Shown here: piece after piece, positions 1-64,000 of the stretch
Numbering within the stretch: the stretch's first letter is position 1
Layout: each line of letters begins with the position of its first letter
NCBI RefSeq assembly: GCF_000622365.1
Contig: NZ_JASC01000007.1
Location: 1 to 64,000, forward strand
Direction: 5' to 3'
From: Sulfitobacter noctilucae
GTDB taxonomy: Bacteria; Pseudomonadota; Alphaproteobacteria; Rhodobacterales; Rhodobacteraceae
DNA length: 64,000 bases
Program-made: the position numbers and the translations under genes
Notes under the pieces: generated by a model
Database searches by the model: none
Told to the model about the DNA's origin: nothing
What the model saw: the letters and a program-made list of their open reading frames with translations, nothing else

Positions 1-1
1 G

Positions 2-499
2 GTAAAGGGCGCACGCTTAAGTTCGGTTTACGGCAATCGCAGGCATCCTGTGTTTGGAGACGTGCGCATGCACACAGGGGTAGATTTCGCGGCTCCGCAT
101 GGGACGCCGGTTTATGCAACTGCGCCAGGCCGCATCTCCTTTATCGGGCGACGCGGTGGTTACGGTCGCGTAATCGAGATAGCCCATGGCTCGGACACCC
201 TAACGCGCTATGCGCATCTGAGTTCTGTGCCTGAAGGTCTCGCAGTCGGGGATCGGGTTGCCGCTGGTGACAGTATCGGCCGCGTTGGTGCTACAGGAAC
301 TGCGACCGGTCCAAATCTGCACTATGAAGTGCGCGTGGATGGGCGACCGACGGATCCGATGTCGGAAGAACGGCTTGCCGAAGCGGCAAGCGAAGCAGGG
401 ACCGACACCGGCGTTTTGGTGCGCCTCCAAGACAGCCGCGCACAGTTTTCAATATTGCAAGATCAAGGCGACGCTACCGTGACGTCAGAAAGGCTCTAG
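2..499 (+). CDS. M23 family metallopeptidase, C-terminal part (5' end outside window)
   Basis: The reading frame is open from base 2, and residues before the first internal ATG at 50 already match the family (ARLSSVYGNRRHPVFG), so the gene starts upstream of the window. LysM/LytM-type peptidoglycan endopeptidases of this class carry the zinc ligands seen here: HTGVDF near the start of the visible part and LHYEVR near residue 115, with an AHLS stretch between. It would cut peptidoglycan cross-links in the periplasm. The tail after the peptidase core is short and of no recognised kind. The gene runs into a DUF411 gene 3 bp downstream, so it belongs to the metal/envelope block and is probably co-transcribed with it. 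Confidence 0.88.
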   Translation, partial: VKGARLSSVYGNRRHPVFGDVRMHTGVDFAAPHGTPVYATAPGRISFIGRRGGYGRVIEIAHGSDTLTRYAHLSSVPEGLAVGDRVAAGDSIGRVGATGTATGPNLHYEVRVDGRPTDPMSEERLAEAASEAGTDTGVLVRLQDSRAQFSILQDQGDATVTSERL

Positions 500-502
500 A
501 TC

Positions 503-952
503 GTGAGACAACTTACACTCGCAACTGCTTTCTTACTCGGTGTCGTTACACAGGCGTTGGCCCAAGCGACGCCAATCAATGTCAAAAAGACGAATGGCTG
601 CGGGTGCTGCCTTGCATGGATGGAGCACCTTGAAGAGAACGGTTTTGCCCCTTCCGGTGAGGACATGTTTGCCAGACTTCTCGTCCGCTTCAAACTAGAC
701 AACGGTGTCCCGCAACGCATGGTGTCTTGTCACACGGGCCTCATCGAGGGGTACGTGATCGAGGGCCATGTGCCAGCGGCTGATATTCGCAGATTATTGA
801 GCGAAAGTCCGGACGCTGTCGGCCTCGCTGTCCCGGGAATGCCGCTCGGCTCTCCCGGTATGGATCAAAGCCGTTGGCGTGATGCCTATGACGTATTTCT
901 CATAAACAACGATGGATCGACGGAAGTGTTTTCCAGCTATCCCGGCAACTGA
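503..952 (+). CDS. DUF411 family metal-binding periplasmic protein
   Basis: 149 aa with a GTG start and an N-terminal signal peptide ending near ALAQA. DUF411 proteins are small periplasmic metal-associated proteins found in copper and mixed-metal resistance clusters. The diagnostic parts are visible: the cysteine cluster NGCGCC after the signal peptide, a later SCHTG with the segment YVIEGHVPA, and the C-terminal GLAVPGMPLGSPGM. The cysteines and methionines are the likely metal ligands. It sits 3 bp after the M23 gene and just before a ZIP transporter. A second, separate DUF411 gene lies in the copper block at 57995. Confidence 0.88.
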   Translation: MRQLTLATAFLLGVVTQALAQATPINVKKTNGCGCCLAWMEHLEENGFAPSGEDMFARLLVRFKLDNGVPQRMVSCHTGLIEGYVIEGHVPAADIRRLLSESPDAVGLAVPGMPLGSPGMDQSRWRDAYDVFLINNDGSTEVFSSYPGN

Positions 953-978
953 AACGATTAATTACGAAAGAATCAAAA

Positions 979-1761
979 TTGGACACTATCTCCCCCATCA
1001 TGCTCGGGTTTCTGGGCAGTCTGGCCGCTGGATCACTGACAGCCGTTGGCGCCATACCCGTGCTCTTTGGGCGGATTCCTTCACGCGCAACGCGTGACCT
1101 GTCACTTGGATTTGCGGCGGGAGTGATGCTGGCAGCGTCATTCTTTTCTTTGATCATTCCCGCACTTGATGCGGCTGAGTTGCGGTATGTGAGCGAGGCA
1201 GCTCCGGCAGCCATTGTTTGCGTGGCCATTCTTCTCGGAATGGGTGCAGTAGCATTGATGAACGAGAAACTGCCACATGAGCATTTCAGCTCTGGTCGTG
1301 AAGGACCTGAAGCAGCGTCGCTGCGACGCGTCTGGTTGTTCATCATTGCCATCACGATCCACAATTTCCCCGAAGGACTCGCGGTCGGCGTCGGCTTTGG
1401 TGCGGAAGGCATTTCTGGTGGTTTGCCGCTTGCCATCGGCATTGGCTTGCAAAACGCCCCAGAAGGTTTGGCCGTGGCGGTATCTCTTCTCGGCGAAGGA
1501 TATTCCAAAGGCCGCGCGTGGGGCATTGCCGCGCTAACGGGTATGGTAGAGCCTATCGGTGGATTGCTTGGTGCGGGAATTATCACTTTTTCACAGCCAC
1601 TTCTTCCTTGGGGCCTCGCGTTTGCCGCTGGTGCCATGCTTTATGTCATCAGCCATGAAATCATCCCCGAAACGCACCGAAGTGGCCACCAGAACAAGGC
1701 CACGCTTGGCCTTGCGATCGGCTTAGTCATCATGCTGTTTTTGGACGTCTGGCTTGGTTGA
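979..1761 (+). CDS. ZIP family metal transporter
   Basis: 260 aa with a TTG start and about eight hydrophobic segments. Members move Zn(II) or related divalent metals into the cytoplasm across the inner membrane. The two family signatures in TM4 and TM5 are present: HNFPEGLAVG and QNAPEGLAVA, whose His, Asn and Glu residues form the binuclear metal site. A short His-containing loop (PHEHF) lies before TM4. It is closest in type to the bacterial ZupT/GufA branch. Its place between DUF411 and lspA, near a Cd/Zn/Pb exporter, suggests metal resistance or metal homeostasis; the actual substrate cannot be told from sequence. Confidence 0.88.
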   Translation: MDTISPIMLGFLGSLAAGSLTAVGAIPVLFGRIPSRATRDLSLGFAAGVMLAASFFSLIIPALDAAELRYVSEAAPAAIVCVAILLGMGAVALMNEKLPHEHFSSGREGPEAASLRRVWLFIIAITIHNFPEGLAVGVGFGAEGISGGLPLAIGIGLQNAPEGLAVAVSLLGEGYSKGRAWGIAALTGMVEPIGGLLGAGIITFSQPLLPWGLAFAAGAMLYVISHEIIPETHRSGHQNKATLGLAIGLVIMLFLDVWLG

Positions 1762-1771
1762 GGCGGTGAAG

Positions 1772-2239
1772 ATGATACGGACCAATATGGTCGGAATCTT
1801 AAGTGCCTTAGTCGCACTTCTGGCAGATCAGGTCACAAAGATAATCGTGATAGGGAACGGTTCGGCGCTCGCCCAGGGGATTGAGGTCTTTCCCGGGTTT
1901 GACCTCGTTTTTGTTCGAAATGATGGCGTGAGCTTTGGGATGCTTGCGGGTGTCCCGTGGTGGGGACTGACGCTACTTGCGTTTAGCATATGCTGCTGGT
2001 TGGTGGTGTTGCTATTGCGAACGAACAGTCAGCATGAGGCCCTTGCTTACGGGGTGATCATCGGTGGTGCGCTTGGAAATGTCATGGACCGCATACGGTT
2101 TCGGGCGGTGACAGACTTTTTGGATTTTTACATCGGGGACCTACATTGGCCAGCGTTCAATCTGGCGGATGTCTTTGTCGTCAGTGGTGTCGCAATTCTG
2201 CTTTTGGCCCCGATTTTGCAATCACTCCGTCAAGCGTAA
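1772..2239 (+). CDS. lspA: Lipoprotein signal peptidase (signal peptidase II)
   Basis: 155 aa from the ATG at 1772, which follows a GAGGCGG ribosome site; an in-frame TTG at 1754 is a less likely start. LspA cleaves prolipoprotein signal peptides in the inner membrane. Family motifs are visible: ADQVTK, RNDGVSFG, GGALGNVMDR with the first catalytic Asp, and FNLADVFV with the second. Four hydrophobic segments are present. A plasmid-borne lspA in a metal cluster recalls pbrC of lead-resistance operons, where a signal peptidase accompanies the exporter. Its 3' end overlaps the convergent L,D-transpeptidase gene by 10 bp, and that protein has a lipobox, so it may be a substrate. Confidence 0.9.
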   Translation: MIRTNMVGILSALVALLADQVTKIIVIGNGSALAQGIEVFPGFDLVFVRNDGVSFGMLAGVPWWGLTLLAFSICCWLVVLLLRTNSQHEALAYGVIIGGALGNVMDRIRFRAVTDFLDFYIGDLHWPAFNLADVFVVSGVAILLLAPILQSLRQA

Positions 2240-2739
2240 ATGTCGATGGGCGTGCCGTCGCGCACCATCGCGTAGACGTCTTCGATTTGCCGATCTGTTA
2301 CCGAGATACACCCAGCTGTCCAATCGCGCTTGTCCAACGGGTCAATTCCCTGTCGCGGACCGCCATGAATGAAGATATCGCCTCCCGGGGATAGGCCCCG
2401 CGCTGCGGCAAAAGCACGATCTGCGTCATTCGGATAAGAGATGCCGATGGACAGGTGAAATAGACTGTCAGGATTTCGACGGTCGATAGTGTAAGCACCC
2501 TCGGGCGTGCGCCCATCCCCTTCAAACTGCTTGTGTCCTGTTGGCGCGAAGCCAAGCCCGACCGGATAGGTGCGCAACACACCCTCTACGCCATCGAGTA
2601 CCAACAGTCTTTCCGACTTGTAGAGGCGAAGTCGTGTGACCTCTGGCCCACTATATGAGCGGAATTTGTTCGCACACCCGGAAAGAAAAGCGGCCATGCC
2701 GCTCAAACAAAAGATCCGTCTCGAAAATTTTTCAATCAT
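2230..2739 (-). CDS. L,D-transpeptidase (YkuD-type) lipoprotein
   Basis: 169 aa. The N-terminus has a basic start, a hydrophobic stretch and a lipobox-like FLSGC, so it is probably a lipoprotein. The YkuD catalytic signature is seen as HGGPRQ followed by the Cys motif AGCISV, and GRTPEGAY is the usual substrate-side motif. Such enzymes make 3-3 peptidoglycan cross-links or attach proteins to peptidoglycan. It lies 66 bp downstream of the P-type ATPase gene on the same strand with no obvious terminator between, so it may be co-induced with the metal exporter. Confidence 0.85.
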   Translation of the reverse strand: MIEKFSRRIFCLSGMAAFLSGCANKFRSYSGPEVTRLRLYKSERLLVLDGVEGVLRTYPVGLGFAPTGHKQFEGDGRTPEGAYTIDRRNPDSLFHLSIGISYPNDADRAFAAARGLSPGGDIFIHGGPRQGIDPLDKRDWTAGCISVTDRQIEDVYAMVRDGTPIDIYA

Positions 2740-2805
2740 TACTGCTCAGTGCCCCTTTGTTCGAGGTCTGCTACAATATGTTGTTACCGTATCAAAAGTG
2801 CTCGA

Positions 2806-5136
2806 TCAATGTTCGTGCGCCAACGCCTTATTCGCAATTTTGCCCCCCATCCGCTCCCCGGCAGGCTCGTCTCGCGCCTGTAGCAACCTCAAAGCATTGG
2901 CCACGACAAGCAGTGACACCCCGACGTCAGCGGCGATTGCACCCCACATTGAAGCCATGCCAAAGGCGGTTGCCACAACGAAGACGGCCTTGGTCGCAAG
3001 CGATAGACCGATGTTCTGCTTAATGATTGACATGGTCCGGCGGGAATGACCGATCAGCCATGGCACTTTGCCGATGTCGTCAGTCATGAGCGCGATGTCA
3101 GCCGTCTCAATAGCCGCATCCGATCCGACCGCCCCCATGGCGATGCCGTAATGCGCGCGCGCCATTGCAGGAGCGTCGTTAACGCCATCCCCTATCATCG
3201 CGACGGTGGCGTATTGCGCGACCAATTCCTCGATTGCAGTAACCTTGTCTTCGGGCAGGAGTTCGGCGCGCACTTCGTCTATACCCACTTCGGTAGCCAC
3301 AGCCTTTGCCGTTGCCGCATTATCGCCGGTTAGCATGACGATCTTCTTGATTCCTTGTGCGTGCAGGCGGGCTACAATGCTCTTTGCGTCGGGCCGGATC
3401 CTATCCCGCAGTTCCAGAACACCGTTAACCCCATGGTCGTCGCCGATGGCCACAAGCGTGTTGCCCGCTCCTTCAATGCGATCACGCAATTCTGCTGAGA
3501 TTGCCCTGCCGAAACCTTTCTCCTCGGCGAAGCGGTCAGATCCCAGCCAGATAACCTGACCCTGCAACTCTCCCTCAAGCCCGCGACCTGGGACTGTGCG
3601 GGTGTTGTCAGCGGCTACAAAGGAGAGGCTGTCTTGCTTGGCACGGCTGAGTATTGCCCGGGCAAGCGGGTGTGACGATCGCGCTTCCAGCGCAGCTGCT
3701 CGCATCAAGAGATCGCGCTCCGATGTTTCGCTAATGGGGTAGACCTTAGCGACTTCAGGTTCCCCCATAGTGATCGTGCCGGTCTTATCCATTGCCAGCG
3801 CAGTCGTGCGCCCGGGCGCCTCTACATAGGCACCGCCTTTGATCAGCACGCCGTTACGCGCCGATGCGGCAAGGGCCGCAACGATGGAGACCGGTGTTGA
3901 GATAACGAGTGCGCAAGGACAGGCTATCACCAGTAGAACCAGCGCGTTGTAGAACCAGAAACCCCAATCGCCGCCCGCGACAAGCGGGGGGACCAAAGCA
4001 ATGATAATAGCGCCTGCCATAACAACCGGCGTGTAAACACGGGCGAACTTTGTCACCCATTGCTCTACTTCTGCCCGGCGCGAATGAGCATCGCCCACCA
4101 TGCGAATAATCTTGGACAAGACTGTGTCGGAGGCGGCTTTCGTTGCCTGCACAGTTAAAGTGCCCTCACCATTGATCGTGCCAGCATACACATCATCGCC
4201 AGCTTCCTTTGGTACAAGAGCACTTTCGCCCGTAATGGGGGCCTGATCTACGGCCCCTGCCCCTTCGACAACTTCCCCGTCGAGTGGAATACGATCCCCA
4301 CCGCGCACGATGAATTTCGCACCAACAGCCACAGCCGCTGCTGGAACGTCGTCCTCAGAGCCATCGTCATAGAGTATCCGGGCTGTCGGAGGTGCGAGAT
4401 CGAGAAGCGCTGAGACAGCATTGCGCGCCCGCCCAACGCTCCAGCTTTCAAGATACAGCGAGAGTGAGAAGAAGAAGGCCACCGTTGCGGCCTCAAAGAA
4501 TTCCCCAAGCGCGATGGCACCAGCCACAGCCACTACCATCAACAGGTTCATGTCCGGCGAAAACCGGCGCGCAGAGGACCACGCCTTGGGGGCAACCAAC
4601 CAAACGCCGAATAGTATTGCGCCAGCAAAAAGAGCGACTTCGACCGGAGGCATCGCGGACTCGCGATGACCAGCGAAAATACCAATGGCACCACCGATCC
4701 CAGTCTCGACGATGTGGTACAAAAAGCCTGCGCCCCAAAGTCCACCACTCAACGCAGTGAAGAGCTTTTGAGTTTTCAAATGCGCGGCCTGATCCGCGCT
4801 GGCGTCTTCGGCATCCCAGAGTTTTGCTGTCATTCCGGTGGTCGCAACGGCATCAATGATCTGATCCGAAGACGGGTTTTTCCCGCCTTCCAAAACGGTC
4901 ATTCGCGCATTGATTACGTCAAAGGCCAGATACTCCGCGCCGCCGACCTCCGGTCCCACGACCCGGTTCAGAATTGAAACTTCCTCAGCACAATCCAAAC
5001 CGCTGACGTGAAAACTTCTACCATCTGAGACCTGTACCTGTGTTGGCTCAACGGTTTTCCCGCTGCAGCAACTCCCAGACCTAACCTGTGAATCAGGTGA
5101 GTGCTGGTGAGCGTCGTGAACACCGTCATGTGCCAT
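2806..5136 (-). CDS. cadA: Cd/Zn/Pb-translocating P1B-type ATPase
   Basis: 776 aa, the full length of the family. It exports soft divalent metals from the cytoplasm using ATP. In order: a His/Cys-rich N-terminal tail (HDAHQH, GSCCSG), one heavy-metal-associated domain with GLDCAEE, paired membrane segments, the transport motif IACPCALVIS, the phosphorylation site DKTGTIT, the SSHPLA nucleotide-domain motif and MIGDGVNDAPA. The CPC motif with a GLDCAEE domain points to the Cd/Zn/Pb branch rather than the Cu branch. Its promoter at 5168-5198 is of MerR type, but no adjacent merR-like gene is seen here; the one at 27501 or a gene outside the window could supply the regulator. Confidence 0.94.
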   Translation of the reverse strand: MAHDGVHDAHQHSPDSQVRSGSCCSGKTVEPTQVQVSDGRSFHVSGLDCAEEVSILNRVVGPEVGGAEYLAFDVINARMTVLEGGKNPSSDQIIDAVATTGMTAKLWDAEDASADQAAHLKTQKLFTALSGGLWGAGFLYHIVETGIGGAIGIFAGHRESAMPPVEVALFAGAILFGVWLVAPKAWSSARRFSPDMNLLMVVAVAGAIALGEFFEAATVAFFFSLSLYLESWSVGRARNAVSALLDLAPPTARILYDDGSEDDVPAAAVAVGAKFIVRGGDRIPLDGEVVEGAGAVDQAPITGESALVPKEAGDDVYAGTINGEGTLTVQATKAASDTVLSKIIRMVGDAHSRRAEVEQWVTKFARVYTPVVMAGAIIIALVPPLVAGGDWGFWFYNALVLLVIACPCALVISTPVSIVAALAASARNGVLIKGGAYVEAPGRTTALAMDKTGTITMGEPEVAKVYPISETSERDLLMRAAALEARSSHPLARAILSRAKQDSLSFVAADNTRTVPGRGLEGELQGQVIWLGSDRFAEEKGFGRAISAELRDRIEGAGNTLVAIGDDHGVNGVLELRDRIRPDAKSIVARLHAQGIKKIVMLTGDNAATAKAVATEVGIDEVRAELLPEDKVTAIEELVAQYATVAMIGDGVNDAPAMARAHYGIAMGAVGSDAAIETADIALMTDDIGKVPWLIGHSRRTMSIIKQNIGLSLATKAVFVVATAFGMASMWGAIAADVGVSLLVVANALRLLQARDEPAGERMGGKIANKALAHEH

Positions 5137-5167
5137 GGATTATCCTCGGATTCGCTGTTGTGCGAAA

Positions 5168-5198
5168 GGCATACGCCCTACAGCAACTAGAGGTTCAA
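5168..5198 (-). promoter_or_regulatory. MerR-type metal-responsive promoter of the P-type ATPase gene
   Basis: On the minus strand the -35 element TTGAAC (5193-5198) and the -10 element TATGCC (5168-5173) are separated by 19 bp, the long spacer typical of MerR-family activated promoters. The spacer carries an interrupted inverted repeat, CCTCTAG and CTGTAGG. The sequence resembles CadR/PbrR/ZntR operators. The left half, TTGAACCTCTAGT, is identical to the promoter at 6418-6448. Confidence 0.8.
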
Positions 5199-5384
5199 GA
5201 GAAAAAATCCGGGCATGAGACAGGAAAGTTCGACATCACTCGATTGTGCCCGGTTTGAGCTGAAACCATTGACTTTTGGCAACTTTTCTCAGGAAGTCTC
5301 ATACGCGCATTGCAGCATTTATCGTCAGATGCGAAATAGGCCCAAGAGACACCAAAATAATCTAAAAATCAGGACTGGCAGTTT

Positions 5385-5654
5385 ATGTATACGCGAAGCG
5401 CAATTCTTCTTTCTATCGGTTTGGCGCTTGGGGCCTGTTCAGAATCTCTCTCGAACTCACAAGGTTCGGCATCACTTCCGCCGGTCCCGGAACAAGTTGT
5501 AGCACTTGCTGCACCGAACCAAGACATCACAACCGCACGCCTGCGCCCAGAAGACAATTGCTATTGGTACATGCATTCCGGTCCCGTGGAGACGACACTT
5601 TTGCCGCTCAGAACTGCTCGCGGCAATCCGATTTGCATCCAACCGGCGGCGTAG
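5385..5654 (+). CDS. Small putative lipoprotein, unknown function
   Basis: 89 aa. The N-terminus (MYTRSAILLS, then LALGACSES) is a convincing lipoprotein signal peptide with Cys at about residue 18. The rest is short, polar and has two further cysteines (NCYWY and NPICI) that could form a disulfide or bind metal. It resembles no family I can name. It is transcribed away from the P-type ATPase gene and towards the converging second L,D-transpeptidase gene, inside the metal/envelope block. Confidence 0.6.
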   Translation: MYTRSAILLSIGLALGACSESLSNSQGSASLPPVPEQVVALAAPNQDITTARLRPEDNCYWYMHSGPVETTLLPLRTARGNPICIQPAA

Positions 5655-5693
5655 CTCTTCAGCTTCTAAGCAGAAGTTATCCTTAATTCAGGC

Positions 5694-6356
5694 TTAGCTG
5701 CGTGTTGTCACGCTCTCTTCCGCAGAATACAAAAACGCGGTGGAGCCAATCTCGACCCTGGGATAAAGCTCGTTGATATGCGCCATGACCATTCGGACAC
5801 ATCCCGAACTGGCACGTCCGCCAATTGACCTGGCTTGCGGTGTGCCGTGGATGCGTAAATATGTGTCCCGCTGACCTATAAAGAGATAGAGTGCGCGTGA
5901 TCCAAGCGCGTTCCTTGGTCCTGGCTCCTGACCATTTTCAAACTCGGCGTATTCGGGATTGCGCTCGATCATCGAGGCGGTTGGCGTCCAGTGCGGCCAT
6001 TCAACCTTGCGGCGGATCGTATATGTCCCCGGCTCATAGAGGTTGCCACGGGCAATTGCGACGCCATAACGCATCGCCGTGCCACCGTTTTCGATGTGGT
6101 AAAGGTATCGTGCCACTGCATCGACGTGAATGTCACCGGGCGTCAAACCAGCATTGGCTTCGACCCGTCGGGGCAGGAACCGAGGCTGCACGCCCCAGGG
6201 ATTGGAAGTCTCAAGGTCGAAATTCGCGGGCGTTACTTGCGCATCCCAAGCCGCCTTTTGCGACGCAGTGGGCCAAGTATTGGCAAAGACAGGGTTTGAA
6301 ATGGGCGCTGAAAACAGGGCCGCGCCGGTCGCGATGAAATGCCGTCTTGTCAACAT
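5694..6356 (-). CDS. L,D-transpeptidase with Tat-type signal
   Basis: 220 aa from the ATG at 6356, chosen because it follows a GGAG site and gives a twin-arginine signal (TRRHFIATGAALF); the open frame extends to 6404. The catalytic domain shows YEPGTYTIRR, IHGTP and the Cys motif SSGCVRM, as in ErfK/YbiS/YcfS/YnhG-type enzymes that cross-link peptidoglycan or anchor lipoproteins. This is the second L,D-transpeptidase in 4 kb. Its promoter at 6418-6448 has the same MerR-type layout as that of the metal exporter, so its expression is probably induced by the same metals. Confidence 0.88.
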   Translation of the reverse strand: MLTRRHFIATGAALFSAPISNPVFANTWPTASQKAAWDAQVTPANFDLETSNPWGVQPRFLPRRVEANAGLTPGDIHVDAVARYLYHIENGGTAMRYGVAIARGNLYEPGTYTIRRKVEWPHWTPTASMIERNPEYAEFENGQEPGPRNALGSRALYLFIGQRDTYLRIHGTPQARSIGGRASSGCVRMVMAHINELYPRVEIGSTAFLYSAEESVTTRS

Positions 6357-6417
6357 ATTAAACTCGTCTCCGTGGTAGTAATCATGAGGCAGGCACAAAG
6401 GCACCTTTAGGAACTAG

Positions 6418-6448
6418 ATTGTACAACCTACACCTACTAGAGGTTCAA
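6418..6448 (-). promoter_or_regulatory. MerR-type promoter of the second L,D-transpeptidase gene
   Basis: On the minus strand, TTGAAC (6443-6448) and TACAAT (6418-6423) are separated by exactly 19 bp. The half site TTGAACCTCTAGT is identical to that of the P-type ATPase promoter at 5168-5198; the other half is GTGTAGG. The predicted transcript start is about 50 bp before the chosen ATG at 6356. Confidence 0.8.
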
Positions 6449-6567
6449 GGCAAAAATACCGGCACACGAGTATGTGTATGGAGCCCAGTTCACTGTGCAA
6501 AATTCGATAACCCCGCCGCATCGGCAGAGCAGGCGTGCGACACGTCACCTATCTTCAAATAAAGAAA

Positions 6568-6608
6568 TTGCCAATACCGTATTAATTTGCCAATAATGCA
6601 GTATTGTA
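6568..6608. promoter_or_regulatory. Tandem operator-like repeats upstream of the 6644 gene
   Basis: Two direct copies of TTGCCAATA begin at 6568 and 6587. The first continues as CAATACCGTATTAA; the second forms the near-palindrome CAATAATGCAGTATTG. The core read on the minus strand, TAATACGGT, recurs upstream of the virB operon (55708) and in the 15932 promoter region, so this is probably a site for a plasmid-encoded regulator. Confidence 0.5.
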
Positions 6609-6643
6609 TCGCGCTTTTCACCGTGCTCACCCAAGGAGGCCAC

Positions 6644-7471
6644 ATGATGAAAACACTCAGAAATACAGCATTAACCGTGGCAGCGTTGGCAGCAGCAACC
6701 TTCGCCGCCACACCGCAACGCGCCGAGGCTCAGTCATACCAGATCGACTGCGCAATCCTACTTTGTCTCTCAGGCGGTTGGCCCGCATCTGTGCCATGCG
6801 CCAGAGCGCGAGCCGAATTTATCCGCCGCATCACTCCCTGGCCCGTTGAGCCGCCGCTACAGATCTGGCGGTGCCCCATGGGTGCAGCTTACACGGTTGA
6901 CCCCGACACACTGACCAGCGAGCGGATATATGAAATCCTTCTCGAATTGAATCAGTCCGCACCGCTGCAATCCTTCCCCATTGATGACGCGAGCAACCCG
7001 ATCACCGGGCTTGATGGTCGGATGGCCGCTGCGCCCGCTCCGACCTTTCAAGCGCCACCACTCACGGACGCAATGGAGCCGCAACCCGCAGTCGTTCGGC
7101 TGACTGGTGGCAATGCGGCTCCACTGCCCGAGGGCTTCACGATGCGACTTGTGCAAGATCGAGCGGATATCGACATCAGTGGGTCCGAGTTCAACTTTGT
7201 TCGCTCGATCCGTGTCTTCGATGCCACCTACGTGCGGCAGCATGAATCCGGTCGCGACGGTGATTGCAACCGAACACAGAATATTCGGCTAGGCACCTAT
7301 GGAACCCAAGGCGACTTTCGCTGGACCAGAAGCTCCGTTGCCGCCCTGCCCGATGCCCATGTGGGCACAGCAGGGTTCGGCAGCACCTGTCCGAGAATTT
7401 TCCATCGGTCGGTGTTCGTTGAGTGGCGCGACTACGAGGGCAACTACGGCTTCGAGCAGGTGAACTACTAG
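6644..7471 (+). CDS. Secreted protein of unknown function
   Basis: 275 aa from the ATG at 6644, 7 bp after a strong AGGAGG; an upstream in-frame start at 6587 would spoil the signal peptide. The N-terminus (MMKTLRNTALTV, then ATFAATPQRAEAQ) is a clear Sec signal peptide. The mature protein begins with a cysteine-containing stretch (DCAILLCLSGG, then VPCARAR, later RCPMG), has a Pro/Ala-rich middle and a C-terminal part with DGDCNRTQNI and STCPRIF. The even number of cysteines suggests disulfides in the periplasm. I do not recognise the family. The upstream repeats at 6568-6608 resemble those before the transfer operon, so a role in conjugation is possible. Confidence 0.72.
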   Translation: MMKTLRNTALTVAALAAATFAATPQRAEAQSYQIDCAILLCLSGGWPASVPCARARAEFIRRITPWPVEPPLQIWRCPMGAAYTVDPDTLTSERIYEILLELNQSAPLQSFPIDDASNPITGLDGRMAAAPAPTFQAPPLTDAMEPQPAVVRLTGGNAAPLPEGFTMRLVQDRADIDISGSEFNFVRSIRVFDATYVRQHESGRDGDCNRTQNIRLGTYGTQGDFRWTRSSVAALPDAHVGTAGFGSTCPRIFHRSVFVEWRDYEGNYGFEQVNY

Positions 7472-7578
7472 ATGTGGTGACTCACACGCGCGACAAAACC
7501 GTATTTACGGCGGGCACCTATAAATAGTATGCCTGTGGGACAAAATAAGAATCGAAAGGGGGCGGCAAGCGAGCAGCT

Positions 7579-7666
7579 AAAAAAGCAAACCCCCGCAAGG
7601 CGGCAACCTAGCGGGGGGTTTGATAAGACCTAGGGACGGCAATCCCGAAGAGGCTCTGTAACTCAA
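7579..7666 (-). ncRNA. Predicted antisense (ctRNA-like) RNA, module 1
   Basis: On the minus strand TTGCCG (7696-7701) and ATAAAA (7673-7678) are 17 bp apart. About 60 bp downstream lies a strong terminator (arms 7611-7621 and 7587-7596) followed by six T at 7579-7584. Inside the predicted 88-nt RNA is a hairpin with GGGA/TCCC arms and loop TTGCCG. One hairpin plus a terminator matches the counter-transcribed RNAs that repress repC in repABC plasmids. The palindrome CGCATTTGTGCG lies just upstream of the promoter. Confidence 0.62.
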
Positions 7667-7869
7667 GTCCGGTTTTATCACCCAAGACATCGATACGGCA
7701 AGCAAAAAACGCATTTGTGCGATCGCTGCCTTTGCATCTCGGCCTAACTCTTGATGAAACCACAAGAATTAGCCCCAGACGCAAGACCTAGACAAACCTC
7801 TGCCGCAGAGGTCGAGGTGTTGTATGCTGAGACAAGACTGAAACAGATTCGAAGGAGGTTCGAGACATC

Positions 7870-7959
7870 CAGAAAGCGAAACCCCCGCAAGGCGGAGGCC
7901 TTAACGGGGGGGGGTCAAGAACCAGGAAGCGCCAACTTCCCAAACAATCCGATATCTGA
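7870..7959 (-). ncRNA. Predicted antisense (ctRNA-like) RNA, module 2
   Basis: Second copy of the module on the minus strand: TTGATC (7989-7994), 17-bp spacer, CTAAAA (7966-7971), an internal hairpin GAAG-TTGGCG-CTTC, and a terminator-like stem of G and C runs at 7881-7914. The T-tract is interrupted (TTTCGCTTTC), so termination may be weaker than in module 1. The palindrome CGCATTCGTGCG again precedes the promoter. Confidence 0.55.
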
Positions 7960-8130
7960 TTGCGGTTTTAGCACCTCCCAAACAGTTCGATCAAGAAAAA
8001 ACGCATTCGTGCGAACAGGTGAAGTGCATCTTGGATTGGCCCACCGAAACCACGTTGGACCAACCCTGGGTGCAAACCCAAACAACCCGGCAGCATCTTT
8101 CTGCCGATACTTCGAAGGAGAAACTGAACC

Positions 8131-8212
8131 CTAGAAAAGCAAAACCCCGCAAGGCGGTGACCTTCCGGGGAGCTATGATCACAGAGCGCCAACTCTGACA
8201 TCGCAATCTACA
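8131..8212 (-). ncRNA. Predicted antisense (ctRNA-like) RNA, module 3, nearest repC
   Basis: Third copy on the minus strand, with the best promoter: TTGCCT (8242-8247), 17-bp spacer, TATGAT (8219-8224). The RNA contains the hairpin CAGAG-TTGGCG-CTCTG and ends in a CCCCG/CGGGG stem followed by TTTTGCTTTT. The perfect palindrome CGCATTTATGCG lies just upstream. It ends about 115 bp before the repC start and is antisense to the repC leader. Confidence 0.62.
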
Positions 8213-8326
8213 CGATAGATCATAGTCCCCTTGAATCATGCAGGCAAGAAAAAACGCATTTATGCGAACAGAGAAGATTTGCCTGCCGCCGCCTTGTCAA
8301 TCGAGCAGAGACAAGGAGTGACAACA

Positions 8327-9520
8327 ATGAGGACAGAACCTCACCCCGCCCTTCCACAGGGCTATTCCCGGCGTGACGTGATCGCGCTGATTGCTGACGT
8401 GGGCCGTGACATCGGCCTCAGCACCCGACTGACAGATATTCTCACGCGTATGGTTGGCAGCACCGATCAGGACGCTTGGGTCGATCCAGAAAAAGAACCC
8501 ATTTTCTATGGGCGCCAGGAGACCTTCGCGCAACGCTTGAGGATCTCGACCCGCCAATTGCGGTCGCACGAGAAGACCTTGCAGAAGCACGGGCTCATTC
8601 AGCGTCGCACGCTTGCCAACGGCAGTCGTTACGGCAGTGCCGGCCTCGGTCTTGTCCTGACACCGCTCATCGAGCGTTTCACGGAGTTCCTGGACATCCG
8701 AGAAGCAAGGAAGGCCCAGTTTGAGCGCATGAAACAGCTCAAGGCCATGCGAAGTGTACGTCTCGCAACCTTCCGCGACGAGCTTGCCCGGCTCTCAGAG
8801 AACGATCAATTCTCGGACGATATCCAAGCGATGATCCATGAGCGAGCCACCTGGCCCCGCACAGACACGCTTCTCTCACTGGGCGAAGCGAAGCTCTCGC
8901 AGCACCTCGAAGAGGCCACTGATCTGTGCACAAGACTTATGGATTGGATAGAAAACCATAGTGATTCCTCCTGTGAACCGGAAGAAACCTTCCGGTCCTA
9001 TATACAAGAAGACATTCACCAGATTCATTCTGAAGAGTGTAACGCAAGCGAGAATAAGCGGAGCGCGGGCAAGCCCGCGCACTCTGATTCAAATCTGTCG
9101 GAACCTAACGGCCCCGACAATTACAAAGAAAAAGAGTTTCAGGCGGAAACCGAAGCACTTCAAGGACTTTTCTCGGGATACTACGGACTGTCGCACGCTG
9201 TCTCTTTGGCAAGCGCCGAATTCCAAATGGAAATGGAAGCGCGAAGTGGCGAGCGACCGGAATACGCGCTTGTTGAGGCAGCGGCTGCCAGGGTTCCACA
9301 TCTTGGGATCAATATCACAGCTTGGGCTGCGGCCTGCGATAGGATGGGACGGACCAAAGCTGCCATCTGCATCCTCTTACTTGATGCGAACCGCGATCAC
9401 CCGACCAGCCCGGTCCATAATCCCGGAGGTGCGCTGCGCGGCATGATCAAAGCACACAACCGCGGCAAGTTGAACATCATCGGCAGCTTGATCGGTTTGC
9501 ATCGGAGGCGTGGGCTGTGA
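8327..9520 (+). CDS. repC: Plasmid replication initiator RepC
   Basis: 397 aa from the ATG at 8327, preceded by AAGGAG; the frame is open further upstream but that part looks non-coding and overlaps the RNA modules. RepC is the initiator of repABC plasmids and binds oriV inside its own gene. Family features: N-terminal YSRRDVIALIADVGRDIG, FYGRQETFAQRL, the helix-turn-helix ISTRQLRSHEKTL, and the C-terminal PGGALRGMIKAHNRGKLN. The lower-similarity linker in the middle is typical. Unlike classical repABC units, no repA or repB precedes it; instead three antisense-RNA-like modules do. It is therefore a solo repC whose copy control would rest on those RNAs. Confidence 0.92.
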   Translation: MRTEPHPALPQGYSRRDVIALIADVGRDIGLSTRLTDILTRMVGSTDQDAWVDPEKEPIFYGRQETFAQRLRISTRQLRSHEKTLQKHGLIQRRTLANGSRYGSAGLGLVLTPLIERFTEFLDIREARKAQFERMKQLKAMRSVRLATFRDELARLSENDQFSDDIQAMIHERATWPRTDTLLSLGEAKLSQHLEEATDLCTRLMDWIENHSDSSCEPEETFRSYIQEDIHQIHSEECNASENKRSAGKPAHSDSNLSEPNGPDNYKEKEFQAETEALQGLFSGYYGLSHAVSLASAEFQMEMEARSGERPEYALVEAAAARVPHLGINITAWAAACDRMGRTKAAICILLLDANRDHPTSPVHNPGGALRGMIKAHNRGKLNIIGSLIGLHRRRGL

Positions 9521-9648
9521 TCCCTGACGGCATCAAATCCGCTGCTTTTGGCCAAAATCTGGGCCTCTCTCGTCGCGCTGGTGACCGAAAGCATGTGTTG
9601 CGGGCAATCAGATCGGCGTCAGAACTCCTGATTTGGCCTCGGATTGGC

Positions 9649-10269
9649 TTATTTCGAGATGAACCAGCTGCCCCGGCCGCCAGCACTTTCCAAATCGTCA
9701 AGCGCCGTCGGATCTGTGCGTACGCAGCGGGACGATATCACCGCGAGCTCCTCGCTTTGCAATCGGTCACCAAAGAGCAGCATCGCATGAGCGCCGCTGT
9801 CCTGAACCGACGACCAGATGAGCCCATCCGCCGTTGGATTGTCTCGCCAGCATTGGAAGGCAAGGACTCGGCAGAAATCGTAGACGTCCTTATGCGGCGC
9901 AAATACCTCGGCTTGGTTGAGGTTCCAAGCCTTCAACTCTGGCGTAAACAGCGGCACCAACTGCAAGGATCGTTGGAGCTGAACGATGCTGATCATGCGA
10001 TCATCAAGCAATTGCCTTGGCACAGCTTGGTACTTGTCTGGGATCCCCCGAAAGACCGTTTCAAAAGCCGCTCCGTCAAGGGTTGTGGCCGCATAAGACG
10101 TCGGGATGCAGTCGCCATTTTCGGCATGCAGATGCGTGAATCGTGTCGCATCGCCCATGCAGGGATTGAAGCTGTTCCCGTCGAACCGCTCATCATGCAC
10201 ACGATAGAGACGTGTGTCTTCCAGGCAAACATGGAGCTTGTTAGCAATCGTGGTCTTCGGCAGGTCCAT
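9649..10269 (-). CDS. RES domain toxin
   Basis: 206 aa. RES toxins are NAD-degrading or NAD-transferring enzymes of type II toxin-antitoxin pairs. The three conserved residues that name the family can be placed: Arg in LYRVH near the N-terminus, Glu in AAFETVFRG and Ser in LIWSSVQD. It follows its probable antitoxin gene by 17 bp on the same strand, the usual antitoxin-first order. It converges on repC, so the pair sits in the plasmid maintenance region between repC and ietAS. Confidence 0.85.
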   Translation of the reverse strand: MDLPKTTIANKLHVCLEDTRLYRVHDERFDGNSFNPCMGDATRFTHLHAENGDCIPTSYAATTLDGAAFETVFRGIPDKYQAVPRQLLDDRMISIVQLQRSLQLVPLFTPELKAWNLNQAEVFAPHKDVYDFCRVLAFQCWRDNPTADGLIWSSVQDSGAHAMLLFGDRLQSEELAVISSRCVRTDPTALDDLESAGGRGSWFISK

Positions 10270-10286
10270 TCTCGTGCAGGCTTTCT

Positions 10287-11105
10287 TTATCCTGCCACAA
10301 GTTCGCCGGCGACGCGTGCCGTCTCGACGACCCGGTCATCCCCTGCCCTCACCGCTTCCGCCGGTGTCTTCCCGTCAAGCGTTTCCTTGGGACTGACAAA
10401 CCAAAATGCACGCTGCCACGCTGTGAACGATGCCGGCAAGGCACCCAGAACGGGTTCCATCAGTGCCAATGGCTGACCATCGGCATCAAACTGAAACCTC
10501 GGGTAAGCATTCTTACCCTGGACCAAAATGCCGAGGATCCGCCCCTTTTGCCGCCATGTGTTTACTGTTTGCGACGTGTTCGTGCCTTTCAAACCCGCCA
10601 ACTTATGCACGCCAGTGCTATCGAGAACCGGGAAATCGTGTAGAAACTCTGCCCGAAGCTCGGCATTCTTTGCATCGATCCTCGCCTCAATAGGTTCAAA
10701 CGGATGGACATCTATCATCACATCCAAGAGCGATTGGATACGATCTTCGCTCAGCTCAGCTGCCCGTTCAGATAGTTTCATCGGAAGGTCAGGCATCACC
10801 GACAGGAAGTGAATCCAACTGTCAAATCCGCCACTCTCGTGCAACTTTTGCTGCGCGGCATATTTGCAGACGACGCCGTCGCTGAACAAAAGCACGTGGT
10901 CCTTCATCTCGTGGCTTGGTACAATTACATAATGTGCACCAGGTTCATGCCAAAGAGTGCGGCTTGCATCATGGGCTGCAGCGTTACGCCACGCTTGGAT
11001 GGCCTGGAAAAGTGCCTTGCGCAAAGCATCATCATGTTCGATGGCCGGGAGTGGACGCACCCTGCCTCCGTCCATGACTGCGAAATGTGGCTCGCTCTTC
11101 ACCAT
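10287..11105 (-). CDS. Antitoxin of the RES pair, with MbcA/ParS-like C-terminus
   Basis: 272 aa, longer than the usual antitoxins of this class (about 130-160 aa). The C-terminal part (AFWFVSPKETLDG, then KTPAEAVRAGD) resembles the toxin-binding domain of MbcA/ParS/Xre antitoxins. The preceding segment (LAGLKGTNTSQTVNTWRQKG) looks like a DNA-binding helix-turn-helix. The N-terminal 120 residues are of no known kind to me and may be an extra sensing or interaction domain. It should neutralise the RES protein and repress its own promoter at the inverted repeat 11139-11170. Confidence 0.75.
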   Translation of the reverse strand: MVKSEPHFAVMDGGRVRPLPAIEHDDALRKALFQAIQAWRNAAAHDASRTLWHEPGAHYVIVPSHEMKDHVLLFSDGVVCKYAAQQKLHESGGFDSWIHFLSVMPDLPMKLSERAAELSEDRIQSLLDVMIDVHPFEPIEARIDAKNAELRAEFLHDFPVLDSTGVHKLAGLKGTNTSQTVNTWRQKGRILGILVQGKNAYPRFQFDADGQPLALMEPVLGALPASFTAWQRAFWFVSPKETLDGKTPAEAVRAGDDRVVETARVAGELVAG

Positions 11106-11138
11106 GCAGTTTCTCCATCACAAGTCGAACCGGACCAC

Positions 11139-11170
11139 CATATAGCACATATAGTGTTTGTGGCTATATG
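11139..11170 (-). promoter_or_regulatory. Inverted repeat in the RES operon promoter
   Basis: CATATAGC (11139-11146) and GCTATATG (11163-11170) form a perfect 8-bp inverted repeat separated by 16 bp, in an AT-rich stretch about 35 bp before the antitoxin start. This is the expected place for an autoregulatory operator. Confidence 0.5.
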
Positions 11171-11335
11171 TAATATATGTCGGTTAATCTGAGATGAAAG
11201 CCCTGGCCGTCTCCAACACAACCATGTAGCACCGCGTGCAAGATGCCACAGACCCCATAACGTACCGGTAAAATCGCGATATTTGGTGGTCGGATCAGCT
11301 CAACCACGCTACACTCAGTCCCAGGAGGTCGCCGA

Positions 11336-12322
11336 ATGGCACGTGGTGAATTGATGAAAAAACTATTGCTCAACTACGGACGCGACGATGAGTTTCGCGC
11401 CGTCGTAGAACAGATCATCAAAGAAGAAGAAAACAAGAACAACCGCGTGCTTGCCAAAGGGTTGCGCAAAGCTCTGGACGGTTTGTCCAGCGACGTTGGG
11501 CCCAAAGAGCTCAGCCGATTGGTGCCCTTCCCAGATGACGCCAACGAGTTCATCCAGCGGGTTGAGCCGCGCTTTAGCCCCGAAGACATCCAGCTCAACA
11601 TCGAAAACGTGAGCCTGTTCACAGGCCTGATCGATGAGTATCGCAAGAGTGACATGATCAAACGGAACGGCTTGCCAGTGCGATCCAAGCTCCTTTTTTG
11701 CGGTCCGCCAGGTACTGGAAAAACTCTCTGCGCCGAGATCTTTGCAGGACAGCTGGGGCTACCCTTTTTTCACGTCAAGCTGGACCGTCTGATCTCTTCG
11801 TTCCTAGGTGAGACCGCGACTAACATCCGCAAGACCTTCGAATTCGCCAGACGTCAGCCGTGTGTCCTCTTCTTTGACGAGTTCGACGCTCTTGCCAGCT
11901 CGCGCGCAGAAGGAAACGACCACAGCGAGTTGCGACGCGTCGTCAATTCCCTGCTCATCTTCATCGATCAGATCCAACCCAGCGGTTTTCTTATTGCGGC
12001 CACGAACCTCGATGACCAACTTGACCCTGCAATTTGGCGGCGGTTTGACGAAGTTGTCTGGTTTGACCATCCCGATGAAACCATGACCCGGAAGTACCTC
12101 GTCAATGCGATGAAGAACGCCAAGTTGGACTTCGATATCGAAGATATGGTCCAGAGCACAACTGACTACTCCTACGCAGAGCTCGAAAAAATCTGCAATC
12201 AGGCCAAAAAGCTTGCGGTGCTGGCCCGCCGCAAAACGATTTCAAAAAAGCATTTTAGGGAAGCCATTCGATATGCCGATCGACGTCGCATGCGCATCCG
12301 GAAACTAACCCGTAAAGCGTGA
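11336..12322 (+). CDS. ietA: AAA family ATPase, IetA-like
   Basis: 328 aa, start 7 bp after AGGAGGT. It has one AAA domain: Walker A GPPGTGKT at residues 123-130, Walker B FFDEFDAL around residue 181, sensor region AATNLDD and arginine-finger region WRRFDEVVWF. The first 100 residues are helical and family-specific. With the subtilase gene that follows after 8 bp it matches the ietAS pair first described on Agrobacterium plasmids as a stability and incompatibility module and later listed among anti-phage systems. By analogy the ATPase controls the protease. Confidence 0.85.
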   Translation: MARGELMKKLLLNYGRDDEFRAVVEQIIKEEENKNNRVLAKGLRKALDGLSSDVGPKELSRLVPFPDDANEFIQRVEPRFSPEDIQLNIENVSLFTGLIDEYRKSDMIKRNGLPVRSKLLFCGPPGTGKTLCAEIFAGQLGLPFFHVKLDRLISSFLGETATNIRKTFEFARRQPCVLFFDEFDALASSRAEGNDHSELRRVVNSLLIFIDQIQPSGFLIAATNLDDQLDPAIWRRFDEVVWFDHPDETMTRKYLVNAMKNAKLDFDIEDMVQSTTDYSYAELEKICNQAKKLAVLARRKTISKKHFREAIRYADRRRMRIRKLTRKA

Positions 12323-12330
12323 GATGATCT

Positions 12331-14673
12331 TTGCCCCAACATCAGCACCTGCCTTTGGTGCGCCTTCCTGAAAGTTTTGACCGTCGCAAGCATGGCATGG
12401 TGCCCGCCGCTCCTGGCCGCGGCGGCGGGCATGGTGGACGTGTTCGTCAAGAAATTGATCGTGCCGTTCAGGAGCAACGCGCGCAACAACGCCCGCCGCG
12501 TTTTGTAGACCCCGCGCTCATCCTGCGCGTCGAAATGAGTGGGGCAACGATGGAGGAGGATTGGGAAGGTCTTGGACTGACAGTTCTGTCAACAGATGAT
12601 GACAATACTCTTGTTCTTTTCGCGTCCACTGACGATCTGCAGGACTTTCGCTACCGGCTGAACGAATACGAGGGGCCTATTCCCAACGGACAGCTCAATC
12701 GGCGATATGCCGGATTTATCGACCGGATTGGCGATATCGCAACCGTCGCTCCACGCGACAGGATTGGTGTTCGCGCGCGTGAAGACGGGTTCGTCGAGGC
12801 AGGAGATTTTCAGGATGATACCGAATATGTCGTCGACATTGAGCTCTGGGAATTTGGTCCGCCACAAGCCCGCCGCAACTTCGGCGAAGAGATCGTGGGT
12901 TGGGTCGAAGAACAGAATGGTGAGCTTTACGACCTTTACTCCGGTCCATCGATCACGCTTCTGCGTGTGCGGGCTCGAGGCCAAACAATCCGTCCTATCC
13001 TTGCGATCCCCCAAGTTGCTTTTGTCGATTTTCCACCGCAACCGGACATCGTTGCTGAAGCCCCTGAGGACTTCGCACTTGGAGATTTGCCACCCGTCGC
13101 CGAAGAAGTTGACGATTTGCCCATCATTGGCATTCTCGACAGCGGCGTGAATGACAATCCGCTTCTTGTAGACGGTATTGTAGCCCAAGAAGGGTTTCCC
13201 GAGGACGCGCTTGGAACGGCCGATGTTTACGGCCACGGAACCCCGGTCGCCGGCATGGCCCGGTTCGGCGATCTGCGTCAGCAACTGGACCTGCCCGCGC
13301 TGCAGCCCGCCGCCCGTATTGTTTCAGCAAAGGTGGTCACCGATCAGGGTCAATTCTATGACCGCCGAACACTGCCAACGCAGATGCGGATCACAATTGA
13401 GCGTTTGCGCAATACCTACGGATGTCGGCTCTTTGTTATATCTTTGGGCGATGTGCGTGCCAGGTTCGAACGCGGCCGGGTCGGGCCATGGGCCACGACC
13501 CTTGATGAATTGGCCCGTGAGCTTGATGTTGTAATCTTCGTTTCCGCTGGAAACCGAGATCCCCGTGGCGGCAACACGCTTGAACAGGGCGTTACCCAGT
13601 ATCCGCGTTACCTTCTTGAAACTGCAAATCGGGTTTGTGAGCCAGCGGGCGCTGTGAACGCCGTTACCGTCGGATCTATTGCGAACTCCAACGGGCTTGG
13701 TCCGCAACACGAGTTTGATGCGCATACTCAAAACATCACCGAGGCAGACGAACCCTCGCCATTTTCCCGCGCGGGACCTGGCGGCGGTGGGATTAAGAAA
13801 CCGGATTTTGTCGACTATGGCGGCACGTTGGTCTTTGATGCTGTGGGGCGGCGTTTGCAACGCGCCCCTGCCCTTCCCAATGCTGGTGTCCTAACCACCA
13901 ATGGAGATTTCCAGCGACAGCTCCTCGTCAGCAAGACCGGCACGTCTTTCGCAGGACCCCATCTCGCCCACAAGGCTGCCCAAATCCTAAGAACCTTACC
14001 CGATGCATCCGCTAACCTCGTGAAAGCACTGATGGCAGGGTCCGCCCATGTGCCTGAAGCAACGCTGCAGCGCCTCAATGGAATCGCAGATGTCGAACGC
14101 GAACAGATCTTTGGAAATGGTCTCGTGAATGCGGCCAAAGCCAGTTATTCTGACGATCATCGGGTCGTCCTTTACGCTGAAGACAGGCTTGGGATGGATC
14201 AGTTTGCCGTTTATCAAGTGCCGATCCCCGGCGATTTTCAAGGCAACGGCCCGCGCCGACTACATGTGTCCATGGCATTCGATCCGCCTGTGAAACGTAC
14301 GCGGGCCGAGTATATAGGCACGCGGATGAACTATCGTCTGATCCGAGGGTGCCCGGCCGATCAGGTCTTCGAACATTTCCGGTCGCATACCGGTGCGGAT
14401 ACTGAGCCGCCAGAGATCGAAGGACGGTACAATTGTAAGCTAGAGCCTGGGCCCAAGCGGCGTGATCGCAACACGATCCAGACTTCAAGCGTCAAATTCA
14501 CCCAAGACACCGCCCAATACGGCAATGATTACTTTCTGGTGGTGCGCTGCGTCGGTGGATGGGCTTCCGATGAAGAAGTCCGTCAAAACTACGCGATTGT
14601 TGTCGAGCTAGAACACGAAGCTCAAGTTGCGCTTTATGCTCGTCTGCAACAGCGGGCCCGCGTGCAGGTCTGA
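12331..14673 (+). CDS. ietS: Subtilisin-like S8 serine protease, IetS-like
   Basis: 780 aa with a TTG start, chosen because the N-terminus (LPLVRLPESFDRRKHG) matches the usual beginning of this family. There is no signal peptide, so it acts in the cytoplasm. The catalytic triad can be placed: Asp270 in ILDSG, His302 in GHGTPVAG and Ser539 in GTSFAGP. The first 250 residues are an N-terminal domain with a Gly-rich segment (PGRGGGHGG), and the last 180 form a C-terminal domain with a few cysteines. It sits in one operon with the AAA ATPase; together they form a plasmid-stability or defence pair. Confidence 0.87.
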   Translation: MPQHQHLPLVRLPESFDRRKHGMVPAAPGRGGGHGGRVRQEIDRAVQEQRAQQRPPRFVDPALILRVEMSGATMEEDWEGLGLTVLSTDDDNTLVLFASTDDLQDFRYRLNEYEGPIPNGQLNRRYAGFIDRIGDIATVAPRDRIGVRAREDGFVEAGDFQDDTEYVVDIELWEFGPPQARRNFGEEIVGWVEEQNGELYDLYSGPSITLLRVRARGQTIRPILAIPQVAFVDFPPQPDIVAEAPEDFALGDLPPVAEEVDDLPIIGILDSGVNDNPLLVDGIVAQEGFPEDALGTADVYGHGTPVAGMARFGDLRQQLDLPALQPAARIVSAKVVTDQGQFYDRRTLPTQMRITIERLRNTYGCRLFVISLGDVRARFERGRVGPWATTLDELARELDVVIFVSAGNRDPRGGNTLEQGVTQYPRYLLETANRVCEPAGAVNAVTVGSIANSNGLGPQHEFDAHTQNITEADEPSPFSRAGPGGGGIKKPDFVDYGGTLVFDAVGRRLQRAPALPNAGVLTTNGDFQRQLLVSKTGTSFAGPHLAHKAAQILRTLPDASANLVKALMAGSAHVPEATLQRLNGIADVEREQIFGNGLVNAAKASYSDDHRVVLYAEDRLGMDQFAVYQVPIPGDFQGNGPRRLHVSMAFDPPVKRTRAEYIGTRMNYRLIRGCPADQVFEHFRSHTGADTEPPEIEGRYNCKLEPGPKRRDRNTIQTSSVKFTQDTAQYGNDYFLVVRCVGGWASDEEVRQNYAIVVELEHEAQVALYARLQQRARVQV

Positions 14674-14803
14674 GCCATATCTCTTACTGGGTGTATGGGG
14701 GCGTCGCCTGCGGCGATCAGCTCTAGTCGGCCAAGCCGACCGGAGTCATAAGGTCTCCGCCCATACGGGTCACGATCTTCGCCCGAGCGGCCTCGCGGTC
14801 GCA

Positions 14804-15007
14804 TCAGTTACGATCAAGCCTCTTCCTGATTTCAGCCAGGACTTCTGAACGGCTCAGTTTGCGACCATATCTTTTGATCTGGTCTTTTTCGATCATCAAC
14901 CTGATCTGTTCACGGCTCAGGCGAGGCCTGCCTGTTTGCTCTAATGCAGCTTCAAGTTTATCCCTGATTTCAGCATGAGATCTGGGCCCAGGCCTCTTTA
15001 ATGACAA
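14804..15007 (-). CDS. Small basic protein, uncertain
   Basis: 67 aa with a TTG start and no clear ribosome site, so the start is unsure. It is strongly charged and helical, with two similar segments: PRLSREQIRLMIEKDQ and KLSRSEVLAEIRKRL. This internal repeat argues for real coding, perhaps a DNA- or protein-binding peptide. It lies between ietS and a small plus-strand gene, in the opposite direction to both. No family recognised. Confidence 0.38.
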   Translation of the reverse strand: MSLKRPGPRSHAEIRDKLEAALEQTGRPRLSREQIRLMIEKDQIKRYGRKLSRSEVLAEIRKRLDRN

Positions 15008-15296
15008 GAAAATGAAGCGCCAGCTTATCCCTGCTTTGCGTCACGATATCTCTCCATGCTTGTAGTATCGAACCTCGCCTTGGTCAGCCAGCTCCACAGC
15101 CCAAACTCATCTTCGCTTCCGTCCTGATGTGCCGCTCTTTGGAATTCGGCCAATCCCTAGCCCGAACCGTGACAAACCGTTGCGTCGCCGCAAGGGCGCT
15201 GCCCTTCTCCACTTTGTTGCGCCGCTGCAGGTGCGGCGCCTCTCCTCGGTACTTCATTGGGGCTGCGTCATTACCCGTACCCAAAAGGAGATCAAC

Positions 15297-15455
15297 ATGA
15301 CCAAACTTTTGAAGAAAATCCGCTCTGTTCTTCGGAACATGGCGCACAAGGCAAAAGTGAAACTCAGTGTTGCCTTATCCATTCCGGGCTTCCTGAAGGT
15401 CGAAGTCGAGTACGAAAAAACACTCACACCGCCCGGCAAGCCCGATGAGGCATAA
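15297..15455 (+). CDS. Small protein, unknown function
   Basis: 52 aa, beginning MTKLLKKIRSVLRNM, with an AAAAGGAG ribosome site 6 bp before the ATG and a good terminator just after the stop. The N-terminal half is basic and amphipathic (many Lys/Arg); the C-terminal half is mildly hydrophobic then acidic. It could bind membranes or nucleic acid. The clean start and stop signals support it as a gene; the product is not recognised. Confidence 0.6.
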   Translation: MTKLLKKIRSVLRNMAHKAKVKLSVALSIPGFLKVEVEYEKTLTPPGKPDEA

Positions 15456-15462
15456 ACTGCGG

Positions 15463-15488
15463 GGCCCGCGCTAAGGCGAGGGCCTTTT
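15463..15488 (+). terminator. Rho-independent terminator after the 52-aa gene
   Basis: Stem GGCCCGCGC (15463-15471) pairs with GCGAGGGCC (15476-15484) with one mismatch, loop TAAG, then TTTT. It ends transcription 8 bp after the stop codon at 15455. Confidence 0.8.
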
Positions 15489-15559
15489 GCGGCTCAGCTG
15501 AACAGTAAGGTGATCCAACTTTTCATGTCCTGGACACCGCAGTAGTCTTCGATTTAACC

Positions 15560-15820
15560 TCACCCAGAGGTCGATCGCAGCGTGTTGCAGGCGTACATGC
15601 CGATCTCTCCGTCCTGACCCCCGTACGCGATCATTGTCCCTTCAAGCATTTCCTGCCCTTCGGCAATCGCCATTGCGCGTATTTCGACAGCGTCATCAAT
15701 TTCCTGAAAAGACGCGAAAGCTGATGCATGGCAATCGGCTTCAGCCGCAAAATCGAGGTTTGTGTGCAGTTCCGAACCCGTTTCGAAATTGAACACGACG
15801 ATGATCAAAAGAACCTTCAT
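15560..15820 (-). CDS. Small protein, unknown function
   Basis: 86 aa starting MKVLLIIVVF, with an AGAAGGCG ribosome site before the ATG. The hydrophobic start is short and may be a signal or a strand. The remainder is acidic and Ala-rich, with two cysteines (DCHAS and YACNT). No family recognised. It is transcribed away from the operator-like motif at 15932-15947. Confidence 0.55.
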   Translation of the reverse strand: MKVLLIIVVFNFETGSELHTNLDFAAEADCHASAFASFQEIDDAVEIRAMAIAEGQEMLEGTMIAYGGQDGEIGMYACNTLRSTSG

Positions 15821-15931
15821 AGATCGCCTTCTTTAATGCGAAAACCGGAGCCCTGTAGCCCCGGCTTTCAAGTGAAACTTGCGTTTTCACCTTGCAGGAC
15901 CATCGGCATCCCTGCCTGTATCCTGAATTTA

Positions 15932-15947
15932 CAATACCGTATTATCG
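15932..15947. promoter_or_regulatory. Shared operator-like motif CAATACCGTATTATCG
   Basis: Lies in the divergent region between the 15560-15820 and 16063-16689 genes. On the minus strand it contains TAATACGGT, also found at 6568-6608 and 55708-55733. With flanking bases (TTAC...GTAA) it is an imperfect palindrome of 22 bp. Confidence 0.5.
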
Positions 15948-16062
15948 TAAGAATACCAACATGTTTCACACTCCGAATTGAAACCTTCCATGGTGCTGAA
16001 AAAAAGGCACAATCTGTCCGACATCCGTTATAGTGTTCCTAAGTGTAGCGGAGGTCGCGAAA

Positions 16063-16689
16063 ATGAAATTCGATCCATACGAGTATATTGGCGTCGTCGT
16101 GCCGGGTAGCGTTTTGGTGCTTGCGATCGCATTGATTTTTCCCGATCTGGTGCCAAGCATTACGTCGTCCCTCTCTTTGGGAGATCTGGGTCTCATGGTC
16201 ATTTTGGCATTTGTCGCAGGCCACTTCGTGCAAGCTGGTGGAAACCTTTGGGAGACCATTGTCTGGAAACTTCTTGGCGGAATGCCTTCCAGCTCTGTCT
16301 TCAAACCGAATTCTAGATTGCTTTCCCCGGGCCAGCAGGAACGGTTAAAGTCCAAGTTGACTGACGATTTCGGACCTGACGCACGAGAGGGACTTGCGGT
16401 TGGACGTGGTGCGATGAGGGAGCTGTTCGTCAAAGTACGGCAAAGTGGCAGTATTGATCGGATAGAGAAATTCAACCGCAATTATGGCCTTATGCGCGGA
16501 ACTGCGGTTTCCTTCTTGGTTTCCGCAGCACTGGTCTTGGTTTTTGACCCAGATCACACCGAGATCGCGTTGCTTTTGCTTGGTGTCGCTGGAGTATTCA
16601 CATACCGAATGGTTCGTTTCGGAAAGCATTATGCACGCGAAGCGTTTGCCGAATATCTGCGAATTTCTTCTGCCAAAGATACCGACTGA
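16063..16689 (+). CDS. Four-helix membrane protein, unknown function
   Basis: 208 aa from the ATG at 16063, 8 bp after GGAGGT. The N-terminus MKFDPYEYIGVVVPG leads straight into a first membrane segment; a second (LGLMVILAFVAGHFV), third (AVSFLVSAALVLVF) and fourth (IALLLLGVAGVF) follow, with a charged cytoplasmic region of about 80 residues between the second and third. No enzyme motif is seen. It converges on the E2-E1-JAB gene with 13 bp between stop codons. Small membrane proteins in such places are sometimes defence effectors, but this is only a guess from position. Confidence 0.7.
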   Translation: MKFDPYEYIGVVVPGSVLVLAIALIFPDLVPSITSSLSLGDLGLMVILAFVAGHFVQAGGNLWETIVWKLLGGMPSSSVFKPNSRLLSPGQQERLKSKLTDDFGPDAREGLAVGRGAMRELFVKVRQSGSIDRIEKFNRNYGLMRGTAVSFLVSAALVLVFDPDHTEIALLLLGVAGVFTYRMVRFGKHYAREAFAEYLRISSAKDTD

Positions 16690-16702
16690 ATCTCACCTGA
16701 CA

Positions 16703-18985
16703 CTATTCCATTGCCGCAATACATGTCTCTTTTTCCCCAACAATGACCATCACGGCTGGACGGCTTTCGGAAGCCAGATCCAGCGCAAGTTCATTGATTT
16801 GCACATGATCGACAAGGCTCGGTGTTGCTGATGCGCCCTTTGGATGGCTGTGCCACTCTCCAACATAAGTTAGCTGATGCATGACGCGCGCTGAGACCTG
16901 ATCAATAGCATCTCTGAGCCCACTTACGCCCCTCACGAACTCGGTTGCTGCAAACGAGCTATCGGCCGGAGGCGGCAGCATATGTGCTATTTCAACTCGT
17001 TTTCGTCTGTGATCAACTATGCCCAAAAGGACGCCTCCTGTCTCGCATGGAAGACCCTGGTCGCGCGCAGACCTAAGTCTTGCCTCGACGGCGGCGGACA
17101 TCCTGATTGTCCAACCGTCGATTTCGACCATAATGGAGCCCGCGGAGACTTTGATGTGCCTATTCTGCAAAGACCCATCGTAACCAATCGTTCCGACAGT
17201 GATTGATGCCGACGGCTCGCTGACGACCTTCCTAATGGATTTTGTTGCAGCTGCCGACAGCAGTGCCGCATCAGATGCGCATAGTCGGTTGCTAACCGAC
17301 CTGCACTGCCCGCTTGAAACTACAACACGATTGGGATCGGAAAGGTGGTCTGCAAAGTCGTCGATTTGAGCAACCTGAGCATAATATTCTGCTTCCAAAC
17401 ATGCGAGATCACAGTGACCAGCCTCATCTTCGGCCAACACAACATAGGCGTTTCCCAACGGGTTGAAAAATGCGGAAACCGCTCGGCCTCGGCTTAGGCA
17501 ATCCGACAAATCGCGGCTTGCCCCGACAGACGCCGTAAAGTCAAATACGATCGAGGAGCTTGAAAGCGCTTGTTGAACCTCTTTGTCAGACTCTGAAGAG
17601 TCCAATTTCGATCCCAGAGCTTTGACAACAAAATCAGCTGAAATGTCTTTGATATGCTTTGCAATCTCAGATGATTTGAGATGGCTGATAGATGACGATG
17701 TTAGAGTATGTCGCGCAAGATTGTGAGGCAAAAGTCTATCGTTATCGATCAACGTAATGCGTTCGAACGCACCTTCTCGTACTAGATTGATTGTGATTTG
17801 GCTCCCGATAGAACCAACACCGAGAATCGTTGCATGTTCTGCAATGAGTTCCAGTCCTGACATTGCTCTTGCGAGATGGTTTTCAAAGGAGCCGAACGAG
17901 TTGGCTGACATGAAGCCAACCTTGGCGAGCGCGTCTGCATCTAGTTCCCCACGCGTAAGCCTCAGAACATAATCACTGCCGACGTCTGGGTCAGGTGGCA
18001 GCAGTATGCCTAGACCTACTGCAATGTCTGCCACGCTTTCACGCGCCATAAGCCAATAGCTCTCATATCTATCTAACTCTGCGTTCCTGATCGCAATGTG
18101 GATGAGCAGATTGGCTGTCTTCAACTTGTCGTGCTCAGCACCTTCTAACGAAGCCCAAAAACTAGAGAGTGTGTCTCTCAGCTGCGTCAGTAGTTCGTTG
18201 TCGGTGCTTGAGACTGACTGACTAAGCTGCCCAAGATTGCTTGGAGGGCGCCACATCGCACCTGTGTTGTTTGCTACACGTGCAAGCGAAACAACGAGAA
18301 ATGGCGTCCAAATCTTACCTTCGTCCGGAGGTGGCGCATCATCGTACGCATGACCAAAATACGTATTGGATCCTTCGTCCCCTTGAACAATTGCAAGGAA
18401 CAACGGATGCGACTCTTGTTCCAGAATTTGTTTTTCTATGGTTGTTCCCACAACGATTGAAGCCGGTGAAGGCAGGAACACTGGGTCTTGGAATTGGAGC
18501 TCATCATCCATGTTTCCTGTGATTGCTCGTCTGAACCAAGACGCAATGCGCCTGACAATCTCTGCGCCATTGTAGTCACTGGAAGCATCTTCCCAAGCGC
18601 GATCATCAATGCACAACGCTACTTGCGCATCCGTGGGGGCGTCAATTTCAAGTCCGAAGGTATGCTTGGTCATGGGAAACGACGGCCGAAGCGAAGCAAC
18701 TGCTGGTGCACTGCCCTTTAGGAACATTACCAAAAGAGATTCAACGGGTCGCACATCATAAGCGGGCTCTTGGTGTGTACCGGTTGGAAACTCAATCTGA
18801 ACACCTTCGACGCCTTCAGAGAGGTCATAGCATCCAACCAAACCAATTTCATCATTGGCATGGTGTTCTATGAATTCCAGAAATGATCGCGCTAGATCAC
18901 TAGTGATCGCCTTCGCAGCCTTCGCCTCCTTATTGATCGAATGAGCGGACGGCTCTTCGCCTTCATTCAGGCTCTCAAGCTCCAC
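16703..18985 (-). CDS. E2-E1-JAB fusion: bacterial ubiquitin-like conjugation and deconjugation enzyme
   Basis: 760 aa with a GTG start 3 bp after the stop of the MBL gene. Three enzyme domains in order. (1) An E2-like domain at about residues 30-175 with catalytic Cys125 in ALCIDDRAW, the form usual in bacterial E2s. (2) An E1/ThiF-like adenylation domain at about 380-600: GVGSIG at 389-394, acidic LIDNDRLL at 412-419, Arg425, and a candidate catalytic Cys561. (3) A JAB/JAMM isopeptidase at about 625-760 with Glu648, HSHP at 712-715, Ser723 and Asp726, all spaced correctly. The parts correspond to Cap2 and Cap3 of type II CBASS and to Bil enzymes, here joined in one chain. No CD-NTase or ubiquitin-like gene is visible beside it. 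Probable role: attach and remove a protein modifier in defence. Confidence 0.87.
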   Translation of the reverse strand: MELESLNEGEEPSAHSINKEAKAAKAITSDLARSFLEFIEHHANDEIGLVGCYDLSEGVEGVQIEFPTGTHQEPAYDVRPVESLLVMFLKGSAPAVASLRPSFPMTKHTFGLEIDAPTDAQVALCIDDRAWEDASSDYNGAEIVRRIASWFRRAITGNMDDELQFQDPVFLPSPASIVVGTTIEKQILEQESHPLFLAIVQGDEGSNTYFGHAYDDAPPPDEGKIWTPFLVVSLARVANNTGAMWRPPSNLGQLSQSVSSTDNELLTQLRDTLSSFWASLEGAEHDKLKTANLLIHIAIRNAELDRYESYWLMARESVADIAVGLGILLPPDPDVGSDYVLRLTRGELDADALAKVGFMSANSFGSFENHLARAMSGLELIAEHATILGVGSIGSQITINLVREGAFERITLIDNDRLLPHNLARHTLTSSSISHLKSSEIAKHIKDISADFVVKALGSKLDSSESDKEVQQALSSSSIVFDFTASVGASRDLSDCLSRGRAVSAFFNPLGNAYVVLAEDEAGHCDLACLEAEYYAQVAQIDDFADHLSDPNRVVVSSGQCRSVSNRLCASDAALLSAAATKSIRKVVSEPSASITVGTIGYDGSLQNRHIKVSAGSIMVEIDGWTIRMSAAVEARLRSARDQGLPCETGGVLLGIVDHRRKRVEIAHMLPPPADSSFAATEFVRGVSGLRDAIDQVSARVMHQLTYVGEWHSHPKGASATPSLVDHVQINELALDLASESRPAVMVIVGEKETCIAAME

Positions 18986-18988
18986 GTT

Positions 18989-20104
18989 TCAACCTGAGCG
19001 TACTGGTTTTGATGTTGAACCTGAACCAGCCACAGCAGGAGACGATAGCGCTAGGCTCACGCCAAAAGCAGTAATGCTGATTTTCGCTGGTTTCTTCGGT
19101 TTGTCCATTGTCACGACGAAATCACCCTTACGTTTGGCTTGAATAGGGCGGTAGTAGGCTGCCGCTTGGCGATGGGGTGGTTGTTTGTCGTCCTCTTTAG
19201 AACCCCTTGTTGGGATCTGCTTGCTTGAAGAAACAATGATTGAACGATCTTGCCCCTGTTCTTCAATCAGCCAAGCTACCTCGGAGACGGGTGTTGTTTT
19301 GTCCACCCCACGGTCATTAACGTTGAGCGCTTTGTACGAGCAGTGGTGGAAGAGCTTCAGCAAATCCCATTCCAATCGGTCTTCGTTACCGTGCCTTATG
19401 GTACTTTTGACAATCTGAGCAAGCGTGTCCGAGTTCACATCTGATCCCAGAAGAGCGCGAGTCTTGCGAGTGCCCTCAATAAAAGTTGCTTGAACGACAA
19501 TAGAATGCTCGTTTCGGATGATTTCATCGTCATCGTCTTGAACCCAGGACAAAGGGCAATGCACAAAAAACTCGACCTTTTCTTCACCTTCGACTGAGTA
19601 GCCTGGAATGGTTTGGCCTGCGTTGACAATGCAATCCTTGCGCGACGCTAACGTGAGCCCCTTGCCCACCAGCCAGTCTTCGAGGATTTTCGGCGAAGAA
19701 AATACACGAACACCTTTGCCTTCTAAGAGTCGGTGTTTTGCCTCTTCGCGCACAAGACGCGAGTCGCGTGTCAATCCTTCTTCAAGGATCGCCGCGGCTG
19801 GCACCCAGAGCTCGTCCACCTTAATTCGGTCGTCATCCTGATATTTCTTGGCGTGTTCGAGCCAAAAGACTTCGCCAAAACCATGACAATGGTCATCGTC
19901 GACATGGGTTATACAGAGCGCCGGAAGTCTATAGGGCGCAGAACCAAGATCATTTTTGATAGCACTCTCAAGATCGAAGTCGATGTCTGAGCTATCGGAT
20001 CGTCCCATATCGGCGAAATCGAAAAGAACGCGTCGCCCATCTGCAAGCGTCAATCGTGTCGTGTCTGCGTTCCCAAGCGGGAAAACTTCAATTGTTGCTG
20101 TCAT
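18989..20104 (-). CDS. MBL-fold metallohydrolase paired with the E2-E1-JAB gene
   Basis: 371 aa, ATG preceded by GGACAGGAAA. The MBL metal site is seen as THVDDDHCHG (His67, Asp69, Asp71, His72), the ComEC/Rec2-like variant; LGSDVN and FHHCS supply later ligands. Such proteins hydrolyse phosphodiesters or other esters, so a nuclease or cyclic-nucleotide role is possible. The C-terminus is a flexible Ser/Pro/Gly tail ending KPVRSG, beyond the folded core. It is the first gene of a two-gene operon with the E2-E1-JAB fusion. That tail is a plausible target for the partner's ligase, as the C-terminus of CD-NTases is for Cap2; this is inference. Confidence 0.82.
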   Translation of the reverse strand: MTATIEVFPLGNADTTRLTLADGRRVLFDFADMGRSDSSDIDFDLESAIKNDLGSAPYRLPALCITHVDDDHCHGFGEVFWLEHAKKYQDDDRIKVDELWVPAAAILEEGLTRDSRLVREEAKHRLLEGKGVRVFSSPKILEDWLVGKGLTLASRKDCIVNAGQTIPGYSVEGEEKVEFFVHCPLSWVQDDDDEIIRNEHSIVVQATFIEGTRKTRALLGSDVNSDTLAQIVKSTIRHGNEDRLEWDLLKLFHHCSYKALNVNDRGVDKTTPVSEVAWLIEEQGQDRSIIVSSSKQIPTRGSKEDDKQPPHRQAAAYYRPIQAKRKGDFVVTMDKPKKPAKISITAFGVSLALSSPAVAGSGSTSKPVRSG

Positions 20105-20272
20105 TTTCCTGTCCTTGGTAACGAATTGTAAACTCTAGGTGATGTGGGAACAAAAGTAGACCATTACAAGCCCTTGTGGAAAAAACTGCCCTTAACCCAT
20201 CTTGAGCGGATTTTGGACGCCCTGCAGTTGCGGCGGTATTCAGAGTCTGGAGGAATCCGAGAAATCTCAGAT

Positions 20273-21328
20273 TTAGGGCTTCCCGCGCTTTTCGAACCAG
20301 CTCTGGCAGAACTTGATAAAATGACGCTCCGGGTGCTTCGGTTCGATCTCTTCCTTGCCGCACCATGCCCGCCATTCCTGTTCAATCATCCGTACATCCC
20401 AGCCGGGGGCGGCTGTACGGGCATCGTGGTAGGCTTCGGGATTAAGCGACCCCTCATACATTTCAACGACAGGCATCGGCACAGTACCCTTGCTGCGAAA
20501 CACGACAATGTTGCCCTCGAGGGACGGGTCGTAATCCGGAAAGTGGTCGTGCTGTTCACTGTCAGCAATGATGTTGCTGATCAGCCGTTTGAATTCTTTG
20601 GCTGACGAATGCGATCCACATTTCAAGCGCAGCTTTTCAAGTCCGATCCGCCATTCCGACGATTTGCCGCAATGCTTGCGGGCAATCTCATACATCCGCC
20701 GCTCAAGCGGCTTCTTCAGTCGGAAGTAGTCCCGGCTGATGGTCAGCACCTCTTTCGCCTGAATCGCATTAAAGACCCAATCCGAAAGCGTGACCTGCAC
20801 TTCCTGCAGCACGCCATCATTGTCGCGCCGGATCGTCTTCGCACTCTCAACCAGACCAAACACCTGCCACTGTCGCTCTTCTCCGGTGTGAATATTGGTC
20901 TTGATCGAAGTTCCGCGAAGCCGCTCTAAAGCATCTTCTGCACGACCGTAGGCGCTGCCACCGGCTGGCTTGCCGGTCGCCACGATGTAATCGCTGACTT
21001 TAAAGCTGACGGTCTTCGACACCTCCCTGCCCGCGTTCAGAGCCGCAATCAGTTGAGAAATGCAGAAGATCAGAATGTCCCGATCAAAGACCGTGGCCAA
21101 GCCCTTCGCAGAAGGTGAGATTTCGATGTAGTTGTCGCCGTTCTCATAGCGCCGTGTTTGATGATCAGGCTTCTTTGAAATCGAGAAAACCGGATGCTCC
21201 ATACCCGCCATGTCGCTCTTTGGGGCGGCATCAAAGATATCACAAATGAACAGATCCGGTTGCTGGAACCGATCTGGCAGAAGCGGATGGGTCAAACGCT
21301 TCACTGGCTTATCACCCACCGTTGTCAT
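20273..21328 (-). CDS. repA: Plasmid replication initiator protein A (RPA family)
   Basis: 351 aa. The family's typical segments are visible: an N-terminal YIEISPSAKGLATVFDRDILIF, DALERLRGTSIKTN, the region RDYFRLKKPLERRMYEIARKHCG (here cited in parts), and a C-terminal half ending FCQSWFEKRGKP. RPA-type initiators bind iterons in the neighbouring oriV. Ten iterons lie just upstream, the first overlapping the first codons, so RepA probably represses its own gene. The ATG at 21328 has no strong ribosome site; a start a few dozen codons downstream is possible. This is a second replication system besides repC. Confidence 0.88.
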   Translation of the reverse strand: MTTVGDKPVKRLTHPLLPDRFQQPDLFICDIFDAAPKSDMAGMEHPVFSISKKPDHQTRRYENGDNYIEISPSAKGLATVFDRDILIFCISQLIAALNAGREVSKTVSFKVSDYIVATGKPAGGSAYGRAEDALERLRGTSIKTNIHTGEERQWQVFGLVESAKTIRRDNDGVLQEVQVTLSDWVFNAIQAKEVLTISRDYFRLKKPLERRMYEIARKHCGKSSEWRIGLEKLRLKCGSHSSAKEFKRLISNIIADSEQHDHFPDYDPSLEGNIVVFRSKGTVPMPVVEMYEGSLNPEAYHDARTAAPGWDVRMIEQEWRAWCGKEEIEPKHPERHFIKFCQSWFEKRGKP

Positions 21329-21583
21329 GTTGCTGGCCTATCACACACCGATTCGCATCCTTACTGGCTTATCACACACTAGTGGCTTATTACCCACCAC
21401 GTCAATCCATTGGCTTATTACCCACCTATTTGCTAATTTTTGCTGGCTTATCGCACACCGAACATAGAGCCAAATCTAGAAACTCAATGAATTCATGCCA
21501 TTGACTTGTGACACACCGAACGATGGCTTGTGACACACCGAACGATGGCTTATTGCACACCTCTCGATGGCTTATTACCCACC
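21305..21583. repeat. Ten iterons, origin of replication for RepA
   Basis: Sixteen-bp copies of TGGCTTATNACNCACC begin at 21305, 21334, 21365, 21383, 21411, 21444, 21502, 21524, 21546 and 21568. The last four are spaced exactly 22 bp apart, two helical turns, so RepA would bind one face. The AT-rich stretch from about 21600 to 21665 beyond them (ending TATATAACACC) could be the melting region. Confidence 0.9.
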
Positions 21584-21812
21584 GGCAGATTTGTAAGGCG
21601 TTGATATCATGAATTGAATCAGAGGTTTTTAGTCCGTAACCCCTTATTCTAACACATATATAACACCCTTGATGTGCAGAAGCACGTATCATCAGACCTG
21701 CCATTCAGAGGCAGTGAGGAGATTCTGCTAAGAATGGAATGCGCAGTTTGGACCGGGTTCGACCAAATCAGTGGATGAACTTCATCAGAGTAATCTCGAT
21801 CTTTATCTGCAT

Positions 21813-21872
21813 ATTTCATCTTGCCCTAAATATCCTCGGGGGAGGCGCGGAGCGCCGGGGGCAGACAGCCCC
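21813..21872. repeat. Dispersed repeat, copy 1 (core TATCCTCGGGGGAG)
   Basis: ATTTCATCTTGCC, TATCCTCGGGGGAG, a short variable hairpin (GCGCGGAGCGC) and GGGGGCAGA form a unit of about 60 bp that recurs at 33266-33328. Elements of this kind are common at gene ends in Rhodobacteraceae. It lies between the iterons and the end of the 21918 gene. Confidence 0.75.
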
Positions 21873-21917
21873 TACCGACAAGCGAGAGAAGGGCCGCCTT
21901 GCGGCGACCCGATCTGC

Positions 21918-22118
21918 TTATTCGGTCACGTCGCCTTTGCTTGGCTGAAAGGCAACCAGCTCGGTGACACCAACTGGAAAATCGAGCTTGATCGTGAGGA
22001 AAGTTTCGCCGGTATCCCGTTTGGTGTTCTCGAATACAGCGCCAACGCGGCGGTATGTTGTCTTCTCGGTGCCGTTGTCGTCATACTTTACAGGAACGGT
22101 GAGCGTGTAATGTGTCAT
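21918..22118 (-). CDS. Small conserved-type plasmid protein, unknown function
   Basis: 66 aa starting MTHYTLTVPVKYDDNG, with AAGGAG 7 bp before the ATG. An upstream in-frame extension to 22553 looks non-coding. The sequence alternates polar and hydrophobic residues, as in a small beta-barrel (KTTYRRVGAVFEN, then ETFLTIKLDFPVG). Its layout resembles the DUF736 protein at 29033, also a small plasmid protein of mostly beta type, but I cannot assign it to that family. Downstream is a hairpin with GGGCCGCC/GGCGACCC arms at about 21891-21911. Confidence 0.65.
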   Translation of the reverse strand: MTHYTLTVPVKYDDNGTEKTTYRRVGAVFENTKRDTGETFLTIKLDFPVGVTELVAFQPSKGDVTE

Positions 22119-22726
22119 TGGGTTTCTCCTTGTTTCGATGAAGGTGAACAAACGCATTGGATGAGGGTGCGGCGCAGACTGAAAATCGGAGGCTCCCTTG
22201 GGAAACCGTTTTTCTGCTTGCCGTGGCCACGCCACGGTTACGCCAAACCCGCGATGCGTCACCTCCATCTTTCCAGAAACCAGGAGAGCAAAACCCAAGG
22301 CTCTTATACGCCGGTCTCTGCCTAAGTTTGGCATCGGCCAGTAACAGACATCGGTGATCCCGCTTGAAGCGCGGGATCGATGGCCAAACGGACGCCGTGC
22401 CCTCCGCTTCGCTCTAGGCACGTCGACATTTTTTCCAATGGTGTTGTCCGCCCAACAGACCTGGCCTGGCCGGTCAATCGGCAAGCGCCCGGCTAAAGCC
22501 AGTCGTCGCGTGGCAGGGCCGTGTCCTCGGCTCACGCCTGCGGGCCGCACCACCCCTGCCCCACGACCGTTGACAGTCCATTCCAGGCCCGTGGGTCGGG
22601 CTTACGCCCTCACCACTCTGTTTCCGTCCGAAATATGCATTTCGGCCAGAACCAAAGAGCCGAGGCGCAGCCCATCGGCGGAAAGAGGTCACAAGACCCG
22701 ACCGCATCACCACAAGGAGGCCAAGG
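22119..22726. other. Long GC-rich stretch without a convincing gene
   Basis: About 600 bp between the divergent 66-aa and DUF3768 genes. Open frames exist on both strands but show no start signals or protein-like composition. The right half is very GC-rich with several short hairpins and probably contains the leader of the DUF3768 operon. I see no RNA gene I can name. Confidence 0.4.
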
Positions 22727-23086
22727 ATGGCTGACACGGTTGAAGACCGGACGCGAGATTGCGCCCGTATTGCAGAACAGAATGATGCCTTCCGAAAGGA
22801 ACAGATTGGCGGCGGACAAGGGAAATGGGTCTGGACCCAAGCCGTTGACGCCGAGGGGATGGACTTTGTCCTGACCTGCATTGCCGCCGTCGCGGCATAT
22901 GATGATTTCACCGAAGATAACGACCCGTTCGGAACCCACGAAATGGGGTTCATGGACGTGTCCGGCAAAAAGGTCTGGTGGAAGATCGACCTTTTCGACC
23001 GCGCTTATCATGGCGGTTCACCAAATCCCACGTCGCTCGCAGATACGCGCCGCGTTCTGACGATCCTTTTTCCGAGTGACTACTGA
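22727..23086 (+). CDS. DUF3768 family protein
   Basis: 119 aa, ATG 6 bp after AAGGAGG. The family pattern is recognisable: IAEQNDAFRK, the central VLTCIAAVAAYDDFTEDNDPFG, and HEMGFMDVSGKKVWWKID. These cytoplasmic proteins are common on alphaproteobacterial conjugative plasmids; their function is unknown. It begins a plus-strand run of backbone genes to about 26479. Confidence 0.85.
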   Translation: MADTVEDRTRDCARIAEQNDAFRKEQIGGGQGKWVWTQAVDAEGMDFVLTCIAAVAAYDDFTEDNDPFGTHEMGFMDVSGKKVWWKIDLFDRAYHGGSPNPTSLADTRRVLTILFPSDY

Positions 23087-23150
23087 AATTGGCCACCCCG
23101 CAGGAGGGGTGCGCCAAAGGCGCTGCCTGCGTCGGAACGGAGGTGAACAC

Positions 23151-23261
23151 ATGACCAGAGCAGTTATCGAGCAGCGCAAACGCGAAGCAATCGCGCTTGT
23201 GAGAAAGGGAGGTCTCTCCGCAAAGATCGGCCTCGCCTTTCTGAAACAACACGCCGCCTAA
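23151..23261 (+). CDS. Very small plasmid protein
   Basis: 36 aa (MTRAVIEQRKREAIALV to LKQHAA), with ACGGAGGTG 5 bp before the ATG. It is basic and helical. The last 11 codons lie in a 35-bp perfect tandem duplication (23229-23298), so the stop is followed by a second copy of the gene's own end. Function unknown. Confidence 0.55.
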   Translation: MTRAVIEQRKREAIALVRKGGLSAKIGLAFLKQHAA

Positions 23262-23298
23262 GCGGCCTCGCCTTTCTGAAACAACACGCCGCCTAAGC
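23229..23298 (+). repeat. 35-bp perfect tandem duplication
   Basis: The unit starting GGCCTCGCCTTTCTG and ending GCCGCCTAAGC occurs at 23229-23263 and again at 23264-23298, with a further partial copy (GGCCTCGCC). It covers the end of the 36-aa gene and its stop codon. Confidence 0.95.
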
Positions 23299-23369
23299 GG
23301 CCTCGCCTCACCCCAGCAGGGGTAGGGCATCCTTATCAAAATCAACGCCACAACACAAGGAATGTCCCA

Positions 23370-25220
23370 ATGACCAAGCAATCCAAAATCACCGCAACAG
23401 AGGCCCGCTTTCCGCTGGAAAAGCTAACCCTCTCACCCATGAACCCACGCCAAGACGTGCCGGAACATGACGTTATTGAACTCGGAGAGAGCATTTGGGC
23501 CGCTGGTCTTATCCAGTCCATTGCAGGGCTGTCAGGCAAGAAAGATACCGCAGAGATTGTCGCGGGCGGACGCCGTTTGCGCGCCCTGAATTATCTGGCC
23601 GAGCGACACCCAGACTTGGCGACCAAGCGCCCCGAACTGGCAAACCCGATGGTGATGTTGGCCCCTGATGCGGAAACCGCCGAGGCATGGGCCAACATGG
23701 AGAACGTGGCCCGCCGCGATCTACACCCCGCCGAGGAAATCCGCGCCTATGGTAAAATGGAAGCCAAAGGCGGCACCGTTGGGACCATTGCTCGCGCCTT
23801 CGCAGTGAACGAAAAGCACGTCTACCGCCGCCTTGCATTGGCACACCTGCCCGATGCGGTGCTGGACGCACTTGCCGCGAACGAAATCAGCCTGTCCAAC
23901 GCAGCCGCCTTCACGGTCAGCAATGACGAGAAGATGGCCCTTGAGGTCTTGGAGACGGTGCGGGGCGAAGGCTACAGCGATCATCAGATCAAACAGATGA
24001 TCAAACCTGACAGTGTGCGCGGGTCTGACCGACGTGTGATCTACGTGACCGAGGCGGGCTATGACGAGGCCGGTGGCCGCAAGACCGCTGATCTTTTCAA
24101 GGAACAGACCTTCTTTGACGATGTGGCGTTGCTGGACGAACTGTTTGACGCGAAGCTGTCCGAGGCCGTTGAGACGTTGCAAACCGAGGGCTGGAAATGG
24201 ATTGAAGCGATCCATGACAGCTACCTTTGCCACTATAACATGGGGCTTGAGAAGTTTGGCCGGGTCTATGCCGAAGGCGGCGATTTGGCCGAAGAAGAAG
24301 GCGAACGCTACGACGAATTGGCAGCCCTCGCCAATGGTGGCGTGCTGGACGCCGCAGGCGAAGCCGAACTGGCGGTGTTGCAAACGATCATCGACGGGGA
24401 ATACACCGACGAGCAACGCGCTTATGCGGGCCTCTATGTCTATGTGGACGGCAACGGGGTCCAGTCAGTTAGCGGTGCACTGGTAAAGCCAGAGGACAAG
24501 AAGGCCGCGATTGAGGCTGGTGTCCTGCGCAAGTCGATGCATGGCAGCAGCGGCAGCGATGGTCCGAAATCGCCTATCTCGCAAAAGCTGCGCGACGACT
24601 TGAACCGCGTGACCAAAGGGGCGCAACAGCACGCGGCCCTGCGCGATCCTGACCTTTTGATCGACCTTCTGGCCTATCAGTTGAGCCATCACCTGTTCTG
24701 GAATGATCCGTTCGGGATCACGACCACCGAAGTGCCGAATTGGCCCTCTACAGAGGCCGAAGGCTACGCGCTGGACGAGCGACTGACTACAAACCCGCCC
24801 CGTAATATGATGGATTCCAAAGACATTGCCGCATCCTTCCGTGCGTTTCGCAAGAAAGGTGTAGAGCATGTTCGCGGCGAATTGGTGCGGTTCCTTGCCG
24901 CCCAATTCAGGGGCGGCGACGAGAAGCTGCAAGCGCTTGTGGCAAAGTCTACGAAGCCCAACACCCGCGAAGTCTGGACCCCGACAGCGGCGAACTTTTT
25001 CAGCCGTGTGGGCGGTCCCTACATGGTCGAGATTTGGCGCGATCTTCTAGAACTGGCGGAAGATCACCCAACCGTCACCACCTTTGCGAAGCTGAAAAAG
25101 GGCGAGAAGGCCGCGAAGCTGGAAGCCTTGTTCACGCATTCCGACCTGCGCAGTGCTCTTGGTGTCACCGAGGCGCAGGCCGCACGGATCGACGCTTGGT
25201 TGCCCGAAGGCATGGAGTGA
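23370..25220 (+). CDS. Large ParB/Spo0J-like nuclease-domain protein
   Basis: 616 aa. The N-terminal 230 residues are a ParB/sulfiredoxin-type domain and a DNA-binding helix region: PLEKLTLSPMNPRQ, EIVAGGRRLRAL, ENVARRDLHPAEEIRAY and the helix-turn-helix IARAFAVNEKHVYRRLALA. The remaining 380 residues are a long C-terminal domain found in this plasmid branch, with no named function. Proteins of this size are separate from the short partition ParB and occur on alphaproteobacterial conjugative plasmids beside DUF3768 and DUF736 genes. It may bind DNA at a plasmid site or act in replication. No ParA gene lies beside it; the plasmid's ParA is at 36768. Confidence 0.85.
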   Translation: MTKQSKITATEARFPLEKLTLSPMNPRQDVPEHDVIELGESIWAAGLIQSIAGLSGKKDTAEIVAGGRRLRALNYLAERHPDLATKRPELANPMVMLAPDAETAEAWANMENVARRDLHPAEEIRAYGKMEAKGGTVGTIARAFAVNEKHVYRRLALAHLPDAVLDALAANEISLSNAAAFTVSNDEKMALEVLETVRGEGYSDHQIKQMIKPDSVRGSDRRVIYVTEAGYDEAGGRKTADLFKEQTFFDDVALLDELFDAKLSEAVETLQTEGWKWIEAIHDSYLCHYNMGLEKFGRVYAEGGDLAEEEGERYDELAALANGGVLDAAGEAELAVLQTIIDGEYTDEQRAYAGLYVYVDGNGVQSVSGALVKPEDKKAAIEAGVLRKSMHGSSGSDGPKSPISQKLRDDLNRVTKGAQQHAALRDPDLLIDLLAYQLSHHLFWNDPFGITTTEVPNWPSTEAEGYALDERLTTNPPRNMMDSKDIAASFRAFRKKGVEHVRGELVRFLAAQFRGGDEKLQALVAKSTKPNTREVWTPTAANFFSRVGGPYMVEIWRDLLELAEDHPTVTTFAKLKKGEKAAKLEALFTHSDLRSALGVTEAQAARIDAWLPEGME

Positions 25221-25273
25221 GAGCGGCGGCAGGGCGTTCGCGCCCTGCCCCTTTCCTGACAGGAGAAAGACCG

Positions 25274-25625
25274 ATGGCGTTCGAGAACGATACCAATACC
25301 GGCAGAGTTGCGAAAATGGTCGAGAGCTTTGCCCTGATCCAGAAATCGGCCAAGTCCAATCGAGAGGACGCAGACTCCTTGGGGGTTATGATGCGCCCGC
25401 TGATTGCAGCGCTGACAAAAGCAGGGGTGATGGGTGCGCCCGTCGATGCCCCAAAGGGGCAGGACGCGCCCACACTTGCCCTTACAGCAGGCCAGCGGGC
25501 CGCGCTGCACCTTGCCGACCGCGCGTCCTTGGCGCGACCTCACCGCCGCCCTGTTGGGACGGCTTGAGGCCCACGAGGCGCGCCTTGCCGAAGGCTGCGC
25601 GGCTTCCGATGACGGGAGCCGGTGA
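25274..25625 (+). pseudogene. Hypothetical plasmid gene broken by a one-base frameshift
   Basis: The ATG at 25274 follows AGGAGAAAGACC. The frame reads MAFENDTNTGRVAKMV to HLADRAS, then shifts and stops at 25567. In the +1 frame the protein continues sensibly as WRDLTAALLGRLEAHEARLA and ends at 25625, just before the next gene. The change is an extra T in TCCTTGG near 25530. The restored product would be about 116 aa, helical and acidic. It may be a true mutation or a sequencing error. Confidence 0.7.
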
Positions 25626-25626
25626 G

Positions 25627-26259
25627 ATGCGGTTCAAGAAGACGCCCACATTCGAGTTTACCGATACACCGCGTAAACGGGCGGCACTCCGGCGCAAGCA
25701 GCGGCGGGAGCGCGATGCCCTGCCGCTCTTTGCCGAGCAGATCGCGGCGGAACAGCCGAGCGGGGACGAGGAAATGTCACTTCGTGCCGAGTTGTCAGAC
25801 GCACAGGAAATCCGGTGGCGTTCAGATCGCGCCGCAGAGTGGCGCAAAGCCCGCCGAATGATTGACTGTCTGCCCGCCGAGGAACGCCTTGCGATCCGGC
25901 GCGTCTGGGACTGCGCCCCATACCCCGCCGACCCAAGCCGCCTCTTGAGCGTGTTGCACAGCTGCAGCCTTGGCAAGGTCGACCTGAGACGCCCGCCTTT
26001 TCCGCTTTCCGAGACAGATGCAGGCGGAGCGAGGATTGCCAACCTGTTTGCCACACCTGACCTGTTTGTCACCGTCCTGAAGGCCCGTGACATCGCTGAA
26101 GACCCTGACAGTTACCCGCTGGCCGAACGACATGCGGCCTATCACCACCTGCAAGCAGCTGCATCAAAGAACAAAGACCGCAACCGGGCCATGGCCGACC
26201 GCGTGTTGGCGTCCGACCTGTTCTTGCGGCTTGGTGAATTGGAGGACGTTCATGCCTGA
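25627..26259 (+). CDS. Conserved-type plasmid protein, unknown function
   Basis: 210 aa from the ATG at 25627, which directly follows the end of the preceding gene (GGTGAGATG). It is Arg-rich at the start (TPRKRAALRRKQRRERD), then helical with WRKARRMIDCLPAEERLAIRRVWD and a Leu-rich C-terminus (ASDLFLRLGELEDVHA). No catalytic motif is seen. Its stop overlaps the next start by 8 bp, so it is translationally coupled to the 75-aa gene. Confidence 0.7.
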   Translation: MRFKKTPTFEFTDTPRKRAALRRKQRRERDALPLFAEQIAAEQPSGDEEMSLRAELSDAQEIRWRSDRAAEWRKARRMIDCLPAEERLAIRRVWDCAPYPADPSRLLSVLHSCSLGKVDLRRPPFPLSETDAGGARIANLFATPDLFVTVLKARDIAEDPDSYPLAERHAAYHHLQAAASKNKDRNRAMADRVLASDLFLRLGELEDVHA

Positions 26260-26479
26260 CCGTACATCCCGCAAACATTCAGTCCCAAACGCTCGCCGCC
26301 AGGACCAAGCCGGTGCGCGGGAGGGAATTCGAAAGATCGAGGGAAAAGCCGTCGCGCGCATTCTCGATGCCAAAACACGCGCCGTCGTTGGCCATCTCTA
26401 TGAATGGAACACAGGGCAAATCGAACCGAAGTGGAAGGACGATATCGAGCGTGAGGACGTGATTTACGACTATGCCTGA
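26252..26479 (+). CDS. Small protein with KIEGKAVARILDAKT core
   Basis: 75 aa. The last 50 residues, from KIEGKAVARILDAKTR through YEWNTG and KWKDDI to EDVIYDYA, are nearly the same as the 53-aa protein encoded at 35549-35710 on the other strand. The first 25 residues are extra and basic. Its family and function are unknown. A terminator follows at 26541. Confidence 0.72.
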   Translation: MPDRTSRKHSVPNARRQDQAGAREGIRKIEGKAVARILDAKTRAVVGHLYEWNTGQIEPKWKDDIEREDVIYDYA

Positions 26480-26540
26480 CTTCATCGACCATGCACCCAC
26501 AGACTGACAGTTTCGTATCCTTGTGGTGAGGATCAACTTG

Positions 26541-26566
26541 GCCCCGCTTCGGCGGGGTCCTTTTTT
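26541..26566 (+). terminator. Rho-independent terminator of the 22.7-26.5 kb gene run
   Basis: GCCCCGC, loop TTCG, GCGGGGT, then TCC and six T. Located about 60 bp after the stop of the 75-aa gene. Confidence 0.85.
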
Positions 26567-26665
26567 GGTTCAAGCTTGCTATGATGCTGCAAGCGCTCCA
26601 CACACCCCCGAAAGGGCGGCTCCCAGCCCTGACCTACCAGAGTGCTGTGGCCAGTCGAACGTCCG

Positions 26666-26890
26666 CTAAGCGCAGCAGGACTTGCCGTCTTGGATTGGTG
26701 GACACGGAACTGTTGCGTAAGAACAGTAGACGCAGCAATCCCCCTTAAGTGGCTTCAAGACGGTCTGACATGACTTGCATTCATAGAACCACTGGCACGC
26801 ATCTGTCGACATCGTCTCGGTTTCGATGTGCCCGCAAGATGGACAAGTGAGCATAGACTCCAAGACTACTTTTGCTTCTTCTGTCGCCAT
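26666..26890 (-). CDS. GDCCVxC domain protein of the mer cluster
   Basis: 74 aa from the ATG at 26890. Cysteine-rich throughout: TCPSCGH, ACQWFYECKSC, then the signature GDCCVYCSYATVPCPP and a final SCC. Proteins with the GDCCVxC motif are frequent beside merT/merF genes and probably bind Hg(II) in the cytoplasm; related forms can carry selenocysteine. It overlaps the merF gene by 25 bp, so it is the third gene of a merT-merF operon. Confidence 0.85.
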   Translation of the reverse strand: MATEEAKVVLESMLTCPSCGHIETETMSTDACQWFYECKSCQTVLKPLKGDCCVYCSYATVPCPPIQDGKSCCA

Positions 26891-27075
26891 ATCGCGTACC
26901 CCGTCAGTATAAGAAATCCCGCCAAAACCGGCAGCAAAACAGCATCGTTGTAAACGGCACCAAGTAAGCCTGTCAGGCCAAGTGCGGTCAGTACGATCGG
27001 CAAGAGCGGCGTGAAGCAACAGAGGATTGCCAAGATCGTGCCACCCACTCCGAGCGCCAATAATTTGTTCTTCAT
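26866..27075 (-). CDS. merF: Mercury transport protein MerF
   Basis: 69 aa, two membrane segments. The Hg-binding vicinal cysteines are in the first segment (ILCCFTPLLPI) as in MerF; the second Cys pair typical of longer MerF proteins is absent, and the tail ends in RQKKQK. MerF moves Hg(II) across the inner membrane. The start ATG overlaps the merT stop (ATGA), so the two are coupled. Confidence 0.82.
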   Translation of the reverse strand: MKNKLLALGVGGTILAILCCFTPLLPIVLTALGLTGLLGAVYNDAVLLPVLAGFLILTGYAIWRQKKQK

Positions 27076-27458
27076 CGGGTCGATCTCCACAAATCCCACA
27101 TGAAACTCTGTGCTGACGCCTCCCAGAGCGGCGAAGATAGCGCGATCAAAAAGGCGATGGTTGCCAGTGAGGTCCAGACAATTGCGGACCGCCGACGCGC
27201 TGCACATGGCCTGCGGCAAAGCACCTGATACCAAGCCCAAACAAGCGCAATCGCTAGACCGACAAGGATGAACCCTCGGTACGCGATGAATGGCCCCAGC
27301 ATGGTGAGCGATGCACCGCCGAGACCCAGAATCGAGAGACCGATAGGCAAAATACAGCATGACGCCGATAGCAGCGCCAAAAGTGATGCGAAGGGCATCA
27401 CAAGTCGAGCAGCAACGCCGGATTTTGCCACCGGATGTTGATTTGCATTCATGTCCAT
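27072..27458 (-). CDS. merT: Mercuric transport protein MerT
   Basis: 128 aa with three membrane segments. The first contains the vicinal Cys pair in SASCCILPIGLSILGLGG, the MerT signature; a second cysteine pair (LCRRPC) lies in the cytoplasmic loop. MerT imports Hg(II) to a cytoplasmic reductase. The first ATG is at 27458, almost exactly at the predicted transcript start; a second ATG is at 27452, so the message would have nearly no leader. No merP or merA follows, which is unusual. Confidence 0.87.
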   Translation of the reverse strand: MDMNANQHPVAKSGVAARLVMPFASLLALLSASCCILPIGLSILGLGGASLTMLGPFIAYRGFILVGLAIALVWAWYQVLCRRPCAARRRSAIVWTSLATIAFLIALSSPLWEASAQSFMWDLWRSTR

Positions 27459-27464
27459 TATGCC

Positions 27465-27495
27465 TTTCTAGTTCCTGTAGCCACTACAGGAGCAA
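27465..27495 (-). promoter_or_regulatory. MerR-type promoter between merR and merT
   Basis: On the minus strand TTGCTC (27490-27495) and TAGAAA (27465-27470) are 19 bp apart. The spacer holds the inverted repeat CCTGTAGTGGCTACAGG, perfect except the centre. It lies in the divergent region and should bind the MerR protein encoded at 27501; that gene starts 6 bp away. Confidence 0.85.
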
Positions 27496-27500
27496 GCAAA

Positions 27501-27911
27501 ATGTTCACAATCGGCAAGGCGTCGGAACAAAGCGGCGTGAACATCGAAACGATCCGGTACTATGAGCGTGAGGGGATTGTTTCGAAGCCTGGTCGCTCAG
27601 CAGGTGGACGTCGGCTCTACTCGTCCGATGAAATTGCCAAACTCAGGTTCGTGCGGCGGTGTCGCGATCTGGGCTTCCCGATCTCGATCATACAGACCTT
27701 TTTGTCGCTCACTACGCATAGTGACCGATCCTGTGGTGAGGTGAAAGTCATGGCCGAGAACCATTTGGTTGAGATAAACGCCAAGATTGAGAACTTAGTG
27801 CGCCTCCGAGAAGCGCTTTTGAGCCTTTCCAAGAACTGCGACGATGGCACTGCGGCCTGTCCCATGTTGGACGCCTTGATGAAGGATGGCTTTGGCGACG
27901 ACCTACGCTAG
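27501..27911 (+). CDS. merR: MerR family metal-responsive regulator
   Basis: 136 aa from the ATG at 27501; the frame is open upstream but that part crosses the promoter. N-terminal winged helix: FTIGKASEQSGVNIETIRYYEREGI (cited as two parts in the family, the second helix IETIRYY). The effector region has Cys in SCGEVK and DGTAACPM, with spacing as in CadR/PbrR/MerR proteins; the AACPMLD loop fits either. Divergent to merT across its operator. It could also act on the similar promoters at 5168 and 6418, although their operator halves differ. Confidence 0.87.
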   Translation: MFTIGKASEQSGVNIETIRYYEREGIVSKPGRSAGGRRLYSSDEIAKLRFVRRCRDLGFPISIIQTFLSLTTHSDRSCGEVKVMAENHLVEINAKIENLVRLREALLSLSKNCDDGTAACPMLDALMKDGFGDDLR

Positions 27912-28013
27912 CAAGGCAGCCGGTAGTTTTGGATTCGCGAACTGTTACTTTGTTCCGCCTTGCGGACCTTGTCCAAACTGAATGTTAGCGGTTCGAGGCG
28001 TAGGCTTGTCCTG

Positions 28014-28517
28014 TTAGCACCATGATTGGCGATGTCCGCCGCTATACCTTCGGGCCAGCCCTTCCCGCACCATGACATCGGCCACGTCCTGGCCATCTAG
28101 CATTAGCTGCGCCAGATCGCGTCCGTATTGGTCGCGGCGCGGCAGATAGGCCAGTCGTGCCGATGATGCCCGGGCCAGCAATTCGCGAAGCCGTTCTGTC
28201 GCCGCGTCTCCCCGCGCACGTTCTGCGTCGCATTGCGCACGGTAGGTTTCCGGTGTGTCGAAGCCAACGAGGCGGATGGTTTCACCAGCGAGGCGCACCG
28301 TGTCACCGTCTACCACCGTCAAGCGGTTTGGATTGACGCTTTGTACCGTGGTCGTTTGTACCCGCGCCGTCGCTTGTTTGGGCGTGTCAGGATCATAAAA
28401 CCACAGCCCAAGAAGCACGAGCAGTAAGCAAGGAAACAACACCCCGCGTAGCATTCGCGGTCGATGCCTTTTCCATGGTCGGAACCGGTTAGATCGCATT
28501 CTGGGCCGTCTCAGCAT
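28014..28517 (-). CDS. Thermonuclease-family (SNase) protein, membrane-anchored
   Basis: 167 aa. A basic N-terminus and one hydrophobic segment (GVLFPCLLLVLLGLWF) suggest membrane anchoring with the enzyme in the periplasm. The staphylococcal-nuclease fold is shown by VVDGDTVRLAG, IRLVGFDTPET and DQYGRDLAQL; the calcium-site Asp and catalytic Arg/Glu residues are recognisable. The C-terminus ends soon after ARRYSGG. Such genes are frequent plasmid passengers; they may degrade incoming or extracellular DNA. The start could also be the internal Met at 28499. Confidence 0.82.
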   Translation of the reverse strand: MLRRPRMRSNRFRPWKRHRPRMLRGVLFPCLLLVLLGLWFYDPDTPKQATARVQTTTVQSVNPNRLTVVDGDTVRLAGETIRLVGFDTPETYRAQCDAERARGDAATERLRELLARASSARLAYLPRRDQYGRDLAQLMLDGQDVADVMVREGLARRYSGGHRQSWC

Positions 28518-29032
28518 GGCAGGATCGCGGACCTCCTAAACGGTCTTCAGTGACAGAGTTATCGCGCATCCAATATGTCCGTTTCTGACCTTTGATCCAA
28601 GGAGTATGCCCCTCGCAGGTCTGTCCCACCGATCCTTTTAACGGCTTCGCAATCTACGGTCACATGAGTTGATCTGTCCGGGCACTCATCCTTGGCTGTG
28701 TGGGCGCGTGAAAGTAATGTCCACAAGAGAAAATAGTTCGGGCGATCCCTGTCAATTGCAATATGTCATCAGAGTGATTTTCCGATCACCATCGCTCACC
28801 CCCTTGGTTTCTCTTTTGATGGGGATGAATGGAGCGCCTGAAGAATGTTCCTTCAGCTCGTCTTCGAAGATCCGCACCTACGGTTGCGATCACGAGACCC
28901 TTTGAGCTTCAGCAAGCAGAAAAAACGCCTACGGCTCGGCTTTCACCCTGCGGGCGAACCTTCCGTTTTTCCACCTGCATCCTTCATTCCCTCCCTTCTT
29001 GTTTATCCCCATCGAAACCAAGGAGATGAACA
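28518..29032. other. Intergenic region, no gene seen
   Basis: About 515 bp. No open frame has a credible start or composition. The last part is a run up to the DUF736 gene, with AAGGAGATGAACA as its ribosome site at about 29020. Confidence 0.5.
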
Positions 29033-29353
29033 ATGGCAATCGACGGAAAAATCACACGCACTGACGACGACGCAATCACCGGCTGGATCGCTTCACTGAC
29101 CTTCGACGTGGACATCACGCTCACAAAGAACCCACACAAAACCAAGGAGACGCACCCGGACTTCGAAATCACCACACGCACCCCGCGCAACCGTATCATC
29201 CGCATCGGATCGGCCTGGGAACAGACCAGCCAAGCGGGCAACGACTACCTCTCCCTCTCGGTCATGGTGAACGGCCAGCAGGTCCGCGTGAACGCTCTGC
29301 GCACCGAGGAAGACCCCGAAGGCGAATACCGCCTGGTCCCACTGGCTGGCTAA
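29033..29353 (+). CDS. DUF736 family protein
   Basis: 106 aa after AAGGAGATGAACA. The whole protein is predicted to be beta-rich, with the family segments IDGKITRTDDDAITGWI, ITLTKNP and RNRIIRIGSAWEQTSQAG. DUF736 proteins are small cytoplasmic proteins of alphaproteobacterial plasmids and symbiosis islands; their function is unknown. Its surroundings are all plasmid backbone. Confidence 0.9.
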   Translation: MAIDGKITRTDDDAITGWIASLTFDVDITLTKNPHKTKETHPDFEITTRTPRNRIIRIGSAWEQTSQAGNDYLSLSVMVNGQQVRVNALRTEEDPEGEYRLVPLAG

Positions 29354-29691
29354 GGCCAGCCAAGGGGCGACCCAGGCCGCCCCCGACCCCAAACAAAGAG
29401 CAGCGGGTGCAAAACCCGAATGCCATTTACTGAAAACTCCGTTGCCTCCCTCCCGGGCGGCGGCTTTTTCCAGCGACAAACACGCAAAACATGCGAGGAT
29501 CGCGGCATGAAGGACAAACCCGATCCACGGCACCGCCTGCCCAAGCGACGCCTGACAGAGACACGCCGCATCGAGACCCCGGAAGTCATCACTTCTGTCG
29601 GCTTGTTTTGTCGCGCCGTTTCGTTACTCTAAGGGCATCCATCGGTGGTCTTAACCACCGTCATTGGTCGAAAATCCAAAGCTCAGCTTAA
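29354..29691. other. Intergenic region with a short hairpin
   Basis: About 340 bp between two plus-strand genes. It contains GGTGGTCTTAACCACC at 29644-29659, a perfect short hairpin just before the next gene. No convincing open frame. Confidence 0.5.
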
Positions 29692-30663
29692 ATGAAAGGT
29701 CGTCCTATGTCTGATGATATGTCTCTCGATCTCCCAAATGAATATCCGTTCAAAGGCCCAACAACCGCTTCTTGCCTCATTCAGGCACTGGGGTTGTCAC
29801 AAACCGACGCTGCGGTCTTCTTTTCCGTGCGCCGTGACACAATCAAAAAATGGCAAAGCGGTAAGATGAATATGCCGGAAGTCCTGCTAGAGAGAGGATT
29901 TGAACGCTTGTCGTTGTTGATGAAGCTGGCTGCTGAGATCGCCCAGGACTACGTAGAACATGCGCACAACGAAAGCATCTATGTTGCTTACATCGGCTTG
30001 CCGACAACCGAACAAATGCGACGCGGCATGTTGCCCAGCTCAAAGGGATTTTATGAGACCTTTTTCGGAATGATCATGGCACACGCGCAGTCAGGCGACG
30101 ACAGCAAAGGCGGGTTAACGATGGCGATCTGTGAGCCATCCGAGGACTTAGACTCTACGAACATGTGGTTACCACGTCTTCTTGCAGAGGACATCGACTG
30201 GTCCTGTATTTCCATGGTTGACGAGGATGATCTATGCGTCAGAGCTGATCTGGATTTTTATGCCTTTCTGCGTGAACAATTGAAGGCACTGAAATTCACC
30301 GCCAAAGGCATGACCGAGCAAAATTTGGAGTGGGCGAGTGGTGGTCCCTTCATTGACATCCCATACCTGCCCGATTGGCTGCATGAGGCGCATCCTGAGC
30401 TTTCTGAACCAGAACTTGAGTTGTTGGATACCCATATTCGGCTCAGAATCCCTGGATATGCAAAGACCACCGATCAGCTTCGCGGTGACAATGAAGCAAC
30501 TATATTTTTTGTAGGCCCCGACGGTATCATTCCGGTTTTTGACGCAACAGAAGGCCCAGAAGACGCCGATATGAACGCGTTGAACGCTGCCCTGGCTCAG
30601 ATCATCGACGATGTGTTCGGGTCAATGGAAGCCTTGTGGCTGACCGTTCAGAAACAGGTTTAG
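29692..30663 (+). CDS. HTH-containing plasmid protein, unknown function
   Basis: 323 aa. The start may be 29692 (MKGRPM) or the Met at 29707 after AAAGGTCGTCC. Residues 30-65 look like a helix-turn-helix (LIQALGLSQTDAAVFF, then VRRDTIKKWQSG), so it probably binds DNA. The rest is acidic, with a Trp-rich middle (MWLPRLLAEDIDW) and many Asp/Glu at the end. It resembles no family I can name. A regulator of nearby plasmid genes is possible. Confidence 0.7.
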   Translation: MKGRPMSDDMSLDLPNEYPFKGPTTASCLIQALGLSQTDAAVFFSVRRDTIKKWQSGKMNMPEVLLERGFERLSLLMKLAAEIAQDYVEHAHNESIYVAYIGLPTTEQMRRGMLPSSKGFYETFFGMIMAHAQSGDDSKGGLTMAICEPSEDLDSTNMWLPRLLAEDIDWSCISMVDEDDLCVRADLDFYAFLREQLKALKFTAKGMTEQNLEWASGGPFIDIPYLPDWLHEAHPELSEPELELLDTHIRLRIPGYAKTTDQLRGDNEATIFFVGPDGIIPVFDATEGPEDADMNALNAALAQIIDDVFGSMEALWLTVQKQV

Positions 30664-30725
30664 GTTCGAGCGGTCCTTCACTCTTCTCTTGTGAGAACAG
30701 ATTTAGAACATCTATAGCAAGTTGG

Positions 30726-30929
30726 ATGCGCCGAGTTTTCGATCACCCTTACCACGTTGTGCGGTATGACCTGCTTGGGAACATGCTCGATGAGCTGGCG
30801 CAATGCGTCCACTTCGATCTTGCACGCGCGTGTCAACGAGAAGCAGCGCGCATCTGGCCTAATGATGAGGTGGCGGTGCAGCACGGAATCCGTGTGATGG
30901 TGAAAATCAAAGGCCAGGAGCAGCTTTAG
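30726..30929 (+). CDS. Possible small protein, uncertain
   Basis: 67 aa if started at the ATG at 30726 (MRRVFDHPYHVVRYDLL). The sequence has protein-like alternation and ends IRVMVKIKGQEQL, but no ribosome site is obvious. It follows the HTH protein on the same strand by about 60 bp. A hairpin (CCCCGTC/GACGGGT) follows the stop. Function unknown. Confidence 0.35.
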   Translation: MRRVFDHPYHVVRYDLLGNMLDELAQCVHFDLARACQREAARIWPNDEVAVQHGIRVMVKIKGQEQL

Positions 30930-31153
30930 GGCCCCTGCCCCGTCTTTCTGACGGGTCACCGCGCATTCAGGCTCCAGCCGGCAGACCGGCTTGCGCCCGG
31001 AACACTGTGCCCTGCCTTCCCTGCGAACTTGGGCGCCTGGCCGCGTCTCTCCGAGCCACGTCCTGTCGCGTTCACATGGTCATGCAGAACACAGCGATCC
31101 GCCCTGACGGGTTTCAATTGCATGGGGCATCGGATCTTCGATCCGGTCTCTCC

Positions 31154-31190
31154 GGTCCCTTGGGGTTCGGACAAGCCGAACGCCACTGCG
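31154..31190. repeat. 37-bp direct repeat, copy 1
   Basis: Begins GGTCCCTTGGGGTTCGG and ends CGAACGCCACTGCG; identical to 33678-33714. It sits in a GC-rich 500-bp stretch (30930-31433) without a convincing gene, before the 31434 gene. Another shared stretch (GCGACACCACA...GGAGA) precedes the start codon of the genes at 31434 and 33934, so both have related leaders. Confidence 0.95.
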
Positions 31191-31433
31191 GTACGTTCAG
31201 GGTGGAGGCACCGCCTCCCCCCTCGGAAAAGTCCCCAAATCGGGTGTCCCCAACAACGGTCCCTTCGGGCTGCGTTGCTGGGCGATCCCCCTCCCGATTT
31301 CGGGACGTTTTCTCGCCCCCCTCCGTGCTCGCCGCAAGCAGATTTGCAGGAACAGCCGCGCAAGAGCGCGGTGCCTGAAATCCGCACCAAAGGGGCGAAG
31401 ACCCCAAGCGACACCACATAGGAGAGGCCGAAA

Positions 31434-31841
31434 ATGCCAATGCCAACGCTTGTTCACACAAAACACCTGACAGAAACCAATATTCGGGAATTGAGCGTCT
31501 ACTACGACAAAGGCGGGGTCAATTACTGGAACTATGACCAGAAACCCAAAGGCATCTATTTCTCAACGGGCCTTTACGAGCAGGTGCCGGGGTCAGGCAT
31601 CAAGTCTTGGAAGACCGGCCAGCCCGGGGATGGGTATGTCCTTGTCACCCCATTGGAACGCTATAGCCGGAAGGCGTTACGCCTTGTGCGCGAGCGTGTC
31701 GAGGAACACGCCGACCAGATTCACGCGATGTTTGATCATGGCGGCAACGTCGAAAACCTCAAGGCGTTGTTGCGGGGCGAGGAATTTGCCCCCGTGGAGA
31801 TAGACGGCGACCAAGCCCCAGCTGAACCAGCGGAGGCTTGA
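31434..31841 (+). CDS. Conserved-type plasmid protein, unknown function
   Basis: 135 aa after GGAGAGGCCGAAA. Segments YYDKGGVNYWNYDQKPKG and GIYFSTGLYEQVPG suggest a small globular protein; the C-terminus is acidic with EPAEA. It is the first gene of a tight three-gene run with 31845 and 32438. No motif is recognised. Confidence 0.7.
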   Translation: MPMPTLVHTKHLTETNIRELSVYYDKGGVNYWNYDQKPKGIYFSTGLYEQVPGSGIKSWKTGQPGDGYVLVTPLERYSRKALRLVRERVEEHADQIHAMFDHGGNVENLKALLRGEEFAPVEIDGDQAPAEPAEA

Positions 31842-31844
31842 GAG

Positions 31845-32441
31845 ATGGCCAAGTCAATCACAGCAACCGTCACCCTCAATTTCGATGTTCCAGAGAGCTT
31901 GAACCCAGATCAGCAGAAGGAGCGGATCGCCGAAGACATCGGGCGTCTCTATGACGCCGATTCAACGACCGGCGTTGCTTGCACAGGCTTTGAAGTTCAG
32001 GGCCTCAAACGGCCTCCGATATCCCGCATTCACTTCCTTTGTGCTGGCTGCGGATCACCAGATGTTCGGGCAGACGCCTATGCCGAATGGGACGTGGTAG
32101 CGGGCGCATGGGTCCTGCACTCAGTCTATGACGAAAAGACCTGCGAAAAGTGCAGTTCAAGCTGCAGTCTGATCGAAGTGGACGAAGCAACGGGCATGGA
32201 AATCCAAGCCTTTGCAATGGTCGATGACAAGGACGTTTCGCGACAGGCACAGGACGGTGAAACACCGGCCTTCTATGACGTCATGGTGACGACCGATCCG
32301 ACACCCGACGGTGACATTCACACGCTGCACGAAATGGACGACCTGTCACACGGCCAGATGGAAAAGACCTTGGCCGTCATGCAGGACACTTACCCGTTTG
32401 CGCCTGTTACTTGCCATTTCCGCGACGTGTGGGAGTCATGA
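31845..32441 (+). CDS. Protein with a zinc-ribbon-like middle, unknown function
   Basis: 198 aa, starting 3 bp after the previous stop. The middle has paired cysteines: CAGCGSP and, 35 residues on, CEKCSSSC, as in a zinc ribbon. The N-terminal 50 residues look like a small alpha-beta domain (KSITATVTLNFDVPESL). The C-terminal part is acidic. Its stop overlaps the next start (ATGA). Function unknown. Confidence 0.7.
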   Translation: MAKSITATVTLNFDVPESLNPDQQKERIAEDIGRLYDADSTTGVACTGFEVQGLKRPPISRIHFLCAGCGSPDVRADAYAEWDVVAGAWVLHSVYDEKTCEKCSSSCSLIEVDEATGMEIQAFAMVDDKDVSRQAQDGETPAFYDVMVTTDPTPDGDIHTLHEMDDLSHGQMEKTLAVMQDTYPFAPVTCHFRDVWES

Positions 32442-33190
32442 GCCGCCCTGCCGTCCAAAAGTTTGTCAAAGGCCTTTCGGGCATATGTTCTTCCAAACAT
32501 GCCGATGAGGTTCTCAGGGACTTTTGCGAGCTGGTCTTTTGTGCTCTTGCGAAGAAGGCCAGCCCATGGCCGGAGCAGCAAGACCAGCTTGAGGAACAAT
32601 ACATGAAGGTTGTGGGTCGCTACCGCGACAAGGACCACGTTCGCGCAATGCCGGAATTTATGGCCCTTGCTCTTGGAGAGATCGGCAACGGAGGGGTTGA
32701 TTTTCTGGGTGAGGTCGCAGGTGAAAAGGGCGCACTGGACGGGCGCATGGGGCAGTTCTTCACCCCCTATCCCGTGTCGCGCCTGATGGCCGAGATGAAC
32801 TTTCAGGGGGTCGAAGACATCATCGAACAGAACGGGTTTGTGACGGTTCAGGAACCAGCAGCAGGCGCGGGCGGAATGCTGTTGGCCCTTGCTGATACGA
32901 TTGAGCAGAAGGGGTTCGATCTGGAAACGCAGGTTTGGGTTGAGGCGACCGAGCTTTCCCGCTCAACCTTCCACATGTGCTATATCCAATGCGCTGCGCG
33001 GGGTTTGGCAGGGCGGATCATTTACGGTAATTCTCTGTCATTGGAAACCTACGGCGTTGCCTTTACGGCGGCTGCGCCTGTGTTCTTCGCCAAGAGCGGA
33101 GACCCTTTTGCAAAACAGAAAGGCGAAGCAGCAGCTAAGGCTCAGGCGGACAAGGAAGCTGAAGACAAAGCCCACGAAGACCGCGCCTAA
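32438..33190 (+). CDS. N6-adenine DNA methylase-like protein without a visible catalytic NPPY
   Basis: 250 aa from the ATG at 32438, coupled to the previous gene. It has the type I HsdM-like segment GQFFTPYPVSRLMAEM and motif I as VQEPAAGAGGMLLALAD, so it should bind S-adenosylmethionine. Motif IV (NPPY/F) is not found; the expected region reads GNSLSLETYGVAF and ends in an Ala/Lys-rich tail. It may be inactive as a methylase, a modified short class, or cut short. Genes like this occur on alphaproteobacterial plasmids near ArdC, where methylation or anti-restriction would help entry into a new host. Confidence 0.8.
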   Translation: MSRPAVQKFVKGLSGICSSKHADEVLRDFCELVFCALAKKASPWPEQQDQLEEQYMKVVGRYRDKDHVRAMPEFMALALGEIGNGGVDFLGEVAGEKGALDGRMGQFFTPYPVSRLMAEMNFQGVEDIIEQNGFVTVQEPAAGAGGMLLALADTIEQKGFDLETQVWVEATELSRSTFHMCYIQCAARGLAGRIIYGNSLSLETYGVAFTAAAPVFFAKSGDPFAKQKGEAAAKAQADKEAEDKAHEDRA

Positions 33191-33265
33191 CGATTGGAAG
33201 ACATGAAGACTGCTCAGCCTATCAAGGGCGAACAGTTGAGCCTGTTCTAGAAGTCAGAATTTCGC

Positions 33266-33328
33266 ATTTCATCTTGCCAAAAATATCCTCGGGGGAGCGC
33301 CCGAAGGGCGCGGGGGCAGATAGCCCCC
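33266..33328. repeat. Dispersed repeat, copy 2 (core TATCCTCGGGGGAG)
   Basis: ATTTCATCTTGCC, AAATATCCTCGGGGGAG, hairpin GCGCCCGAAGGGCGC, GGGGGCAGA; the counterpart is at 21813-21872. It lies between the ends of the 32438 and 33332 genes and may act as a terminator. Confidence 0.75.
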
Positions 33329-33331
33329 TCC

Positions 33332-33619
33332 CTACCTATACGGACCACGATACGGTTCCCCAATAAGCTGGATATGTGGACATCCCAAGATGAAGCTGGT
33401 CGCGGTGAGCAGCGAGCGGAAATAGATGCAATGTGCCTTGTTCGTTGACCACAGCGTATGGGGTTTGCTGGCATAGTTGCCGGTCCCGACATGGCGTTGC
33501 AGCCATTGCCGGGTCAACTCGTTTGTCGCGGGGTCTGCACGCACGCTGAGACGAACGGGAAACTCCCGATCCATGATTTCATAGCGGTGTGGCGATTTAC
33601 TTCCCATAATGGAGAACAT
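33332..33619 (-). CDS. Possible small plasmid protein
   Basis: 95 aa from the Met at 33619 (the start could be 33607). Readable segments are REFPVRLSVRADPATNEL, TRQWLQRHVGTGNYA and CIYFRSLLTATSFI. It resembles a plausible globular protein, but I cannot name a family and no strong ribosome site is seen. It converges on the methylase-like gene. Confidence 0.42.
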   Translation of the reverse strand: MFSIMGSKSPHRYEIMDREFPVRLSVRADPATNELTRQWLQRHVGTGNYASKPHTLWSTNKAHCIYFRSLLTATSFILGCPHIQLIGEPYRGPYR

Positions 33620-33677
33620 AAGCAGAACAGATAGCGTTGATCCAGAGGGCAATGCGATCTGCGATCACGCCTAGCCT

Positions 33678-33714
33678 GGTCCCTTGGGGTTCGGACAAGC
33701 CGAACGCCACTGCG
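33678..33714. repeat. 37-bp direct repeat, copy 2
   Basis: Identical to 31154-31190. It lies about 220 bp before the ardC-like start in a GC-rich leader. Confidence 0.95.
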
Positions 33715-33933
33715 AGACGTTGGCGGCAGGGATGCCGCCGGATTTAAGCGAAATAGACAGACCCGTGTTGTCGGCTGCGCCTCCTGCCCGCGCCAGTCCG
33801 TCGATTTCGCTCAATTCCTCCTAATCCTTCCTTTCATCGCATTCGAGGTTTCAGGAGCAGGCGCATTCGCGCTGTACATCAACCCCGATCCATTGGGCGA
33901 CAGACCCGAGCGACACCACAAAGGAGAACCGTC

Positions 33934-34833
33934 ATGCCGAAATTTGATGTCTATACGGAAGTCACAAATCAGATCATTGAGGCGCTGGAACAAGGTGTGA
34001 AGCCGTGGGAATGCCCGTGGCAGAAGAACGCCGCCGCCCTGCCCTTGCGGGTCACCGGAGACAGCTATCGCGGGATCAACCATGTTCTGTTGAACCTCAA
34101 AGCATGGGCGCAAGGCTATCGCAATCCAGTCTGGATGACGTTCAAGCAGGCAAAAGACTTGGGTGGAATGGTGCGCAAGGGCGAGAAATCATCTCTTGTG
34201 GTCAAATATGGCACGTTCGAAGCGAAGGACGAAGCACCGGAAGGCGGGATGGAGGCCAAGACGCGGGGGTATCTGAAAGCCTATCGCGTGTTCAATGTGC
34301 AGCAAATCGACGGGCTGGACGATCAATTCCCGACAACTGACGAGGCCGAGCCGCTGGCAACGCGGCCTATTGAGCAGCTTTCGCACATTGCCGCAAACAT
34401 GATCGAGAATATGGGCGTGTGCTATGCGGAAGGTGGGGACCGGGCGTGCTATGTCCCGTCTTTGGATAAGGTTCACATGCCCGAACTGCCGAAGTTCAAG
34501 GCGGCAGAGTTGTTCTATTCAACGCTGTTTCACGAATTATCCCATGCGACAGGTCACAAGCGCCGGTGCGATCGGACGAAAGAAAAGACGGGATCCAAGT
34601 TTGGGAATGCGGTCTATGCCTTGGAAGAGCTTGTTGCCGAGATATCGTCGGCGATGATGGGTGCGCAGCTTGGTTTTCAGCCGGGCCACATCGAGGACAA
34701 CGCGGCTTACGTTCAGTCGTGGTTGAAAGTGTTGCGCGATGACAAGCGTGCGATTGTCAAAGCAGCAGCGGCGGCGCAGCGATCTGCGGATTATCTCATG
34801 GAGAAAGCTGGAGAGATTGCAGAGGTCGCTTAG
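33934..34833 (+). CDS. ardC: ArdC-type antirestriction protein (ssDNA-binding with metallopeptidase)
   Basis: 299 aa after AAAGGAGAACCGTC. The N-terminal ArdC domain is recognised by DVYTEVTNQIIEALEQG, KPWECPW, YRGINHVLL and MTFKQAKDLGG. The C-terminal domain is a zinc metallopeptidase-like part with HELSHATGH and the third ligand region YALEELVAEI. Antirestriction proteins of this type protect single-stranded plasmid DNA as it enters a recipient during conjugation. Length is usual for the family. Confidence 0.9.
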   Translation: MPKFDVYTEVTNQIIEALEQGVKPWECPWQKNAAALPLRVTGDSYRGINHVLLNLKAWAQGYRNPVWMTFKQAKDLGGMVRKGEKSSLVVKYGTFEAKDEAPEGGMEAKTRGYLKAYRVFNVQQIDGLDDQFPTTDEAEPLATRPIEQLSHIAANMIENMGVCYAEGGDRACYVPSLDKVHMPELPKFKAAELFYSTLFHELSHATGHKRRCDRTKEKTGSKFGNAVYALEELVAEISSAMMGAQLGFQPGHIEDNAAYVQSWLKVLRDDKRAIVKAAAAAQRSADYLMEKAGEIAEVA

Positions 34834-34868
34834 GCCCCTGCTCTACCGTTGCAGCGGAGGTTTGTTTT

Positions 34869-35284
34869 TCAGATGCAAGTGAAGGCTGGCGCGTCGCCCA
34901 GGTTCATAGCCCGGGTTGTGTCCCCTATGGTTAACTCAACACGTTGAGTGTTGCGCAGGCCCTCAAGGATCGGATGCCAGACGTTTTCAGCCAGGTCACG
35001 CTTTGCCAGCCGTCCATGGACAAGTGGTGCGGTGATCGTCTGACCGTCGGGAAAGGCGAGCGTGGCCATTGTGGTCAAATCGGAGTTGCCCCCAACACGA
35101 TCAGAACCATGCTTTCGGTCCCGCCATAGACACGGTTGGGATCGCAGACGAGGCGGATGGTGGCCCCGTTGTCTGTGGTGGAATATACATCAAGACCGCG
35201 CGTAAAATCATGTTCCCATGCCACGGCGGGTGTCGCGGCAAGGGCAGCGATGAGCATAGAAACAAGGCGGTTTTTGAAACGCAT
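34869..35284 (-). pseudogene. Exported small protein broken by a frameshift in a G-run
   Basis: The 5' part (35284 to 35075) starts MRFKNRLVSMLIAALAAT with a signal peptide and reads to VLIVLGATPI, then stops. The 3' part (35078 to 34869) continues in the next frame as TTMATLAFPDGQT to DAPAFTC. Adding one G to the run of five G at about 35089-35093 would join them as VLGGNSDLTTMATL, a full protein of about 137 aa. It may be a natural null, a phase-variable gene or a sequencing error. Confidence 0.72.
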
Positions 35285-35337
35285 AGGCTGACTTCCTTTC
35301 GGAGCCAGCCTAGCATTTTTTCAGGGAAACTGGAAGG

Positions 35338-35556
35338 TCACGCGTCGAGTTCAGCGGCGAGAACCCACTTACTTTGCCAGACATCAAAGGTGGCCAATAT
35401 AGTGCCCTGCGGGTCGAGGATCTTCAACGTGCCAGAGGTCTCTTTATCCAGCATGTAAGACGCCCCAAACATCCGGAGGGTTTCGGGTGATTGCGAGTAG
35501 ACAACGCCGACATCTACAGCGTCATCCTCGCTGCGCATGGAGAACATATCAGTCAT
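35338..35556 (-). CDS. Small protein, unknown function
   Basis: 72 aa, MTDMFSMRSEDDAVDVG to WVLAAELDA. The start overlaps the end of the 35549 gene by 8 bp, so the two are translationally coupled. Mildly acidic and beta-like (YMLDKETSGTLKILDPQG). The family is not recognised. Confidence 0.62.
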   Translation of the reverse strand: MTDMFSMRSEDDAVDVGVVYSQSPETLRMFGASYMLDKETSGTLKILDPQGTILATFDVWQSKWVLAAELDA

Positions 35557-35710
35557 AATCGTAAATCACGTCCTCCCGCACGATATCATCTTTCCATTTC
35601 GGTGTTCGCGCCCCGGTGTTCCATTCATAAAGATATCCTACGATATCGCGCGTTTTGGCATCGAGAATGCGGGCGACGGCTTTTCCTTCAATCTTCTGTT
35701 TTCGCATCAT
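35549..35710 (-). CDS. Small protein, paralogue of the 26252 gene
   Basis: 53 aa with AAAGGAT before the ATG at 35710. It is nearly identical over its whole length to the C-terminal 50 residues of the 26252-26479 product (KIEGKAVARILDAKT, YEWNTG, KWKDDIVREDVIYDY). It lacks the basic N-terminal extension of that protein. First gene of a minus-strand run to 34869. Function unknown. Confidence 0.72.
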   Translation of the reverse strand: MMRKQKIEGKAVARILDAKTRDIVGYLYEWNTGARTPKWKDDIVREDVIYDYD

Positions 35711-36111
35711 GATCAAATCCTTTCGCGATGCGGTTGGGTTTTGCGCTCCCTTCCGCCAGTGGCGAAGCCTCGGCTGAACTGACCAGCCGAATGGCCTCAT
35801 GCCATTCGACTGGGCAGAGCAGAGAGGGCGCAGCCCGTCCTGCGTCCGGAAACGGATCGAAGACAGGGGGCTAGAGGGCGGAAAATTGGGGGGACCGCGC
35901 AAAGCGTGGGGGAGCCGATTTTTTGCACGGAGGCTGGCGCGTTTACGCGACATCACAACCTCTGTTGAGAGCCGGGGCCGGATGGCAGGCGGATCAAGAG
36001 TTGGAAACGTGCCGACGCGCCTAGAGCGGAGCGGAGGGCGTGTTGTCCCCCGCTCTATTCAATCTCGCGTTTTTCGCGGGATTTCATTGCCCGTAGTAAT
36101 CTGTAAAACGA
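35711..36111. other. Intergenic region, no gene seen
   Basis: About 400 bp between two minus-strand genes. GC-rich; contains a CGCG...CGCG hairpin with an A/T loop at about 36065-36085. Open frames present lack start signals. Confidence 0.45.
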
Positions 36112-36771
36112 CTAGAGGTACTTCTTGCTTAGCTCTTCTATCACTTCATCGAGCTTGTCCCAAAACAGGGTTTCGAACTGTCCTCGAACCATGGCCGGAT
36201 CGGAGCGAACACGAAGAGGGTCATGTTCCTCACGCATTGCGTCTAGAATGGTACCATCGAGCCTCTTTGACGTATGGTATCCGTCTTGCATAGGAAGCCT
36301 GTGAGCTTCCGGCTTTGGAATGAAAGTGGGCGAAAGCACGAATTGCTCTGTCGCTTTGCGCCCCGCTAGCATCACAATATCGCGCTGCTCCAGGCCTTTC
36401 TTAATCAACGGCTTCATAGCTTCGCCTTGATCAACTCGAACAGCAGCATCGAGTGTCGTTTGACGACCACCCCGTGGGGCAGTTTCTGTCTTGGCTTGTG
36501 GTTCTGATCGTGCTTTTGAAGCTTTTGGTTTGTTTGGGGTTGCTGTCGCTTTCCTCGATTCCGGCTTGGTATCGGGTGTTTTTGATTTCTTGACTGGTGG
36601 CGTCGTTGGGGGCGATTGCGTTTGGCGACTGGGCTCGATTGCTTGAGCACTTTTGTCTGGGATTTTGACATCAGAGGGCATGTCGGTTTCGACTGGTCGG
36701 TAGCGCTCGAAAGTGTGCGAATACTTGGGATCGTCGCCGGTGATTTTTGGTTTGGTTCGACGTACCATCAT
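36112..36771 (-). CDS. Partner of ParA (probable centromere-binding protein)
   Basis: 219 aa, overlapping the parA-like stop by 4 bp. The first 115 residues are disordered, rich in Pro, Lys, Thr and Ser (TPPVKKSKTPDTKP). The last 100 are folded and include MKPLIKKGLEQRDIVMLAGRKATE and DKLDEVIEELSKKYL. A gene in this position usually encodes the DNA-binding partner of the partition ATPase. I see no classical ParB motif; a ribbon-helix-helix-like or VirC2-like role is possible. The CGCGTG repeats upstream of the pair would be its target. Confidence 0.6.
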   Translation of the reverse strand: MMVRRTKPKITGDDPKYSHTFERYRPVETDMPSDVKIPDKSAQAIEPSRQTQSPPTTPPVKKSKTPDTKPESRKATATPNKPKASKARSEPQAKTETAPRGGRQTTLDAAVRVDQGEAMKPLIKKGLEQRDIVMLAGRKATEQFVLSPTFIPKPEAHRLPMQDGYHTSKRLDGTILDAMREEHDPLRVRSDPAMVRGQFETLFWDKLDEVIEELSKKYL

Positions 36772-37481
36772 TTATCTCCCAGAATCTCTTTGAGAATGTC
36801 GCGGGCTTCATCGACTGCTTCGTCAAAATATTTTGCATGAGTTCTGAGTAGGCCATACTTGGATTCACGTCGCCTTTCGGCGACGACGTGAAGAAAGCCC
36901 TGAGCATCTGCATCTAGGTGCTGATTGCGATGCATGAAGTAGTTATCCATGATCGGGAATAGACGAAGCGCCTCCTTTTCAATCCCCTCTTGGGCCATAG
37001 TGGGTTTCGTCGGTACGTCTGCGAATATGATCCGGAGACTTGGGAGGGCCGCAGGATCGTCTGTGCGGTCACGGAGGCCGACGTACCAGTTGAAGGTGTC
37101 CTTTGTAATCGAGAGGTCCTTCTCGGCAAGCTTCATCGGTACAACTAGATAATCACTGCTTGCCGCAAGGTCGTCAGCCCACGCTCCGGCAGCACCTTGT
37201 GTGTCTACGAAGACAAGGTCTGTGTCCCCTGCCTTCCATGCGGCTTCAATGACGTTGTCGAGGTCGCTTGAAAACTCAAGTTGTTGAACCTTTACCAATG
37301 GTTCGTCAATCTCGAGCCTGTTGAACCACCGATACAATGCTTGTTGCGGATCGGCGTCCAGTACAAGGCAGCGTTGTTTGTCTTTAACTGCGGCGCTCAC
37401 AATGGCCTGCAAAAGTGTTGTTTTGCCAGCGCCACCCTTTCGCGTCATTACAGTGACGACTTTCATATCATCATTTTGCAT
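36768..37481 (-). CDS. ParA/VirC1-type partition ATPase
   Basis: 237 aa from the ATG at 37481 with GAGAG before it; the upstream open frame runs through the repeat region and is not coding. The deviant Walker A motif is MTRKGGAGKTTLLQA, with LVLDADPQQAL and FVDTQGAAG following. KGGAGKTT instead of KGGVGKTT is common in VirC1 and some plasmid ParA proteins. It lacks an N-terminal DNA-binding domain, so it is of the short ParA type. It could serve plasmid partition or bring the plasmid to the transfer channel, as VirC1 does; it lies next to mobC and the relaxase. Confidence 0.82.
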   Translation of the reverse strand: MQNDDMKVVTVMTRKGGAGKTTLLQAIVSAAVKDKQRCLVLDADPQQALYRWFNRLEIDEPLVKVQQLEFSSDLDNVIEAAWKAGDTDLVFVDTQGAAGAWADDLAASSDYLVVPMKLAEKDLSITKDTFNWYVGLRDRTDDPAALPSLRIIFADVPTKPTMAQEGIEKEALRLFPIMDNYFMHRNQHLDADAQGFLHVVAERRRESKYGLLRTHAKYFDEAVDEARDILKEILGDK

Positions 37482-37490
37482 TTCTGCTCT

Positions 37491-37771
37491 CTCGCGTGTT
37501 GCGTATCGCTTTTCGCGTGTCGCGTTGGTTTTTGTCTTTTTCGCGTGTTGCTTGTTCCATACCGCATGTCGCGTGTCAATTATCGCTGGTCGCGTGTAGC
37601 TTATCGCGTGTCCGTTTAGCACTACGCGTGTTGCGTGACGCGTGCTGCTAACATCACCACGCGTGTCGCTTGTTGCGTGCCGCGTGTCGCGTGACGAGGG
37701 CGGTCGACGATGAGCAATCTTACATCCCTAAGTTCGCGTGTTGTATGGCGCGTGTCGCGTGTCGCGTGCGA
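37491..37771. repeat. CGCGTG repeat array, probable centromere
   Basis: About 280 bp directly upstream of the parA-like gene contain at least 13 copies of CGCGTG, mostly within the longer pattern TCGCGTGTYGCGT, in irregular spacing. A triple run TCGCGTGTCGCGTG lies near 37750-37770. Such an array upstream of parAB-type genes is the usual place for the plasmid partition site and repression site. No open frame crosses it convincingly. Confidence 0.7.
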
Positions 37772-38024
37772 AAACCAAAAAGCGATGTCGGAATGGCAAC
37801 CAATCGACAGTCGCGCCGACCCAAAAGCCTGTAAATGGGTCATGGCGGCGCTGAGAGCGGCCATAGGGGCGCATACGGAGGTCGCGCTAGGGTAGGGGTG
37901 CCAAAACACGTGGCGGCTCCTCTGAAGGGGAAATTTCGGCAAGCCCGCGAGACTACCGCAGGTACGCGAAGTCACTCGCATGCGGTTCGCGGGCCTCGGT
38001 TCTAAGAGCCTCGGCGGAAAATGG

Positions 38025-38094
38025 CATAACACCCATTTCCACAATAATACGTGATTGCACCACTTAAAGCATTATTGTAGCAATGGGTGTTATG
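38025..38094. other. Nested inverted repeat, candidate oriT or relaxosome operator
   Basis: A perfect 13-bp inverted repeat (CATAACACCCATT at 38025-38037 and its complement at 38082-38094) encloses a second perfect 7-bp one (CAATAAT at 38042-38048 and ATTATTG at 38071-38077). The two are separated by 4 bp on each side, and the centre is 22 nt. It lies 33 bp before mobC. Position and symmetry fit an oriT or a MobC-binding operator. No known nic sequence is recognised, so the nick site is open. Confidence 0.62.
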
Positions 38095-38126
38095 ATGATG
38101 GCAGGAAATAGGGGTTCTTTGTTCGT

Positions 38127-38702
38127 ATGCCTAAAGGCCGAATTCTGACACCAGACGAACGCCTGGTGATTGTCCGTGAGGCAGCAAAAGGCGCTGATGT
38201 GAAAGGGCTTGCGCTGCGCTTCGGTGTCACGCGGCGGACAATCCACTACACGATCAAGCGTGAAAAAGACCGCCGACGCGATACGGGAGTTCGTACCGCC
38301 GCTGCCAGCGTGACGGTCACGCCGGATGAGATTAAGGCCTTCGATGCGGAGCTCGCGAGGCACGGTTTCGATAGTAGAGCGGATGGATTGCGCGCGCTCA
38401 TGCAGGCGACAAATGGAATTTTCGTGCCGGATGAACATCTCGCCAATGAATTAGCGGGATATCGTGCCGCCCTCAATCGGGTGGGCAACAACATCACGCA
38501 GATCGCCCGACGCCTGAACGAGGCAAAGAAGCGCGGAATGCCTGCGCCCTGGTCTGACAAGCAGTATGAAGAAATTCGAGCGCTTGCTGGAATGGTCTTA
38601 GAGATGGGGGATCAGATCGACCTCTTGGTTCGGCGGCGCAACGCGACCATGACCCTGACAGTCACCAATGTGTTGAGGGAGTTTGCTCTTGGCACGCAAT
38701 AG
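38127..38702 (+). CDS. mobC: MobC-like relaxosome accessory protein
   Basis: 191 aa. The N-terminal 50 residues are a helix-turn-helix-like part (RLVIVREAAKGADVKGLALRFGVTRRTIHY, cited in two: AAKGADVKGLALRFG and VTRRTIHYTIK). The rest is a MobC domain with the family segment LNRVGNNITQIARRLNEAKK. MobC binds near oriT and helps the relaxase open the DNA. Its end overlaps the relaxase start by 14 bp, so the two are coupled. Confidence 0.85.
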   Translation: MPKGRILTPDERLVIVREAAKGADVKGLALRFGVTRRTIHYTIKREKDRRRDTGVRTAAASVTVTPDEIKAFDAELARHGFDSRADGLRALMQATNGIFVPDEHLANELAGYRAALNRVGNNITQIARRLNEAKKRGMPAPWSDKQYEEIRALAGMVLEMGDQIDLLVRRRNATMTLTVTNVLREFALGTQ

Positions 38703-41595
38703 CGCAGTTGAAGCCGTCACCGGCGAAATTTTCCGTGAAGGTTGGGATCGCATTCGTGGCTCGATGCAAGGTCTCAACAGCAAGAAGCATGCGCAGCTTT
38801 ATCGCGCGGCGAGGGGCCACCGTTCAGCCGTGTTCAAGGCTATCAAGAACGGCGGAACTCATAACAAGGGCCAGCTCAGCAACCAGCTGTCCTACATCAC
38901 ACGCGACAACAAGCTATCGCACTTCGTTGACAGTCGAGGGACGTTTGACGGAAAGACAAGGTTTGATGACAAAGACATCAAAAAGCTAACGGATCGGTTT
39001 GCCGAACGTTGGAGCGGTGATTTTCGTCCAAAGTTGGGAAACACCACCCATATGTTGATGTCTTTTCCTCACGGAACGAACGCAAATGATGTTCGTGATA
39101 TCGCGTCGGACGTTTGCGAGCGCTTCTTTGAGACAGATGAAAGCCATTTTGATTATGTGATTGCTGTCCATAAGGATCGCGATCACCCGCACGCACATAT
39201 CGTCCTGAACCGGCGATCGCAGGAGGGCGAGTTCTTTTATTTGGGCCGGGATCATCGGTTCAACTATGACGACATTCGCCTCGCAATGGTCGAAGAGGCA
39301 GAGAAGTACGGGGTCAAGCTAGAAGCGACGCGACGCGTAGATCGCGGTGTTGTGCATTACCCATCAAGCACCAGAGAAATCTATGCCGTGAAAGAAGACG
39401 CCAGCAATGGCGTTGTGCGTGAACCTGTTCCGCGCGAGAGGGTCGGTCGCAATCTGGCACGAACATTGGCTGAAATCGCAAGCACACGCGTTGTCTACCA
39501 CTCGCTTGCATCTGAGGCCTCAGCCGACAGTCGTGAAGAAATTTCCGAAGCCCTTCTGAAAGCCGCCGAGCTTTTGGGCAAGGGATCAACCATTCAGCAT
39601 GATGGAGACATTTACATGGGAGCCGCCGAGGACTTTGACAACCTGAGAGGGCAGTATGCCGAGACCGTTGAGGAGGTGCAGGCACGCATTGCCCGACTTC
39701 CGGAGGGACAAAGGGCAGACAATGAGCGGAGGTTAAATGAAATCCAAGCCAGTCTTCGGCGGATGCAACCGTTGGGATTGCGATCCGTCATGCTTGAGCA
39801 GAAGCCTTCAGAGGGCGGGATCTATTCAGAAACAAACATCAACGCAGAACTTGTTGGTCGTCTGTCGGAGGGGTCCGCCCGAGCTCAGATTGACAATGCC
39901 TTGCGCGGAACAGGCATAAACGCAGAAACAGTTGTAAATCGGATTGAGACAGGTGCGCCCAATGCTGCGCTAGAAAGCCAATGGGTGGCCGATGATCTTG
40001 CGAAGGTGGCTGAGACCGAAGGTTTGAACCTTGAACGCAAGGACGATCTTGAAGCAGCGCGTGAGCGGTTGAACCAGGTCCATGTTGAGTTAGGCACCGC
40101 GCTTGAACGAGCGGAGGTGCTGCGGGACGATGGGGTGATCGAAGAAGCGCGCGAAATACGTTTCCACTTCGACCAAGCGCAGTTTGACGACAGCGCACGA
40201 GCGATCCGGCAAGAACTGCGAGGGCAGGGGGTCAACGAGGCACAGCTTGAAGCGCGGGCGGTCGAGATTGAGAACCGCGCTTTCGACAGGATCGAGGCCG
40301 AGCAGCAGACCTATCTCGAAACGCGTCCCGAAATTGTGTCTGGCCCAGATGCTGTGTATCGCACCGATGAAGAGGGCAGGGGGCAGATCATGGATCAACA
40401 ACTGGCCGACAGGTTGGACCGCGAGATTGAGGTCATCCTGGATCGTGCGCCCGCCAATCAGACGATTTCGGAGGCCGTCGCGTCCGATTTCAAGGACCGC
40501 TACCCTGACATGCCGGATCACGTCGCCCGTGGCTTGGGTGATACCTACGAGACGAGTTTCCGGTTGAACAACGCGCAAGAGTTGAGGGAGGCCGAGCAGG
40601 AGGCGGCTGGCCTAGAAACAGCGCGTGACATTGCAGCCGTCGCTTTGCGAACTGAGAACGGCGTTGTTATGGCCGAGGGTGAGCGTGTTTCTGCTGCTGA
40701 TCGGCGCGAGTACGAGGCGCTTGAAGATCAATTTGCCCGCACGGACTTCAACTATCCGTATTCGGATGATCCGAATGCGCGTGAGGCTGGACGTGCGCAG
40801 ACGGAACAGGCGTCAGAGGCATTCAGGTCCTTTGCGGTCAAGTCGCCGGTCCATGCGTCTATGGCGTCGCGTTCCTGGGATAAGGCGACGGACATCATGC
40901 GGCCTCCAGAAGGCTACTTGAACGAGCGTGAGTTGGTCGAGCGTGGTCAGGTGGCAAATCGTTCGACATTTACTCTGTCGTCTGCCGGTTCCGATGAAAC
41001 GCGCACTTTCATGTCCGCACGTGAGGCGGGTAGGGCTTATTCAGATAGCAGAGCGGCAGATCGGCCATGTATCATCGAGCAGTTGTCCAATGGGTCGGCG
41101 CGTGTCCTGGCTTCAGCGGGGCAGGTTGGCGATGAGGTCCATACGGCGGCACCGCGTCTTGAGGACATTGAGCGGGATGTGCAGAACCCGACAGACGCGG
41201 AATTCTGGCGTGCGTATCACGAACGCGAAGGAGAGGTGACGCGCATCGAGAACGATGAAATTCGGCGCGTGGTCGAGCATGAACGATCCGATGAACTGTC
41301 TTCGCCGTTTGCGAATGACGATCAGCGTGTCAGCTATCGAGAGCAGATCGAGCAAGAGCTTGACGACGAGCAGATCGAGCGGCTGCGCGAAGGTGACAGT
41401 GACGCCTTAGAGAACGTGTCGGATGACCGAATTGATCGGCTCTACGCCGCAAAAGCCTATCTGCAATCTGACGCAGCAACCGCGAATACCGAGGTCTACC
41501 GCGAAGTCGTGAGGGAAATCGCGGACGAGGAATATGAGTTGCAGAAAGACCGACTTGTCGATTCAGAGCGCGAAGGAGGGCCGGTCCATGGGTAA
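38689..41595 (+). CDS. Relaxase, MobA/VirD2 type
   Basis: 968 aa from the TTG at 38689, 8 bp after GAGGGA; a TTG at 38683 is too close to it. The relaxase core is the first 230 residues: SYITRDNKLSHF, HMLMSFPHGTN and the metal-binding motif HKDRDHPHAHIVLNRR (three His). The active-site Tyr is probably in the first 60 residues (e.g. LYRAARGH or LSYITR). The remaining 740 residues are acidic and helical, rich in Glu, Arg and Ala, and may carry the secretion signal and other partner-binding sites. It nicks oriT and leads the strand into the recipient. Overlaps virD4 by 8 bp. Confidence 0.9.
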   Translation: MARNSAVEAVTGEIFREGWDRIRGSMQGLNSKKHAQLYRAARGHRSAVFKAIKNGGTHNKGQLSNQLSYITRDNKLSHFVDSRGTFDGKTRFDDKDIKKLTDRFAERWSGDFRPKLGNTTHMLMSFPHGTNANDVRDIASDVCERFFETDESHFDYVIAVHKDRDHPHAHIVLNRRSQEGEFFYLGRDHRFNYDDIRLAMVEEAEKYGVKLEATRRVDRGVVHYPSSTREIYAVKEDASNGVVREPVPRERVGRNLARTLAEIASTRVVYHSLASEASADSREEISEALLKAAELLGKGSTIQHDGDIYMGAAEDFDNLRGQYAETVEEVQARIARLPEGQRADNERRLNEIQASLRRMQPLGLRSVMLEQKPSEGGIYSETNINAELVGRLSEGSARAQIDNALRGTGINAETVVNRIETGAPNAALESQWVADDLAKVAETEGLNLERKDDLEAARERLNQVHVELGTALERAEVLRDDGVIEEAREIRFHFDQAQFDDSARAIRQELRGQGVNEAQLEARAVEIENRAFDRIEAEQQTYLETRPEIVSGPDAVYRTDEEGRGQIMDQQLADRLDREIEVILDRAPANQTISEAVASDFKDRYPDMPDHVARGLGDTYETSFRLNNAQELREAEQEAAGLETARDIAAVALRTENGVVMAEGERVSAADRREYEALEDQFARTDFNYPYSDDPNAREAGRAQTEQASEAFRSFAVKSPVHASMASRSWDKATDIMRPPEGYLNERELVERGQVANRSTFTLSSAGSDETRTFMSAREAGRAYSDSRAADRPCIIEQLSNGSARVLASAGQVGDEVHTAAPRLEDIERDVQNPTDAEFWRAYHEREGEVTRIENDEIRRVVEHERSDELSSPFANDDQRVSYREQIEQELDDEQIERLREGDSDALENVSDDRIDRLYAAKAYLQSDAATANTEVYREVVREIADEEYELQKDRLVDSEREGGPVHG

Positions 41596-43675
41596 GGGTC
41601 GCATCGCATTTGGCATCTTCCTACTTACGTTGGTCGCCGTTGCCATCGGCTACGTCGTTTCATCGGCTGTGTTGACCTTCAAGGATTTGGGGTTTCAGGC
41701 CGATATCGACTTTCTCTATCTGGCGGAAAACTACTTCTCCCTACGTGGCTATCGCCCGGACGACTTCCGCCTTGTGAACCTCATTATGGCCGGTTTCGGC
41801 ATTGGTGGTTTGCTTATGAGCATCGCCGTGTCTGGTTCGGCGCTGACGAAGTTCGGGCTGACCCATTGGCAGAAGATGGGTGAAATGTCGAAGAACGGGT
41901 TTTTCGGCAAGCCGGGCACGGGTTTCATCCTCGGGAAGATCACGAAGCCCAAGCGCAAAGGCAAGTACCTGGTCGCCAAGAGGTTCCCTCACGCCCTCAT
42001 CGTCGCTCCGACGGGGCGAGGTAAGACGTCGGGCTTCGTAATCCCTAATCTACTGACTTGGGAAGGCTCTGCCGTTGTGCTTGACGTGAAGGGAGAATGT
42101 TTTGAAGCGACCGCTCGGCATCGGCACGGGAATGGCGATAAGGTTTTCCGCTTCGCACCCACCGACTTCGAAGATCGTCGCACGCACCGCTATAACCCAT
42201 TGCTGCGCATATCCGAACTGAAGGACGCTGCACAGCAACAAATGGAGTTGCAGCTTCTCGCATCGCTGTTCTTGCAGAACGAGAACGAGCGGGTTCAAGG
42301 GCTCTTAAAAGGGGGGATCGACCTGTTTGTTGCTGCTGGTTTGCTGGCCTTCCAGCGCAAGAAGCCGACGCTTGGTGAAATCTACCGCATCGCCGCGTCG
42401 GGTGGGAACAAGCAGAAAGAATACATGGAGCGGGGCGTCGAAGTCGAGAACGAGGCCGCAAAGCTGATTTTCACGCGCCTCGCATCGACAAATAACGAGA
42501 CGTTGACGTCTTATGTCTCGCTCTTGATGACTTCGGGTCTGGATCAATGGCAGAATCCGGCGATCGACGCGGCGACACAGGTTTCTGACTTTGATTTTCG
42601 TAGGATCAGGAAGGAACCGTTCAGCGTTTACCTCGTCGTGCAGCCGTTGATGGTCAAACCTCTGGCACCCCTGATCCGACTCTTCTTCTCAGACCTACTT
42701 GCGTCTTTGCAGGACAAAGAACCAGGTCCAGACGAACCATGGCCGGTTATGATTATGCTCGATGAATTCAACCGCCTCGGGAAAATGCCAATTGTGGTTG
42801 AGAGCATCGAGACTTTGCGATCCTACAAAGGGCATTTGGCTATCGTTACCCAGACGATCCCGGCGTTGGATGAAATTTATGGGGAGAACACCCGCCGCGC
42901 CCTGCAGGGCAACGCGGGCGTGAAACTCTACCTCACTCCATCGGATGAAAAGACGGTCGAGGAATTGAGCAAGGCTGTCGGCAAAACGACGAAGAAAGTG
43001 GTCACACGGTCACGAGCGATTGGCAAGAACCCTTTCGAAGGTCGCAGCCAGTCAGTGCGGACGGAGGAAGTCTCCTTACTTCCTGAGGACGAAGCCAGGC
43101 GTTTGCCGCTCGAAGAAATCGTAATGGTGATCGACGCGCAGATGCCTATTCGTGCGCGTCGCATCGAGTATTTCAATGATCCATTTTTCAAGCAGATACA
43201 CAGTAAGCAGTCTGGTGAATTGCCATTTCCTGAGAGAAAGGTCCCAACAAGCGTTGCAATGATTTCTGAACCTAAGAATCCGTTAAAGGATCAGGACCAT
43301 GCGGCTCCAGCCGAGACGCCGGCATCTCGGCCAGAAACGCCAGTGCCTAAGCAAGAAAAGGAAGTTCCTGATCAAGGCAGATTACCGATAGATCCGGTTG
43401 ATCGCCCGGCTTCACAGCGGGAGTCTGTTCTTATGGCAGTAGCGAAAAAACAGCGCAGTAGCATTCGCACAACCGATAGGAAGAAGGCTAAGGCACTGGT
43501 TGGCATGGTAGAGGATCAACAGCGCCAGGTTGAACTGGACTTGGCGACGCAGGTTAAGCTGACCCTCGATGCGCCAACCGATGCTGATGTTTCCGAACTA
43601 GAAAGCGCTATGGGCGACCTGAGAGAATTGAAAAATAGCTTGCCTGACGACGTAGAAGGTGGCGTTAGAGCCTAA
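41588..43675 (+). CDS. virD4: Type IV coupling protein VirD4
   Basis: 695 aa from the ATG at 41588 with GGAGGG before it. Two N-terminal membrane segments (IAFGIFLLTLVAVAIGYVV and a second near residue 75) anchor an ATPase with Walker A VAPTGRGKTSG and Walker B IMLDEFNRLG. The C-terminal 160 residues are Pro/Glu/Lys-rich and likely disordered. It links the relaxase-DNA complex to the VirB channel. The stop lies 12 bp from that of the convergent 43688 gene. Confidence 0.94.
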   Translation: MGKGRIAFGIFLLTLVAVAIGYVVSSAVLTFKDLGFQADIDFLYLAENYFSLRGYRPDDFRLVNLIMAGFGIGGLLMSIAVSGSALTKFGLTHWQKMGEMSKNGFFGKPGTGFILGKITKPKRKGKYLVAKRFPHALIVAPTGRGKTSGFVIPNLLTWEGSAVVLDVKGECFEATARHRHGNGDKVFRFAPTDFEDRRTHRYNPLLRISELKDAAQQQMELQLLASLFLQNENERVQGLLKGGIDLFVAAGLLAFQRKKPTLGEIYRIAASGGNKQKEYMERGVEVENEAAKLIFTRLASTNNETLTSYVSLLMTSGLDQWQNPAIDAATQVSDFDFRRIRKEPFSVYLVVQPLMVKPLAPLIRLFFSDLLASLQDKEPGPDEPWPVMIMLDEFNRLGKMPIVVESIETLRSYKGHLAIVTQTIPALDEIYGENTRRALQGNAGVKLYLTPSDEKTVEELSKAVGKTTKKVVTRSRAIGKNPFEGRSQSVRTEEVSLLPEDEARRLPLEEIVMVIDAQMPIRARRIEYFNDPFFKQIHSKQSGELPFPERKVPTSVAMISEPKNPLKDQDHAAPAETPASRPETPVPKQEKEVPDQGRLPIDPVDRPASQRESVLMAVAKKQRSSIRTTDRKKAKALVGMVEDQQRQVELDLATQVKLTLDAPTDADVSELESAMGDLRELKNSLPDDVEGGVRA

Positions 43676-43687
43676 AAGTGTCTTGAG

Positions 43688-43969
43688 TTAGTGGACGGTG
43701 CGCGGGGGCTGATCGAATAGGATAACGCCGAATCCATCCGGCGATGAAGGAGGTTCCACGAGCAGGAAAATCTCAGGCGATCCTTCTTTCTGATAAAGAC
43801 AACGGAATTTCCCTTCATGTTCCCCCTCGTCAGTGATTTGATCATAGCAGCAGGAAAACCTTTGACCTTCATCTTCCCACTGAGCCAAACCGTATTTTGT
43901 GATCAGCGAGAGCGGCATGCCGTGGAGCATGATAAGGTATTGGTCGACTACGATCTGTCCTAGGTCCAT
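43688..43969 (-). CDS. Small protein at the end of the virB operon
   Basis: 93 aa from the ATG at 43969, after AAAGG. It has two adjacent cysteines (FSCCYDQI) and one more (FRCLYQ), and an acidic middle. Reads MDLGQIVVDQYLIML to FDQPPRTVH. Not recognised. The position at the far end of the T4SS operon suggests an accessory role or a plasmid gene of separate function. Confidence 0.6.
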   Translation of the reverse strand: MDLGQIVVDQYLIMLHGMPLSLITKYGLAQWEDEGQRFSCCYDQITDEGEHEGKFRCLYQKEGSPEIFLLVEPPSSPDGFGVILFDQPPRTVH

Positions 43970-44036
43970 GGCAGGCCTTTCTTGGAAGGAATGACGACCC
44001 ACATTGCGGATCGTCGAGTGTCTTAGGCAGGCAGGA

Positions 44037-45131
44037 TTATCGACCGATTCGTCGGTTGCGATCCATCTGGGCCTGATAGTCGGGAGCGGTGCCCGCATTC
44101 GGATTAGAAGGGCCAGGGGTATTCGCCGGTTGTTGTTGCGCCGACTGGCCGTAGCTGTTGCGAACAGGCATTGGATCAATTCCCACCATCGAGCGAGCGC
44201 GGAGCGCGGCATATTCAGCACCGCTTGCATTGCCCATTAGGTAGCGGTTTCGTGCTTGGGCGGAGCCGAAAGCAGCGCGGCCAAACGCATAGGTACCTCC
44301 AAGTCCACCAGAGATGGCGGGCATCATTATGTTGCCTGAAACGGCGCGAACAATGAACGGCGTTGCAAGGATGAATCCTTTCGCCATCAGTACCATCATG
44401 AAGAACGGCACGAGTGCGCCGATGTTGGGTGCAGCGGTGGGATCACCAAGCTCGCCGAGCAAGGAGGCGGAGACGCCCGTGATAGTCGAGAATACACCCG
44501 CAATAATGATGGGATACATTGCGAATGAGACCACAGCGGTTAGCCATCGAGCAAAGTAGTCCTTCGTCACATCAAACAGCGTCAAGAAGATCATGATTGG
44601 GGCGAGACCGAGAAGAAGTGCGATCATCAGACGGGATGCGACCATAAGGAAAGCAGCGAGCGCCCCGAGAAGCGAAAGCAGGAAGACTCCCAAGTTGGAA
44701 AGAATGGCACCGGCCATCCAGTTCAATTCTTCACCGGCTGCGTTCAAGTAATCGCCAAAGCGAGCGATCATCCTGTCAAATTCTTCGGCATAGGTACCCG
44801 AGGGCCCTGGCGCGCCGCCACCGACAGCCGTGATAAGCGATCCTGCGATGCTGTCGATGCCGCTTAGTATAGCGGTAGAGAGGGCGTTGAATTGGGTCCA
44901 GTTTTGGGCGAATATTCCGATTAAGACAATCTTTACACCTAACCAAAACGCAGCGCGACCGTCCATAGATCGGTATTGGAATACCATGTTGATGCAGACG
45001 AGGATGAGAACCAGAGTGACCGCCACTGTGGTGACTGTGCCTACGGTCGCGGCAATGGCACCAAATTGGGTTTCGGCTGCGTCATCCAGAAAGCCTTGGG
45101 CCTCATCTACAATGAAAGAAACGACGCTCAT
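44037..45131 (-). CDS. virB6: VirB6-like inner-membrane channel protein
   Basis: 364 aa with at least six membrane segments, e.g. VGTVTTVAVTLVLILVCI, FLLSLLGALAAFLMVA and LLLGLAPIMIFLTLFD. The periplasmic region near residue 115 is Gly-rich (VGGGAPGPSG). The C-terminus is a polar tail (QQQPANTPGPSNPN, ending NRRIGR). TrbL/VirB6 proteins form the inner-membrane part of the channel. It follows the 133-aa gene in the operon. Confidence 0.87.
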   Translation of the reverse strand: MSVVSFIVDEAQGFLDDAAETQFGAIAATVGTVTTVAVTLVLILVCINMVFQYRSMDGRAAFWLGVKIVLIGIFAQNWTQFNALSTAILSGIDSIAGSLITAVGGGAPGPSGTYAEEFDRMIARFGDYLNAAGEELNWMAGAILSNLGVFLLSLLGALAAFLMVASRLMIALLLGLAPIMIFLTLFDVTKDYFARWLTAVVSFAMYPIIIAGVFSTITGVSASLLGELGDPTAAPNIGALVPFFMMVLMAKGFILATPFIVRAVSGNIMMPAISGGLGGTYAFGRAAFGSAQARNRYLMGNASGAEYAALRARSMVGIDPMPVRNSYGQSAQQQPANTPGPSNPNAGTAPDYQAQMDRNRRIGR

Positions 45132-45145
45132 ACTTTGCTCCTATG

Positions 45146-45547
45146 CTACCAGAGGCCCTCAGCTTCACAGATTTCTCGTGCTGTTGAACGCAACTCATTG
45201 AAACGGTCCAAGTGTTCTTCTTCCGCTTCTCTCAGCGCATTCCGATCTCCACCGAGAAAATTGTCGTTGAAGTGTTGGACCGCAGCGTCCCAAGGCGGAA
45301 AGCGTGTCTCGCAAGAACATTCCTGGGCTTCGACCACGCTTTCTAGACCCTGAGCGCGATAGATCGTCTGGATCACGAGACGCTTGTATTTCTCTCGGGA
45401 CGGCAGCTCTGACATCCACTCGGGTTCGACCGGTCGATCTTGGCAAAAGTCGAACTCGCTTTCGATAGTGGGAACTAGACCCTGAGCAGATGTGATGGCG
45501 GGCGATATGGCGATGGCAGAAGCGAGAATGTACGCTCGTTTTTTCAT
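45146..45547 (-). CDS. Periplasmic protein of the T4SS operon, unknown function
   Basis: 133 aa with a signal peptide (MKKRAYILASAIAISPAITSAQ). The mature part has four cysteines: FCQDRP, AQECSCETRF and EICEAEGLW. Two disulfides are likely. The small gene before it overlaps by 4 bp. A VirB-operon position between virB11 and virB6 is used for entry-exclusion or lipoprotein-like accessory genes on other plasmids, but I cannot assign it. Confidence 0.68.
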   Translation of the reverse strand: MKKRAYILASAIAISPAITSAQGLVPTIESEFDFCQDRPVEPEWMSELPSREKYKRLVIQTIYRAQGLESVVEAQECSCETRFPPWDAAVQHFNDNFLGGDRNALREAEEEHLDRFNELRSTAREICEAEGLW

Positions 45548-45756
45548 GCTCGGTTCTCCGCGTTTTCTTGCATTTCTTGTTCAGAGAACTCGTACTGCAA
45601 AAGCACCGTATAAACGGGCTGATAACCCTGAAAGTGCGTCATGGAGATGATCTTCCAGCCATTGAGAGTGTACTTTGCAATCTGATCTTCCATATCTTGA
45701 TAGCTGAATTTTTTGCTTGGTGTGAAAGTGAGGATTTTGGGTGCATAGCTTTTCAT
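45544..45756 (-). CDS. Small cytoplasmic protein of the T4SS operon
   Basis: 70 aa, MKSYAPKILTFTPSKKFSY to QENAENRA. It overlaps both neighbours by 4 bp (virB11 before, the 133-aa gene after), so it is firmly in the operon. The segment YTLNGWKIISMTHFQGYQPVYTV looks like a small alpha-beta fold. Function unknown. Confidence 0.65.
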   Translation of the reverse strand: MKSYAPKILTFTPSKKFSYQDMEDQIAKYTLNGWKIISMTHFQGYQPVYTVLLQYEFSEQEMQENAENRA

Positions 45757-46742
45757 TTGTCAGCCTCCTTTCCTAGTTCTGTTCCAGGTAAATAGAATTC
45801 CGTAATCCCACGCTTTCCGTCTTCGCGGCCGGCCTGGATGATCACGTCGATTGAGCTTTCAATGTAATCTATCATATCGCGGTAAGGTATCGGGACTTCT
45901 GTCTTTAGTGCAGCGATGGCTAGGCGTTGGACCGCCAATTGGGGCGTTTCGGCGTGAAGCGTCGTCATCGAACCGCCATGGCCGGTGTTGATGGCCTCAA
46001 GGAACGTCATCGCCTCTTTTCCGCGCACCTCACCCAGGATAATGCGATCTGGCCGCATCCGTAGAGTGGCGGTCAACAAGATATCAGCAGTTTGGTGGGA
46101 CGCATCCCGGTTCGAGATGAGCGTGACAGTATTTGGCTGTGTCGGAAGTAGTTCTGACGCTTCCTCAATCGTGAGGATCCTTTCTTCGTCGCTGACATTG
46201 GAAAGGATCTTCCGGGCCGCCACGGTCTTACCGGTAGATGTGCCGCCGGAGACGATCATGTTGAGCTTGTTTTCAACGCAGTGAAGGATGGCAGCGTCAA
46301 TGTCGCCGCTTGCAACAACCCGTCGAAGCTGGCGGTTCTTTTCTTGCCGTAGCTCTTCCAGCTTGCGCTCTTTCCCATAAAGGAAGCCCAATTCGATTGC
46401 ATCAAGCGCCAGGCTTGAGAAAAAGCGTAGACTGATCGACATGCCACGGTTCACAGCAGGCGGCGTGATGACCTGTGCCCTGATCGGCCGATCCCGATAG
46501 GTGATCGAGACCGACACGATAGGCCGGTCCTTAGAGAGGGGAGTGGAGGCGTCGGATGCGATCTGGTTTCCGAGGTCTTTGATCTGATCCTCAGTCAGAG
46601 TTTGCTCAAGGCGACGCATGAAACGGTCGCCCTGAAACTCACCCCAGCACCTGCCATCCGGGTTGATGCAGATTTCAATGACATCATCGCGTTTGGCATC
46701 TTCGAGCCGGTCAATAGATGATTGGAGGTAGCTGAGGGCCAT
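45753..46742 (-). CDS. virB11: VirB11 ATPase
   Basis: 329 aa from the ATG at 46742, 4 bp after the virB10 stop; the open frame to 46805 lies inside virB10. Walker A GGTSTGKTVAARKI, the Asp box region ILTIEEASEL, the Walker B area MRPDRIILGEVRG and the His box SMTTLHAETP are all seen. VirB11 forms a hexameric ring at the inner membrane and powers pilus assembly and substrate transfer. Confidence 0.94.
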   Translation of the reverse strand: MALSYLQSSIDRLEDAKRDDVIEICINPDGRCWGEFQGDRFMRRLEQTLTEDQIKDLGNQIASDASTPLSKDRPIVSVSITYRDRPIRAQVITPPAVNRGMSISLRFFSSLALDAIELGFLYGKERKLEELRQEKNRQLRRVVASGDIDAAILHCVENKLNMIVSGGTSTGKTVAARKILSNVSDEERILTIEEASELLPTQPNTVTLISNRDASHQTADILLTATLRMRPDRIILGEVRGKEAMTFLEAINTGHGGSMTTLHAETPQLAVQRLAIAALKTEVPIPYRDMIDYIESSIDVIIQAGREDGKRGITEFYLPGTELGKEADK

Positions 46743-46746
46743 TGCT

Positions 46747-48144
46747 TCAGAAAATCTCCAAGTCCCGGTCCACCATGACAGTGATCCGAGCGCCTTGATC
46801 GACATAGATCACTGGTCCGATCGAAAGGTATTCGCCTACGACGCTGTCCGTAGCGTCGGCCAAATCATCGCCAATGTCTTCAAGGACATCTTCTGCAATC
46901 TCATCCTCAGTTTGATTTGCCGCGACGCTTGGCGCAGCGGAAATGAGAGAGATGAGAGCAGCAGAACCGAAGCGCTCTGCAAAGCGCGTGTCCACAAAGC
47001 CCGTCGTTCCAGATCGGCCAAGTTCGTCAGCACCAAATGAACTGATTTGCACGGTTTGGTTGGTCGGTAAGATGATCCGGTCCCACGCGACCGTGATGCG
47101 GCTTTGCGCGACTCCCACGCCAGAACGATAACGGCCAATGAGCCGAGACCCGGCAGGGATCAGCAGCCGCGTGCCGTCAAAGCTGTAGACGTGTTCAGAC
47201 GTGATTGCACGCACCTGACCCGCCAACTCGCTTGAAATGGCGGTTTCAAGCGCCGCTTGGATGACTGTCCCTTGAATAACCGTATTCGCAGGGTTCGCGA
47301 TGATCTCAGATTGCGTGACGGTAGACGGCAGAGCGCCATTCAGCACGAAATCGGTTACATCACCAAAGGTGCGTTCAGCGAGTTCTGCGCCATCTCCACC
47401 GAGGCCACCCGTGGTACCGCCAAAGGCGATTGTGGGGGATTGGATACGACGCTCTTGGAACGCACGCTCTTGTTCGGCACGTTGCTGCAATTCAGCGAGC
47501 CGCCGGGCTTCTTCCTCGCGACGCAGGCGTTCTTCTTCCCGCAAGCGCAATTCTTCTTCAGTCGGGCCAGCCGGGGCAGGGGAGGGCGCTTGGGCTTCCA
47601 GACGCGCCAGATCAAGGTCCATACGAAGCTCCTGAAGCTGACGATCCCGCGCCGCCAATTCGTCAGCAAATTGTTGTTGTGCAGCTTCCGAGGCCGCTTG
47701 CAGTTGAGCAAGCTGGTCTGTCAGCGCATTCATTGCCTCAGCCGCGGCCGTGTCGTCTTCAACCACGGGTTCGGGTGCATTTTGGATAGCTTCTATCTGC
47801 GCTTGGAGCGCCGCGATCTGCGCAAGCAATTCGGCGCTTGGCTCTACAGGTGCAGGTTCGGCCTCGACAATGCGCGTTTCCGGCTCGGGTGGAACAAACG
47901 GTTCGATTGTTCCAAACCCATCACCTTCCGGTTGGAATTCATCGGGCGTTGCCGTTGGCAAGACAACTTCCTCTTCCGGCTGATTGAGAAGGTAGAAAAC
48001 AGCCCCGACCAGACCGATTAGCGCGACGACAAGAAGTGCCATGAGCGGAGAGCGGCGGGTGGCCGTCACCGGGCCACCGCCATTGCCAGCTTCGAGACGT
48101 GCGAGACGTTCACTTACGTCTGCTTGATTTGGATCATTGGTCAT
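46747..48144 (-). CDS. virB10: VirB10-like channel protein
   Basis: 465 aa. One membrane segment near residue 35-55 (LMALLVVALIGLVGAVFYLL), then a long Pro/Glu/Gln-rich coiled-coil region in the periplasm, and a C-terminal TrbI-like beta domain with VIQAALETAISSEL, LLIPAGSRLIGRY and AWDRIILPTNQTVQI. The coiled-coil region (about residues 105-230) is longer than in many homologues and has repeated Glu-Glu-Arg patterns. VirB10 spans both membranes and gates the outer-membrane pore. Overlaps virB9 by 4 bp. Confidence 0.94.
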   Translation of the reverse strand: MTNDPNQADVSERLARLEAGNGGGPVTATRRSPLMALLVVALIGLVGAVFYLLNQPEEEVVLPTATPDEFQPEGDGFGTIEPFVPPEPETRIVEAEPAPVEPSAELLAQIAALQAQIEAIQNAPEPVVEDDTAAAEAMNALTDQLAQLQAASEAAQQQFADELAARDRQLQELRMDLDLARLEAQAPSPAPAGPTEEELRLREEERLRREEEARRLAELQQRAEQERAFQERRIQSPTIAFGGTTGGLGGDGAELAERTFGDVTDFVLNGALPSTVTQSEIIANPANTVIQGTVIQAALETAISSELAGQVRAITSEHVYSFDGTRLLIPAGSRLIGRYRSGVGVAQSRITVAWDRIILPTNQTVQISSFGADELGRSGTTGFVDTRFAERFGSAALISLISAAPSVAANQTEDEIAEDVLEDIGDDLADATDSVVGEYLSIGPVIYVDQGARITVMVDRDLEIF

Positions 48145-48839
48145 GACGTGCCCCCTGTCGTCGGAGTGTTTTCTTCGATGCAGACAACTTCCTCACCGAG
48201 GCGCAGAACCCATTGGGCGTTGATGCCGGATACACGGATGACACCCGGTTCGGTTTGTTGCGTGTTGACTGTCCGCTCACGCCCGTTCGAGTAACGGAAT
48301 ATCGCGGGGATGGGCGCGTTTCGAGCAAACTGAAAGTATGTAAATGTTCCGTCATCCCAGATGCGCGTGGGTGTGATTTCTGTGCGCGAGCTGGCCCCGT
48401 AGTTGTAGTTTGGAGCTTGCGAAGCAATTGCGTTTGCTGGGCGGCGTTCGTCTTCAGGATAACGGAATTGCACCACGTAGAAGGTTGGCGAAGACACTTC
48501 CTGTACGTTGAAATAGTAGCTGCGCCGATTGGTGTAGACTGTGACGTTGGTATGAACGCCGCGCGCAAGAGGTTTAATCGCGAAGGCTTGCCCACCGGGC
48601 ACGCCGTCCAGTTCGAATCCTTCAGTGTCACCGGCCAGAATCGAGCGGATCGTTTCGCCTTCGCCGAATTCCACGGTGGTGACGTGGGTGAGCGACACAT
48701 TCAGGCGATAAACCTGTTGATCGATATAGGTGGCAATACGGACCCGGCTGTCATTCGGGCCGCGCCGAGGCGTGTTCTCTGCAAATGCCGTGGAAGCCAC
48801 AACAAACAGACATAGCAATGCAAGTCCAAATCGACGCAT
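48141..48839 (-). CDS. virB9: VirB9-like outer-membrane core protein
   Basis: 232 aa with a signal peptide ending near TAFAEN. The VirB9 features are DSRVRIATYIDQQVYRL at the start of the mature protein, the CagX-type WDDGTFTYFQFARNAPIPAIF near residue 170 (cited in part: DDGTFTYFQF) and INAQWVLRLGEEVVCI at the end. It joins VirB7 and VirB10 in the outer-membrane core complex. One bp separates it from virB8. Confidence 0.93.
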   Translation of the reverse strand: MRRFGLALLCLFVVASTAFAENTPRRGPNDSRVRIATYIDQQVYRLNVSLTHVTTVEFGEGETIRSILAGDTEGFELDGVPGGQAFAIKPLARGVHTNVTVYTNRRSYYFNVQEVSSPTFYVVQFRYPEDERRPANAIASQAPNYNYGASSRTEITPTRIWDDGTFTYFQFARNAPIPAIFRYSNGRERTVNTQQTEPGVIRVSGINAQWVLRLGEEVVCIEENTPTTGGTS

Positions 48840-48840
48840 C

Positions 48841-49494
48841 TTAATTCTCCAATCTGTCTGAACGGATCGAGTATTCGATCACGGTGAAGCCAAAGGGGTT
48901 CGTCCAAACCTGATCAATCGTCCGCGCTTCTTCGGGCCGGAACTCGAAGAGCATCGTTGCTGTGAACAGGCCTGCTTGGACGCCTTGAATGGAAGTGAGC
49001 CGCTTGCGTAGCCGGACGGTCGCGCGGTTCTCACCGATCAAGTTGACACTCAGGATTTCAACATCCAGCGTGGAGTTGCTGCCATAGACGGTTGGAGGAT
49101 ATTGAGCGTTCGCGCTGTTCCATTGGGCACGCACGGAGGCCTCCGCACGTCCATCGGAACGCTGCAAAACGCTGTTGATACGCACATCGTTGTCTAGCTG
49201 GTTGTAGACCTCGCGATCTGTTACATAGCGGAAGATTTCCGCTTCAATCACCGCCTGATTGGCAGTGACAGTGCTTGCGTCAACAGAGACTTCAGGCAAC
49301 GCAAATCCCGTCTCGGGATCGTAGGGCACGACCACGGGGGGCGGGTCTACATCGAGGATGGCAACTGCCACGGCACCCAAGCAACCGAGCACACCAAATG
49401 CCAGCCCGGTTAGACCGAGCTTTTGCCACAACCGTTCGCGGCGCAATGCGCCGTAAACCAGTTCTTCCTCAATGATTTCTTTCTCGTCGCCCAA
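48841..49494 (-). CDS. virB8: VirB8-like inner-membrane protein
   Basis: 217 aa with one N-terminal membrane segment (LGLTGLAFGVLGCLGAVAVAI) and a periplasmic NTF2-like domain. Family segments include DREVYNQLDNDVRINSVLQ, QWNSANAQYPPTVYG and VWTNPFGFTVIEYSIR. VirB8 nucleates assembly of the channel. It is followed by virB9 and preceded by the virB5-like gene, a usual order. Confidence 0.92.
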   Translation of the reverse strand: MGDEKEIIEEELVYGALRRERLWQKLGLTGLAFGVLGCLGAVAVAILDVDPPPVVVPYDPETGFALPEVSVDASTVTANQAVIEAEIFRYVTDREVYNQLDNDVRINSVLQRSDGRAEASVRAQWNSANAQYPPTVYGSNSTLDVEILSVNLIGENRATVRLRKRLTSIQGVQAGLFTATMLFEFRPEEARTIDQVWTNPFGFTVIEYSIRSDRLEN

Positions 49495-49511
49495 AATCTC
49501 TACCTCTACTG

Positions 49512-50357
49512 TTAGTCGCCGAGGTCCGGAATCGTGAACTCCATGAAGTTCTGTTCTTCGGCGATGGTGGCTGCGTCGATGACACCGCCGGTGCCGTCAC
49601 TGACGGTCTGAACGGCTTCCAGTTGCCACATGGCAACGAGTGCAATGGCTAATTCAGCCGTCAAGCGTGTGTTCAAATCGACGCTCTCTTTGATTTCGTC
49701 CATGTCATCAATCAGGCTGACAAGGCGGTCCACACGCTCAAGCGACTGGCCTGCATCGTCGTAGCTGTTTTGCGCAGCCGCCGAGACGAGGGCGCCAGTG
49801 GTGGCTTGTGTCGCAATGCGTTCAGCGCCCGCGTTGCCGCTGGAAGCCATTTCGCTAAGCGTGTCTTCATCAAAGCCCAGGTCCGCGAGAACGCGGTCCA
49901 TCTGGGTTTCAATCTGGCTCGCGCCTGATCCACTGAGACCTGAGAAGTCGCCATTGCGGATCGCCGCGATGGTGGATTGGATATCGCCAAACTCTTGATC
50001 AAGGATCCCGTTGAGTTCGTCTTCCATTTCAGTGCCGATGATTTCAGGCAGTTCGGCAAGCCGGGTCAGAGCTGCATAGGTTTCCTGAAGCTGTGCCAGT
50101 TGATCGGTGAGGGTGGTGAGCTGTTCACGAAGCTGCAACAGCTGTTCGTTCTGCAGAAGCTCGTCTTCGATCATCTGGCGAAGTTGCTGGATGTTTTGTG
50201 CAATGTTTTGCGTGTCCACCACAGGCACACCCTGCGCGAGGGCAGGGGATGCAATCATGGTGACGGGTGCAGCTACGCCGAGCGGCAGAAGCAATGCGAT
50301 TGCGTAAGTCCGAAGGGTCTTGCGGACGTAGTTGGTGAGAAGCGTTGAAGTGCGCAT
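49512..50357 (-). CDS. virB5: VirB5/TrbJ-like pilus-associated protein
   Basis: 281 aa with a signal peptide ending near SPALAQGVP. It is helical with a Gln/Leu-rich coiled coil (LQNEQLLQLREQLTTLTDQL) after the signal, typical of VirB5/TrbJ minor pilus proteins. The C-terminus ends EEQNFMEFTIPDLGD. Both the start of the mature protein (AQGVPVVD) and this tail recur in the preceding transglycosylase gene, so the two are related in their ends. Confidence 0.82.
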   Translation of the reverse strand: MRTSTLLTNYVRKTLRTYAIALLLPLGVAAPVTMIASPALAQGVPVVDTQNIAQNIQQLRQMIEDELLQNEQLLQLREQLTTLTDQLAQLQETYAALTRLAELPEIIGTEMEDELNGILDQEFGDIQSTIAAIRNGDFSGLSGSGASQIETQMDRVLADLGFDEDTLSEMASSGNAGAERIATQATTGALVSAAAQNSYDDAGQSLERVDRLVSLIDDMDEIKESVDLNTRLTAELAIALVAMWQLEAVQTVSDGTGGVIDAATIAEEQNFMEFTIPDLGD

Positions 50358-51517
50358 TAATCTAAGTCCTCTATGGTGAAGTTCATGAATTCTTGTTCTT
50401 GCATCCGGGCAGCCGCCAGATGCAGTTGCTCAGCGCTAAGGGGTTGGGTCCGTGCGGCTTGCAGTCTTGTCATCGCTGCAATGAGACGGACCAGTTCAGC
50501 CCGGGCGTAGGTGTTCAACGCCATGGACTCTTGGACATCGGTGGTGGAGCCGATGCGGGTCACGATATCCCGCACACGAAGCGCTGCTTGGCGGATCGCG
50601 GTCGGGGAATTACTGCCATAGAACGCAGCCCCCGAACCCATCATCGAGAGGTTCGAGTTCGCCAGCAGGGCAGGGTCGATTGTGCCGAGCGCTTCGATCC
50701 CGCCGATCCGCGCCAGATATTCATTGTATTTCTGCGGAATGACCGTGACGTAATGCTGCGTCTCTTGGAAAGGCGGCAAGCCGCTGTACTCGATCACGCG
50801 TCCTGGTCCCGCGTTGTAGGCCGCAAGCGCGAAGATGATGTTTCCATCAAAGCGATTGAGCTGTTGCGCCAGATACCGGGCGCCACCTTCAACCTGCAGG
50901 TAAGGGCTTGTGCGGTATTCAGGGAAGATGCCCAAATCGCCTGCCGTCCCCGGCATAATCTGTGTGAGACCGTAAGCTCCGACAGGGCTTTCGGCGCGGA
51001 TGACAAACCGGCTTTCCTGCCAGATCAGGGCTTGGATCAGGGCCCGCCACTGCACGACCGAAAGACGAGCCGTCGAGACGCCAGGATGATCATGGGTTTC
51101 CTGCGCCACTCGGATGATAAGCTGTTCAATGTTTTCGGCTGCGTCGCCGAACATCTGGTCGCCAGCAGGGTTAGGGTCGAGGTCAGCGGTCCCGTAGACC
51201 GCCTCTACAGACCTGTCAGCATACCCGCTGCCACCTTCAAGGTCTGAGACCATGCGCGATATCGCAACGCCGCCAGCTTCAAAGCTGGTCTGCGCGTCAA
51301 GAATTGCATCGAGAACCGCAAGCTGTTCTCGCTCAATTTCCGATATCGCCTCTTCGACCGCGAGCGTGTCACCTTGGACCGCAAGGTCTGCCTCCCGGTC
51401 CGCCGTTTCAATCAGGTCACGCGCCGTTAGCCCAGAGTCCACGACCGGCACGCCCTGGGCGAGCGCGCCGGTGGATACCCCGATCAATAATACCGCTGCG
51501 AAGGTGAGCCTATTCAT
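50357..51517 (-). CDS. Lytic transglycosylase embedded in a VirB5-like frame (VirB1 role)
   Basis: 386 aa from the ATG at 51517; the open frame to 51556 lies in the lipoprotein gene. After the signal peptide comes AQGVPVVDSG and a helical part, then a lytic transglycosylase domain at about residues 150-280: IWQESRF with the catalytic Glu, PVGAYGLTQIMPGTA and FALAAYNAGPGRV. The C-terminal 110 residues are VirB5-like and end EQEFMNFTIEDLD, nearly as in virB5. So an SLT domain sits inside a VirB5-type protein. It would open the cell wall for the channel and might stay attached to the pilus base. Confidence 0.85.
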   Translation of the reverse strand: MNRLTFAAVLLIGVSTGALAQGVPVVDSGLTARDLIETADREADLAVQGDTLAVEEAISEIEREQLAVLDAILDAQTSFEAGGVAISRMVSDLEGGSGYADRSVEAVYGTADLDPNPAGDQMFGDAAENIEQLIIRVAQETHDHPGVSTARLSVVQWRALIQALIWQESRFVIRAESPVGAYGLTQIMPGTAGDLGIFPEYRTSPYLQVEGGARYLAQQLNRFDGNIIFALAAYNAGPGRVIEYSGLPPFQETQHYVTVIPQKYNEYLARIGGIEALGTIDPALLANSNLSMMGSGAAFYGSNSPTAIRQAALRVRDIVTRIGSTTDVQESMALNTYARAELVRLIAAMTRLQAARTQPLSAEQLHLAAARMQEQEFMNFTIEDLD

Positions 51518-51677
51518 TGGCAATATCCTGCAAATCAGGGGAGTCCAGTGCCTCAAAATTGCAGTCCAATGGGTCAGGATCGCGTGACACGAAGCTGAAG
51601 CAGTTGGCTCGTGGCTCTTGATAGTTCGAGCAACCTGCGATCACACACAGCAGCAGGAAACAGGTAAGTTTGCGCAT
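51510..51677 (-). CDS. VirB7-like small lipoprotein
   Basis: 55 aa from the ATG at 51677. Signal peptide MRKLTCFLLLCVIAGC with lipobox Cys16. The mature part is short, with two cysteines (ANCFSFVS and DCNFEAL). Place between virB4 and the VirB1/VirB5-like gene and the size suggest VirB7, the lipoprotein of the outer-membrane core that pairs with VirB9; sequence likeness is too low to be sure. Overlaps the next gene by 8 bp. Confidence 0.68.
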   Translation of the reverse strand: MRKLTCFLLLCVIAGCSNYQEPRANCFSFVSRDPDPLDCNFEALDSPDLQDIANE

Positions 51678-54052
51678 TATTTGAGCCTCCAAAAGTCTGG
51701 CCGATCCCGGTAATCGGGGCCGACGAGTTTTTCACCTGCTTCCATTCCACCGAGGATGGTCAGGTTATTGCCGAGAGCGCCAAGGTCTGCGTCCACCACG
51801 ACTGAGCCTTGGTCATCTCGAATGAGAGCCAAGCGTGAATTCGTGCCGGTGCTGAGAAGCGTATCCAGCTCTTTCTGGTAGAGATTGAGCATCTGATAGT
51901 CCGACGCATTGGCCCGAATGTTCGGGAGTAGAACTTGCGTCGGTACCGCCTCAACGATGGTCTTGCCGGTGCGGGTCCGTTCAAGTTGGCTGGCATATTG
52001 CGTCATCATCACGGCCACAGTGTTTTGCTTCCGCGCTGTCACCAGCCATTGCGATAGACGTTCTGCGAAATACTCGTTGTCGAGCGCCTTCCATGCCTCA
52101 TCAATGATGATGATTGTGGGGCGGCGATCTTCGATCTTCCGCTCGATACGGCGGAACAAATAGCTGAGAACGGCCATCCGTTCCTTGTCGCTTTCACTGT
52201 CGAGGATTCCGGTCAGATCGAAGCCCACCAAACTGCCATCCAGCGAGAAGGTGTCTTTAAGGCTATGGCCGAAAATCCAGCCGAAGCGGCCTTTTTCAGC
52301 CCATTCGAGAACCCGCTGGTTCAGATCGCCGTCATCGTCCATCGACATGAAAAGGGACGCGAAGTTCTGCCAATCGCGCAAGCCTGGGTCTGTTGCCTGC
52401 GCATTCTGACGAACGCATTCCATGATACGATTGGTCTGGGCAGGCGTCAGCGGCTTGTCTTCGCGGTAGAGCAGGGAGCCGAACCAGTCTGCCAGCCACG
52501 CGACGCCGCGTTTGTCCACTTCGGTCCAGAGCGGATTAAGACCCGTGGGCATACCGCCCTGGATCGTCGTATAGCGGCCCTCATTGGCCCGCACGGCCAT
52601 TTCCATGCCCTGCCGGTAGTCGAAGACGAACACGCGCGCACCTGCCCGCACGGCCTGTGTCATAAGGAAGGCCGAGAAGACCGACTTACCCGAGCCGGGA
52701 CGTCCCATAATCAGCGTGTGACCGCTGGTGGGCTCTTTCTCTGGCGAACCGGCCTCGTGGTAGGAGAAGCGATAGGCGCTCTTTTCTGGCGTCGGGAAGA
52801 TCGAGATGACCTTGCCCCATGGCACTTCGTGATCCGCCTTGCCGAGTTGTGTCCGGTGGAACGCAGCAAAGTCAGCAAAGTTGCGGTTTGTCACGGTGCT
52901 GGCCCGCAGCCGTTTGGGTTGGTTGCCAGGGTGCTGACTGAAATAATGCGTATTCGCGCCAAAGCTGTCGCTGATCATTGTGACGCCTTCCGATGCGGCA
53001 GCATTCACGATTTCTGCGCCGAGTGTTTCCAGTTCCTCACGGGTTTCAGCGAAGACCGTCACCACCATATGATGATCGCCCATGCTGGCGCGTTTCGCTT
53101 CCAGATCATCAGCGAGAAAGAGAAGGTTTTCGCGTAGAGACACTGCGGCGTCATCGGTCGCTTGCATTTGCTTCACCTGCCGTTTGATCCGCGAAATTGT
53201 CATGTTGGTGTTCACCGGCGTAAACGAGTGCGTGACGATCATATCGACCGGCAGATTGAGCTGGTCGAACATGATGCAGTTGGTCTGCTCAGAATAGTCT
53301 TTGATGCTGTAGCTTTTGCCAAAGCGTCGGCCCGCAACGCCTTCGCTTAACTCAAAATGCTCACCGAAGAATGTCGCCCGTGTGTTGGAGGCAGAAGACG
53401 CCACAAAGCCGAATTTCGACGTGTGATGCAGCGGGAGTTCCTGACCTGTATTCAAGGCACCGAGGAACCCAACCAATTCGCCTTTCTCAGCCGACAAAAC
53501 AGAGGGTTTAAGATGTGCTAAGCCAGACATGTAAATGCCAACCGCTTCATTGAGACGACGCATCCGCTTGGCTGTTTCTTCCCGCAAGCGTTCTGGCGAT
53601 GGTCGCCGCATGAACTTCAAGAAGCTCTTGGACGGCGGGCGATGGACGATCGTGAGCGTCAGTGTCTTGTCGCGCAATCCTCCATTCGACAATTTGCCGC
53701 GCCATTGTTGATCGACCATTGCGGCGAAAGTATCGCCTTCGATGGGCTCAACATCGACACTGATCCCTTTCGAGACCTTGTGGACGTAGTAGCTGAATTC
53801 TTCGCCAAGCTGGGCAACGATCCGGGCGAAGCTCGCTCGAATGCCATCGAGATAGTCGTCATCGATCGTGTAGCTGTTGATTCCGGTGATGCGGATGCAC
53901 TGGAACAACTCGTTAACACGTGTGCGCACGGTCCGATCATCAACAAGGCTCACATAGGGAAGCATGTGCGCCAGTTGCTTTTCGTGCTGAAACCACTTGG
54001 GCATCAGCGTGCGCTCATCCAGACCATCACGGGGCATAGCTATCTCCGCCAT
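51677..54052 (-). CDS. virB4: VirB4 ATPase
   Basis: 791 aa, full family length. The N-terminal half is the CagE/TrbE-type domain (QHEKQLAHMLPYV, HHTSKFGFVASS). The C-terminal ATPase has Walker A GRPGSGKSVFSAFL and Walker B TIIIIDEAWKAL, with QNTVAVMMTQYASQLERT near the end. VirB4 energises pilin handling and substrate transfer at the inner membrane. Start ATG lies inside the virB3 end, a 26-bp overlap. Confidence 0.95.
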   Translation of the reverse strand: MAEIAMPRDGLDERTLMPKWFQHEKQLAHMLPYVSLVDDRTVRTRVNELFQCIRITGINSYTIDDDYLDGIRASFARIVAQLGEEFSYYVHKVSKGISVDVEPIEGDTFAAMVDQQWRGKLSNGGLRDKTLTLTIVHRPPSKSFLKFMRRPSPERLREETAKRMRRLNEAVGIYMSGLAHLKPSVLSAEKGELVGFLGALNTGQELPLHHTSKFGFVASSASNTRATFFGEHFELSEGVAGRRFGKSYSIKDYSEQTNCIMFDQLNLPVDMIVTHSFTPVNTNMTISRIKRQVKQMQATDDAAVSLRENLLFLADDLEAKRASMGDHHMVVTVFAETREELETLGAEIVNAAASEGVTMISDSFGANTHYFSQHPGNQPKRLRASTVTNRNFADFAAFHRTQLGKADHEVPWGKVISIFPTPEKSAYRFSYHEAGSPEKEPTSGHTLIMGRPGSGKSVFSAFLMTQAVRAGARVFVFDYRQGMEMAVRANEGRYTTIQGGMPTGLNPLWTEVDKRGVAWLADWFGSLLYREDKPLTPAQTNRIMECVRQNAQATDPGLRDWQNFASLFMSMDDDGDLNQRVLEWAEKGRFGWIFGHSLKDTFSLDGSLVGFDLTGILDSESDKERMAVLSYLFRRIERKIEDRRPTIIIIDEAWKALDNEYFAERLSQWLVTARKQNTVAVMMTQYASQLERTRTGKTIVEAVPTQVLLPNIRANASDYQMLNLYQKELDTLLSTGTNSRLALIRDDQGSVVVDADLGALGNNLTILGGMEAGEKLVGPDYRDRPDFWRLK

Positions 54053-54305
54053 GGATTTTCCTGTTTCTGGTCGGGGGCGTTTCTTGGAGGCTTGTTATCG
54101 CAACGTCGATGAACCGAGGGTCCCAATCCGCCGCCTTCCAAAGCACCGGATACAGAACTGCCGCTATGCCAAGCACCAGGAAGCTCTGTATCCACACAAA
54201 CAGCAGCACGGAGCCGAACAGCCAGACAACGGCATACATGATCGGCAAACCAAACAGCTTTGGAGGGCGGACGAGGCCTAGGAACAAAGGTGATCTTTCA
54301 GCCAC
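54027..54305 (-). CDS. virB3: VirB3-like protein
   Basis: 92 aa with a GTG start at 54305 after AAGGGGGTG; the open frame upstream does not look coding. It starts VAERSPLFLGLVRPPKLFG, the recognisable VirB3 N-terminus, followed by two membrane segments (IMYAVVWLFGSVLLFVWI and SFLVLGIAAVLYPVLW). VirB3 works with VirB4 in pilus assembly; the two genes overlap here. Confidence 0.88.
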   Translation of the reverse strand: MAERSPLFLGLVRPPKLFGLPIMYAVVWLFGSVLLFVWIQSFLVLGIAAVLYPVLWKAADWDPRFIDVAITSLQETPPTRNRKIHGGDSYAP

Positions 54306-54316
54306 GCTACACCCCC

Positions 54317-54601
54317 TTAAGCAAATACTGCTGCAACGATCGTCGGCGCTGCGGCGACACCCGCAATACCAACCAGAACCCATAGGGCTTGGCGCAGGTC
54401 GATGATGTTGAAGAACCAGCTCAAAAAGACGCCGATGACGGCCAGCGTGGCAATCACGACACCAAGCGGGCCGGTCAGGGCATCAACGATGCCCTGCAAG
54501 AGGTTTTGGATAGGCGACAGGTCGATAGATTGCGCCATAGCCGGTTCGGCCATGACGACGAAGACCGTCAAGACGGTCATCAGTAGTGGTAGCGGCCTCA
54601 T
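54317..54601 (-). CDS. virB2: VirB2-like pilin
   Basis: 94 aa with a signal peptide cut after AMAQS. The mature part has two long membrane helices (GPLGVVIATLAVIGVFLSWF and ALWVLVGIAGVAAAPTIVAA) joined by a short polar loop, as in TrbC/VirB2 pilins. It forms the pilus or channel tip. Start overlaps the preceding transglycosylase gene by 4 bp. Confidence 0.87.
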   Translation of the reverse strand: MRPLPLLMTVLTVFVVMAEPAMAQSIDLSPIQNLLQGIVDALTGPLGVVIATLAVIGVFLSWFFNIIDLRQALWVLVGIAGVAAAPTIVAAVFA

Positions 54602-55347
54602 GAGTTTTCTCCTTCTAGCCTGTTGAACACGGCCAGCACCCGCTGAACGTGGCTTTGCGTTTCACGGTAAGGCGGGATGCCCCGGTATTGCCTGACGGCA
54701 TCGGGACCGGCGTTGTAGGCAGCCAGAGCGAGCCGCGCGTCACCGAAGGTCTCAAGCTGTGCGACCAGGTATCGCGCGGAGCCGTCAAGATTTGCCCGCC
54801 AGTCAAAGGGATCGACGCCAAGGTCTTCGGCGGTTCCCGGCATGAGCTGACCAAGGCCAATCGCGCCGACATGCGACCGGGCGCTCACATTGTAGGCGCT
54901 TTCGATTTCGATGTTTGAGCGGAACAGCAACCGCCATTCAGTCACCGTGAGACCGGCGGCGCGCAAGCCTCGGTGGCTTCCATACCGCAAGGCGGTGTCA
55001 TCTATTGCAGCGAGGATATCGGGGCGGGGAACGGCGACACGGGGCGCAACAGCAGCGACGCGGAATGAGCCGTCTTCGGTTGTAGATGCGTCACCTTCAG
55101 TCTCAGCAGCTTCGCCGTCGCCAAAGATGCTCAAGGGCGCGTTTGCGTCACCTTGCCCAATACCGTCATTGTAATTTCTTGCGAAACGGTCTTGAGATTG
55201 CGATGGCACAAGAGAGCCATCGGATTCCATCGTGAAGATCAATTGTGCTGTTGCGGCGTGAGGCGCAATCAGCAGTAGGAAGGCGCTAGCCGTTGCTGTC
55301 GCCGTCTTCCTCTTGAGATAGCGTAAAGGTCCAACGCTGACCTTCAT
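54598..55347 (-). CDS. virB1: Lytic transglycosylase, VirB1-like
   Basis: 249 aa from the Met at 55347, though the ribosome site is weak and the start lies 62 bp within the preceding gene. The first 35 residues make a signal peptide (ASAFLLLIAPHAATAQ). An SLT domain fills the C-terminal 140 residues: IEIESAYNVSAR with catalytic Glu, HVGAIGLGQLMPGTA and ALAAYNAGPDAV. It degrades peptidoglycan locally. This is the second transglycosylase gene in the same operon. Confidence 0.87.
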   Translation of the reverse strand: MKVSVGPLRYLKRKTATATASAFLLLIAPHAATAQLIFTMESDGSLVPSQSQDRFARNYNDGIGQGDANAPLSIFGDGEAAETEGDASTTEDGSFRVAAVAPRVAVPRPDILAAIDDTALRYGSHRGLRAAGLTVTEWRLLFRSNIEIESAYNVSARSHVGAIGLGQLMPGTAEDLGVDPFDWRANLDGSARYLVAQLETFGDARLALAAYNAGPDAVRQYRGIPPYRETQSHVQRVLAVFNRLEGENS

Positions 55348-55702
55348 AAACTGGGAACGCGATAACGGAGAAGCCGAGGTCGATGAGGAAAGAGACAAGC
55401 CCGGTGACAGTCTTGAACTTTCTGACCTTGATGTAGTCGCTGCCGGTGCGGGCACGCGCAGTGACAAGCTGTTTCTCGACGCCGTCATCGTTAACGGCGC
55501 GGAGTATCCAGATGCCATGCCATACCGAATTCTTTCGGTATGCATCTTCTTTGCAAACGACTTCGACGTGGTATCCGGACTCGATGAGCTCGCGGAAACC
55601 GGCTTCTGTAACCACATTTGGCGCTTCTTTTTCTAGATCCATGTCCACGGCTGCGCTCTTTCTGTCTTTGGGCGCACCGAGGCTATTGCTTCGATGCACC
55701 AT
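55286..55702 (-). CDS. First gene of the virB operon, unknown function
   Basis: 138 aa, no signal peptide. Segments include EAGFRELIESGYHVEVVCKED, HGIWILRAVNDDGVEKQL and FLIDLGFSVIAFPVYEGQRW. It reads as a cytoplasmic alpha-beta protein. It starts just 5 bp from the operator-like motif 55708-55733, so it could encode a regulator or an accessory factor for transfer. Family not known to me. Confidence 0.66.
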   Translation of the reverse strand: MVHRSNSLGAPKDRKSAAVDMDLEKEAPNVVTEAGFRELIESGYHVEVVCKEDAYRKNSVWHGIWILRAVNDDGVEKQLVTARARTGSDYIKVRKFKTVTGLVSFLIDLGFSVIAFPVYEGQRWTFTLSQEEDGDSNG

Positions 55703-55707
55703 AGTTA

Positions 55708-55733
55708 CAATAATACGGTTATGTGCGCAAGAT
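55708..55733. promoter_or_regulatory. Shared operator-like motif at the virB operon start
   Basis: CAATAATACGGTT (55708-55720), then GATACGGTT within 20 bp. TAATACGGT is the core also seen at 15932-15947 and 6568-6608. The site lies in the divergent region between the virB operon and the 55815 gene. Confidence 0.55.
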
Positions 55734-55814
55734 ACGGTTTCGTGCCGTGATCGTGCCTTAACCCGCGCACAGTATTACGCACGCAGGTGCGGATTCCTCA
55801 AGCATTGAAGGAAC

Positions 55815-56108
55815 ATGGACATGATCAAAAGGGTATGCCGCCAATCCCTCATCCCCGTATTTCTGTTGGTTTCGCTTGCAGGGCAGGCACACGGTCAAAC
55901 CTGCTATGCGCCGGAGAGACCATTTGTGCCGACCGATCCGCACGATGTTCAAGAGTATCGCGATCTGATTGGTCGAGACTTCGAGAACTATATCGCCGAC
56001 ATCCAAAGTTACTTTAGATGCCTAGAAGAAGAGAGGTCGCGGGCCTTTGAGGAAGCGCGTGAAGTCAGCCAAGAGTATGGCCGGTTTTTGGAGATCACCA
56101 ACGATTGA
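55815..56108 (+). CDS. Small periplasmic protein, unknown function
   Basis: 97 aa with a signal peptide (VCRQSLIPVFLLVSLAGQAHG). Mature part has a Cys near the start (QTCYAPERPFVP) and one at SYFRCLEEER, perhaps a disulfide, then a helical, charged C-terminus. The start may be 55815 or the Met at 55821. Divergent to the virB operon and under the same operator-like site. A role in transfer or entry exclusion is possible but not shown. Confidence 0.65.
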   Translation: MDMIKRVCRQSLIPVFLLVSLAGQAHGQTCYAPERPFVPTDPHDVQEYRDLIGRDFENYIADIQSYFRCLEEERSRAFEEAREVSQEYGRFLEITND

Positions 56109-56346
56109 TAGGAGCGTCTGACGCATTATTCATCGTTGCAACCAAGTAGAAATGTCACCAAGAGCGCTGACTTGAGCAATGTCTGATACGGGGAAGACCC
56201 GATATGCCCCAGCCCTGACTGGCATTGCGGGGTAGGGGATGCGGACGTTGATAATCAGCTCAGCGAAGGTGTCTGAAGAGCCCAAACGCACCGATGCTAC
56301 AGATTAGACGGATGGCAGTTTTTGCAATCGTTTCGCGACAACCGAT

Positions 56347-56877
56347 CTAGAGTCTTCGCTTGGCCAACTCACGATAAAGCGCTGGTGGCGACACACCGAT
56401 CTTATCTGCAATCGCGATCCACTCACCTTTCTTCGGCTCACCATAAAGATCCAGCCATGCGTCTAGCCGGTCAGAAACACGGCGCAGGCGTAATATCTCA
56501 ATCCGCGCACGTTGCGCCTGAACTTCTCGGGCGTGAGTTTCGATGAGGCTTAAGGCTGCACCCGGATCGTCCCGCAAGGCTAAAAGAAACTTAGCTCTAG
56601 GCATGACAGCGATCTGGGAATTAGAGCGAGTGACCGCATCACAATGGTAGATCTCGGCGAACAGAGATGCTTCGGCCAATGCACTGCCTGCGTCGGTGAC
56701 ATGGAGAGTTAGCGCGGTTCCGTCTTCCATTGGCCTTTCCAGCGCGACCGCACCAGATCGGACCAAATACATCGACCTGACAGGATCCTCACGACGGAAC
56801 AGAGTTTTGCCCTGTTCGTAGTACTGCAATGGCGCGTGATCAAATATGTGTTGCCAGCCTGACATGATAGAAATCAT
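56347..56877 (-). CDS. Crp/Fnr family transcriptional regulator
   Basis: 176 aa from the ATG at 56877 after GGGGAAG. The N-terminal cyclic-nucleotide-binding fold is recognisable: GKTLFRREDPVRSMYLVRSGAVAL and ASLFAEIYHCDA. The C-terminal helix-turn-helix is IADKIGVSPPALYRELAKR. No cysteine cluster for an Fe-S centre is present. It is shorter than usual (about 220 aa) at the DNA-binding end. Divergent to the copper genes at 56930, with only 52 bp between, so it may control them. Confidence 0.85.
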   Translation of the reverse strand: MISIMSGWQHIFDHAPLQYYEQGKTLFRREDPVRSMYLVRSGAVALERPMEDGTALTLHVTDAGSALAEASLFAEIYHCDAVTRSNSQIAVMPRAKFLLALRDDPGAALSLIETHAREVQAQRARIEILRLRRVSDRLDAWLDLYGEPKKGEWIAIADKIGVSPPALYRELAKRRL

Positions 56878-56929
56878 ATAAGCTTCCCCGCACATTGGAT
56901 AGGGTGCAGTTAAATTTGAGCGAGGTTTG

Positions 56930-57520
56930 ATGATGCGATTGAAGATTATTTTGACGGTAGCTGCTGTAGCTGGCGGTTCGGCGATTGCCTTGGCGCAAAC
57001 GATGCATACTGATCACGGCGAAGGAATGGATCATGCGATGCATGCCCAAGACTTACCTGCTGGCGGCACCGAACTGACTGAACCGGGGCAAGGGGCTTTT
57101 GCGGCATTGTCCGAAGTCGTGCGCGTGCTGGAAGCCGACCCCGACACGAACTGGGCACAAGTGGATTTGGCGGGCTTGCGCGCGCACTTGGTGGACATGG
57201 ATCGACTGATCACGGATACGATCGTCACGGAAACAATACTACCAAACGGTTTGTCGGGGCTGGCGACGGGCGATACGGAAACGCTCGCCACGCTTGGCCG
57301 GATGGTTCCCGCTCACGCAGCGCAGCTCGCGCGGGATGAGCGCTGGACAGTGGAAGTCTCAGAACTGGAAAGCGGCATTGAGTTGCGTGTGACCAGTGAT
57401 GATCCTGCTGTGATCGCCAGAATTAAGGGGCTGGGGTTCTTTGGGTTGATGGCGAGTCAGGACCATCACCGCGAACACCACCTGATGATGGCGCGTGGTG
57501 AAGATGCGCACAGCCACTGA
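56930..57520 (+). CDS. His/Met-rich exported protein of the copper block
   Basis: 196 aa from the ATG at 56930 after GAGCGAGG. Signal peptide ends near ALAQT. The mature N-terminus is His/Met-rich (MHTDHGEGMDHAMHAQD), and the C-terminus is again (DHHREHHLMMARGEDAHSH), consistent with Cu binding in the periplasm. The middle is helical, with LRAHLVDMDRLITDTIV. No known enzyme motif. First gene of the copper run. Confidence 0.72.
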   Translation: MMRLKIILTVAAVAGGSAIALAQTMHTDHGEGMDHAMHAQDLPAGGTELTEPGQGAFAALSEVVRVLEADPDTNWAQVDLAGLRAHLVDMDRLITDTIVTETILPNGLSGLATGDTETLATLGRMVPAHAAQLARDERWTVEVSELESGIELRVTSDDPAVIARIKGLGFFGLMASQDHHREHHLMMARGEDAHSH

Positions 57521-57565
57521 CACCCGTGACAGGATGTAGCGTAGCTTAGGCTTGCAAATGTCCAC

Positions 57566-57582
57566 ATACCCCATGTAGGTAT
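57566..57582. promoter_or_regulatory. CsoR-type operator, imperfect palindrome
   Basis: ATACC, CCATGTA, GGTAT. The half site is the same as in the perfect palindrome at 62343-62361 near csoR. It lies about 5 bp before the 57588 start, where a repressor would block transcription. Confidence 0.65.
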
Positions 57583-57587
57583 ACGTC

Positions 57588-57902
57588 ATGTATTTTGTCC
57601 GGCTCCTTCTTGTCATCATGGTAACGTTGTCCGCTTCTGTATCGGGGGCAATGGACGCTAGCCACGCGTTGACCGTGGAGCAAAGCCACGCAGCAATGGA
57701 CGAAATGGCTGACGATCAATCGGCCTGCTGTTCAGAAAGCTCGGAGCGTACCTCGACCTGTCATGTTTTGTCTGCGCTGGTTCCCGGTACGCCACTCCAA
57801 GACGTTGCTCCTGTGACTTGCGAAAATGTGTTCTTCAGTGCTGGCCTTCTTCTGACGGGCTTTGATCCATCCGGTCCCCTCGACCCTCCCCGCGCGGTGT
57901 GA
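57588..57902 (+). CDS. Small exported protein of the copper block
   Basis: 104 aa with a signal peptide (LLLVIMVTLSASVSGAMDA). Mature part has His, Met and Cys (SHAAMDEMADD, SACCSES, TCHVLS, VTCENV). Metal binding in the periplasm is likely. The CsoR-type operator stands directly upstream, so it begins a copper-controlled transcript that probably includes the DUF411 gene onward. Family not recognised. Confidence 0.65.
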   Translation: MYFVRLLLVIMVTLSASVSGAMDASHALTVEQSHAAMDEMADDQSACCSESSERTSTCHVLSALVPGTPLQDVAPVTCENVFFSAGLLLTGFDPSGPLDPPRAV

Positions 57903-57994
57903 TGCGTTCCGTGTCCGTTTGGACGCGGGCTTAGAATTTGCAATCACATCTTAGCGGGTTTTACCCGCGCGTATTTCTGTCGAGAGGAAAAGAC

Positions 57995-58489
57995 ATGAAA
58001 CCTATCAAGACACTACTCGCCTTCGCCCCTGCCGCTGTTCTTACGCTTGGACTCGCCTCCTTTGGCGTGGTCGAAATGGCCCATGCGGAAAGTCATTCCA
58101 ACATCGCCGATCACGGAACGATGCACGTGACCAAAAGTCCAACCTGCGGTTGTTGCGGCGCATGGGTCGCTTTGGCCCGCGAAGAGGGCTATGACATCGA
58201 AGTGACAGACACCGCCGACGTCACCAGTGTTAAGCTGGATAACGATGTGCCCGGCACGATGTGGGCCTGCCATACCGCGATGATCGACGGCTATGTGGTC
58301 GAAGGTCATGTGCCTTTTGCGGCCCTAACCAAGTTGCTAGATGAACGCCCAGACATCACTGGGATTGCCGTGCCCGGAATGCCCGGCGGCTCCCCCGGCA
58401 TGGGGAACGATCCAACCGCGCGGTATGATGTGTTGGCCTTCGGCGGGGATGCCGGTGATGGCGAAGTCTTTTATCAGGCAGGCCTATGA
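57995..58489 (+). CDS. DUF411 family metal-binding protein, second copy
   Basis: 164 aa from the ATG at 57995 after GAGAGGAAAAGAC. Signal peptide ends near MAHAES. The family cysteines are in PTCGCCGAW, then WACHTAMIDGYVVEGHVPF and GIAVPGMPGGSPGM. It differs well from the copy at 503, so they are not a recent duplication. Its stop overlaps the cytochrome gene start by 4 bp. Confidence 0.9.
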   Translation: MKPIKTLLAFAPAAVLTLGLASFGVVEMAHAESHSNIADHGTMHVTKSPTCGCCGAWVALAREEGYDIEVTDTADVTSVKLDNDVPGTMWACHTAMIDGYVVEGHVPFAALTKLLDERPDITGIAVPGMPGGSPGMGNDPTARYDVLAFGGDAGDGEVFYQAGL

Positions 58490-58950
58490 ACCGGACTATG
58501 GTGATGGGCATTGGTGCAGCGGTTCTGGCTGGAACCGCTGTACTCGTCTTTACGTGGGGAACGTCTGCACCAGCCGGAACCGTTCTCTATGCCTCGGACC
58601 CGGACGTGGTAGCCCTTGGGCAGACAATCTATACCGATAACTGTGCGGCCTGTCATGGTGCGAACCTCGAAGGCGAGTCGAACTGGCGTTCGCCCGGCTC
58701 GGACGGACGACTTCCTGCGCCACCTCATGATGAGACCGGACATACGTGGCACCATGACGGCGACACGCTGTTTCGACTTACAAAATACGGAACCGCCGCT
58801 TTGATCGGTGATCCTGACTACGAATCCAATATGCCTGTCTATGAGGGTGTCCTGACGGATGATGAGATCATCGCCGTCCTTAGCTATATTAAATCGACTT
58901 GGCCGCAGGAAATCCGTGACCGGCATGACGAAATGGAAAACAGACAATGA
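58486..58950 (+). CDS. Membrane-anchored cytochrome c
   Basis: 154 aa with an N-terminal anchor (MGIGAAVLAGTAVLVFTWG). One haem site, CAACH in the segment DNCAACHGANLEGE, and a Met ligand likely in SNMPVYEG. It resembles c-type cytochromes of copper operons, which may pass electrons from Cu(I) oxidation. It overlaps the DUF411 and copC genes by 4 bp each. Confidence 0.9.
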   Translation: MNRTMVMGIGAAVLAGTAVLVFTWGTSAPAGTVLYASDPDVVALGQTIYTDNCAACHGANLEGESNWRSPGSDGRLPAPPHDETGHTWHHDGDTLFRLTKYGTAALIGDPDYESNMPVYEGVLTDDEIIAVLSYIKSTWPQEIRDRHDEMENRQ

Positions 58951-59291
58951 AACAAATAATTCTGGCCTTAGTGGCCACATTGGCGATTGCGCCAGCTGCG
59001 CTGGCCCACTCAAAAGCCGAAACCACAACTCCGGCAAATGAATCAACTGTCGAGAAGGTTGAGGTCATCGAACTGCGCTTTGATGATCCGATGCGTGTCA
59101 CCGCCATCACCCTTACGGGACCAGACGGAGATGTGGAGATCATGCGCGAAACCGGTCTCGATCCGGTGACGGAGTTTCGCGCTATGCCGTCTGCAATTAT
59201 GCCGGCCGGGGTTTACTCGGTGGATTGGCGTGGTTTGTCAGCGGACGGCCACCCAATGCAGGGCACTTTCAGCTTCACGGTTGCTGACTAA
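58947..59291 (+). CDS. copC: Copper resistance protein CopC
   Basis: 114 aa. Signal peptide ends ALAHSK, leaving the usual mature N-terminal His. CopC segments: STVEKVEVIELRFDDPM, GVYSVDWRGLSADGHPMQG and TFSFTV. It binds copper in the periplasm and hands it to CopD. copD begins immediately downstream. Confidence 0.93.
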   Translation: MKQIILALVATLAIAPAALAHSKAETTTPANESTVEKVEVIELRFDDPMRVTAITLTGPDGDVEIMRETGLDPVTEFRAMPSAIMPAGVYSVDWRGLSADGHPMQGTFSFTVAD

Positions 59292-59294
59292 GTG

Positions 59295-60173
59295 ATGGAA
59301 GGTCTTGCCCCGATAGACGGGTGGGCGCTTGCCGCGATCATTGCAAAAGCCGCCGGATATGCAGCGGCATTGGTTGCTATGGGAGGACCGTTGTTTCTCG
59401 CCGCCTTCCGATCTGCTCCTGATGACGTGCTACGCCTCGCTCGGAAACTCGCCGTCATTGCCGCTCTCATTGGTCTTGCAGTTCTAGCGCTACGCTTTGG
59501 CATCCGCGCCGCCCGTATTTCAGGAATGGGCCCATCCGGGGCGATAGAAGCGATGATGCTGAGCTTTGTCTGGGACAGCCCCCTCGGGACGGCTGCGATC
59601 TGGCGCGGCGCGGGTGCATTGCTGATCGTTGCCGTCCTAATCGAGGGCACCATCGGGATAGTTGCAAGTCTTCTTGGCGCGCTACTGATCGCCATGTCTT
59701 ATGCCTTCGTCGGTCACTCCTTGGGTGATCCGCGCTGGATACTGGCGGTACTTGTGGTGACGCATCTGTTGGCCGCGGCTTTCTGGGTTGGGGCGTTGGC
59801 TCCCCTGCATCGGTCTGCCGCTAACAAAGACGGCGCAGCTCTCCTTCATCGCTTCGGCATCATTGCCAGCGGTACCGTTGCAGTGCTCGTTGTCGTGGGT
59901 GTGTCATTTGCGTGGCTCATGATCGGGTCTTTCAGCGGATTATTTGGAACGGCTTATGGCTGGACGCTGATTGTTAAAATTTGCGTTGTCACTGGACTGC
60001 TTGGCCTCGCCGCAAAGAATAAGCTCCAGCTTGTCCCAGCTCTCGCCGCTAACAAAGACGACGCAGGCGGGCGACTGCGTCGCTCCATCCGTATGGAAGT
60101 CGTCGCCGTCGCCTTAATCCTGTTGGCAACGGCCACACTCACCTCGATCACGACCCCGCCAGTGAATCTTTGA
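59295..60173 (+). CDS. copD: Copper resistance protein CopD
   Basis: 292 aa from the ATG at 59295 (a GTG at 59292 is adjacent). About eight membrane segments. Family cues are FVGHSLGDPRWILAVLVVTHLLAAAFWVGALAPLHR (cited in parts: THLLAAAFWVGALAPL) and HRFGIIASGTVAVLV. CopD transports copper through the inner membrane, usually with CopC. The order copC-copD-multicopper oxidase makes a compact copper unit. Confidence 0.9.
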   Translation: MEGLAPIDGWALAAIIAKAAGYAAALVAMGGPLFLAAFRSAPDDVLRLARKLAVIAALIGLAVLALRFGIRAARISGMGPSGAIEAMMLSFVWDSPLGTAAIWRGAGALLIVAVLIEGTIGIVASLLGALLIAMSYAFVGHSLGDPRWILAVLVVTHLLAAAFWVGALAPLHRSAANKDGAALLHRFGIIASGTVAVLVVVGVSFAWLMIGSFSGLFGTAYGWTLIVKICVVTGLLGLAAKNKLQLVPALAANKDDAGGRLRRSIRMEVVAVALILLATATLTSITTPPVNL

Positions 60174-60187
60174 TTGGAGAAAATCCG

Positions 60188-61615
60188 ATGACACGACCAT
60201 CAAGACGAACCCTTCTAACCGGTACAGCTTCACTGTTCGGAGCGGCAATACTGCCGCGCGCAGTGTTTGCGGAGACCGGCCTGCCGGTTTTGCGAGCCTC
60301 AACGTCTACGGCGCAGCTCGCCCCTGATGGATACCCTGCAACGCCAGTCTGGTCCTACGCCACGGGAGATGCGGGCACAGTTCCCGGACCTGAAATCCGC
60401 GTCACCGCCGGTGAGCGGGTCCAATACCGGCTGGTCAACGATCTGCCGCAACCGACCGCCGTTCATTGGCATGGTATCCGTATTGAAAACGCGATGGACG
60501 GAGCCGCTCCGCTGACGCAAGCACCGGTGCCACCGAGTGAAGGCTTCGACTATGACTTCGTGACCCCTGATCCTGGCACCTATTGGTATCATTCGCACAA
60601 TCGTAGCACGGAGCAGGTCGCGCGGGGCTTGGCAGGCCCCCTGATCGTGGAGGATCGCGAACCTTGGTTGGGTGAACTTGGAGCTGCAACCCGCGAGGTC
60701 ACGCTGGTTCTTGATGATTGGTTGCTCGACGCGGATGCCACGATCGTCGAGGACCGGTGGGATGACCTTCATGCCGCTGCCCATGGCGGGCGAATGGGAA
60801 ACACGGTCACTGTAAATGGCAAGGCCTATCCCAATCTGGAAATTCGGCCCGGCGAGAGAGTACGGCTTCGCCTCATAAACACGGCGACAGCACGGATTAT
60901 GCCTCTGGTTCTGCAAGGGCTTGCGCCGCATTTGATCTCGCTGGACGGTCATCCTGTCCAACCACGCGCGATAGAAACTGTTCTGCTGGGACCAGCGCAA
61001 CGGGCAGATGTCGTCATAGATGCTCCTATGGACCCTGACGCGCAAATCGCTCTGTTATTGGACCCGGGTAATGGTGAGTTGGTGGAAATAGCGTCTTTCG
61101 CTGTTGCTGGTGACGCATTCACTACGGTCCATGCCGATGTCAGAGCCTTGCCCGCATGGGGAACGCTTCCTGCGCCTGATCTCACCGACCCGCAACGCGA
61201 AACGCTGCTGATGGAAGGTGGGGCAATGCGCGGAATGCTGGAAACCGAATATCAGGGCAAGGTTATGGATTTTCGCGAACTCTCGTCAAACGGCATGGTC
61301 TGGGCTTTCAACGGTGTGGCAAATGGTATGGATGCGCCAATGTTCCGAACATCCTTGGGTCGGACGGTGCATATGGAAATGACCAACCGTTCTATGTTCC
61401 CGCACGCCATTCACTTACACGGCCATCATTTCGAGGTTCTGGCCCGCAGCGGTGCGTCAAACACATCTGGCGATATTCGGGATACTGTTATGATCGGTGC
61501 AGACGAAACATTGGAAATTGCTTTCGTCGCGGACAATCCCGGTGTTTGGATGCTGCATTGCCACATGCTCTCGCATCAAGCCTCCGGCATGATGGGCTGG
61601 TTCGAGGTCGCGTGA
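60188..61615 (+). CDS. Multicopper oxidase, Tat-exported
   Basis: 475 aa from the ATG at 60188 after GGAGAAAAT. Twin-arginine signal (SRRTLLTGTASLFG). The four copper-binding motifs are HWHG, WYHSH, HAIHLHGHHF and HCHMLSHQASGM, the last with the type 1 copper Cys-His and axial Met. It oxidises Cu(I) to the less toxic Cu(II) in the periplasm, as CopA/CueO do. No long Met-rich insertion is seen. Its stop overlaps the next start (TGATG). Confidence 0.94.
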   Translation: MTRPSRRTLLTGTASLFGAAILPRAVFAETGLPVLRASTSTAQLAPDGYPATPVWSYATGDAGTVPGPEIRVTAGERVQYRLVNDLPQPTAVHWHGIRIENAMDGAAPLTQAPVPPSEGFDYDFVTPDPGTYWYHSHNRSTEQVARGLAGPLIVEDREPWLGELGAATREVTLVLDDWLLDADATIVEDRWDDLHAAAHGGRMGNTVTVNGKAYPNLEIRPGERVRLRLINTATARIMPLVLQGLAPHLISLDGHPVQPRAIETVLLGPAQRADVVIDAPMDPDAQIALLLDPGNGELVEIASFAVAGDAFTTVHADVRALPAWGTLPAPDLTDPQRETLLMEGGAMRGMLETEYQGKVMDFRELSSNGMVWAFNGVANGMDAPMFRTSLGRTVHMEMTNRSMFPHAIHLHGHHFEVLARSGASNTSGDIRDTVMIGADETLEIAFVADNPGVWMLHCHMLSHQASGMMGWFEVA

Positions 61616-62016
61616 TGTTTTGGGTTCCCCTGTTGGCTGGGGTTGGCCTCGGCGGTGCCACGGTGGCGCTCATGGTACTCGGTGGTGTGCTCAACCAGCG
61701 AGGAACTTGGGCCACGACAATGGTGGCTATCGCATCCTTTTACGTTGTCTTTGCGATCCAGTCGGGCGACACGCTGGAAATTATTGTCCATACGGGTCTC
61801 GCGGCAGGCTTCGCGGGACTGGTAATCATCGGCGCGCGCACTTCGTCTTGGATACTTGCCGCCGCGCTCCTTGCGCACGGAATCTTCGATGTATTTGTCG
61901 GATTGGTCATTGCGAACCCCGCACCAGGTTGGTGGGGACCGTTTTGTCTTGGAATCGACGTGGTTCTGGCAATGGCGCTCGCGACGATGCTTTGGCGCGG
62001 GAGGACACTCGATTGA
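61615..62016 (+). CDS. Membrane protein of the copper block, unknown function
   Basis: 133 aa with four hydrophobic segments (LLAGVGLGGATVALMVLGG, TTMVAIASFYVVFAI, GLAAGFAGLVIIGA, FCLGIDVVLAMALATML). A single His pair-like VHTG and AHGIFD are present. Coupled to the multicopper oxidase gene. It could be a copper-pathway partner; the family is not recognised. Confidence 0.68.
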   Translation: MFWVPLLAGVGLGGATVALMVLGGVLNQRGTWATTMVAIASFYVVFAIQSGDTLEIIVHTGLAAGFAGLVIIGARTSSWILAAALLAHGIFDVFVGLVIANPAPGWWGPFCLGIDVVLAMALATMLWRGRTLD

Positions 62017-62022
62017 GAAGAC

Positions 62023-62295
62023 CTACCGCGACGCCTTTTGCAAAAGGCCGATCAGTTCGTCGAACTTGGCCCTCTGTTCCTCGGGGTCGCCACTTTCGAT
62101 GGCGGACTCAACACAATGTTGCGCATGGTTTTCCAGCACCAGCTTCTCCACACCCAACACCGCCGAACGGATCGCCGCTGTCTGTGCCAGAATATCCATG
62201 CAGTAACGGTCGGTTTCGACCATTTTTGCGACACCACGCACCTGTCCTTCGAGCCGTGACAGGCGGTCCAGAGTCTTGTCTTTGTTTGCCTTCAT
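62023..62295 (-). CDS. csoR: CsoR/RcnR-type copper-sensing repressor
   Basis: 90 aa. All-helical DUF156 fold with LDRLSRLEGQVRGVAKMVETDRYCMDILAQ (cited in part: RLEGQVRGVAKMVE and YCMDIL) and ENHAQHCVESAI. The Cys-His-Cys copper ligands are Cys32, His57 or His60 and Cys61. It should bind the palindromes at 62343-62361 and 57566-57582 and release them on Cu(I). It is divergent to the DUF305 gene. Confidence 0.9.
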   Translation of the reverse strand: MKANKDKTLDRLSRLEGQVRGVAKMVETDRYCMDILAQTAAIRSAVLGVEKLVLENHAQHCVESAIESGDPEEQRAKFDELIGLLQKASR

Positions 62296-62342
62296 CCAAC
62301 GGCGCTCCCTATTTTTGGAACCAACGACTGACATTTTGGTTA

Positions 62343-62361
62343 TATACCCCATATGGGTATA
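62343..62361. promoter_or_regulatory. CsoR-type operator, perfect palindrome
   Basis: TATACCCCATATGGGTATA is a perfect inverted repeat with TACCC/GGGTA arms, the class of site bound by CsoR proteins. It lies between csoR and the DUF305 gene. Confidence 0.82.
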
Positions 62362-62400
62362 CCAGAAAGACAGCCAATGGCACGTAAGGAGCATACTACA

Positions 62401-62934
62401 ATGGAATCGCACGGTACGCATCACAATAGCCAGTCCAGCAAAGGCAGCGGATATGGCCGGTTTTTTGCCATGATCGGCACATCGACGGTCGTGATGTACG
62501 GCCTGATGTATCTCAACACCTACGCGCTGGATCACGTGTTTTTTTCGCAAACGCGGATGTGGATGGCGCTTTATATGGGTGGGATGATGGCGATCATCAT
62601 GCTGGCGTTCATGTTGGGCATGTATTCCAACAAAAAAGCCAATATCGCGATCTTTGCAGGTGCAGCCATTGCCTTCGCCGCCGGTCTTTTTCTTGTTCGC
62701 TCACAGGACACAGTTGGCGATGTTGCCTGGATGAAGGCGATGATCCCGCATCATTCCATCGCGATCCTGACCAGTGAACGCGCCAACATTTCCGATCCCC
62801 GCGTTCAGGAGCTGGCCACTACAATCATCGAAGCGCAGCGCGGCGAGATTGCGGAAATGAAGCGATACATTGCGGATATTGAAGCCAATGGGGATGCGCC
62901 CGCAGGCACCGCCCGTAACCAAGAAGGAAACTGA
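62401..62934 (+). CDS. DUF305 family protein
   Basis: 177 aa from the ATG at 62401 after AAGGAGCATACTACA. Three membrane helices occupy the first 100 residues (FAMIGTSTVVMYGLMYL, MWMALYMGGMMAIIMLAFML, IAIFAGAAIAFAAGLFLV). The DUF305 core is MKAMIPHHSIAILTSERAN with the His pair, then MKRYIADIEANG. Related proteins bind copper in the periplasm. Met and His residues are common throughout. Under CsoR-type control by position. Confidence 0.87.
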   Translation: MESHGTHHNSQSSKGSGYGRFFAMIGTSTVVMYGLMYLNTYALDHVFFSQTRMWMALYMGGMMAIIMLAFMLGMYSNKKANIAIFAGAAIAFAAGLFLVRSQDTVGDVAWMKAMIPHHSIAILTSERANISDPRVQELATTIIEAQRGEIAEMKRYIADIEANGDAPAGTARNQEGN

Positions 62935-62937
62935 ACG

Positions 62938-63066
62938 ATGATGAATGGTGAAATGCACGATGGCGCAGGCTGGATGATGGGCGGCATGGGGATAATTGCC
63001 ATGCTTGTTGTCGTCTTTCTGATCGCAGGTATCGTCTACTTTGTTCGCAATTCCGGCGGACGCTGA
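62938..63066 (+). CDS. Small Met-rich membrane protein
   Basis: 42 aa, MMNGEMHDGAGWMMGGMG then one membrane segment (IIAMLVVVFLIAGIVYFV) and a short basic end. It starts 3 bp after the DUF305 stop. The Met-rich N-terminus suggests copper binding. Such tiny proteins are common in copper operons. Confidence 0.65.
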   Translation: MMNGEMHDGAGWMMGGMGIIAMLVVVFLIAGIVYFVRNSGGR

Positions 63067-63083
63067 TTGCAAGGAGAATAATT

Positions 63084-63872
63084 ATGCCAAAGGACACCCG
63101 CGACGTTGCAGACGTCACAACCGATCCCGCCACGTCCGCCACCGGAAAGACCGCCGTTCTGTATCGTATGGCTTTGCCCAATCATCTGTGCCCTGCGGGC
63201 CAGAAGGCACGCTGGCTCTTGAACAGTAAAGGATACAAGGTGGATGATCGGCTGTTTCGAGAAAGGTCGGAAGTCGATGCATTCAAAGAAGAACACGATG
63301 TTCCGACCACCCCACAGGTCTGGATCGAAGGCGAGCGGGTCGGCGGATATGACGCGCTGCGCCAAAAGCTCACCGACTACGATCCTGATGCGAAAACCTA
63401 TGCACCGGTCCTTTATCTTTTTGCTGTGGCCGCCGCGACAGCACTCGTGCTTTCGATTGGATTCCTTGGTGCAATCACATGGCAGACGTTGGGCTGGTTC
63501 ATCTCGATCTCAATGATCCTGCTTGGGATGCAAAAGCTGCGCGACATCGAAACCTTTACGACGATGTTCCTGAACTATGCCCTGCTGGCGCGCAAATGGG
63601 TGCCATATGCCTATGTGTATCCGTGGGTTGAGACCGGCGCAGGCATTCTGATGACGGGAATGCTGCTGACCCCGCTCGCCGCGCCTGCGGCGCTGTTTAT
63701 CGCCACTGTTGGCGCGATCAGTGTGTTCAAGGCGGTTTACATCGACAAACGAGAATTGAAATGCGCCTGCGTGGGCGGCGGCGCGAACGTGCCGCTGGGT
63801 TTTGTCAGCTTGACAGAAAACCTGATGATGATGGGGATGGCCATCGTCATGCTCATTAAGATCGTCGTTTAA
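63084..63872 (+). CDS. Glutaredoxin-like domain fused to a MauE/DoxX-like membrane domain
   Basis: 262 aa. The first 105 residues are glutaredoxin-like, with LCPAGQKARWLL in the active-site position (only one Cys), TTPQVWIEGERVGGYDALR and a cis-Pro. The remainder has four membrane helices of MauE/DoxX type (LYLFAVAAATALVLSIGFLG onward), with CACVGGG at the end of the third loop. Such fusions may handle thiol redox for copper or cytochrome maturation in the periplasm. Overlaps the next gene by 1 bp (TAATG). Confidence 0.82.
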   Translation: MPKDTRDVADVTTDPATSATGKTAVLYRMALPNHLCPAGQKARWLLNSKGYKVDDRLFRERSEVDAFKEEHDVPTTPQVWIEGERVGGYDALRQKLTDYDPDAKTYAPVLYLFAVAAATALVLSIGFLGAITWQTLGWFISISMILLGMQKLRDIETFTTMFLNYALLARKWVPYAYVYPWVETGAGILMTGMLLTPLAAPAALFIATVGAISVFKAVYIDKRELKCACVGGGANVPLGFVSLTENLMMMGMAIVMLIKIVV

Positions 63873-64000
63873 TGACAACGCAAATTGACTGGCGGCGTCG
63901 GGCACTGCTGGCAGGTGGTGCCCTTGCGGTAGTGGGCTGGGTAAAAGGTGTGCCGTACCTTGCGTCCCTTGGCACGCCAGACTTGACCTTTGAAGACATC
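63872..64000 (+). CDS. Exported-type protein, 3' end outside window
   Basis: 43 codons visible, from the ATG coupled to the previous stop. The N-terminus (TQIDWRRRALLAGGALAVVGWV) looks like a twin-arginine or membrane signal. In copper clusters a thioredoxin- or DsbA-like gene often follows a MauE-type gene, which would fit, but the visible part is too short to say. Confidence 0.6.
   Translation, partial: MTTQIDWRRRALLAGGALAVVGWVKGVPYLASLGTPDLTFEDI

Follow-up and report, generated by a model that had tools for sequence, protein, structure and literature searches.

The pairing of an E2-E1-JAB fusion gene with a gene for an MBL-fold hydrolase has been described before. Iyer et al. (2006; PMC1779556) listed it as operon type 6a, with the same domain order and an adjoining MBL gene, and NCBIfam holds two models, NF058523 and NF058524, that are named "anti-phage 6A-MBL". 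6A-MBL is a known, barely studied bacterial anti-virus gene set, although neither the term '6A-MBL' nor the source of the NCBIfam name was found in the literature that we could cover, which was partial and included few subscription papers. We analysed a window of 64,000 nucleotides from Sulfitobacter noctilucae, the whole stretch of DNA under study, which carries such a pair. The fusion protein scored 475.2 bits against NF058523 (cut-off 320) and the MBL protein 356.1 bits against NF058524 (cut-off 220), so that both thresholds were exceeded by adjacent genes. Judged by these sequences, the module is of the already known kind, and the novelty that a preliminary description had assigned to it was forestalled by row 6a of Iyer et al. 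and by the NCBIfam 6A-MBL models. The window system is a member of 6A-MBL that is probably plasmid-borne, and it is predicted to act in phage defence. Among 198 genomes of the family, the MBL and fusion proteins both scored above their cut-offs in the same eight.

The fusion gene (positions 16703-18985, minus strand) starts with GTG and encodes 760 residues. The MBL gene (18989-20104, minus strand) starts with ATG, encodes 371 residues and lies 3 bp from the fusion gene, of which it is the only abutting neighbour on the same strand. Neither of these two genes encodes a trypsin-like peptidase according to Pfam and NCBIfam. All three domains of the fusion protein exceeded their Pfam cut-offs, namely Prok-E2_A (PF14457; residues 61-183, positions 18437-18805), ThiF (PF00899; residues 383-586, positions 17228-17839) and Prok-JAB (PF14464; residues 631-753, positions 16727-17095). 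The catalytic residues named in the preliminary description were all present. Cys125 of the E2 domain, Arg425 and Cys561 of the E1 domain, and His712, His714, Ser723 and Asp726 of the JAB/JAMM isopeptidase domain were identical in 93 of 93 aligned fusions, and the JAB residue Glu648 was kept in 92 of them, these being related rather than independent sequences. The Cap2- and Cap3-like enzymology that had been proposed was likewise supported by fold matches of the fusion model to Cap2 (7to3 and 7tsx) and, for the JAB domain, to Cap3 (9ild); the arrangement of the whole chain is unsure in this model (pTM 0.67; rmsd 30.6 against full-length Cap2).

The preliminary description had also held that the MBL gene is the sole partner of the fusion gene. 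This view is correct for the operon itself, but a gene for a 208-residue membrane protein (16063-16689, plus strand; assigned by a profile match and hydropathy peaks) converges on the fusion gene with 13 bp between them and, being convergent, is not on the transcript of the MBL-fusion pair. A survey of genome neighbourhoods then spoke against the MBL as sole partner in general, because a third gene for a patatin phospholipase or a membrane protein was present at 77 of 80 loci. Patatins accounted for 66 loci and small membrane proteins, as labelled by a lenient hydropathy rule, for 11; one locus had another gene, and at two the position was cut by contig ends. At L039 and L166 the next gene was a second MBL instead. 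When the membrane proteins encoded downstream in four related systems (L078, L080, L081 and L082) were made into a profile, it matched the window protein with an E value of 1.1e-32. By this profile, only these four of the 11 membrane-labelled loci and, weakly, L154 fall into the family of the window protein. Altogether, 46 homologues of the membrane protein were found. Two genome searches met members of this family in four genomes, each time next to 6A-MBL genes, and the family was absent from five of the eight family genomes that have the 6A-MBL system. The window protein is 67% identical to its counterpart at a locus where the MBL is only 26% and the fusion 19% identical. On a quick tree, the type of third gene switched at least seven times, four of these switches being forced by starred branches. 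No Pfam name applied to the window membrane protein, for which a PDB sequence search gave a best E value of 0.14; no NCBIfam model matched the patatin members above its cut-off, and of eight PADLOC- or NCBIfam-style names considered for it, the third gene, seven turned out not to exist. The preliminary description took the MBL for the effector or signal maker, a role that it may have. The alternation between patatin and membrane protein points to the third gene as the putative killing part, and its presence at 77 of 80 loci makes this position look like an exchangeable effector slot. We regard 6A-MBL, with a fair degree of confidence, as a CBASS-like module in which an MBL of the ComEC type takes the place of the cyclase as the conjugated protein, and in which the membrane-acting effectors are exchangeable.

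Other components were searched for around the pair. The expectation that a CD-NTase would be missing was upheld for cyclases of the PF18144 type, since the MBL and fusion genes are the only genes of the operon and no SMODS (PF18144) domain was detected in the whole genome by a search that was positive in E. coli and that detects cyclases of this type only. A search for SAVED gave no match anywhere and is hence uninformative. None of the 10 short open reading frames around the window system had a Pfam match above cut-off, including any to ubiquitin-like families. Neighbour clusters at the 80 loci were searched by family for patatin, WYL and HTH/peptidase members, and a CapW-type regulator was found to adjoin some loci (one member tested, E value 7.8e-67). 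Groups of short open reading frames also recurred, the larger ones at 29, 22, 20, 19, 19, 18 and 18 of the 80 loci; they lie mostly on the opposite strand and were taken for shadow reading frames. The gene of an S8 protease (IetS) lies some 2 kb away from that of the fusion protein.

The active site of the MBL protein is intact by sequence. Its metal-binding motif H67-x-D-x-D-H72 (19889-19906, minus strand) was present in 94 of 95 aligned rows, with a gap in the other, and the metal ligands as a whole were conserved in 94-95 of the 95. As had been noted from the sequence, the protein ends in a flexible tail, K-P-V-R-S-G being its last residues; the structural model gave pLDDT values under 50 for residues 354-371 (18992-19045, minus strand), which are thereby predicted to be disordered, and nowhere else. 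It is conceivable, if rather unlikely, that the MBL itself is the killing effector, a ComEC-like nuclease that is gated by conjugation and by JAB-mediated release, with the third gene as a helper that serves as anchor, target or immunity factor. However, the patatin or membrane protein at 77 of the 80 loci resembles a swappable effector slot more than a helper, and the confinement of low pLDDT to the tail is unlike what is seen in gated nucleases.

The idea that the MBL tail is conjugated stood up to an alignment of C-termini that had been set beforehand as its test. A tail motif, [RKQ][AGSQ]G, was found in 117 of 120 MBL homologues, and its Gly was the final residue in 106. In 11 others, one to eight residues follow this Gly, as is the case in ubiquitin-like precursors. 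The MBL of L133, for instance, has an extended tail with the ending -RAG-RNG. The three homologues without the motif either stop short of the tail (P0019 and P0102) or diverge ahead of it (P0032). Where the MBLs diverge most, as in those with -GHG or with -GFG plus an extension, the mature Gly was picked by eye. As a control, a terminal Gly was present in only 1 of 22 open reading frames of the MBL superfamily that score below the 6A cut-off, most of which are apparently members of one family. Bare and extended tails switched at least ten times on the quick tree. The codon of Gly371 (18992-18994, minus strand) would specify the predicted site of adenylation and conjugation. Bil attaches its ubiquitin-like protein to phage proteins and thereby spoils them. 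By analogy, the MBL could be a bulky modifier that is put on phage proteins, with which the conserved tail and the complete E1-E2 relay would agree; yet a mere tag has no need of metal ligands, and a membrane-acting third gene would become superfluous, so that we consider this quite improbable.

At the nucleotide level, the tail motif was in frame at 77 of 84 genome loci. Four of the remaining seven (L136, L144, L145 and L150) have it at the expected place in a different frame and look like frame disruptions; at L123 the MBL and the fusion are read as a single open reading frame, L148 ends ahead of the tail, and L160 has a different motif, -GFG plus D. A probable start codon of the fusion follows soon after the MBL stop in most of the loci listed, and CAGG lies 11 to 8 bases upstream of the GTG start in the window. 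The conserved tail could accordingly act on translation of the gene that follows, or could help the fusion protein to dock or be regulated, instead of being a conjugation site; to this notion we give very little probability. Four Gly, four Ala and six Arg codons are all in use across the 77 loci with free third positions, the extensions displace the motif from the stop, and the linker ahead of it is variable, although a docking role would be compatible with these data. A Shine-Dalgarno sequence or start-codon overlap as the cause of R-A-G conservation is rejected because of the codon use and the displaced motif.

For the CBASS-like module with a conjugated MBL, we infer from sequence that conjugation, tail processing and phage defence by the window system would proceed as follows. 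Where a short extension is encoded, JAB would trim the MBL tail to the terminal Gly, which the window MBL does not need. The E1 domain would then adenylate Gly371, and the MBL would be passed via Cys561 and subsequently Cys125 of the E2 domain to a target lysine. JAB may reverse this conjugation, and for that reason we propose that conjugation sets the location or clustering of the MBL enzyme. Upon infection, hydrolysis by the MBL, probably of a nucleic acid or nucleotide, would lead to action of the membrane-acting third protein, which would be the 208-residue protein in the window and the patatin phospholipase in most relatives examined. In its wider form, this proposal holds that a whole MBL hydrolase is the modifier, a second class of conjugation substrate without the ubiquitin fold, that in some lineages it is a precursor which the fused JAB domain has to trim at R-A/S-G, and that the module parallels CBASS but does without a cyclase and offers membrane effectors a slot in which they can be swapped, a patatin phospholipase or a small membrane protein; towards this wider form we lean only slightly.

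In the literature found, the coverage of which was partial, there was no printed account of the MBL tail or of the third gene. The tail data pinpoint the exact residue to change in 6A-MBL, the extended tails lead one to expect maturation by proteolysis, which is open to direct testing, and the third gene offers a candidate killing mechanism.

Compared with the earlier account of 6A-MBL by Iyer et al. (2006; PMC1779556), who described operons 'usually with two genes' in a main text without the word patatin, we find a third gene at 77 of 80 loci. Type II CBASS is similar in several respects. The fold and active sites of the window E2-E1 resemble those of Cap2 and its JAB domain resembles Cap3; an enzyme that lacks the ubiquitin fold has a conserved last residue, which is Gly here, at the sequence level only, and either Gly or Ala in CBASS; and a phospholipase or membrane protein is nearby, with a CapW-type regulator at some 6A-MBL loci. 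The window system differs in that the PF18144 search found no SMODS cyclase in its genome, the MBL standing in the cyclase's place, and in the fusion of JAB to the other enzymes; MBL tails are, moreover, sometimes extended. Bil and Bub share with the window system the presence of E1, E2 and JAB within one pathway, and the Bil modifier requires trimming to its Gly (PMC11354881). Lastly, the pro-nucleases with an MBL fold in AVAST, Hachiman, Lamassu and DRT are also ComEC-like MBLs of defence systems, a likeness that model matches show as well. However, these are cut by proteases at disordered insertions, which in the HamM/Avs1a type lie close to the active site and go with a trypsin-like protease partner, whereas the MBL of 6A-MBL has a conserved, conjugation-like tail and an E1-E2-JAB partner.

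The gene pair represents operon type 6a, which was set out in 2006 by Iyer, Burroughs and Aravind. The fusion protein with E2, E1 and JAB domains (760 aa; 16703-18985, minus strand) scores 475 bits against the NCBIfam anti-phage 6A-MBL model NF058523 (curated cut-off 320), and the MBL-fold protein encoded 3 bp away (371 aa; 18989-20104, minus strand) scores 356 bits against the anti-phage 6A-MBL model NF058524 (curated cut-off 220). The 2006 paper (PMC1779556) describes type 6a, 'usually with two genes', as a triple-module protein that adjoins a metallo-beta-lactamase of a specialised kind, so the module is already known and named and is itself no discovery. The active-site residues that the preliminary description had assigned to the fusion were correct; Cys125, Arg425, Cys561, His712, His714, Ser723 and Asp726 are invariant across 93 aligned fusions, and Glu648 has one exception.

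The entire contig of 85,272 bases encodes a RepA-type initiator upstream of the pair (PF10134; 20273-21328, minus strand) and a ParB-like protein (23370-25220, plus strand), which makes it a probable plasmid with a small defence island. PADLOC places the anti-phage pair IetA (AAA ATPase) and IetS (S8 protease) at 11336-14673 (plus strand), some 2 kb away from the 6A-MBL pair. Two short ORFs between these defence genes, 15560-15820 (minus strand) and 15129-15455 (plus strand), had no Pfam match over the cut-off. The Hymenobacter plasmid pHA (L168) likewise has genes for an ATP-binding protein and an S8 peptidase, immediately upstream of its own 6A-MBL pair.

The MBL was found over the cut-off in 8 of the 198 genomes of the window's family, and the fusion in the identical 8. 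A set of 398 genomes from the phylum gave 7 with the MBL over the cut-off, 6 of which also have the fusion. In the seventh, G203 (locus L178, 2321-7138), the fusion is split between E2-E1 and JAB by an insertion that we take to be a transposase gene; a patatin gene comes after this split fusion. Another genome of the phylum set, G399, has a short MBL piece under the cut-off, with E2-E1 and JAB on separate ORFs. Of the 80 genome loci collected with the MBL profile, the best of 358 relatives found by one pattern, 78 contain the fusion; the other two, L128 and L148, are cut off by a contig edge. The parts, conservation and linkage of the 6A-MBL genes are shown by sequence. In locus L123 a single ORF of 1171 aa (5911-9426) spans MBL and E2-E1-JAB, which is either a natural fusion or an assembly frame disturbance, and on a Hymenobacter monticola plasmid (L163, 6149-10485) a shortened fusion gene is followed by a Tn3-family transposase gene.

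The additional gene beside the pair is exchangeable. Neighbour clustering identified one family in 66 of the best 80 of 358 loci, and the four members tested are patatin-like phospholipases (PF01734). In 58 of the 66 loci its gene is found downstream of the pair in the same orientation; it is upstream in 7 and convergent in 1. In a wider set of loci, the 69 with patatin carry the nucleophile (66), DGG (69) and oxyanion (67) motifs, according to patterns that we wrote. The 2006 paper (PMC1779556) does not use the word patatin in its main text.

Among the 14 of 80 loci that have no patatin, a multi-helix membrane protein, called by a lenient hydropathy rule, is encoded beside the fusion gene in 11; L079 has something else and two loci are interrupted by contig ends. 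A profile built from four such proteins (L078, L080, L081 and L082) matched the convergent 208-aa ORF of the window (16063-16689, plus strand; E 1.1e-32), a protein of genome G134 (4.1e-29) and, weakly, L154 (9.2e-8). The membrane proteins of the window and G134 are 67% identical, whereas the MBLs share 26% and the fusions 19%; this gene has therefore been passed among 6A-MBL systems that have diverged from one another. The window-type membrane protein occurs in 3 of the 198 family genomes, each time adjoining the 6A-MBL pair, and is absent from 5 of the 8 family genomes with 6A-MBL. A search of 385 genomes of the class found it in 2, the window's own and G686, where its gene is upstream of the MBL. 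Its gene may thus be upstream or downstream, in the latter case either on the same strand or convergent, and it is linked to 6A-MBL in each of the four genomes in which these searches found it. On the MBL tree, a quick tree with some long branches, the window falls inside a six-row clade (SH-aLRT 100) with the membrane type in five of six rows, and patatin and membrane type were exchanged at least 7 times, 4 of these changes being forced by well-supported branches.

In 10 plasmid regions hand-picked from 246 matching records, the gene after the fusion encodes patatin in 3 (L162, L169, L179), a multi-helix protein in 3 (L164, L165, L167; in L165 then patatin), a transposase in 1 (L163) and an unclassified product in 2 (L168, L180). 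A second MBL (PF00753) takes this place in plasmid region L166 (8492-9562) and in locus L039 (3680-4744), which suggests another effector type. The third gene of L167, on an Acinetobacter ursingii plasmid (8489-9082), encodes a DUF6338 protein (PF19865) and gives a clue to what that family does. On infection, the MBL enzyme would cause the third protein to damage the membrane; the main rival explanation is that the MBL itself is the killing nuclease. We infer the signal from MBL to third protein, and phage defence as such.

The idea in the preliminary description that the MBL tail is conjugated called for conserved C-termini ending in Gly or Ala, and these are indeed conserved and mostly end in Gly. 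Among the best 120 of 1539 MBL homologues, the window's own cluster included, the C-terminal residue is Gly in 106, and 117 have the motif [RKQ][AGSQ]G with 0-8 residues after it; of the other three, two stop short of the tail and one diverges ahead of it. The motif is present in 77 of 84 loci (the 80 genome loci and 4 viral contigs), bare in 67 and with 2-4 extra residues in 10. Of the 7 loci without an in-frame motif, 4 carry it at the expected place in another frame, one has a through-reading ORF, one is truncated and one ends in GFG plus Asp. Column entropies in 157 distinct motif-bearing tails were 0 for Gly, 0.32 for Arg and 0.74 for Ala, against 1.4-3.2 in the preceding linker, the low values being partly due to the choice of tails by motif. 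The Gly codons of the 77 loci were 42 GGC, 18 GGT, 9 GGG and 8 GGA, and four Ala and six Arg codons were in use. This use of all synonymous codons rules out a ribosome-binding site as the reason for conservation and points to a constraint at the protein level. As a control, C-terminal Gly was found in 1 of 22 MBL-superfamily ORFs below the 6A cut-off in the same family's genomes, most of which end alike and look like one family, so that the independent cases are fewer than 22. In more divergent 6A MBLs the tail reads -GHG, -GYG, -GFG, -KHG or -AHG, either bare or extended by up to six residues, the mature Gly having been picked by eye. Bare and extended tails switched at least 10 times on the same quick tree. 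Judged by sequence, this pattern is that of ubiquitin-like precursors needing protease trimming. We found no report in print of the tail conservation with precursor-like extensions, or of the exchangeable third gene, in a searched literature that lacks most subscription papers.

Among the best 80 of 358 loci, 14 have a WYL family and 24 a Peptidase_M78 family; the ORFs scanned next to the pair in the window included no recognisable regulator of the WYL/CapW or HTH-peptidase type. The one WYL protein tested matched S. maltophilia CapW (E 7.8e-67). CapW and CapH+CapP are described as DNA-damage-responsive regulators that adjoin both CBASS and Bub operons (PMC13373217). The HTH-peptidase proteins of 6A-MBL loci are like CapH+CapP in architecture only, and their HTH part gave one weak match, to the unnamed HTH structure 7t5u (E 0.0024).

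In the mechanism that we propose, E1 would adenylate Gly371 of the MBL tail, and the MBL would be relayed via Cys561 and Cys125 onto a target lysine. JAB would free the conjugated MBL and also trim extended tails, and conjugation and release would govern the state or place of the enzyme. Conjugation, like the substrate on which the MBL acts, is inferred. In CBASS, Cap2 conjugates the cyclase via a C-terminal Gly or Ala, a residue that is kept where the operon encodes full-length Cap2 and Cap3 but not where its architecture differs (PMC10097602), and Cap3 undoes the conjugation (PMC11153139). Because a 2025 review names Cap2 as the sole known system to activate a non-ubiquitin-fold protein (PMC12355090), the MBL tail makes for a sharp, testable prediction.
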